Positions 1-23,661 of a stretch of DNA of 23,661 nt are shown piece by piece. The stretch spans positions 1 to 23,661 of IMG/VR virus record IMGVR_UViG_3300023210_000226, one strand, 5' to 3'. The position numbers and the translations under genes are program-made. This DNA is from a virus. Below the pieces are notes generated by a model. The model did no database searches and was not told where the DNA came from. It saw only the letters and a program-made list of their open reading frames with translations. Numbering within the stretch: the first letter of the stretch is position 1; each line of letters opens with the position of its first letter.

Positions 1-19
1 TTGGTTTAATTAGTGGCAT
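1..19 (-). CDS. Partial start of a gene running off the left edge
   Basis: An ATG lies at 19-17 and is followed by an open frame to the window edge, reading M-P-L-I-K-P. It starts 20 nt after the end of the upstream nuclease gene, on the same strand. Its start context (TTACTTTAATATGC on the minus strand) repeats 14 bases found at the start of the 10163 gene, which supports a real start. Too little is visible to name a product. Confidence 0.35.
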
Positions 20-39
20 ATTAAAGTAATAAAGATTGC

Positions 40-549
40 TTAAAATGTTTCTATGCTATTTAATCTATCGTTTTGTATCTCATAGGTTGGTGCTTTTAAT
101 TCAAAGGTGCTGCCATCCGTTCTTGTCCTTATAGTTCCCTTCTCATATAAATTAGCACGTTCCAAAAGTTCATCTTTTGTAACCCAACCGCAAATAGTAA
201 GTTCACTTGTTTTCTTGTTTATAGAACAAAATATATAGGCATCGCATTTAAAGTCCGATTGATATGCTATGAAATTATTCACATAATATGGTTTTGGATT
301 TACCATTCTGCCCATAGTTTTAACATCCACTTTAATACCATTATATTTAAGGTCATAGCCTCCATCAAATCCATTACTGAATTTAGTGTCTATGCCCAGA
401 TATTGTTTAACAATAGTTTCTCCCAAGAGACCAACATATTGTTCTCCCTTATTGCCATCTGCCCTTCCCCTATTTGCAATGTTGTTGTTTTTGAGGAAAT
501 CCCAAGCGGTTTTCTTTACTTTATTATTTATTGGTAAAACAACCATCAT
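40..549 (-). CDS. PD-(D/E)XK-type nuclease-like protein
   Basis: This 169-aa protein has the spacing of a PD-(D/E)XK nuclease core. Glu44 sits in GET at the end of the first helix, Asp66 in the YDLKY strand, and Asp75-Val-Lys77 forms the (D/E)xK pair (KVDVKT). Such folds cleave DNA as restriction, repair or resolvase-type enzymes; the substrate cannot be read here. The first ATG (549) overlaps the stop of the upstream gene in an ATGA arrangement, and a second ATG follows directly, so either may be used. It is the last full gene of the replication and regulation block, behind a sigma-like factor and a four-Cys protein. It could also be a non-cleaving member of the fold. Confidence is good for the fold and low for the role. 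Confidence 0.6.
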   Translation of the reverse strand: MMVVLPINNKVKKTAWDFLKNNNIANRGRADGNKGEQYVGLLGETIVKQYLGIDTKFSNGFDGGYDLKYNGIKVDVKTMGRMVNPKPYYVNNFIAYQSDFKCDAYIFCSINKKTSELTICGWVTKDELLERANLYEKGTIRTRTDGSTFELKAPTYEIQNDRLNSIETF

Positions 550-932
550 CTGTTAAACTCATTGTGTATTTTAAGTAATTTCTGCTTTACAGGTTTGAAA
601 CAACTGCTGCAATTTGTGGGCTGCAATTTATCATTAAAGATGCGATTGTAAACAGAATAAATCTCTTTAACCATACTACCGCTAATTGTGTTTTTGGGTT
701 GTGTAAATAACCACTCAATAATATCCAACTCCTCATCGGTTGGTGCATTGTATTTTCCATAAGGGAATAAATCATTTAGTAATTCTTGTCTTTTGTCGCA
801 ACCGCAGTCCTCTCCCAATACTGCTTTAGCTAATTTGTCAATACCAGTCTTGCGAAACACTTTCTCTACTGTGTCTCCAAGTCCTGTTGACTTAATCTCT
901 TGCGAACTCGTTTTTGATTGCTTCTTTGGCAT
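546..932 (-). CDS. Conserved-looking four-cysteine phage protein, function unknown
   Basis: This 128-aa protein has no function I recognise with certainty. The N-terminal third carries a GLGDTVEKVFRKTGID stretch leading into CGCDKRQE (Cys43, Cys45). The C-terminal third has a CSSC pair (Cys108, Cys111). The CxC and CxxC pairs together could bind one zinc ion, but that is inference. The GLGDT...CGCDKR pattern is one I associate with small proteins of Bacteroidota phages. The gene overlaps the end of the sigma-like gene by 41 nt, and its own stop overlaps the downstream nuclease start (ATGA), so the three are probably co-translated. A role with the sigma-like factor or in late gene control is possible, but only its position points to this. 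Confidence 0.7.
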   Translation of the reverse strand: MPKKQSKTSSQEIKSTGLGDTVEKVFRKTGIDKLAKAVLGEDCGCDKRQELLNDLFPYGKYNAPTDEELDIIEWLFTQPKNTISGSMVKEIYSVYNRIFNDKLQPTNCSSCFKPVKQKLLKIHNEFNR

Positions 933-1443
933 TTTTTAATGTGTTAAATATACTGCTTAAACTTATCTTGGTTTCTTTGGCAATCTCCCTCATAGACATA
1001 CCTTTATGATAGTAAAGATTAAAGATACCTTTGTCATACCAGTACCAATCCTCAACCAAGTTTTCAACTCTTTCAAATATTGCTTCGGCTTCCTCCTTTG
1101 CTTCGATATAATCCAAGCTATCTTCATACATTCCTTCAAAATTAGAATCCGTAATCTCACCTGTCGAATGTACGATAGGATTTTTCTTACAACTTGTGTG
1201 TATGTTTGCATAATATAAATTTCTTAACGTAATGTAAATGTAAAATGTATTAACCTCTGTTTCGTTATACATAATCTTTTGAGGTTCTTTAACATAGTCA
1301 AATATCCTGACAAACATCTCCTGCACAAGTTCTTTCGCTTGTTCTTCGGAAATGCCGAAAGAGTACGCCATATTAAACCAATCTTCATATTTATTTGCGA
1401 GTTTTTCGAGTAACTCCTCCTTCGTCAACATAATCAATAACAC
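892..1443 (-). CDS. Phage-encoded sigma-70-family (ECF-like) RNA polymerase sigma factor
   Basis: This 183-aa protein has the two-domain plan of an ECF-type sigma factor. Residues about 12-80 look like region 2: helices around KYEDWFNMAYSFG, then ELVQEMFVRIFDY, then the 2.4-like TFYIYITLRNLYY. Residues about 135-180 look like region 4, with an HTH reading GMSMREIAKETKISLSSIFN. An acidic linker (about 95-130) joins them. Such proteins redirect host RNA polymerase to chosen promoters; in a phage this would most simply serve middle or late transcription. The frame starts at ATG 1443, but Met5 (1431), giving MLTKEELLEKL, is an equally good start. It overlaps the 3' end of the VRR-NUC gene by 53 nt (41 nt with the later start). 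A sigma-like DNA-binding regulator without sigma activity is the main alternative. Confidence 0.72.
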   Translation of the reverse strand: MLLIMLTKEELLEKLANKYEDWFNMAYSFGISEEQAKELVQEMFVRIFDYVKEPQKIMYNETEVNTFYIYITLRNLYYANIHTSCKKNPIVHSTGEITDSNFEGMYEDSLDYIEAKEEAEAIFERVENLVEDWYWYDKGIFNLYYHKGMSMREIAKETKISLSSIFNTLKNAKEAIKNEFARD

Positions 1444-1708
1444 TTAAAATTTGTTCCAATGAATTACAAACCGAATAATTACCTTTCCATTTGGTCTGAA
1501 ACTCTACTTCGTCAGGTGTTAGTCTCTGTTGGCTCTTTGTTTTGCTTCCATCTTTTAGTTCAATCATAAAGTTGTCGTTTCTGTAACCTAATATCAAATC
1601 AGGCGCACCCTTACCTAATTGGTGTGTATGCAGTACTGATATGTCTAATTTTCTTAATTGTTGCACGATTTCTTTTTGATTGGCATCTACTCTTGCTTTT
1701 TTTCGCAT
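1391..1708 (-). CDS. VRR-NUC domain nuclease (Holliday-junction-resolvase-like)
   Basis: This 105-aa protein has the compact VRR-NUC/PD-(D/E)XK core. GAPDLIL contains Asp37, IELKDG contains Glu50-x-Lys52, and a conserved-looking Gln (Q60/Q61) follows. Length and motif order fit phage VRR-NUC proteins, which are thought to act on branched or flap DNA during replication and recombination. It begins inside the last 22 nt of the primase-helicase gene, and its own end overlaps the sigma-like gene, so it is part of the replication operon. Resolvase activity is a family-level expectation; the sequence alone shows a plausible nuclease active site. Confidence 0.8.
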   Translation of the reverse strand: MRKKARVDANQKEIVQQLRKLDISVLHTHQLGKGAPDLILGYRNDNFMIELKDGSKTKSQQRLTPDEVEFQTKWKGNYSVCNSLEQILSVIDYVDEGGVTRKTRK

Positions 1709-3411
1709 CTTTGAACATCTATATCGTTAAATGGGGTGTACCCATCAAAGTAATATCTCTGTTCTCTTATGTTAAATTCGATATTCTCTACGTCTTGAGG
1801 AATACCGACTAATTTTTGTTTCTTAATCTTTTGCGACCCAAATATAACACTTGTATTTGAGAAATCCAAAGCACGATGAGGTCTCCATACAAACATCACA
1901 TTATCTGCCTTGTCTGAAAACGTACCTCCACCCTTAATTCGGTTCACATCGGGTTTGTAATATCTACCGCCTTCATCTTTCATTGGCGTAACTTGATGAG
2001 CTACTAAATTAACGGATATTTTGTTGTCTACCGCAAAACGCTTTAATTCACTCATAAACCTACTGATATATAAATCCTCTCTTTCACCTCTGTACATCTT
2101 ATGCTGAACCGTATTGTATGGGTCAATGATTAGTGAACGAATACCTTTTGTCTTAACCAAAAACTTGGCACGTTCAAAGATACTATCCAAGTTAAAGTTC
2201 TTTTTAGGATATATTAAGAAGAAATGCCTCTTGACAAAATCAATCGCTTCAAGGTATTCATCTTTAGTCATCTGATTGTTTTTATAGTATGGGTCAGCAC
2301 TCTTTCCAACATACATCTCAACAATGTCATTGAAAAAGTCTTTCATCGGCATATTTTCAGGACTGAATACTCCAAACTTCCAACCATCGTGGAATGCCTT
2401 GATAGTAGCAAGTTGATTAAGAAATAATGATTTACCCTCATTCTGATAGCCAGTCCATATGTTAACCTCTCCACTTCTCCAAGTCCAAGCATTATCTACC
2501 TGTGGAATGTACGTTGTAGTGCCTCGTTCCTGACCATTCTCAAAACCATCAAGCATTGATTCAAATACATCATCAACCTCAAATACACCCTCTACTTTAG
2601 GCGTTTCAGCCATTTTAAGGCGATTTAAGAGACTTTCAGCACCTTCCTTGACTAACACCTCATTGGCATCCTTAAACGGTCTTAAATCGACTATTTTACA
2701 TTTCTCAACACCAAATCGTCTAATTAACTCTTGTTGCAAGTTTCGACCATTATCATCATTATCTGTTGCAATGTAGATAGTTGATGCCTCGTCAAAAACG
2801 TCATAACAAGTTGTTAGACATTCTAATTTCTTATCTATTGATTTGTCTCCAACATTAGGCGCACCCATATTAACAGAAGTGTGCGTTTTGCAACCTGCAA
2901 CCTCCCAAGACAACGAATCAATCTCACCTTCACATATTACAATTCTATCTTTACCCTTTACTCCATCGTAATTGTATATGATTGGTTGGGCATCTTTAGC
3001 TTGTGCAAAGAATTTACCATCAACACCACGCTTTTTGTAGTTAATCAATTCTCCGTTCTTGAAGTATGGAAAGTAAATGTTTTTATCATCTGATGAAGAT
3101 ACAATCTTGTTTCTGTCTATAACATCATCGGTAATGCCTCTTTCATTAAGAAACTTTCTGCCTTTCTTTGAAAGTCGTTTCATATTGCTTTTATTCGGCT
3201 TTGCGTATTCTCTCATCTTTTCAAATCTTTTTACTGTTCCTTGCCAAGTACACTTGTGGCAGTTATAAATGCCCTCAACCAAGTTGATAGACATACACGT
3301 ATCTTTCCAGTTTTCCTTTCCTAAACTCTTGCACTTTGGGCATCTTACCTTCTGTTGTGTGTCATTTCCTCTTGGTTCAATGCCAATGTTAATAAATTCT
3401 TGTAAATACAT
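1687..3411 (-). CDS. Bifunctional primase-helicase (T7 gp4-like)
   Basis: At 574 aa this is close to the length of T7 gp4. From the N-terminus it has a primase zinc ribbon (Cys24-x2-Cys27 and Cys51-x2-Cys54), then a TOPRIM primase core with the catalytic Glu in ICEGEID (about 158-164) and the acidic cluster ATDNDDNG (about 215-222). After a linker near 265-290 comes a DnaB/RecA-type helicase domain with Walker A GYQNEGKS (321-328), Walker B-like SLIIDPYN (426-433) and a VAHQ motif (470-473). Such enzymes unwind the fork and lay primers. The gene follows an AT-rich, repeat-rich region that may be an origin. No DNA polymerase is seen in the window, so the phage either uses the host's or encodes one elsewhere. 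Confidence 0.95.
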   Translation of the reverse strand: MYLQEFINIGIEPRGNDTQQKVRCPKCKSLGKENWKDTCMSINLVEGIYNCHKCTWQGTVKRFEKMREYAKPNKSNMKRLSKKGRKFLNERGITDDVIDRNKIVSSSDDKNIYFPYFKNGELINYKKRGVDGKFFAQAKDAQPIIYNYDGVKGKDRIVICEGEIDSLSWEVAGCKTHTSVNMGAPNVGDKSIDKKLECLTTCYDVFDEASTIYIATDNDDNGRNLQQELIRRFGVEKCKIVDLRPFKDANEVLVKEGAESLLNRLKMAETPKVEGVFEVDDVFESMLDGFENGQERGTTTYIPQVDNAWTWRSGEVNIWTGYQNEGKSLFLNQLATIKAFHDGWKFGVFSPENMPMKDFFNDIVEMYVGKSADPYYKNNQMTKDEYLEAIDFVKRHFFLIYPKKNFNLDSIFERAKFLVKTKGIRSLIIDPYNTVQHKMYRGEREDLYISRFMSELKRFAVDNKISVNLVAHQVTPMKDEGGRYYKPDVNRIKGGGTFSDKADNVMFVWRPHRALDFSNTSVIFGSQKIKKQKLVGIPQDVENIEFNIREQRYYFDGYTPFNDIDVQRCEKKQE

Positions 3412-3440
3412 TTTGTTGTTTCGTTTTTATTTTGTTTTTT

Positions 3441-3572
3441 TTACACATATTATAATATGTTATATATCATAATATGTATTTTAATGTATCATATTATGAT
3501 ATTTTTTATATAATATATACATAATATGATTCATTTCGTAATATGTTATGTAATGATTCATATTATGATTCA
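3441..3572. repeat. AT-rich palindrome / iteron-like cluster, candidate replication origin
   Basis: The gap between the winged-helix gene and the primase-helicase gene is almost pure A+T and is filled with variants of CATAATATGATTCA and its complement. A perfect 16-bp palindrome ACATATTATAATATGT lies at 3445-3460. ATCATATTATGAT lies at 3489-3501 and ACATAATATGATTCAT at 3520-3535. TGATTCA occurs twice around a CATATTATGA at 3554-3572. Repeats of this kind next to an initiator-like winged-helix gene and a primase-helicase suggest an origin or operator array. The function is inferred; the repeats are seen directly. Confidence 0.5.
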
Positions 3573-3850
3573 GCAGACTTAAATTGAGGATTGATATAAA
3601 TTCTACGCTCTTTACCATCAAAACCTATACTTTTCGTTTCACGTCTAATACAGGCATTTTCCTCAAGTTTATTCAAAATTCTATATAAAGTCCTATCCTT
3701 GAGCGTTAAAGTCTCGCAAATGTGCTTATTTGAAGCGAAACAGTACCCTTTGTCGGATGCTAAAGACTTAATATAAGAAAATACAGCTTTTTCCGTAAAT
3801 GTTAGTTTACTTAAACCTTCCATATTTACTTTTATATAATTTGTTTTCAT
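3563..3850 (-). CDS. Winged helix-turn-helix DNA-binding protein (initiator or regulator type)
   Basis: This 95-aa protein reads as a single winged HTH. LTFTEKAVFSYIKSLASDKGYCFASNKHICETLTLKDRTLYRILNKLEENACIRRE (given in pieces: LTFTEKAVFSY, ASNKHICETLTL, RTLYRILNKLEE) has the layout of HTH_36/DnaD-N-type domains. A basic wing (KRRIY) follows. Such domains open many phage replication initiators, but here nothing follows the wing, so it could be a stand-alone initiator, helicase loader or repressor. It sits directly before the AT-rich repeat cluster and the primase-helicase. Its ATG is only 5 nt after the U-tract of a strong terminator, so expression must depend on readthrough, antitermination or a start I cannot see. 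Confidence 0.72.
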   Translation of the reverse strand: MKTNYIKVNMEGLSKLTFTEKAVFSYIKSLASDKGYCFASNKHICETLTLKDRTLYRILNKLEENACIRRETKSIGFDGKERRIYINPQFKSAES

Positions 3851-3855
3851 AAGCT

Positions 3856-3878
3856 AAAAAAAGGGGTCTTTCGACCCC
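3856..3878 (-). terminator. Rho-independent terminator after the SSB-like gene
   Basis: On the minus strand a perfect 6-bp GC-rich stem (GGGGTC / GACCCC) closed by a GAAA tetraloop is followed by seven U residues. It lies 9 nt after the SSB-like gene and ends 5 nt before the winged-helix start. It is one of the strongest terminator-like structures in the window. Confidence 0.85.
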
Positions 3879-3886
3879 CTCTTGAT

Positions 3887-4153
3887 TTAGAATGGAAAGT
3901 CATCGTTAACTTCCACAGGTTTTTGTTTTGGCGCAGCATTGTTATTAGCTGGTTGATACTCATCAATGTAAACACTATGAGTTTTACCATATTGGTCTGC
4001 TTCACGCTTCTTTGAAACTCCAAGTCTCAAATAACGCTCTCCGTTATATTCAGTCCAAAAGTCTTTTACTTTTGATTCTGAAATTGATATATTAACAATC
4101 TCTAACCCATTGGGTGCTTGTCGACCTGTGCCGACATACTTCTTATCTGACAT
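3887..4153 (-). CDS. SSB-like small protein with acidic DDFPF tail
   Basis: This 88-aa protein ends in EVNDDFPF, the acidic aromatic tail by which bacterial and phage single-strand-binding proteins recruit partner enzymes. The body (about 15-70) is rich in alternating beta-type residues, but I cannot name its fold with confidence. A linker rich in Asn, Ala, Pro and Lys (about 69-80) separates body and tail, as in SSBs. It lies 3 nt after the ERF annealing gene and just before a terminator, so the two are very likely co-expressed. An ssDNA-binding or recombination accessory role fits both tail and context. The alternative is an unrelated protein with an SSB-mimic tail. Confidence 0.62.
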   Translation of the reverse strand: MSDKKYVGTGRQAPNGLEIVNISISESKVKDFWTEYNGERYLRLGVSKKREADQYGKTHSVYIDEYQPANNNAAPKQKPVEVNDDFPF

Positions 4154-4156
4154 AAT

Positions 4157-4711
4157 TTATTGATTTAATAATTGTTCTACTTTTTTACTTACTTTATATT
4201 TAGTTCTTATCTCATTGACAGTTTTGCCTCGTGCAATCCACACTTTAGCTTGTTCAAAGAGTTCTCCCGATTCAGGAATCCATTTTTTGTCGATTTCCTG
4301 ATTAGGTTCAATGTTTTTCTTGGTATTGTCAAGTGTATCATTGTCCTTTGTGTCATCTATTAGAAATAAGCCATTTAAGGCATATTTACGTGCATAAGAT
4401 GATGAAGTGCCGAAAGATTGTGCTATATCCATACCCTTTTTATTAGGTTCGATACCTGCTTGTGCTTTCGTCTCTATTACACCATCCATATTCTTAAATT
4501 GAGCAGTTGCTTCAACATAAGATATTCCGTTGTCTAACTCTACAACCTTATCGGATAGATTTAAAACAACTTTGTGTTCTATCAGTAGAGGTTTTACTGC
4601 TTCCAGTATATCCTCACAGCTTCGGTATTTATACTTACCGAAACCATTGAACTGATTCTTTGGTGCTTTCAGTCCCCCCTGAATATCCACCAGTTTTTCA
4701 TATAGATTCAT
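4157..4711 (-). CDS. ERF-family single-strand annealing protein
   Basis: At 184 aa from the chosen start, this has the hallmarks of the ERF superfamily of phage recombinases. The N-terminus reads MNLYEKLVDIQ, and GKYKYRSCEDILEAVKPLL follows about 25 residues in. Later come MDIAQSFGTSSSYARKYAL and the acidic FLIDDTKDND. ERF proteins anneal complementary strands in recombination and break repair. The frame extends upstream to 4777, but that extension is hydrophobic, overlaps the nuclease gene and contains the promoter, so Met at 4711 is the likely start. The C-terminal tail (after about residue 130) is a lysine-rich helical segment of unknown role. A good promoter abuts the start, and the SSB-like gene follows. 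Confidence 0.88.
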   Translation of the reverse strand: MNLYEKLVDIQGGLKAPKNQFNGFGKYKYRSCEDILEAVKPLLIEHKVVLNLSDKVVELDNGISYVEATAQFKNMDGVIETKAQAGIEPNKKGMDIAQSFGTSSSYARKYALNGLFLIDDTKDNDTLDNTKKNIEPNQEIDKKWIPESGELFEQAKVWIARGKTVNEIRTKYKVSKKVEQLLNQ

Positions 4712-4715
4712 ATTG

Positions 4716-4746
4716 CAAATATATAAATTCCAACTGACATTACAAA
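4716..4746 (-). promoter_or_regulatory. Bacteroidota-type promoter directly before the ERF gene
   Basis: On the minus strand TTTG (4746-4743) is followed after 19 nt by TATATTTG (4723-4716), an exact match to the Bacteroidota TTTG...TAnnTTTG promoter. The expected transcription start falls at about the A of the ATG at 4711, so the transcript may be leaderless. The -33 element overlaps the end of the upstream nuclease gene. Confidence 0.68.
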
Positions 4747-5117
4747 ATAATATCAAAATTATTGAAATTTTTTGCATACTTATTCGTTAAAGATAGTCGC
4801 ATAGCTTTCTGTTCTTCATTAGGAACAATAAAAAAACCATTGTGTTCATCGAACCAAATAGCAAAGAAATCGCATAAGTGCTTTGGATAAATGCCTCCCT
4901 CTCTATGTAAGGTAACTCTTGTATTATTGTGTTCAGGGTCTTTTTGCCTATCGGCACTTACATACTTTATCTGTACCTTAAATACCTTTCCATTTTTCTC
5001 TAATATGCAATCGTAAGGAGATGCGTCTAATAAGGGCATAGATACATTAAAACCTCTTTCCATTGCTCTTGTTGCAAATCTGTACTCGGCAAAGCAACCC
5101 TTCTGATTTCTATCCAT
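4740..5117 (-). CDS. PD-(D/E)XK endonuclease, PDDEXK_11-like
   Basis: This 125-aa protein starts MDRNQKGCFAEYRFATRAME, with Glu11 in the first helix. Asp36 lies in SPYDCIL, and Gln49-x-Lys51 in KVQIKY, so the core is E...D...QxK. This matches the small PD-(D/E)XK family often described as group-I-intron-associated endonucleases, which also occurs free-standing in phage recombination clusters. The frame extends to 5132, but Met at 5117 gives the family-like N-terminus and avoids the promoter-like sequence. It opens the recombination/replication operon, just after a strong terminator, and ERF follows. The role could be recombination nuclease or host-DNA degradation; only the fold is supported. 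Confidence 0.75.
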   Translation of the reverse strand: MDRNQKGCFAEYRFATRAMERGFNVSMPLLDASPYDCILEKNGKVFKVQIKYVSADRQKDPEHNNTRVTLHREGGIYPKHLCDFFAIWFDEHNGFFIVPNEEQKAMRLSLTNKYAKNFNNFDIIL

Positions 5118-5121
5118 ATCG

Positions 5122-5129
5122 CTAATATA
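5122..5129 (-). promoter_or_regulatory. Possible -7 promoter box before the PDDEXK gene
   Basis: TATATTAG on the minus strand is one base from TAnnTTTG and follows the U-tract of the 5131-5163 terminator. The junction with the gene (TATATTAGCGATATG) matches the ERF promoter junction (TATATTTGCAATATG) in length and in all but two bases. No good TTTG is found 19-20 nt upstream, so support is moderate. Confidence 0.4.
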
Positions 5130-5130
5130 C

Positions 5131-5163
5131 AAAAAAAAAGTGGCAATCTTACAGGATTACCAC
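5131..5163 (-). terminator. Rho-independent terminator after the structural/lysis block
   Basis: A 9-bp stem with one C-A mismatch (GTGGTAATC / GATTGCCAC on the minus strand) and a 6-nt loop is followed by nine U residues. It closes transcription coming from the structural and lysis genes and separates it from the recombination operon. Confidence 0.85.
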
Positions 5164-5213
5164 TCTACGAAACAAAATAAACAAATGAAAAACAGGATAG
5201 ACCTGACACAGAA

Positions 5214-5221
5214 CAAATATA
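5214..5221 (-). promoter_or_regulatory. Weak promoter box within repeat cluster
   Basis: TATATTTG is a perfect -7 element of Bacteroidota type and lies just downstream of two repeat copies. The position where a TTTG would be expected holds TACC instead, so it may need an activator or be chance. If active, it would make a transcript of about 75-80 nt up to the 5131-5163 terminator. Confidence 0.3.
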
Positions 5222-5258
5222 CCCTATTAAATTCATAAAGGGGTATTAAATTCACAAA
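5222..5258 (-). repeat. Pair of TATTAAATTCAYA intergenic repeats
   Basis: Two direct copies (plus-strand TATTAAATTCATA from 5225 and TATTAAATTCACA from 5244, 19 bp apart) sit between the basic mini-gene and the terminator. The same repeat occurs at 10231/10248 and in the 22195-22325 region, always at operon boundaries. An operator or activator site is the simplest reading. Confidence 0.6.
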
Positions 5259-5263
5259 AGTTA

Positions 5264-5389
5264 TTAACGCCCTTGTCCTCTGTATTTTTTCTTGTACCCT
5301 TTTTGACCTACTGAAGCGTTTTTTGAATGTACGTTAGGTCTTTTTTTCTTTGGATTAGGTACAAATACACTAATTATCTTTTTCGGCAT
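5264..5389 (-). CDS. Small basic protein, 41 aa, function unknown
   Basis: The protein starts MPKKIISVFVPNPKKKRP and ends GYKKKYRGQGR, with about a third basic residues. The SKNAS...YKKKYRGQGR ending resembles tiny proteins that I associate with aquatic phage genomes. The frame is open upstream to 5632, but that part lies antiparallel in frame to the holin-like coding sequence and looks non-protein-like, so Met at 5389 is chosen. It overlaps the end of the holin-like gene by 20 nt, suggesting coupled translation. Nucleic-acid binding is possible from the charge, but no known function is visible. Confidence 0.6.
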   Translation of the reverse strand: MPKKIISVFVPNPKKKRPNVHSKNASVGQKGYKKKYRGQGR

Positions 5390-5771
5390 TCTTTTTAGTT
5401 TTTTCCCAAGTTCTTCCAACAAAATACGCACCGTAGACTGTAATGAGTAATGACTGAAAAATAGGGATATATTCTTCTTGTACTGTAAACTCTCCAATGT
5501 TTCCATCGGTAAATGCCAATAAGGTAAACATCGTTGTAAGAAAGACCAAAGTAAGCGGTCTAATGTTTTTTGACAGAAAGCTATCGCTTTGCATATCATA
5601 CTTCCAGCGTTCTGTAACTTGTTCTTGGGCATCTTTGTCGGCTTCTTCTAATAGTTCTTGTATCTTTTGTTTTGCTTGTAGGCGTTCCTCATCGGTAGTT
5701 GTTACTTTATCTATAACATCACCAATATCCTTTATAAGACCGCCTGTAATTAGTTGTAATAACTTTTTCAT
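5370..5771 (-). CDS. Holin-like membrane protein (GTA-type holin_3TM-like)
   Basis: This 133-aa protein has an N-terminal amphipathic segment (about 1-22), a charged helical region (about 25-60), then two membrane-spanning stretches at about 72-88 and 101-120. It closes with a basic, charged tail (RTWEKTKKNAEKDN). The order, with an Arg-Pro pair just before the first span, resembles the phage/GTA holin family with three possible membrane segments. Such proteins let the endolysin reach the cell wall. It overlaps the M15 endolysin gene by 1 nt, which supports a lysis role. An alternative is a membrane-bound accessory of the lysis cassette. Confidence 0.75.
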   Translation of the reverse strand: MKKLLQLITGGLIKDIGDVIDKVTTTDEERLQAKQKIQELLEEADKDAQEQVTERWKYDMQSDSFLSKNIRPLTLVFLTTMFTLLAFTDGNIGEFTVQEEYIPIFQSLLITVYGAYFVGRTWEKTKKNAEKDN

Positions 5772-6127
5772 TAGTAAGTCCAGATTACGTTTTTATCTTT
5801 GTCTGGGTCAATATCTATGTGTATAAAGTTGTCTGCAATGCCAATACGATTGATACCAACTTGTTGGATTGCGTTAACAAGTTTAAAACGCATCCTTGAG
5901 TTTCTTATGGCAATATCTACCGCAAAACCTTTTGTGTGGCTACTGGAAGGAACTCCTCCAACTTTGGCATTCCATTCTTTAGACCTGTAACCAGAAGTAA
6001 TTATAAGTGGCTCTCCAACTATATGTCTAATCTCATCAAGTTTCTCTAACAAGATTTTATTCATATATAGTTCTCCACTTCCTTTTACATCTGGAGAATC
6101 AAATTCTTCGTACTTAAAATACTTCAT
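5771..6127 (-). CDS. M15-family peptidase endolysin (D-Ala-D-Ala carboxypeptidase type)
   Basis: This 118-aa protein carries the M15A motifs in order. ITSGYRS is at about 43-49, the zinc-binding SSHTKGFAVD is at 62-71 (His64 and Asp71 as ligands), and FIHIDID is near 101-107 (His103 as third ligand). These enzymes hydrolyse peptidoglycan peptides, here to release progeny phage. There is no signal peptide, so export would depend on a holin; two membrane-protein candidates flank it. Its start overlaps the upstream small membrane protein stop by 4 nt (ATGA). A virion-associated wall hydrolase is possible, but the lysis position makes endolysin more likely. Confidence 0.9.
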   Translation of the reverse strand: MKYFKYEEFDSPDVKGSGELYMNKILLEKLDEIRHIVGEPLIITSGYRSKEWNAKVGGVPSSSHTKGFAVDIAIRNSRMRFKLVNAIQQVGINRIGIADNFIHIDIDPDKDKNVIWTY

Positions 6128-6276
6128 TTATTTTTATTCATCAAGTACCACTTCTGAACAGTATAACCGATTGTTACTAATAAAACTGTAACCTTCAAAA
6201 GTAATTCAACCTCTGTAAGTGAAATAGCAAACGCACCTATATTCAATCCGTATATCTTCAAATCGGTTAAACTCAT
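6124..6276 (-). CDS. Small single-span membrane protein, possible holin partner
   Basis: This 50-aa protein begins MSLTDLKIYGLNIGAFA and has one or two hydrophobic segments (about 9-20 and 26-41), then a short basic end (KWYLMNKNK). The frame extends to 6306, but the Met at 6276 leaves a 4-nt gap to the upstream gene instead of an overlap and gives the more natural N-terminus. It overlaps the endolysin start by 4 nt. Size, membrane nature and position suggest a holin, pinholin or spanin-like helper; the sequence does not say which. Confidence 0.68.
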   Translation of the reverse strand: MSLTDLKIYGLNIGAFAISLTEVELLLKVTVLLVTIGYTVQKWYLMNKNK

Positions 6277-6280
6277 TTTA

Positions 6281-6607
6281 TTATGGATTAAAACTTCTAC
6301 CTGCAAAAGTGTGTACTCCGTTTCCTTCGGGTTCTACTTCATAGCTTTTCCAACCATAGGGACTTTCATCTAAACCATCCCAAAGTACATCTAATGAGTA
6401 TTTGTCAGATTTTACACCTTCTGTTACTACTTCTCCATCGGCATCAAATGTAGGTTCTTCTATCCAAAGATAACCTAACTTTACGATAGTGTGGTTACCC
6501 TCTAAATAGCTTTCCCCTGTTACATCATCTTCGATGTGTGGTAAATCGGCAATCTTTTTTTCTGCCTGTTCTTGTGAGTTAAACTCGTATTTCTTAAACA
6601 GTTTCAT
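6281..6607 (-). CDS. Hypothetical protein downstream of the tail fibre
   Basis: This 108-aa acidic protein begins MKLFKKYEFNSQEQAEKKI and has no membrane span or known catalytic motif. The Tyr/Trp-rich middle and end (YLWIEEPTF, YGWKSYEVEPEG) look like a small beta-rich fold. It overlaps the tail fibre end by 1 nt (TAATG), so it is co-translated with it. Fibre chaperone or small virion protein are possible roles, supported only by position. Confidence 0.65.
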   Translation of the reverse strand: MKLFKKYEFNSQEQAEKKIADLPHIEDDVTGESYLEGNHTIVKLGYLWIEEPTFDADGEVVTEGVKSDKYSLDVLWDGLDESPYGWKSYEVEPEGNGVHTFAGRSFNP

Positions 6608-7788
6608 TAGCTTGTGATTTGTATTAGTTCACTATCAGATAGTTCTTCGTTAAACAACATAAATTGGTCGCAACTATTTCTTTTGCCTGTATCAGAGCTA
6701 TCTCTTAATTGACCTATAAAAACGCTATCAGGTGTATTTGTTCCTATATATGGTACAGATGTTAAACTTGTACTGTCAAGCACTTCTGTTCCATTTATGT
6801 ATATCTTGGCAGCAGTTGCAGATATAAAGCACACAGCTATCTTGTATGTAGTATCTTTATCACTCGAAAACGTAATAAAAAGATTTGTATCGGTGTCGTT
6901 TCTTCTTCTTAATGTTAATTGAGTTGTGCTATAAAAGTTTAACGCAAAATAACAATTAAATGTACCTGTTGCAGCAAGTGAAAATGGTACTTGTGATGTA
7001 AAACCACTACTATCATAATCATCTATTTTTCCTTGCCAAAAAGCAGTAAAAGGATAGTCAGTAGGCATATCAGCAAAACTCACTTTAGTACAACTATCTG
7101 CTGTCCTTGTAATATCAGCATCTGCTGAATTAGGTGTTAAACTTGTAGCGTAGCTTCCTGCTTCTACTTGAAAACCCCATACATAAATTTCATCGCCACT
7201 TGTAGCAAGTGCCATTCCGTAACGTAAATTAGTAGATGTAGATGTAACTGTTAAACTAACTCTTGTCCACTCATTAGTAACGGTAACTGCTGTATTTGTA
7301 TTTTCTATTGCTCTTAAATAAACTGTACCTGTACCTGTTTTTCTTTTTACATATACACTAACAGTATATTGTACACCACTACTTCCTATTTTAACTTTTT
7401 GAAATTGTCCTAAAGAAGATGTAGCTGCAAAAGTAGATGCTTCATTAGTGCCATCAGGTGCTGTATGGCTATTTGTTGTTAAAGTACCATTAATTAAACC
7501 ATATCCATTTGCAGAAGATATAGCATTAGTATAGTGCGCTACTTGTGTTCTTGTTGGCTCTAAAAGTAAATGTGGGTCTTGTGGGTTGTCAAAGTCATAA
7601 TCTAATCTCGCTTGGTTTGCTACTGTGCTTTCTATAAGACCATCTGCATTTACTCGTGTAGCATCCGCATCTGCTGATACTGTGAAATCTCCATCTCCAT
7701 CAGCAGGTAGGACTGAATACAGTTTAGCACCACTTGCCTTATATCCGCTTGGTATCTGTACTAAAGTTGCTTTATTATATATACTCAT
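6607..7788 (-). CDS. Tail fibre / receptor-binding protein with LamG-like region
   Basis: This 393-aa protein is rich in Thr, Ser, Ala and Asp, typical of beta-rich fibre proteins. The N-terminal part (about 1-85) reads like a repeat-poor virion-anchoring segment with SGYKASGAKLYSVLPADG. The middle (about 110-215) has the carbohydrate-binding-module flavour of FQKVKIGSSGVQYTVSVYVK and WGFQVEAGSYATSLTPN. The C-terminal part (about 230-390) resembles concanavalin-A/LamG-like domains (AKIYINGTEVLDS, DQFMLFNEELSDSEL). It probably sits at the tail tip or side and binds host glycans. The start overlaps the upstream stop (ATGA). Assignment to tail versus head decoration is inferred. Confidence 0.75.
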   Translation of the reverse strand: MSIYNKATLVQIPSGYKASGAKLYSVLPADGDGDFTVSADADATRVNADGLIESTVANQARLDYDFDNPQDPHLLLEPTRTQVAHYTNAISSANGYGLINGTLTTNSHTAPDGTNEASTFAATSSLGQFQKVKIGSSGVQYTVSVYVKRKTGTGTVYLRAIENTNTAVTVTNEWTRVSLTVTSTSTNLRYGMALATSGDEIYVWGFQVEAGSYATSLTPNSADADITRTADSCTKVSFADMPTDYPFTAFWQGKIDDYDSSGFTSQVPFSLAATGTFNCYFALNFYSTTQLTLRRRNDTDTNLFITFSSDKDTTYKIAVCFISATAAKIYINGTEVLDSTSLTSVPYIGTNTPDSVFIGQLRDSSDTGKRNSCDQFMLFNEELSDSELIQITS

Positions 7789-7982
7789 TGTTTAACTGTG
7801 TTGTAAAGGGTATCTACCAAACTTTCCTGTGCTTCAATAGTACCGCTATTGTCTAATACTCTTTTTCTATAATCATTTGCTTCGCCTACAATATCAATAT
7901 ATGGGTATTCTCCAACCCAACTATTTTTGTATATTTTGCCGAAACCTATCGCATTTATTATCTTTCCCCAACCTGTTGCCAT
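7785..7982 (-). CDS. Small virion-region protein, function unknown
   Basis: This 65-aa protein begins MATGWGKIINAIGFGKIYKN, a glycine-rich amphipathic segment, and ends in a charged helix (EAQESLVDTLYNTVKQ). It lies between the head-tail adaptor and the tail fibre and overlaps the fibre start (ATGA). I know of no function; a small structural or fibre-attachment protein would fit. It has no signal peptide or clear membrane span. Confidence 0.65.
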   Translation of the reverse strand: MATGWGKIINAIGFGKIYKNSWVGEYPYIDIVGEANDYRKRVLDNSGTIEAQESLVDTLYNTVKQ

Positions 7983-8045
7983 TACTATCTTTATTTAAAT
8001 AATACTTTAGTTTTATTTCGTTGTCCTTCTTTGGCTTGTATTTAC

Positions 8046-8549
8046 TTACAGCATCCATCCGTTAAATAAAGCGTTTTTATCAGGATATATCTCCTCGTTA
8101 TTGTTTGAATAATACTCTGGGAATTTGCTTGGTGCATTAAAACTTAAATAGTCGATAAGTCTTTGTGTGTAATACTCGGCATAATCTCTCTCCTTTGCTA
8201 TAAGCGAATCAATCTCTTGCTTGTCTGCTAAACTACTGTTTTCAGAGTTATGCTTAAATACACCTCCATTTGCAATAGTGTATGCTGCAAAAGGAAGATA
8301 CTCAACCATAGCGTAATGAATTAACATTGGTTGAACATAGTCGTTCACTAATGCCAAATAATCACCAGTAAGCGTATCGGCAATAATATCTGCGCTAATC
8401 TTGTTGTACAAGTCGCTTCCCAAATAGTTCTGAATGTGTATCTCTTGTGCAATCTTGATAAACTGAATAAATTTATCAGTATCAACGCTACCGCTTAAAG
8501 CAGTATTCTTCACAAGGTCGCTTCTCTTTATAAATATCGCTGTTGGCAT
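8046..8549 (-). CDS. Head-tail adaptor/connector-like protein (DUF6712-type)
   Basis: This 167-aa, mostly helical protein has the pattern seen in Bacteroidota phage head-completion proteins. It contains IQFIKIAQEIHIQNYLGSDL, then LTGDYLALVNDYVQPMLIHYAMVEYLPF, then a helix ending in SLADKQEIDSLIAKERDYA. It is encoded directly after the portal, overlapping it by 1 nt, the usual place for adaptor proteins that sit under the portal. The family link is from memory of the pattern, so the role is probable rather than shown. Confidence 0.7.
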   Translation of the reverse strand: MPTAIFIKRSDLVKNTALSGSVDTDKFIQFIKIAQEIHIQNYLGSDLYNKISADIIADTLTGDYLALVNDYVQPMLIHYAMVEYLPFAAYTIANGGVFKHNSENSSLADKQEIDSLIAKERDYAEYYTQRLIDYLSFNAPSKFPEYYSNNNEEIYPDKNALFNGWML

Positions 8550-9802
8550 TATTCTACGTTTTCAAGTTGTTCCTCTACCTTCTCTTTGACTTCTTCCTCT
8601 ATATCCTTTTTAATGCCTGTTTCCTTCTCTATCTCGGCTTCGCTGATAGCGTTAGTCAAGTCAGTAAATTCAAGCGGTTGTAAGGTCTTAAAATAGATGT
8701 CTAATTCGATTCCATTGTACTCAAGTATCTTCTCAAGTTCATCAAGAATAGTAACCTGCATTGGTCTGATTACGGTGTTATCCATAAGTACAGAAGCAGT
8801 TTGTAGTTCCTCTGCATTGTTGCCCAAACCAGATGTATCTTTAATGCCAACAAGCATAGGCGATACGATACGGTGTGATACCATTACCTTACGCATACTT
8901 TCGTCAGATAAGAATTGATATTGTTGGTGGGCATCTGATAGCTGTACTGGCTCAATAGTTGCAGCAAGTTCCTTACTATCGTTAAATGCCAAGATGAAAC
9001 GACCTGCGTTAGAACTACCGCTAAATTTATTGATAATACTTCTCTCAATAGCATCTCTCTGCTCTGGGTCAGGCGTACCATTGTTAAAGTTAATAAGCAT
9101 AGAAGGACTTAATCCGTTCTGAATGTTATTGATGTGATAGTTTGCAATTTCCTCCTCAAGTTCTGCATACTGCAATCCCCCCTGATAATCCACAGGACTA
9201 TAATACTTAAATCCAGCACGATATGGTTTAATGTAAAGTATCTCAATAGGTTGATTAGAGAACCCAAATGCGGGTATTCTCTTTAACTTATCGCCTTGTT
9301 TAGCTTCTGACCAATTAGAATGGTAAAAATACCCCTCTATTTCGCCTTTAGAGTTGCATTTCTCGGCTCTTAACGTCTCAACTGGTATATGCTCTACCAT
9401 TGCGATTTTTGTGCGGTCTTTGCTATAAATAACTTGCAATGCAGCTTGACCCATCATTTTGTAGTCGTGGCATATTCTCTTAATAACATTCTTCTTTAGA
9501 AGTTCTTTCATCTGCTGATATTGGACATCCTTCTCTCTACTGTCCGTAGCATCAAGACCCCTTCCGTATATCATTTCAGAAATGCCATTGATTGCAGCGT
9601 TGTTTGTAGGACTTCCATTATACCTATCTATTAGATAGCTGAAATAATCGTTATCCTCTCCGTATGCCACAAAATCATCGTTATAGTATTCTTTTATCTC
9701 TGGTCTTGTGTAAGAACCGAGTTGTACTATATGTATTTTACCCTCCTCTTTTTTCTCTATGGTGGGTCTGTTATTTGCGTAATGTCTTACTTTTTTAGCC
9801 AT
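8549..9802 (-). CDS. Portal protein
   Basis: At 417 aa this has the sequence flavour of Bacteroidota siphophage portals. YGEDNDYFSYLIDRYNGSPTNNAAINGISEMIYGRGL near the N-terminus (in pieces YFSYLIDRYNGSPTNNAAI and SEMIYGRGL) resembles the portal entry region. HIPVETLRAEK and GYFYHSNW follow, then the stem/wing part HINNIQNGLSPSMLINFNNG, and IVSPMLVGIKDTSGLGNNAEELQ near residue 310-330. The last 35 residues are a highly charged coiled coil (EEEVKEKVEEQLENVE). Twelve such subunits form the DNA gate of the head. It lies 7 nt after the 117-aa protein and is followed by the adaptor. Unusually, it comes after the capsid gene. Confidence 0.85.
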   Translation of the reverse strand: MAKKVRHYANNRPTIEKKEEGKIHIVQLGSYTRPEIKEYYNDDFVAYGEDNDYFSYLIDRYNGSPTNNAAINGISEMIYGRGLDATDSREKDVQYQQMKELLKKNVIKRICHDYKMMGQAALQVIYSKDRTKIAMVEHIPVETLRAEKCNSKGEIEGYFYHSNWSEAKQGDKLKRIPAFGFSNQPIEILYIKPYRAGFKYYSPVDYQGGLQYAELEEEIANYHINNIQNGLSPSMLINFNNGTPDPEQRDAIERSIINKFSGSSNAGRFILAFNDSKELAATIEPVQLSDAHQQYQFLSDESMRKVMVSHRIVSPMLVGIKDTSGLGNNAEELQTASVLMDNTVIRPMQVTILDELEKILEYNGIELDIYFKTLQPLEFTDLTNAISEAEIEKETGIKKDIEEEVKEKVEEQLENVE

Positions 9803-9809
9803 CTTATTA

Positions 9810-10163
9810 TTAGTCTATAAACACAAATTCGTTATCATAACTATCTTCTACTGTGTAATCGTTTTTACCTACTTCGTATTTAGGATAGTCAGTTTGATTT
9901 GTTACATATACTACTCCTCTGTAAATTTCCTCAACAGTATCTTTTACTACAAGCGTATAATATGTCTCTGCCTTTAGGTCATCAAACGCTGCTGTTATAG
10001 TCATAACATTTGTAGAAGCACTAAAACTATAAGAGTTTGCATAATCTCTTGATGCCCTTGTTGCTTTATCAATCAAGGTTAATGTAGTGCCTCCAACAGC
10101 AGATGTTTTTCTGGGTTTAATCTTTATATCTTGATTTCCAGTAGATGTTGTTAGTATGTGCAT
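9810..10163 (-). CDS. Small beta-rich virion-region protein, function unknown
   Basis: This 117-aa protein begins MHILTTSTGNQDIKIKPRKT and alternates hydrophobic and polar residues throughout (VMTITAAFDDLKAETYYTLVV), suggesting a beta-sandwich. It sits between the tail-tube-like and portal genes. A strong promoter precedes it, overlapping a terminator, so it and the portal-to-lysis genes can be transcribed apart from the capsid genes. No function recognised; a decoration or connector protein is a fair guess. Confidence 0.65.
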   Translation of the reverse strand: MHILTTSTGNQDIKIKPRKTSAVGGTTLTLIDKATRASRDYANSYSFSASTNVMTITAAFDDLKAETYYTLVVKDTVEEIYRGVVYVTNQTDYPKYEVGKNDYTVEDSYDNEFVFID

Positions 10164-10194
10164 ATTAAAGTAACAATCAACATTATGTTTGTTT

Positions 10195-10226
10195 CAAAGA
10201 TACAAAAAAGGGGTCGCATTTGCAAC
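10195..10226 (-). promoter_or_regulatory. Bacteroidota-type promoter overlapping a terminator
   Basis: GTTG (10226-10223) and TATCTTTG (10202-10195) are separated by exactly 20 nt on the minus strand. The -7 element is perfect. The spacer is made up of the terminator hairpin and its U-tract. Two repeat copies lie directly upstream. It would start transcription about 30 nt before the 117-aa gene and drive the portal, adaptor, fibre and lysis genes. Confidence 0.65.
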
Positions 10227-10229
10227 CCC
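10204..10229 (-). terminator. Rho-independent terminator after the tail-tube-like gene
   Basis: On the minus strand an 8-bp stem with one mismatch (GGGGTTGC / GCGACCCC, loop AAAT) is followed by six U residues. It lies 27 nt after the stop of the tail-tube-like gene and doubles as the spacer of the next promoter. Confidence 0.82.
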
Positions 10230-10262
10230 CTATTAAATTCACAACCCTATTAAATTTATGAA
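10229..10262 (-). repeat. Pair of TATTAAATTYAYR intergenic repeats
   Basis: Two direct copies (from 10231 and 10248, 17 bp apart) lie between the tail-tube-like stop codon and the terminator/promoter; the second runs through the stop codon itself. Same family as the repeats at 5222 and 22189-22327. Placed directly upstream of a -33 element, they could be activator or repressor sites. Confidence 0.6.
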
Positions 10263-10810
10263 GGGTCTCTTTGAGTAGATTCAGTAGCAGTAGCACTTGT
10301 CATTCCTGCAAATGGATTTGAATCAGTACCTCCATCAACAAACGATGGCATACGGATTTCATTAGCAGTCAAAGTTAAAGTGTAACCATTTAAATCACCC
10401 ATTGCAGTACCTGTTACAGCAGTACCACCAGTAACATCAGCACCATTATCAGAACCAACTAAAAGAAACTTGTCATCAAATGTTTGAACTACAACGTGTG
10501 GTCTACCATACGCCATAAGTTTTAACTCTTTGTTGTCCTCTTTAGTTAGCTTGAAAAGTGTTACGTTTAACACCTGCTCGAAGAATGTTGTTCCATTCTC
10601 CATAGAAGATGTAATATTTGTTTCAAGAGAAGAATTACCTTTTACGTCATAGGTGTGGTAGGTAAAAGTTCCAGTCATATCAGTAACCTCATCATTTGAA
10701 CCAAATGTAAGCGTTCCTAAATCACCGAAATCTACAAAGTGTAGTTTCTTAATGCCACCAACCGCATCTTTACAAGGTCTTAATCTTCCGCCAGTTAAAT
10801 CACAAGCCAT
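10256..10810 (-). CDS. Tail-tube-like (major tail) protein
   Basis: This 184-aa protein begins MACDLTGGRLRPCKDAVGGIK. It has a central segment with SMENGTTFFEQVLNVTLFKL and ends with GTAMGDLNGYTLTLTANE. The latter resembles the C-terminal beta-hairpin region of phage tail tube proteins. Size and location just after the capsid gene also fit a highly expressed tube or decoration protein. A hairpin lies before it and a strong terminator after it, so its expression can be set apart from both neighbours. The alternative is a head decoration protein. Confidence 0.6.
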   Translation of the reverse strand: MACDLTGGRLRPCKDAVGGIKKLHFVDFGDLGTLTFGSNDEVTDMTGTFTYHTYDVKGNSSLETNITSSMENGTTFFEQVLNVTLFKLTKEDNKELKLMAYGRPHVVVQTFDDKFLLVGSDNGADVTGGTAVTGTAMGDLNGYTLTLTANEIRMPSFVDGGTDSNPFAGMTSATATESTQRDPS

Positions 10811-10828
10811 TATTTATATTTTTTTAGT

Positions 10829-10855
10829 AAAAGGGGTAGAGTTACCCACCCCTTT
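10829..10855 (-). terminator. Hairpin between capsid and tail-tube-like genes, weak terminator
   Basis: A perfect 8-bp stem (AAAGGGGT / ACCCCTTT) with a 10-nt loop follows the capsid stop. Only four U residues follow before ACTA, so termination should be partial. It could also protect the 3' end of capsid mRNA. Confidence 0.6.
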
Positions 10856-10869
10856 CGATTAAACAATTA

Positions 10870-11850
10870 TTATGCTAAAGTTAGCAACGCCAAGTCAGAA
10901 CCGATACCGTATTGTACACCAGCAGTATATCGCATTATAATGCGTACATTTTGGCTTCCATCAAGGTCAGCCATATCGATAACTTTTACTTCGTTGTGGT
11001 CAGACAATAGACCTGTACCGAAGTAGATGTTAGATGCCTCACCAGCAAGGATGTGGTCAGATGGCATACCGGGAGCGTGTTGGATTTTGATACCCTCGAA
11101 TGAAAGAGCGTTACCTCTATCATACCAAAGAGAACCTTGTGCGCCAACACCAGCAGCACCTTGTCCACCTGTTGCAAATCCTCCTAATGCACGTACATAC
11201 GCTTGAAGTGCGATAGTTGGTACATAGATGGTTAAATCTTCTTTTCCGTAAACAGCAGAAGGAATAGAATCAACTACATTTCCAAGAAGTGTTACGATGT
11301 TAGAAGAAGTGAAAGATGTTTCAGCACCGTTAGCAGCATCATTTACATCAGAATCAGCAGCAGCAAGAACTGTAAGACCGTCAAATTCACCAGCGTTGGC
11401 ATTTACACCACCCCAGATGTTTTGTTCAGTTTTTTCAGCAACTTTAGCTGCAACGTGTCCTAAAATAAAGTCAGAGAAAGATGAAGGCAATTTGTCAAAT
11501 GCAGAATATCCCATTTGTACAGCTTCCCAGTCAGCACGAAAATCTTTCTTACACAACTCAAGGTTTACTTGAAACTCCTCTGGCTGAAGGATACGCTCTG
11601 TAAGCGTTAAGCTATCAGCAGTAGCAGAAAAGTCGCAAGAAGCATTAGCGATAAAGTTAGTTGAAGCAACTTTCTTTACAACTTCTTTATATTTTACATT
11701 AGGTTTAATAGTGATTGCACCATCAGCCAATGTTTTGCCAGTTAAGAGTGCAGCAGAAATGTATTTTCCTGCAAACTCCCCAGCATAAGTAGAGGTGATG
11801 GTATCAACAGAACCATTACCAGCGTATAAATTTACTTTTTGATTACTCAT
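10870..11850 (-). CDS. Major capsid protein (HK97-fold type expected)
   Basis: This 326-aa protein begins MSNQKVNLYAGNGSVDTITS. It shows the composition and order of a phage major capsid: an N-terminal arm, EEFQVNLELCKKDFRADWEA, FILGHVAAKVAEKTEQNIWGG, an Ala/Gly-rich middle, and the A-domain-like end DMADLDGSQNVRIIMRYTAGVQYGIG. The frame is open to 11913, but the extra 21 residues overlap the scaffold gene and look unnatural, so Met at 11850 is preferred. It lies 10 nt after the scaffold-like gene and before a hairpin. It assembles the head shell with the scaffold and is probably trimmed by the upstream protease. Confidence 0.88.
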   Translation of the reverse strand: MSNQKVNLYAGNGSVDTITSTYAGEFAGKYISAALLTGKTLADGAITIKPNVKYKEVVKKVASTNFIANASCDFSATADSLTLTERILQPEEFQVNLELCKKDFRADWEAVQMGYSAFDKLPSSFSDFILGHVAAKVAEKTEQNIWGGVNANAGEFDGLTVLAAADSDVNDAANGAETSFTSSNIVTLLGNVVDSIPSAVYGKEDLTIYVPTIALQAYVRALGGFATGGQGAAGVGAQGSLWYDRGNALSFEGIKIQHAPGMPSDHILAGEASNIYFGTGLLSDHNEVKVIDMADLDGSQNVRIIMRYTAGVQYGIGSDLALLTLA

Positions 11851-11860
11851 TTTGTTATTA

Positions 11861-12427
11861 TTATAATTTAGAAAATACTCGGTCAAGGGTTGAAGCAGGG
11901 CGGTTCTGACCAAATTTAATCACCTCGCTTTTTTCAGTTTTTTCAGATGGTGTGTGTGCAATCGGCTCGGCTGCTGGTTCAGCAGATAGCTTTTGTACTT
12001 GAGATGAAAGTTCAGCTTTTTCTTGCTCAACTTTACCATATTCTACCATCATATCCTCTTTTAAGGATTTAATCATATCTTCAAGTTCTGCGATTTTAGA
12101 GTTAAAATCCTCCTCTTTCACATAACCTTCCATAAGTTCTACTTCTTCGGAAACTTCTTCTTCCAATTCAGTAGCTTCTTCTTTAGATTCTTCAGACAAC
12201 TCAACTTCTTCAGTTGAATCGGATTCTAAAGCAGCTTCCACTTCTTCTTCAGTAGCTTCTTCCACTTTAGCAGAATCTTCAGATAATGCAACTTCCTCTA
12301 CTTCTGGTGTATCGGTAACTTCTTCGGCTGCAACTTCAATGTTCTCAACCTCGTTTACTTCTTCAGCAGTAATAGCAGAGAGTTTTTGCATAATATCATT
12401 CAGAATGTTTGTAGCTTTGCTCTCCAT
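11861..12427 (-). CDS. Acidic coiled-coil protein, probable capsid scaffold
   Basis: This 188-aa protein is extremely rich in Glu (residues about 20-105 are mostly Glu, Val, Ala, Ser, Thr). A likely coiled coil follows at about 105-150 (KIAELEDMIKSLKEDMMVEYG). The basic end NRPASTLDRVFSKL could be the capsid-binding hook, as scaffold C-termini often are. Position directly before the capsid gene and after the protease fits a scaffold. The acidic low-complexity stretch could vary in length between strains. No enzymatic motif is visible. Confidence 0.78.
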   Translation of the reverse strand: MESKATNILNDIMQKLSAITAEEVNEVENIEVAAEEVTDTPEVEEVALSEDSAKVEEATEEEVEAALESDSTEEVELSEESKEEATELEEEVSEEVELMEGYVKEEDFNSKIAELEDMIKSLKEDMMVEYGKVEQEKAELSSQVQKLSAEPAAEPIAHTPSEKTEKSEVIKFGQNRPASTLDRVFSKL

Positions 12428-12489
12428 ATTATTGTTAATTAACAGTTATATTTAATAAAGTAACAAGTACGCTCTGTACTGTTAGATTT

Positions 12490-12630
12490 TCAGGCATTTA
12501 TTTTACCTATCCCCTGACTTCTTAAAGTGCCATCACAGCATCTTCTTGAATATGTTTTACCATTTTTACAGAGACAACCCCTTCTTGAATTTGTTGGAAC
12601 TTGTCTCCCTACTGTTTCTTTACTTTTCAT
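12490..12630 (-). CDS. Cysteine-rich miniprotein, 46 aa
   Basis: The frame runs from ATG 12630 (overlapping the protease stop, ATGA) to TGA at 12490. Four cysteines are arranged CLC...CC (19, 21, 31, 32), and the end reads DGTLRSQGIGK. I have seen similar C-x-C...CCDG...QGIG patterns in Bacteroidota phage miniproteins, but know no function. A small zinc-binding fold is possible. It is short enough to be missed by length-filtered gene calling. The 62 nt that follow it before the scaffold gene hold only a weak inverted repeat (GTACGCTCTGTAC). Confidence 0.7.
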   Translation of the reverse strand: MKSKETVGRQVPTNSRRGCLCKNGKTYSRRCCDGTLRSQGIGKINA

Positions 12631-13958
12631 TTCTTACTTGATTTAGGGTGTTTACTTGGCAATAAGTCATAGTCGGTAGTATATTTAGCATTTTGAGGTC
12701 TGCCATTTTTTAGTAGATACATATAAGCATTTACCCTTGCCTGACCCCATTGTTCGGCTGACTTTACCTCTGGACTATGAGACGTTTGAAATGCACCAAC
12801 ACCACGCTGATATACCGATTTTAATTGACCAACAGTAGTTCCGTAACCAAGTTTAGATTTATACTGCTCATTGAAGTCATCTGCTTTTTTCTGGAGTGAT
12901 TTCAGCACTCTGTCGGGTACAGTAACTCCCCTTGACTTCCCAGCAGCACCCTCTGGATTGCGATTGCTTCCTCGTTTTGGATTAGGGTTTGGAGTATCGG
13001 ATTTTGGTGCTTTAGTGCTTGGCTTAATTCTTCCTTTGTCATCATATTCAGCTAATTCAATTTCACCTAATTCTTTTAGTTTAGACCTACTCCAAGCAAG
13101 TCCTGCCTTACCACCCCATAACAAGTATGAAATAGTGCCACACGCTTTAGAATCACTTGGGTCGTAGTATTCTGCTGCCCTTGAAAGGTATGAGTACATC
13201 CTCTTAATCGTTGATACACTCAATTTTTCACCTCTACTCAACTGCTGCGCTCTTATTTTCCCCACAGAGGTAGCGCAACGATTATCCACCTTCTTGTTTA
13301 GTTCTATACCCCTTTTTGCATTATTTCTAACTCCGCTACCATAATCTCCGTATGTCTTTAGATTCAGTTTCCCAACTTCAATACTATCTACAATTTCCAA
13401 AAGCACTTCGGCAGCATCTGTTTCTTTCTCTACCATAGACATAGCAATCTTATCGGTAAAATAACCCTCTATTGAAAATCCTTTTACCTTACCTGTCTTA
13501 ACATAGTCATTCCAAACCTCATCATTATTGACTTTCATTGATACCATCCAAGTACCAATAGGCATCTTTAAGCCATACTTGCGTGATTTATCGTGAGTTT
13601 CATCTTCTATAATCCAAGATTCAACTACTGACAATCCAGACAGTTCTGCTTGATGCTCTAAAGTAGATTTATTTTGGTTTCCTTTCATTAGAAACAGTTC
13701 AGATGCCTTACGGACAGTATCTTCAGAGAAATATATGTAATACTCATCTTCTCTATCCCTTCTATATATTTTTTTATTAGGAATAAGGGCAGCACCCATC
13801 AAAATACGCTTCTCTTTATCAACGTCAGCAAGTTCAACCTTAATTTCGTCTTTCAATGCCACAAAGTTCTCCTCTATCGCTGGTTGTTCAACAATAGATA
13901 TGGCATCAATGCCAGACATAAGTTCTTCTTCGTCTATAAATAATTCTATTACTTTCAT
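12627..13958 (-). CDS. Prohead protease (XkdF-like) fused to extra C-terminal domains
   Basis: This 443-aa protein has an N-terminal part (about 50-170) that reads as an XkdF-type capsid maturation protease. It carries ILMGAALIPNKKIYR, then His102 in TLEHQ, then the GTWMVSMKV strand, and Ser162 in VKGFSIEGYF; His and Ser are the likely catalytic pair. Residues about 225-295 hold a second unit, RCATSVGKIRAQQLSRG...MYSYLSRAAEYYDPSD...LLWGGKAGLAW, known from phage capsid-region polyproteins. After a Pro/Asn/Lys-rich linker (about 310-345), residues about 345-435 resemble DUF5824 (RGVGAFQTSHSPE, AYMYLLKNGRPQNAKY). It is 1332 nt long, upstream of scaffold and capsid. The extra domains may guide or be cleaved from the protease; this is inference. 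Confidence 0.82.
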   Translation of the reverse strand: MKVIELFIDEEELMSGIDAISIVEQPAIEENFVALKDEIKVELADVDKEKRILMGAALIPNKKIYRRDREDEYYIYFSEDTVRKASELFLMKGNQNKSTLEHQAELSGLSVVESWIIEDETHDKSRKYGLKMPIGTWMVSMKVNNDEVWNDYVKTGKVKGFSIEGYFTDKIAMSMVEKETDAAEVLLEIVDSIEVGKLNLKTYGDYGSGVRNNAKRGIELNKKVDNRCATSVGKIRAQQLSRGEKLSVSTIKRMYSYLSRAAEYYDPSDSKACGTISYLLWGGKAGLAWSRSKLKELGEIELAEYDDKGRIKPSTKAPKSDTPNPNPKRGSNRNPEGAAGKSRGVTVPDRVLKSLQKKADDFNEQYKSKLGYGTTVGQLKSVYQRGVGAFQTSHSPEVKSAEQWGQARVNAYMYLLKNGRPQNAKYTTDYDLLPSKHPKSSKK

Positions 13959-13967
13959 ACTATTAAA

Positions 13968-16088
13968 TTAACCAAATGATGCTGTATTTGTTATGTTTCT
14001 GTCTAATTCTTGTTGTGTTGAAATGTCTTTTCCTACTACAAATGCCTTGATTGGTTTTGCCTGTTGCCCAGCAACGACTTCCGCTAATTGAGATGTCTGT
14101 GATGCTCCGACTACATTAAAGTCTGGTGCTTCTATCGTCATTCCACCTCCAGTAGAAGGGTCTTTTCCAGGAATTTTAACAGCCATTATATCTCTAACCT
14201 GCTTCATACCCATAGCAAGTACAGCAGTAGCCTGTGCTATATTCCAAACACCGTATGGTTTAGCACCAAGCGCAGCAGTAAACGCCTCTCTGGTATTCAT
14301 TATAGCCATTGCAACAGAAGCTGCCTTACCAACAGTAGAACCCTCTCCAGCAACAGCTACAATAGCGTTTCCAACTTGATTTGCTATAGCTATTTTAGCG
14401 TCTCTTTCTTGCTCTGCGAGTGCTATTTTTGTTTGTGAATTTTGCGCCTCTGCATTGAGTATTTGTTGGTCTATATCTATAACAGATTGACCATTAGCTA
14501 TCCTTATATCCCTTATTAGATTTAAGTTATCTATTTCTGTTTGAAATCTATTCTGCTCTATCTGTTTAGCTACCTCAACTCTATCTATCTCTGAATCTGT
14601 ATAACTTTTTAGATAATCTTCCTGAAATTTAAGTTTGTCTGAATTGAACTTTTGTATAGCTAATCTTTCAGCCTCAAATGCCTTTGCTCTGTCATCAGCA
14701 TCTCTTATTGCTCTATTTCTTTCTAATTTTTTTCTTTTTGTATCAAAGGATGCCTGAAGCTGAATCATTACGTCATTATGTTCCTGCTCGGCTAACTCAA
14801 TAGATTCGTTATAATCTTTTTCAGCTTGTAGTTTTTCATCAGCACTTGCATCAGATTCTTTAAACTCATCTAACCTTAACTTCTGTCTATCTTTAAATTG
14901 TTTAAGCCTTATATGAAGTTCGGCTTTAGCAAACTTCTCCTGTTCATTTATCTTCTCATCTTCAGTAAGTAAGGTTTGGTCTATTGACTTCTGACGATAG
15001 CTTTCCTCAAGTTTACTTAAATCAAGTAATTGTTGCTTAAAGTCTCTTTCTCTTTTTCTACCTCCCTTTTTGCGCTCATTATTTTCAATGTCAATAAATT
15101 TTATAAGAGCATCAACTTGTTTGTCTATTTCTTTTATTTCTTCACGATTAACTTCTTTCAAGTCAGCTAATCTCTCTCTTCCAGAATTTAACCTGACCTC
15201 TTCTCTTGAAATCATAGTGTTAATGTTAACAAGCTGTGCGTCTGTTAACTCCCCGCTATCTCTTTCTTCCTCAAGCCTCGCTAATGTTCTCTCTTTACTC
15301 TGATTTCTTACTATTTGAGTTTTTATCTTCTCGGCATTTTCTATTCTTTCAAGGTCTTGCTCTATTATTAAGTTTATCTTTTCAGAGGTAAGTTCTTCTA
15401 TTTTGTTTTGAGCAGCACGAGACATAGCTAATCTTGTTATAGACTCTCTATATAAATCATTTTGCTTCGTAGCCTCCTCTGTTTTATTAGCAACATCAGT
15501 TAACGTAACCTTTGCCTTATCTAATTGCTTTAAGTATTCTGGGAACTCTTTTTTAAGTCTATTTATCGCATCTGTTTGTTCTTCTTGAGATTTATTAGAA
15601 TCCTGAAGGGTCTTTATGTATATTTCAAATGAACCTGCTGTACCTTGAACCTCACTACCAGCGTCTTTAAATGTTTCTTTTAATAGTTGACTTCCATTTA
15701 CTAACTCCTTAAACAGCCTATACAAATCATCTCCGTATGTTATTAGAAGCTGAATACCAATAAGAAGTGCCGACTGTGCTGTGAATAATGATTTTATACT
15801 GGTCATAAAAGAACCAGTAGCATCTTTAGATGCCTTAAATAAGTTGATTAACTGCGATAAGTTGTTCGCAATAGCTGTAAAACCAAAACTCGCATCAGAA
15901 GCAAGTCGGCTGGTTTCCATCAAGATTGCATTGTTCAGACCAGAAGTTGCTCTTGTATTGTCTGTTGCTTTAGCAACCTTTTTTTGTGATGTAGCTAATT
16001 TATTTAAACTTGAAGATGTTGCATCTATTGTTTTTTTAGCAGCCTTATCCTGTATCTGTATCGATATGAGTATCTTTTGTTCAGCCAT
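13968..16088 (-). CDS. Tail tape measure protein
   Basis: This 706-aa protein is dominated by coiled coil from about 150 to 560 (LARLEEERDSGELTDAQLVN, KQLLDLSKLEESYRQ, and the like). Hydrophobic stretches occur at about 101-118 (LFTAQSALLIGIQLLITYG) and about 570-635 (VAMAIMNTREAFTAALG, IAQATAVLAMGM). That is the usual form of a siphovirus tape measure, which sets tail length; at about 0.15 nm per residue it predicts a tail near 100 nm. Its start overlaps the end of a 53-aa gene. The chaperone gene that usually sits next to it is here almost 5 kb upstream. Confidence 0.9.
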   Translation of the reverse strand: MAEQKILISIQIQDKAAKKTIDATSSSLNKLATSQKKVAKATDNTRATSGLNNAILMETSRLASDASFGFTAIANNLSQLINLFKASKDATGSFMTSIKSLFTAQSALLIGIQLLITYGDDLYRLFKELVNGSQLLKETFKDAGSEVQGTAGSFEIYIKTLQDSNKSQEEQTDAINRLKKEFPEYLKQLDKAKVTLTDVANKTEEATKQNDLYRESITRLAMSRAAQNKIEELTSEKINLIIEQDLERIENAEKIKTQIVRNQSKERTLARLEEERDSGELTDAQLVNINTMISREEVRLNSGRERLADLKEVNREEIKEIDKQVDALIKFIDIENNERKKGGRKRERDFKQQLLDLSKLEESYRQKSIDQTLLTEDEKINEQEKFAKAELHIRLKQFKDRQKLRLDEFKESDASADEKLQAEKDYNESIELAEQEHNDVMIQLQASFDTKRKKLERNRAIRDADDRAKAFEAERLAIQKFNSDKLKFQEDYLKSYTDSEIDRVEVAKQIEQNRFQTEIDNLNLIRDIRIANGQSVIDIDQQILNAEAQNSQTKIALAEQERDAKIAIANQVGNAIVAVAGEGSTVGKAASVAMAIMNTREAFTAALGAKPYGVWNIAQATAVLAMGMKQVRDIMAVKIPGKDPSTGGGMTIEAPDFNVVGASQTSQLAEVVAGQQAKPIKAFVVGKDISTQQELDRNITNTASFG

Positions 16089-16242
16089 TACTGTATGCTT
16101 TAGATTCCTTTACTCGTTTTACTTGTCTTTTTACTGCATCCCAATCTTTTGGTGCTTTGTACATACCCTTTGCAATATCTATATTGTGAGAGATGCCATA
16201 CCAATCAGAAACCTGCAATAAATCTATGAGTTGCTTTATCAT
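16081..16242 (-). CDS. Small tail-module protein, 53 aa
   Basis: The frame runs from ATG 16242, which overlaps the stop of the large tail protein (ATGA), to a TGA at 16083-16081 just inside the tape measure gene. It reads MIKQLIDLLQVSDWYGISHN and ends in a strongly basic tail (DAVKRQVKRVKESKAY). Both ends are translationally coupled to flanking genes, which is good evidence that it is real. No function recognised. Its place before the tape measure suggests a tail assembly helper. Confidence 0.7.
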   Translation of the reverse strand: MIKQLIDLLQVSDWYGISHNIDIAKGMYKAPKDWDAVKRQVKRVKESKAYSNG

Positions 16243-18557
16243 AATACGTTCAATAATTCTAATTTAGATTCACCTGTTTTTAAGTTAGTATCTATTGAAT
16301 TTATAGTAAAAACTTTGTCTCCTATCTGAAACCTGTCGTTTAGCTTATAATTAAGTAATATACTACTCGGTAAATGTGCTGTTAGTTTAAATATCCTTTT
16401 CTTGGCATTAAATACATCTTCTATGTATGTTTGATAGAACTTCTTAAATAGTGAGTTTGTTGTCCCCCCATAGTTAGTTTGATTCCATTCATCTGTCTCG
16501 TCATCGAAATTTATAGTGAAATCAGGTGCTACTGAAGATGTGCCATTCTCAACTGTATTTGATGGTTTCCAATAACTTAATAATTCTTCGTGTGATACTC
16601 CATTCCAATTTATACCCCCTCCAGACGTAAGTCCAGATATTCTAATGCCATAGAATAATGCTGGTGCTGTCAATACAGAATCATAATTTGCTGTTGGTTG
16701 AGGTGTTGCATCTGCATCTGGTTTAAAGTTGTTCCCTGCTGAATATCCCCATTGAATGTCAGTTAAACCTATACCGCTTGTATTCTCATCAATAAGTCTT
16801 TCAAACTTAAAATGTTCAAATGGCGTTTCAACCTTATACGGTTTTCCCCTATCTACATTTTGAGGGTGATAAATAGCATCTCCAAACACTTCGTTATTAA
16901 CTTCTTCGTGGTTAAGCATTAACAGGCTTTTAGGTTCTTTGTTCTTAAACTCAATCTCGCTAAATGCTAATGCAGATTCTATGTCTGTTCCTGAAGAATC
17001 AACATATTTACTTATATCAAAGATTTTAGGGTTATCAGTGTAATAATCATCAAGAGGAAGAACCCTTATTTTACCGTAATCAGCATCATTTCTGTCATCT
17101 ACATAATAAGACGTAAGATTAAATGTCTTGAATATACCTGTTATAAAATCTATTATTTTCAGTTTTGGTATTCTTTCTGTTGGTACTATTTCTCCACTAT
17201 TTGTAGCTGTTATTGAGTTAGGTTCATAATAAGCATCATATATTGTTGAATAAGGTAGTGATGAAGTATCAGCACGTTGTTGCCTTATCCTCAAACTAAA
17301 ATCAGCTTGAAAACCACCCTCTGAATTAACAAGAAATTTAACACCCCAATCCTTTAAATCTGAAGGTTGTATTGATGGTATTGCTAATGTGGTTGATACC
17401 GTTTGAGTTGATGTTAAATTATCAAAAGACCCTATCGTAGAATTATTATCCAAAGTATCTATCATAGTTATACTGTAAGAGGTTGATGCAGTAGTTGTAA
17501 CCGTTAAGTCTAAAATAATTCTATATCTATCGGCTTGTTTAAGAGAACCGCCATCTAAAAATGTTTGAACCCTTAAAACAGAATTAGTTTCTCCACCAGA
17601 GGTTATAAACGAAGGGGTTATGCTTCCGTTAAATGGATATTCAAAGAAATCTGATAATTGGTCTCCAGAAGCATATGAAAAGCTGGATAGCGTAGTTTCT
17701 ACGGTTTCATCGTCTCCTCCTATTTTCCCTTTTTCTCGGCTTAACCACATATACAAACCCCTATTCGTAGTTGTTCCATCACCAGAAAATGCCTCTGAAC
17801 CAAAGAAGTCTCTTGTGAATTGTAAATTAACAGGATAGTCATTTGCTATTGTGTACTTATCCTCTATTGCTTCTATTATATTTAAAAGTCTTATAGCTGG
17901 TTTTAAATCATCAAATTGAAGTGCAACATCTTTGTTGTGCGAGTTGTTCTGATGCCACGACAAGTCTCCAGAAATTGTTGATTGTGAATGATTAGTGTCA
18001 GAGTTAAAATATAATCTTTTTGAGTGTGTTATAAGTGGCACGATAATCGGGTCGTACTTTACAACGCCATCGACAGTTTGGTTTAGGTTACTCGTTAACC
18101 TTGTCTTTGTATTTGCACTTGTGTATTGGTATCTAAAATTGTCAAGCCAAGTGAGTGACTCTAATTCGTCATCACCAAGCAAGTCTTTTAAGGTAACGGT
18201 GTTTCCGTAAAATGTAAGATTGTAGGCGTATGGCTTGTTATCCTTCATCTTAACACCATTAAGAAATACCTTGCCATCTCTAAATGGAATATAGTTTATC
18301 TCAAGTTGGGCATCTACTTTCTTCCTTGCATCAAACGCATCCTCTGAAGATATGAAGTAGTTGTAGAAATGTTTAAATATCTTGTTGTTCTTCTTTGAGG
18401 CAGGTATTGTAAATGATTGTGAAAAGTCCGTAAACACTTTGGATATATCTCGTATATCCTGTATTTTAGATGTTAGAGAGATTGTCTCATCTTCAAATAA
18501 ATCTACTGCCTGATAAACATTATCGGCATCTTTGATGTACAATACTACCTTATTCAT
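16239..18557 (-). CDS. Large tail/baseplate protein (distal tail or hub-like)
   Basis: This 772-aa protein starts MNKVVLYIKDADNVYQAVDL. It then has the segment DISKVFTDFSQSFTIPASK followed by NNKIFKHFYNY (about 35-68), which I associate with large tail proteins of Bacteroidota siphophages. The rest is beta-rich with many Thr, Ser, Asp and Tyr residues. The end (KLNDRFQIGDKVFTINSIDTNLKTGESKLELLNVL, in pieces FQIGDKVFTINSI and SKLELLNVL) is hub-like. No peptidase or glycosidase motif is evident. It overlaps its upstream partner by 1 nt and is followed by the 53-aa gene and the tape measure. Baseplate or tail-tip placement is inferred. Confidence 0.72.
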   Translation of the reverse strand: MNKVVLYIKDADNVYQAVDLFEDETISLTSKIQDIRDISKVFTDFSQSFTIPASKKNNKIFKHFYNYFISSEDAFDARKKVDAQLEINYIPFRDGKVFLNGVKMKDNKPYAYNLTFYGNTVTLKDLLGDDELESLTWLDNFRYQYTSANTKTRLTSNLNQTVDGVVKYDPIIVPLITHSKRLYFNSDTNHSQSTISGDLSWHQNNSHNKDVALQFDDLKPAIRLLNIIEAIEDKYTIANDYPVNLQFTRDFFGSEAFSGDGTTTNRGLYMWLSREKGKIGGDDETVETTLSSFSYASGDQLSDFFEYPFNGSITPSFITSGGETNSVLRVQTFLDGGSLKQADRYRIILDLTVTTTASTSYSITMIDTLDNNSTIGSFDNLTSTQTVSTTLAIPSIQPSDLKDWGVKFLVNSEGGFQADFSLRIRQQRADTSSLPYSTIYDAYYEPNSITATNSGEIVPTERIPKLKIIDFITGIFKTFNLTSYYVDDRNDADYGKIRVLPLDDYYTDNPKIFDISKYVDSSGTDIESALAFSEIEFKNKEPKSLLMLNHEEVNNEVFGDAIYHPQNVDRGKPYKVETPFEHFKFERLIDENTSGIGLTDIQWGYSAGNNFKPDADATPQPTANYDSVLTAPALFYGIRISGLTSGGGINWNGVSHEELLSYWKPSNTVENGTSSVAPDFTINFDDETDEWNQTNYGGTTNSLFKKFYQTYIEDVFNAKKRIFKLTAHLPSSILLNYKLNDRFQIGDKVFTINSIDTNLKTGESKLELLNVL

Positions 18558-19936
18558 TATCTAATGTTATTTATTTTATCAGCAGCAACGTCAAATTCTA
18601 ACGAGTATTGAACGAGTTTGTCGTTTACTTTTGTTTTCATCTGAAGCGATTGCGTCTTTAACTTTAACGGTACAATCTTTTCTTCGTCAGTTAGCCTTGT
18701 CATCCAAACTTGTTCGGATAGCATAAGCTGACGTATATGTTCGTTACACGATTCGTCTATGTAATCGGTGTTTAGTGTTATACTTTCATTACCTACTAAA
18801 TTCAGCGTTCTTTGTTGGTGTGCGGAGGTATCGTATGTAAAGTTTGCAAAATCTAATACTGATGCCTTAAAGTCATCAGTCTTAATACTAATAGATTCAT
18901 TGTTTCTTCTTGTAAAATATAAGTCTTGAAATGCGCCAAATTTATTGACAAATGTTACTCTAATCGGCTCATACTTTGAGCAGTCAAATGTTTTTACTTT
19001 TAGAACGTGGGTAAATACACTTGACATTTCATAGTTATCTCCAGTTCCCATTATATTTGATTCAAGGGAAAGAGTTGTGTCGCTATCTATCGCTGTTATT
19101 GCAGATATTGTATTATCGGTTAAGTTTCTTATAAAATAACTTGTTGAGGCTGTTGTGTTAAATTCAGCAGAGCCATCAATGAGTTTGTTAGCAACTGAAG
19201 TGGTTGTCGTTCCTGTTGTTACTTTTTTGTAATAGTTTACATAAATCTCATCAACCTCTCCTATGTCGAAAGAATCGCTAAAGGTATCAAGTAGTGAGTT
19301 TTCCTCAAAAATACCACCATCCTCAAGCACTCTCTCTTTATAACTATCAGATGCAGAATTACTATCAGATGCTATATATTGAATTTTTTGATTAGTATTA
19401 TCATCATCTGATATTGTGGTTGACTTGATTGTTTGCCCATTCAATCTAAACAAAACCTCCTTTGCTCTTTCGGCAGACACAGGTATATTTATACTCCTAT
19501 CCTCAACCCTATAAAGACTGGCTATTGAAATCATAAGACCATTATCAAAGTCTGGATTTATGCCTTCCTCAAAGTAACCATATCCATCTGTTGCTATAAA
19601 TTGGTCGCTATAATTACTCGGTGTTACTGTTGGTGAGGATTGTGGGTTTCCATCTTCATCAAATACTGTTATCACAGGATTTACCCAAACTGTGTAGCTA
19701 TCGTATTCTCCATCATACTTGGCATCTATATAATCTCGTATAAGTTCGGATATTTCAAATACTACTTGGTTATTCCCTTCCAACTCTGCCTTAACTATGG
19801 TGTACTTTAAATCAGCAGCATCTGGTGTTACATCTTTTACGCCCTCATATATGTATAGTTTAAGTTCTACCTCAAACAAAGACATATGATAAACCTTTAT
19901 GTAAAACGGACTTCTTGTGTTTATTAGCTGTGCCAT
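18557..19936 (-). CDS. Minor tail protein, beta-rich
   Basis: This 459-aa protein begins MAQLINTRSPFYIKVYHMSL. The first 100 residues look like a beta-sandwich (VELKLYIYEGV, VVFEISELIRDYIDAKYDG). A Ser/Thr-rich middle (about 235-300) with GTTTTSVANKLIDGSAEF resembles a flexible or surface segment. The end, MKTKVNDKLVQYSLEFDVAA, is again beta. It is paired with the 772-aa protein by a TAATG overlap and sits between tail completion proteins and tape measure. Bacteroidota phages often carry such a pair of large tail proteins here. The precise role is unknown. Confidence 0.7.
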   Translation of the reverse strand: MAQLINTRSPFYIKVYHMSLFEVELKLYIYEGVKDVTPDAADLKYTIVKAELEGNNQVVFEISELIRDYIDAKYDGEYDSYTVWVNPVITVFDEDGNPQSSPTVTPSNYSDQFIATDGYGYFEEGINPDFDNGLMISIASLYRVEDRSINIPVSAERAKEVLFRLNGQTIKSTTISDDDNTNQKIQYIASDSNSASDSYKERVLEDGGIFEENSLLDTFSDSFDIGEVDEIYVNYYKKVTTGTTTTSVANKLIDGSAEFNTTASTSYFIRNLTDNTISAITAIDSDTTLSLESNIMGTGDNYEMSSVFTHVLKVKTFDCSKYEPIRVTFVNKFGAFQDLYFTRRNNESISIKTDDFKASVLDFANFTYDTSAHQQRTLNLVGNESITLNTDYIDESCNEHIRQLMLSEQVWMTRLTDEEKIVPLKLKTQSLQMKTKVNDKLVQYSLEFDVAADKINNIR

Positions 19937-20491
19937 CTATTCTCCTTTTAAAACGTATGCGTTGCCTTTCTTCACATAGCCAACACTTGTTAATATATCA
20001 TCTAATTTTTCTGTTACATCTTCTTTTAGTGGAGGTAACATACCATCTATTATGTTTTCAAATGCCCTCTGAACAACCTCGCCTATATAATTAGCTGGTG
20101 CAATACCACGAAGGGATATGGCTTCTCCAATTTTATATGCGACAGAGGCAATGTTGCTTTCTGTTCTGGGAAGTGTATTCCCTTTAAAATCCTTTAGTGT
20201 TACTGGTTTCTGTCTAATCCAATCCTTTATAGCATCTACGTTAGGACTAAAAGGTTTAGTACCCTCATCTACTCCCTTTAGGTAGGCATTTCCGTAAAGG
20301 TTTATATCCATTCCGTTGTTTTCTGACCTAACTTCAAGTGAACTGCCACCAGCACCGCTTGATTCAACAGGTGCGTTTATATTGCCAGTTCTCGGTCTTG
20401 CTTTCTGATACGATTCAAGGAAATACTTAATCAGCTTCGTCTCTGCGAATGATTTTATATATGCCTCTGTATTTTTGAATCTAATCTCCAT
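19937..20491 (-). CDS. HK97 gp10-like head-tail joining / tail completion protein
   Basis: This 184-aa protein has a central stretch with the hallmark of gp10-like proteins: INLYGNAYLKGVDEGTKPF, then DAIKDWIRQKPV, with an N-terminal helix (EAYIKSFAETKLIKYFLESY) and a C-terminal helix pair. These proteins join head and tail or finish the tail end. It is 1 nt from the downstream tail protein and overlaps the upstream gene by 1 nt. Family link is moderate. Confidence 0.65.
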   Translation of the reverse strand: MEIRFKNTEAYIKSFAETKLIKYFLESYQKARPRTGNINAPVESSGAGGSSLEVRSENNGMDINLYGNAYLKGVDEGTKPFSPNVDAIKDWIRQKPVTLKDFKGNTLPRTESNIASVAYKIGEAISLRGIAPANYIGEVVQRAFENIIDGMLPPLKEDVTEKLDDILTSVGYVKKGNAYVLKGE

Positions 20492-20961
20492 TAGCAGACT
20501 GTTACAACATTATTAGGAATAGATACTTTTAAGTTTAATGCCCAGCCAGTAAGCAGATTCTCAAATCTATCTTCAAACAATGTGGCAGTTGCATCTGAAT
20601 CTAATACGTAGTTGTTATCGTTCAAATCTCCACGTCTTAATTTAGATTGCAGCCTGTTGATTACCGAAAGTTGGGTATTTAGTACATCGTGTTTATTGTC
20701 TAAACCTTTGTATGGCACAGAACTGCTACCAAACCTATCTTCTTTACTTTCGTCAACAATATCCATAGCTATCACTTGAATTGTGAATGTAATGATGTGG
20801 TCAGAGAATATAGCATCCTGTATGTTTATGTGCGACAAAGGAAATATGCTTTGCTTTGACAGGTCAACATCCATAATGTTGCCAAATGTAACTGTGCTAA
20901 CAAAGTCGCTTGAATTTAACTCTGTGTATATCGTATCTATTAAATCATAAAATTCTTTCAT
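20491..20961 (-). CDS. Tail terminator-like protein
   Basis: This 156-aa protein begins MKEFYDLIDTIYTELNSSDF and alternates strands and helices. It contains FGNIMDVDLSKQSIFPLSHINI, and its middle and end look beta-rich (HIITFTIQVIAMDIVDES, GWALNLKVSIPNN). This fits small proteins that cap the tail tube under the head. Its ATG overlaps the TGA of the -1 frame of the chaperone gene, not that of the 0 frame, which links it to the frameshift product. Terminator function is inferred from size, fold and place. Confidence 0.6.
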   Translation of the reverse strand: MKEFYDLIDTIYTELNSSDFVSTVTFGNIMDVDLSKQSIFPLSHINIQDAIFSDHIITFTIQVIAMDIVDESKEDRFGSSSVPYKGLDNKHDVLNTQLSVINRLQSKLRRGDLNDNNYVLDSDATATLFEDRFENLLTGWALNLKVSIPNNVVTVC

Positions 20962-21721
20962 CTCTTGTACGCTTTCTTAATCATTGCTGCCTCTAATTCA
21001 TTCTTTTCTTTCTCAAAGGTTAGGAAGTTGAGGCATTGGAAAATTGGAAGGTTGGTAACTTCGTTGAACTTGAGAATGTTTCCTCCAGCAAGTGCATAGA
21101 TTGATTGATACCAACCCCATTTCGAGCCAAAGTTTGCTTGAGCAGATAAGTCTGTTCCTCCGTCAGATTTTTCTGTATATAACTCGGTATAGCTTTCAAC
21201 AACTCCATCCCTAAATCGTAAAAAAAAACCATAGCACTCATTACTACATCAAGAGGCATCTCTTTCATAAGGTTTGATACCTCCTCACTTGGTTCGTAAG
21301 GCGCAATAGTATATTTGTCCTTGCTCTTGAAATTAACTGGTCTATATAGTGCTGCCATCGCCTTGTGCATCATTTGCCAATCGGAGATGTTATCTTCTAC
21401 GTCTATATATGCCCCAAGAGAAATGCTTTCTAAAGATGGCTCAAATCCCATATCCACCCCAAGCAAGTTAAACCTTCTTATCAGACTTGGCTTTTCTTCA
21501 AATGCCTTGCTAATAATCTCCAATACCTTTTCGGCATCTTTTGCAGGAATAGACAGAACGTCTTTCAAGGAAATGTCGCAGAATATCTCTATGGTCTTTA
21601 ATGCCAAGAAATCATCTGCGCCCTCGTTTTCTTCGAGTATCTTAACATATCTCTGATACTGCCCAAGCGTAATATCCGATAAGGCAGTTGGAACTGATAA
21701 CTCTATTTGTATTTCCTTCAT
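20958..21721 (-). CDS. Tail assembly chaperone, frameshifted long form (G-T type)
   Basis: Frame 0 (21721-21020) encodes 233 aa beginning MKEIQIELSVPTALSDITLG. At codons 165-167 (GTT TTT TTT) lies a run of nine T. A -1 slip there continues into an 87-aa frame reading LRFRDGVVESYTELY and later SKWGWYQSIYALAGGNILKF and FQCLNFLTFEKEKNELE. That frame has no ATG of its own before the last residues, yet is open to a TGA at 20958 that overlaps the next ATG. The long product would be 254 aa. Siphovirus tail chaperones are typically made in such short and long forms to coat the tape measure. The WGWYQSIY...FEKEK ending looks more conserved in character than the frame-0 tail. Confidence 0.78.
21020..21721 (-). 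CDS. Tail assembly chaperone, unshifted short form
   Basis: This 233-aa product of normal reading has a helical N-terminal body shared with the long form. Pieces include ITLGQYQRYVKILEEN, FLALKTIEIFCDISLKDVL, KDAEKVLEIISKAFEE and DWQMMHKAMAALYRP. After Phe167 it goes on with YDLGMELLKAIPSYIQKNLT and ends in a Ser/Thr-rich tail. The shared region looks like a chaperone of Bacteroidota siphophages. Both forms probably coexist, as with lambda gpG and gpGT; the ratio cannot be read from sequence. Confidence 0.75.
   Translation of the reverse strand: MKEIQIELSVPTALSDITLGQYQRYVKILEENEGADDFLALKTIEIFCDISLKDVLSIPAKDAEKVLEIISKAFEEKPSLIRRFNLLGVDMGFEPSLESISLGAYIDVEDNISDWQMMHKAMAALYRPVNFKSKDKYTIAPYEPSEEVSNLMKEMPLDVVMSAMVFFYDLGMELLKAIPSYIQKNLTEEQTYLLKQTLARNGVGINQSMHLLEETFSSSTKLPTFQFSNASTS
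21220..21228 (-). promoter_or_regulatory. T9 slippery site for -1 frameshift
   Basis: Nine T residues on the minus strand give codons G-TT TTT TTT T-AC, which allow both P-site and A-site Phe tRNAs to re-pair one base back (T TTT TTT heptamer). A start-less open -1 frame of 87 codons follows. Polymerase slippage on the run could give the same result. Confidence 0.75.
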
Positions 21722-21726
21722 ACTTA

Positions 21727-21943
21727 AATAATAAATGATTTGTTAAGTGTATCTTTCGATTACCCACCTGCCTGTATGGCACATATATATAATATATATC
21801 TTAATGATACCTAATATGTATCTTATCTTAATATGCAATTTAAGAAGGTTATGATTCAGAATGAATAATAACTTGAAGCATTTTATAGAAAATATATAAT
21901 ATGTTTCGTATAATAATATGAGTAACCAGTTATGATACATAAC
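21727..21943. repeat. AT-rich intergenic region with motifs like the candidate origin
   Basis: This 220-bp gap between the 82-aa gene and the chaperone gene is very AT-rich. It contains TTATGATTCA (about 21849), TAATATG copies, and a perfect inverted repeat GTTATG-ATA-CATAAC at 21929-21943, directly after the 82-aa gene stop. The motifs resemble those at 3441-3572. No good promoter or terminator is seen. It could be a second origin element, an operator region or a leader. Confidence 0.4.
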
Positions 21944-22192
21944 CTACTTTTCTAAATGTTTGTCGTAGTAATGGAGATAAATATCCCATAACTTTTCTGT
22001 TAATTCTTCTTTTTTGTACGTTTGAGGCGATTTAAGCGTTTTTAAGCCACTTTCTACTAAAATATGATACTCACTACCACTTGGTACTGGAAATGCCCTT
22101 AAATCGTTTCTAAATGCCCAAGAGATAGCTGTTAACGCTTTTTTATTGTCCTTTAAATGTGCTGATGTCGGTTTTTGCTTACTTTTAGGCAT
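21944..22192 (-). CDS. Small basic phage protein, 82 aa, function unknown
   Basis: The protein begins MPKSKQKPTSAHLKDNKKAL and has a helical, charged build with VPSGSEYHILVESGLKTL in the middle and a C-terminal helix (EELTEKLWDIYLHYYDKHLE). No domain recognised. It stands alone behind its own promoter and operator-like repeats, between the early gene terminator and the structural block. That isolated, controlled position is typical of a regulatory or switch gene, but a small packaging protein is equally possible. Confidence 0.68.
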   Translation of the reverse strand: MPKSKQKPTSAHLKDNKKALTAISWAFRNDLRAFPVPSGSEYHILVESGLKTLKSPQTYKKEELTEKLWDIYLHYYDKHLEK

Positions 22193-22327
22193 CCTATTGA
22201 ATTGTTGTTAGACAATTTTATAAAATCATTAGATGCTTTGCATCCTATTGAATTTAAAGCGAAGATACGAAATACCTATTAGATTCACAAATAAGGGTAT
22301 TAAATTCATACCTATTAGATTCACATT
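22189..22327 (-). repeat. Cluster of five TATTRRATTYA repeats around a promoter
   Basis: Five direct copies begin at 22195, 22246, 22277, 22298 and 22313. The copies at 22277 and 22313 are TATTAGATTCACA, that at 22298 TATTAAATTCATA. The copies at 22195 and 22246 lie within an exact 15-bp repeat GCATCCTATTGAATT (22189-22203 and 22240-22254). The three upstream copies lie at and just before the -33 element of the promoter. On the minus strand this reads TGTGAATCTAATAGG. Operator function is inferred from placement. The rest of the gap up to the terminator at 22432 is AT-rich with a (TA)n run and nothing else I can name. Confidence 0.65.
22260..22291 (-). promoter_or_regulatory. Bacteroidota-type promoter for the 82-aa gene
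   Basis: TTTG (22291-22288) and TATCTTCG (22267-22260) are exactly 20 nt apart on the minus strand; the -7 element has one mismatch to TAnnTTTG. The -33 element is part of a repeat copy. Predicted leader length to the ATG at 22192 is about 60 nt. Confidence 0.65.
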
Positions 22328-22431
22328 GGCAGTTGGAAATGTTGATGTGTGTAGAGAGTAGAGTAATTATAGTATATATATATAAATACGTCAGAGTACT
22401 TATATTTTACCCATATTTTAACACAAGACAC

Positions 22432-22456
22432 AAAAAAAGGGGGCTATTTTGCCCCC
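22432..22456 (-). terminator. Rho-independent terminator after the small early genes
   Basis: A perfect 6-bp GC stem (GGGGGC / GCCCCC) with a 6-nt loop is followed by seven U residues on the minus strand. It lies 28 nt after the stop of the 51-aa gene and closes the small gene cluster. Confidence 0.88.
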
Positions 22457-22484
22457 TGTTAACAAACTAAACTATAAACACCTA

Positions 22485-22640
22485 CTAAATGCTATCTAAA
22501 TATAACGCAAACTTTTGACACGCCTCATCTTCTGAATATCCGTAGTAAATTTGTTTGTGTTCGTCTGATTTGCATACTATTGAACCGTTTGCGTTTCGTT
22601 CTATTATGTAAATGTAATCTCTAAAAAATCCTACTTTCAT
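22485..22640 (-). CDS. Small accessory protein, 51 aa
   Basis: The frame runs ATG 22640 to TAG 22485 and encodes MKVGFFRDYIYIIERNANGS followed by a Tyr-rich, acidic end (YYGYSEDEACQKFALYLDSI). It looks like a small alpha/beta fold. It is the last gene before the terminator and starts 8 nt after the preceding gene. Function unknown. Tandem same-strand placement and clean edges support it. Confidence 0.6.
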   Translation of the reverse strand: MKVGFFRDYIYIIERNANGSIVCKSDEHKQIYYGYSEDEACQKFALYLDSI

Positions 22641-22648
22641 ACCCTCTT

Positions 22649-22789
22649 TTATTTTAAATACCTTAATAAATTATTCTCTCTCAACCAATTAACAAAATCT
22701 TTGTCTTGCAAATGGTTTATTTCTTTGCTTCGTTTTGTTCTGCTTTCTTTAATTACTCGCAAATTATTTTCAAATATATCTTTGTTCAT
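22649..22789 (-). CDS. Small basic accessory protein, 46 aa
   Basis: The frame runs ATG 22789 to TAA 22649. It begins MNKDIFENNLRVIKESRTKR and ends DFVNWLRENNLLRYLK, so it is short, helical and basic. It begins 1 nt after the stop of the 64-aa gene. No function recognised; regulatory or host-takeover miniproteins have this form, but this is inference. Confidence 0.58.
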   Translation of the reverse strand: MNKDIFENNLRVIKESRTKRSKEINHLQDKDFVNWLRENNLLRYLK

Positions 22790-22790
22790 T

Positions 22791-22985
22791 TTAATTTGTT
22801 TTACCTGTGTACAAATATTTTCTTGCCTCTCTTAATGTTTCAAAATACTGTACCTCGTATAATGATGCAACTTTGTAAACGTTGTGTATAAACGTTAACG
22901 TTTTGTTGTTTCTTGTTTGGGCGTATCCACAACATAAGGCGTATTTTGTTAACTCGTTTCTTTGTGTATATAGTTTTGGTTTCAT
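22791..22985 (-). CDS. Small accessory protein, 64 aa
   Basis: The protein begins MKPKLYTQRNELTKYALCCG and has an alpha/beta pattern ending in FETLREARKYLYTGKTN. Its ATG overlaps the stop of the 52-aa gene (ATGA). Function unknown. Two adjacent Cys residues (18, 19) are the only notable residues. Confidence 0.6.
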   Translation of the reverse strand: MKPKLYTQRNELTKYALCCGYAQTRNNKTLTFIHNVYKVASLYEVQYFETLREARKYLYTGKTN

Positions 22986-23140
22986 TTTGTTATTATATTT
23001 TTGATTTGTTCAAATTGTTTGGCATCTATTTTTAGATATTTTGTCTTGTTTCCGTATCCGTCTGTTATTTGTATGTTATATCCGTATACATTACAAGGGT
23101 AAACCAAATTGTTTATTTGTGTGTTTTCGTATGCTTTCAT
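22982..23140 (-). CDS. Small accessory protein, 52 aa
   Basis: The frame from ATG 23140 to TGA 22982 encodes MKAYENTQINNLVYPCNVYG and then YNIQITDGYGNKTKYLKIDA, a beta-rich small protein. The stop overlaps the next ATG (ATGA), and it starts 4 nt after the 92-aa gene ends. That spacing is the main evidence. Function unknown. Confidence 0.6.
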   Translation of the reverse strand: MKAYENTQINNLVYPCNVYGYNIQITDGYGNKTKYLKIDAKQFEQIKNIITK

Positions 23141-23144
23141 TCTG

Positions 23145-23423
23145 TTATTTGTTTAAGTTAGTCAAAATATATTCTTTGCTTTCTATCTTTGCTCTTGTTT
23201 CGGCTATACCTTCATTCAAAAATTGATTTCGATATTTGCCTGTGGTACGTGAATAATCCCAATAGTATGCGTCTAACTTTGTTTTGCCTTTGTTTGGCAT
23301 AAATGCTATTATACTATTGTAGCTCTGAAAATATACGCCCTTTGGGGTATAAATTTCAAATTGATTTGCAACTGCTCCTCCTGTTCGTGGGCTGGTCATT
23401 TGTTGTACTCTTATTGTTCTCAT
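23145..23423 (-). CDS. Conserved small phage protein (DUF8033-like)
   Basis: This 92-aa protein carries the pattern SPRTGGAVANQFEIYTPKG, then FQSYNSIIAF, then WDYSRTTGKYRNQFLNE near the end. I associate that pattern with a domain of unknown function found in Bacteroidota phages, including crAss-like ones. It is the largest of the small genes in this cluster. The role is unknown; conservation across phages of the same host phylum suggests an early host-interaction or replication-linked task. The match is from memory of the pattern. Confidence 0.68.
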   Translation of the reverse strand: MRTIRVQQMTSPRTGGAVANQFEIYTPKGVYFQSYNSIIAFMPNKGKTKLDAYYWDYSRTTGKYRNQFLNEGIAETRAKIESKEYILTNLNK

Positions 23424-23435
23424 TTGTTTTATGTT

Positions 23436-23531
23436 TTATTGTGTTAAAATTATTCTTAATGCTATGTACAAAGGCACGATAAATAAAAGTACCTTAATTA
23501 CGTTTTTTGTTAGTTTGTCAAATGTTTCCAT
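23436..23531 (-). CDS. Single-span membrane miniprotein, 31 aa
   Basis: The frame from ATG 23531 to TAA 23436 reads METFDKLTKNVIKVLLFIVP and a further hydrophobic stretch ending in Gln. Residues about 11-29 form one membrane span. It lies 4 nt after a similar tiny membrane protein and 12 nt before the 92-aa gene. Real coding is plausible but cannot be proven at this length. Confidence 0.45.
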   Translation of the reverse strand: METFDKLTKNVIKVLLFIVPLYIALRIILTQ

Positions 23532-23535
23532 ATTA

Positions 23536-23649
23536 TTATAAATTTGAAAGTATTTGAATTGATGCGCCTAAAATAAAGTTACTCATAAAAATAGCTAATG
23601 CAATAAGTACTTTTTTTTCTGTTCTGTTGTTGTTGTTTTGTGTGTTCAT
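23536..23649 (-). CDS. Single-span membrane miniprotein, 37 aa
   Basis: The frame from ATG 23649 to TAA 23536 begins MNTQNNNNRTEKKVLIALAI. It has a polar Asn-rich N-terminus, then one hydrophobic span (about 14-35). It is the first gene seen in the cluster; its promoter would lie beyond the window. Paired with the next membrane miniprotein. Function unknown. Confidence 0.45.
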   Translation of the reverse strand: MNTQNNNNRTEKKVLIALAIFMSNFILGASIQILSNL

Positions 23650-23661
23650 AATTATATATTT

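Follow-up and report, generated by a model that had tools for sequence, protein, structure and literature searches.

The locus examined here raises the question of whether one gene of a metagenomic virus makes two main proteins and, if it does, at which step of expression the second one arises. The window, by which we mean the whole 23.7-kb stretch of DNA that was analysed, carries on its minus strand a gene that begins with an ATG at 21721 and ends with a TAA at 21020-21022 (21020..21721). Its 233-aa frame-0 product matches phrog_32199, a family of unknown function (E=1.5e-23), and consists of a conserved N domain of 167 aa followed by a frame-0 tail of 66 residues. Codons 165-168 (GTT TTT TTT TAC) contain a run of nine T residues on the minus strand (21228-21220; A9 on the plus strand), within which lies a single in-frame copy of the heptamer T_TTT_TTT (21221-21227). 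Read from the window sequence, a -1 slip after the second TTT would produce a 254-aa fusion through a -1 frame extension of 87 codons on the minus strand (LRFRDGVVES...KKAYKR, 20961..21221), whose stop codon, a TGA at 20958-20960, overlaps the ATG of the next gene at 20961. Overlaps of this ATGA type between stop and start are present in 157 of 229 homologues. Another TGA (21249..21251, minus strand) closes the -1 frame 20 nt upstream of the run, the sole ATG of the extension sits close to the extension's end, and no open reading frame of at least 60 aa begins inside the extension with ATG, GTG or TTG. The original prediction had described the run, the extension that lacks a start until near its end, the overlapping stop and the upstream TGA, and each of these features was confirmed at the positions given here.

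As the frame-0 stop lies 201 nt past the slip, frame-0 codons 168-233 and codons of the -1 frame occupy the same bases (21023..21220, minus strand). Chance was evaluated in two ways. The -1 frame was open in 0 of 5610 stretches of 66 codons taken from the upstream coding part of the gene, and random synonymous recoding of the frame-0 tail still left the -1 frame open in 0.4% of trials. The window holds one other A9/T9 run, a minus-strand T9 at 5131-5139 that touches the listed TTG start of an open reading frame at 4740-5132 and is probably located 5' of the true start.

When the N domain, the extension and alignments of the two were used as queries, 293 non-redundant homologues were obtained, and the addition of loci fetched by a DNA motif brought the set to 363. 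By comparison across this set, which spans many divergent clusters, the extension is kept in every homologue and, in 363 of 363, lies one frame back (-1) from that of the N domain. Homologues with the same fusion had been proposed as a check in the original prediction. The run comprises nine T in 349 sequences and ten T in 14, and in none is it shorter, longer or broken. The concern that eight or ten T would leave only one real frame does not hold for the family, as T8 is absent and the few T10 runs retain the -1 fusion. In a scan of the collection with the motif itself (T9, 4 bases, TTTAGG), 113 of 115 loci among the matches listed were the slip gene, while two T8 versions of the motif gave 0 of 240 at the motif among the matches listed. 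A relative with the same run and a broken -1 frame, which had been named as evidence against the prediction, was seen once, as a lone nonsense codon in the otherwise normal homologue L147; a single nonsense codon in frame 0 was likewise found in L079, also otherwise normal.

These hundreds of relatives strongly support a programmed -1 frameshift. They also decide against the view that the window records a sequencing error or a decayed gene at a homopolymer. A T9 run is a typical site of error, and the window comes from a metagenomic virus record; however, the run and frame relation are identical in 363 sequences, including two isolated Nonlabens phages (P12024L and P12024S) and a prophage carried on a 3.9-Mb contig. 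We therefore reject error or decay, to which we attach a negligible probability. Among the relatives, the Nonlabens phages and loci in a Winogradskyella bin and a Bacteroidetes bin point to flavobacterial hosts.

The two Nonlabens phages also bear on whether the extension could be a separate gene begun by re-initiation. In both, the 3' part of the extension is annotated as a separate 55-aa gene whose ATG overlaps the frame-0 stop, an arrangement that would suit re-initiation. Across the family, however, no ATG occurs before codon 40 in 275 of 286 complete extensions, no ATG, GTG or TTG precedes codon 25 in 237 of the 286, and the first residues of the extension (FL.FR) are among its most conserved. 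A re-initiated gene was rejected because most extensions have no start codons, and we consider it scarcely conceivable. The annotated 55-aa product of P12024L (P12024L_41; L162 9528-9695) corresponds to the 3' portion of the -1 extension. In the GenBank records of P12024L and P12024S the fusion goes unannotated, and in P12024L it appears as two separate hypothetical genes. The PHROGs collection similarly keeps the N domain (phrog_32199) and the extension (phrog_38404) as two unlinked families of unknown function.

Whether the bases after the slip truly encode two proteins, as had been proposed, was addressed through synonymous constraint, calculated as codon identity at positions with the same amino acid relative to the expectation from codon usage in pairs below 80% identity. 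The ratio is approximately 1.0 along most of the N domain, jumps to 2.2 at the T9 run, remains raised at 1.3-2.05 across most of the overlap and drops to about 1.0 in the last 8-10 codons of the overlap, before the frame-0 stop. The wobble T of codons 165-167 is 100% conserved, compared with 34-61% expected. At fourfold sites of the -1 frame, 28% of comparisons show a difference within the overlap, versus 57% in the N domain. In simulations along the tree in which only the -1 protein was constrained (54 tips, 300 runs), an average of 3-4 tips, and never more than 23 of the 54, kept frame 0 open under a criterion of 65 open codons that is slightly above the shortest real tails (about 61 codons), whereas frame 0 is open in 54 of 54 real sequences. 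The simulated fourfold difference was 0.53-0.58, versus 0.28 in the real sequences, and frame-0 amino-acid identity is 0.49 compared with 0.40 expected for a frame that is merely stop-free.

The constraint profile, the simulation and the excess of frame-0 identity lead us to conclude that selection acts on both frames past the slip and that about 190 nt encode two proteins, a reading of comparative sequence data that bears out the true overlapping coding region of the original prediction. The competing view, that the frame-0 tail is non-functional and an RNA or DNA signal accounts for the synonymous constraint past the run, appears quite improbable. The frame-0 tail has just 25 codons in the Nonlabens phages (elsewhere 39 to 86, mostly 53 to 66), with slip-to-stop overlaps of about 80 nt in these phages and roughly 120-270 nt in nearly all other relatives, and the final part of the tail has low confidence in an AlphaFold model, both of which would fit a dispensable tail. 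But the constraint covers the greater part of the 190 nt and weakens towards the frame-0 stop, frame 0 stays open far beyond what the simulations allow, and no conserved fold was found in the RNA. In addition, the AlphaFold model of the short form contains a long helix (157-185) that crosses the slip site into the frame-0 tail. The model of the extension likewise begins as a helix, and as both ends start helical, the shift would exchange the second half of a helix.

Dual coding also bears on a conserved TTTAGGG shortly after the run (21209..21215, minus strand), which encodes Phe-Arg in the -1 frame and Leu-Gly in frame 0. This motif places a TAG (21211-21213) in the third frame, where it would immediately end a product of the U8 type, and a third-frame stop 6 nt past the run is present in 223 of 229 homologues. 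Four relatives without this stop keep YR/IG, similar residues in both frames. Since these four lose the TAG and yet keep both proteins, the third-frame stop was rejected as a selected signal and is better explained by dual coding.

Two machines could carry out the slip, and the choice between them depends largely on why the run is so long. A ribosomal -1 slip requires only the T_TTT_TTT heptamer. This heptamer is in frame in all homologues, though it is contained in any T9. The run takes its outer T's from codon 165 (Val/Leu/Ile) and codon 168 (Tyr/Trp), and conservation of Val/Leu-Phe-Phe-Tyr/Trp alone would also give nine T. In four homologues from four clusters, however, a flanking T has been lost (GGT, AGT or AAT at codon 165, or CTG at codon 168), and all four have gained a T on the opposite side, leaving the run at 9 or 10. 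Extra T's occur in 16 of 363 sequences, and the probability of finding them in four of four by chance is about 3e-6 (hypergeometric; a rough figure given the relatedness of the sequences). The mechanistic argument from the rule of at least nine T rests on these four informative sequences. By comparison across the family, a homopolymer of at least nine T thus appears to be selected as such, as the run never falls below nine in 363 homologues. Nine is also the length of efficient RNA polymerase slippage in bacteria (PMC5009743).

The other genes of these phages were examined for similar runs. Runs of A or T of at least 8 are depleted there in every codon phase, with 8 A runs of at least 9 seen versus 41 expected and 4 T8 runs seen versus 20 expected. 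T7 shows no special depletion in the heptamer phase. Replication slippage would be another possible explanation of the depletion of long runs.

Evidence of a stimulatory RNA element was sought downstream of the run. No consensus RNA structure was found 3' of the run among relatives, folding of this region was no better than that of shuffled sequences in 16 relatives, and an Rfam search returned no match. A candidate hairpin that pairs TTTAGGG with CCCTGA about 20 nt further on suits some subfamilies; it was rejected as a stimulatory element, with 5 of its 6 outer pairs kept in just 96 of 229 homologues and hardly any covariation.

The maintenance of at least nine T, together with the lack of a conserved RNA structure, favours polymerase slippage over, or along with, the ribosome. 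From these sequence patterns, including the depletion of long runs in the other genes, we judge a polymerase route alone to be slightly better than an even prospect. The broader proposal, that this flavobacterial phage family relies on RNA polymerase and not on the ribosome to set its chaperone isoforms, by slippage at a run that must hold nine or more T, falls just short of an even chance. Transcripts would then be of three kinds, U9 (233 aa), U10 (254 aa) and U8 (about 169 aa), with the two long ends sharing the same 190 nt. According to the main alternative, the same two-form chaperone would be made only by a ribosomal -1 shift on U_UUU_UUU, the extra T's being conserved Val/Leu and Tyr/Trp codons. 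Ribosomal -1 shifting is the route used by known tail chaperones (PMC5009743), the in-frame heptamer is present in every homologue, and the residues flanking the run are mostly V/L/I and Y/W. The four offset losses of a flanking T, the missing stimulatory structure and a T7 depletion in other genes that is independent of heptamer phase speak against it, and we hold it to be possible, at clearly less than an even chance.

Taken together, the results make it very probable that a programmed slip yields a two-form, dual-coded, chaperone-like protein. In the proposed mechanism, two main proteins would be made from one reading start. We infer that most of the mRNA is read straight through to give the 233-aa form, and that some of it is shifted by one base at the T9 run to give the 254-aa form, in which the 87-residue extension would replace the last 66 residues. 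The slip would most likely occur at least partly in RNA polymerase, with U9 copied as U10, since selection keeps at least nine T and a ribosome needs seven; ribosomal slippage at the included T_TTT_TTT may also occur. By analogy to lambda, the role of the common N domain may be to coat the tape measure protein, and that of the extension to recruit the tail tube protein.

In the neighbourhood of the slip gene, the gene order is TerL, the slip gene, a 156-aa neck candidate, proteins of 184 aa, 459 aa and 772 aa, the tape measure, protease, capsid, tail tube and portal, where TerL lies past the end of the window and is known from relatives. The 156-aa protein (phrog_30964; 20491..20961, minus strand), a neck or tail-terminator candidate, is a conserved neighbour. 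The probable tape measure protein (706 aa; 13968..16088, minus strand) has the same position in relatives and in the prophage. The original prediction had pointed out that the slip gene is almost 5 kb from the tape measure; the probable tape measure gene (16088) indeed lies 4.87 kb away, with the slip gene four genes upstream in the tail module. This order is common to the prophage and in part to the Nonlabens phages. The arrangement at 8549-21721 is permuted, as the tail module with the tape measure precedes protease, capsid, tail tube and portal, and the same permutation is found in the prophage on the 3.9-Mb contig (L765). In one open reading frame of this region (12627-13958), a head protease domain similar to XkdF (Peptidase_S78_2, E=1.5e-15) is joined to a C-terminal domain that resembles DUF5824 (E=7e-7).

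Of the predicted tail chaperone gene, the frameshift and dual coding stood, and the chaperone identity gained no significant profile or fold link to a known chaperone. Pfam and NCBIfam contained no family match for either half of the slip gene, a profile comparison with lambda G and T gave no match, and neither did a fold search of solved structures in the PDB. Among predicted viral structures, the matches were to uncharacterised phage proteins, together with weak matches to chaperones (ranks 44 and 50), and Flavobacterium phage 6H gave a weak fold match. Fold similarity to both halves was seen in eight uncharacterised BFVD proteins of 226-267 aa, with mostly weak matches to the extension; these entries (A0A516L611, A0A6J5SVK3, A0A6J5N0W0 and others) may be in-frame fusions of natural origin or the result of homopolymer errors. 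Placed first in a tail module, a two-form -1 fusion corresponds to the lambda G/GT design, and on this architecture and gene order the slip gene is best read as a tail assembly chaperone. A two-form tail or neck protein with some other function is unlikely, if not negligibly so. The negative searches of chaperone families and solved folds and the distance to the tape measure gene would agree with such a function, but a two-form -1 fusion that heads a tail module beside neck and tail genes follows a known chaperone design, and the nearest named fold matches, weak as they are, include chaperones.

The analysis unites two families of unknown function in one gene, and a simple DNA motif (T9, 4 bases, TTTAGG) locates that gene in viromes. 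The phage family is flavobacterial and occurs in marine and freshwater settings, and its rule of at least nine T offers a clear test of phage polymerase slippage as a source of chaperone isoforms. In the literature library searched, no paper dealt with a frameshift in chaperones of flavobacterial phages, a result that does not prove there is none.

Frameshifted tail chaperones are textbook knowledge. The slip gene shares with lambda gpG/gpGT and its siphovirus and myovirus counterparts the use of one gene, a slip towards the 3' end of the upstream frame, the -1 fused extension and the position at the head of the tail genes. In lambda-type systems both forms are made in a fixed ratio, bind the tape measure and tail tube proteins and stay out of the virion. 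It differs in that the lambda chaperone gene adjoins the tape measure gene, which here is 4.9 kb away, and lambda G/GT has no detectable sequence similarity to it. Classical -1 ribosomal sites have the in-frame heptamer that is also present here, whereas the downstream stimulatory structure that is common, not obligatory, at such sites was not found. In Thermus dnaX and Shigella spa13/mxiE, alternative C-termini likewise arise from a stretch of about nine A or T (PMC5009743). Transcriptional slippage genes have mRNAs of varying length at the run. Those systems involve other proteins and hosts, and at this locus it is sequence conservation that points to polymerase slippage. The clearest departure lies in the overlap. 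In G/GT, the slip is near the end of the upstream gene and the overlap is short, with 19 nt annotated between G and T in lambda and mean slip-to-stop distances of 26 and 36 nt in sets of chaperones (PMC10274946), whereas here it extends over 201 nt and is dual coding. The overlap is thus several times the usual length, and as both ends are conserved, the short form has its own tail with a likely function. We regard the slip gene as a real variant of the lambda G/GT device, distinguished by a dual-coding overlap of unusual length.
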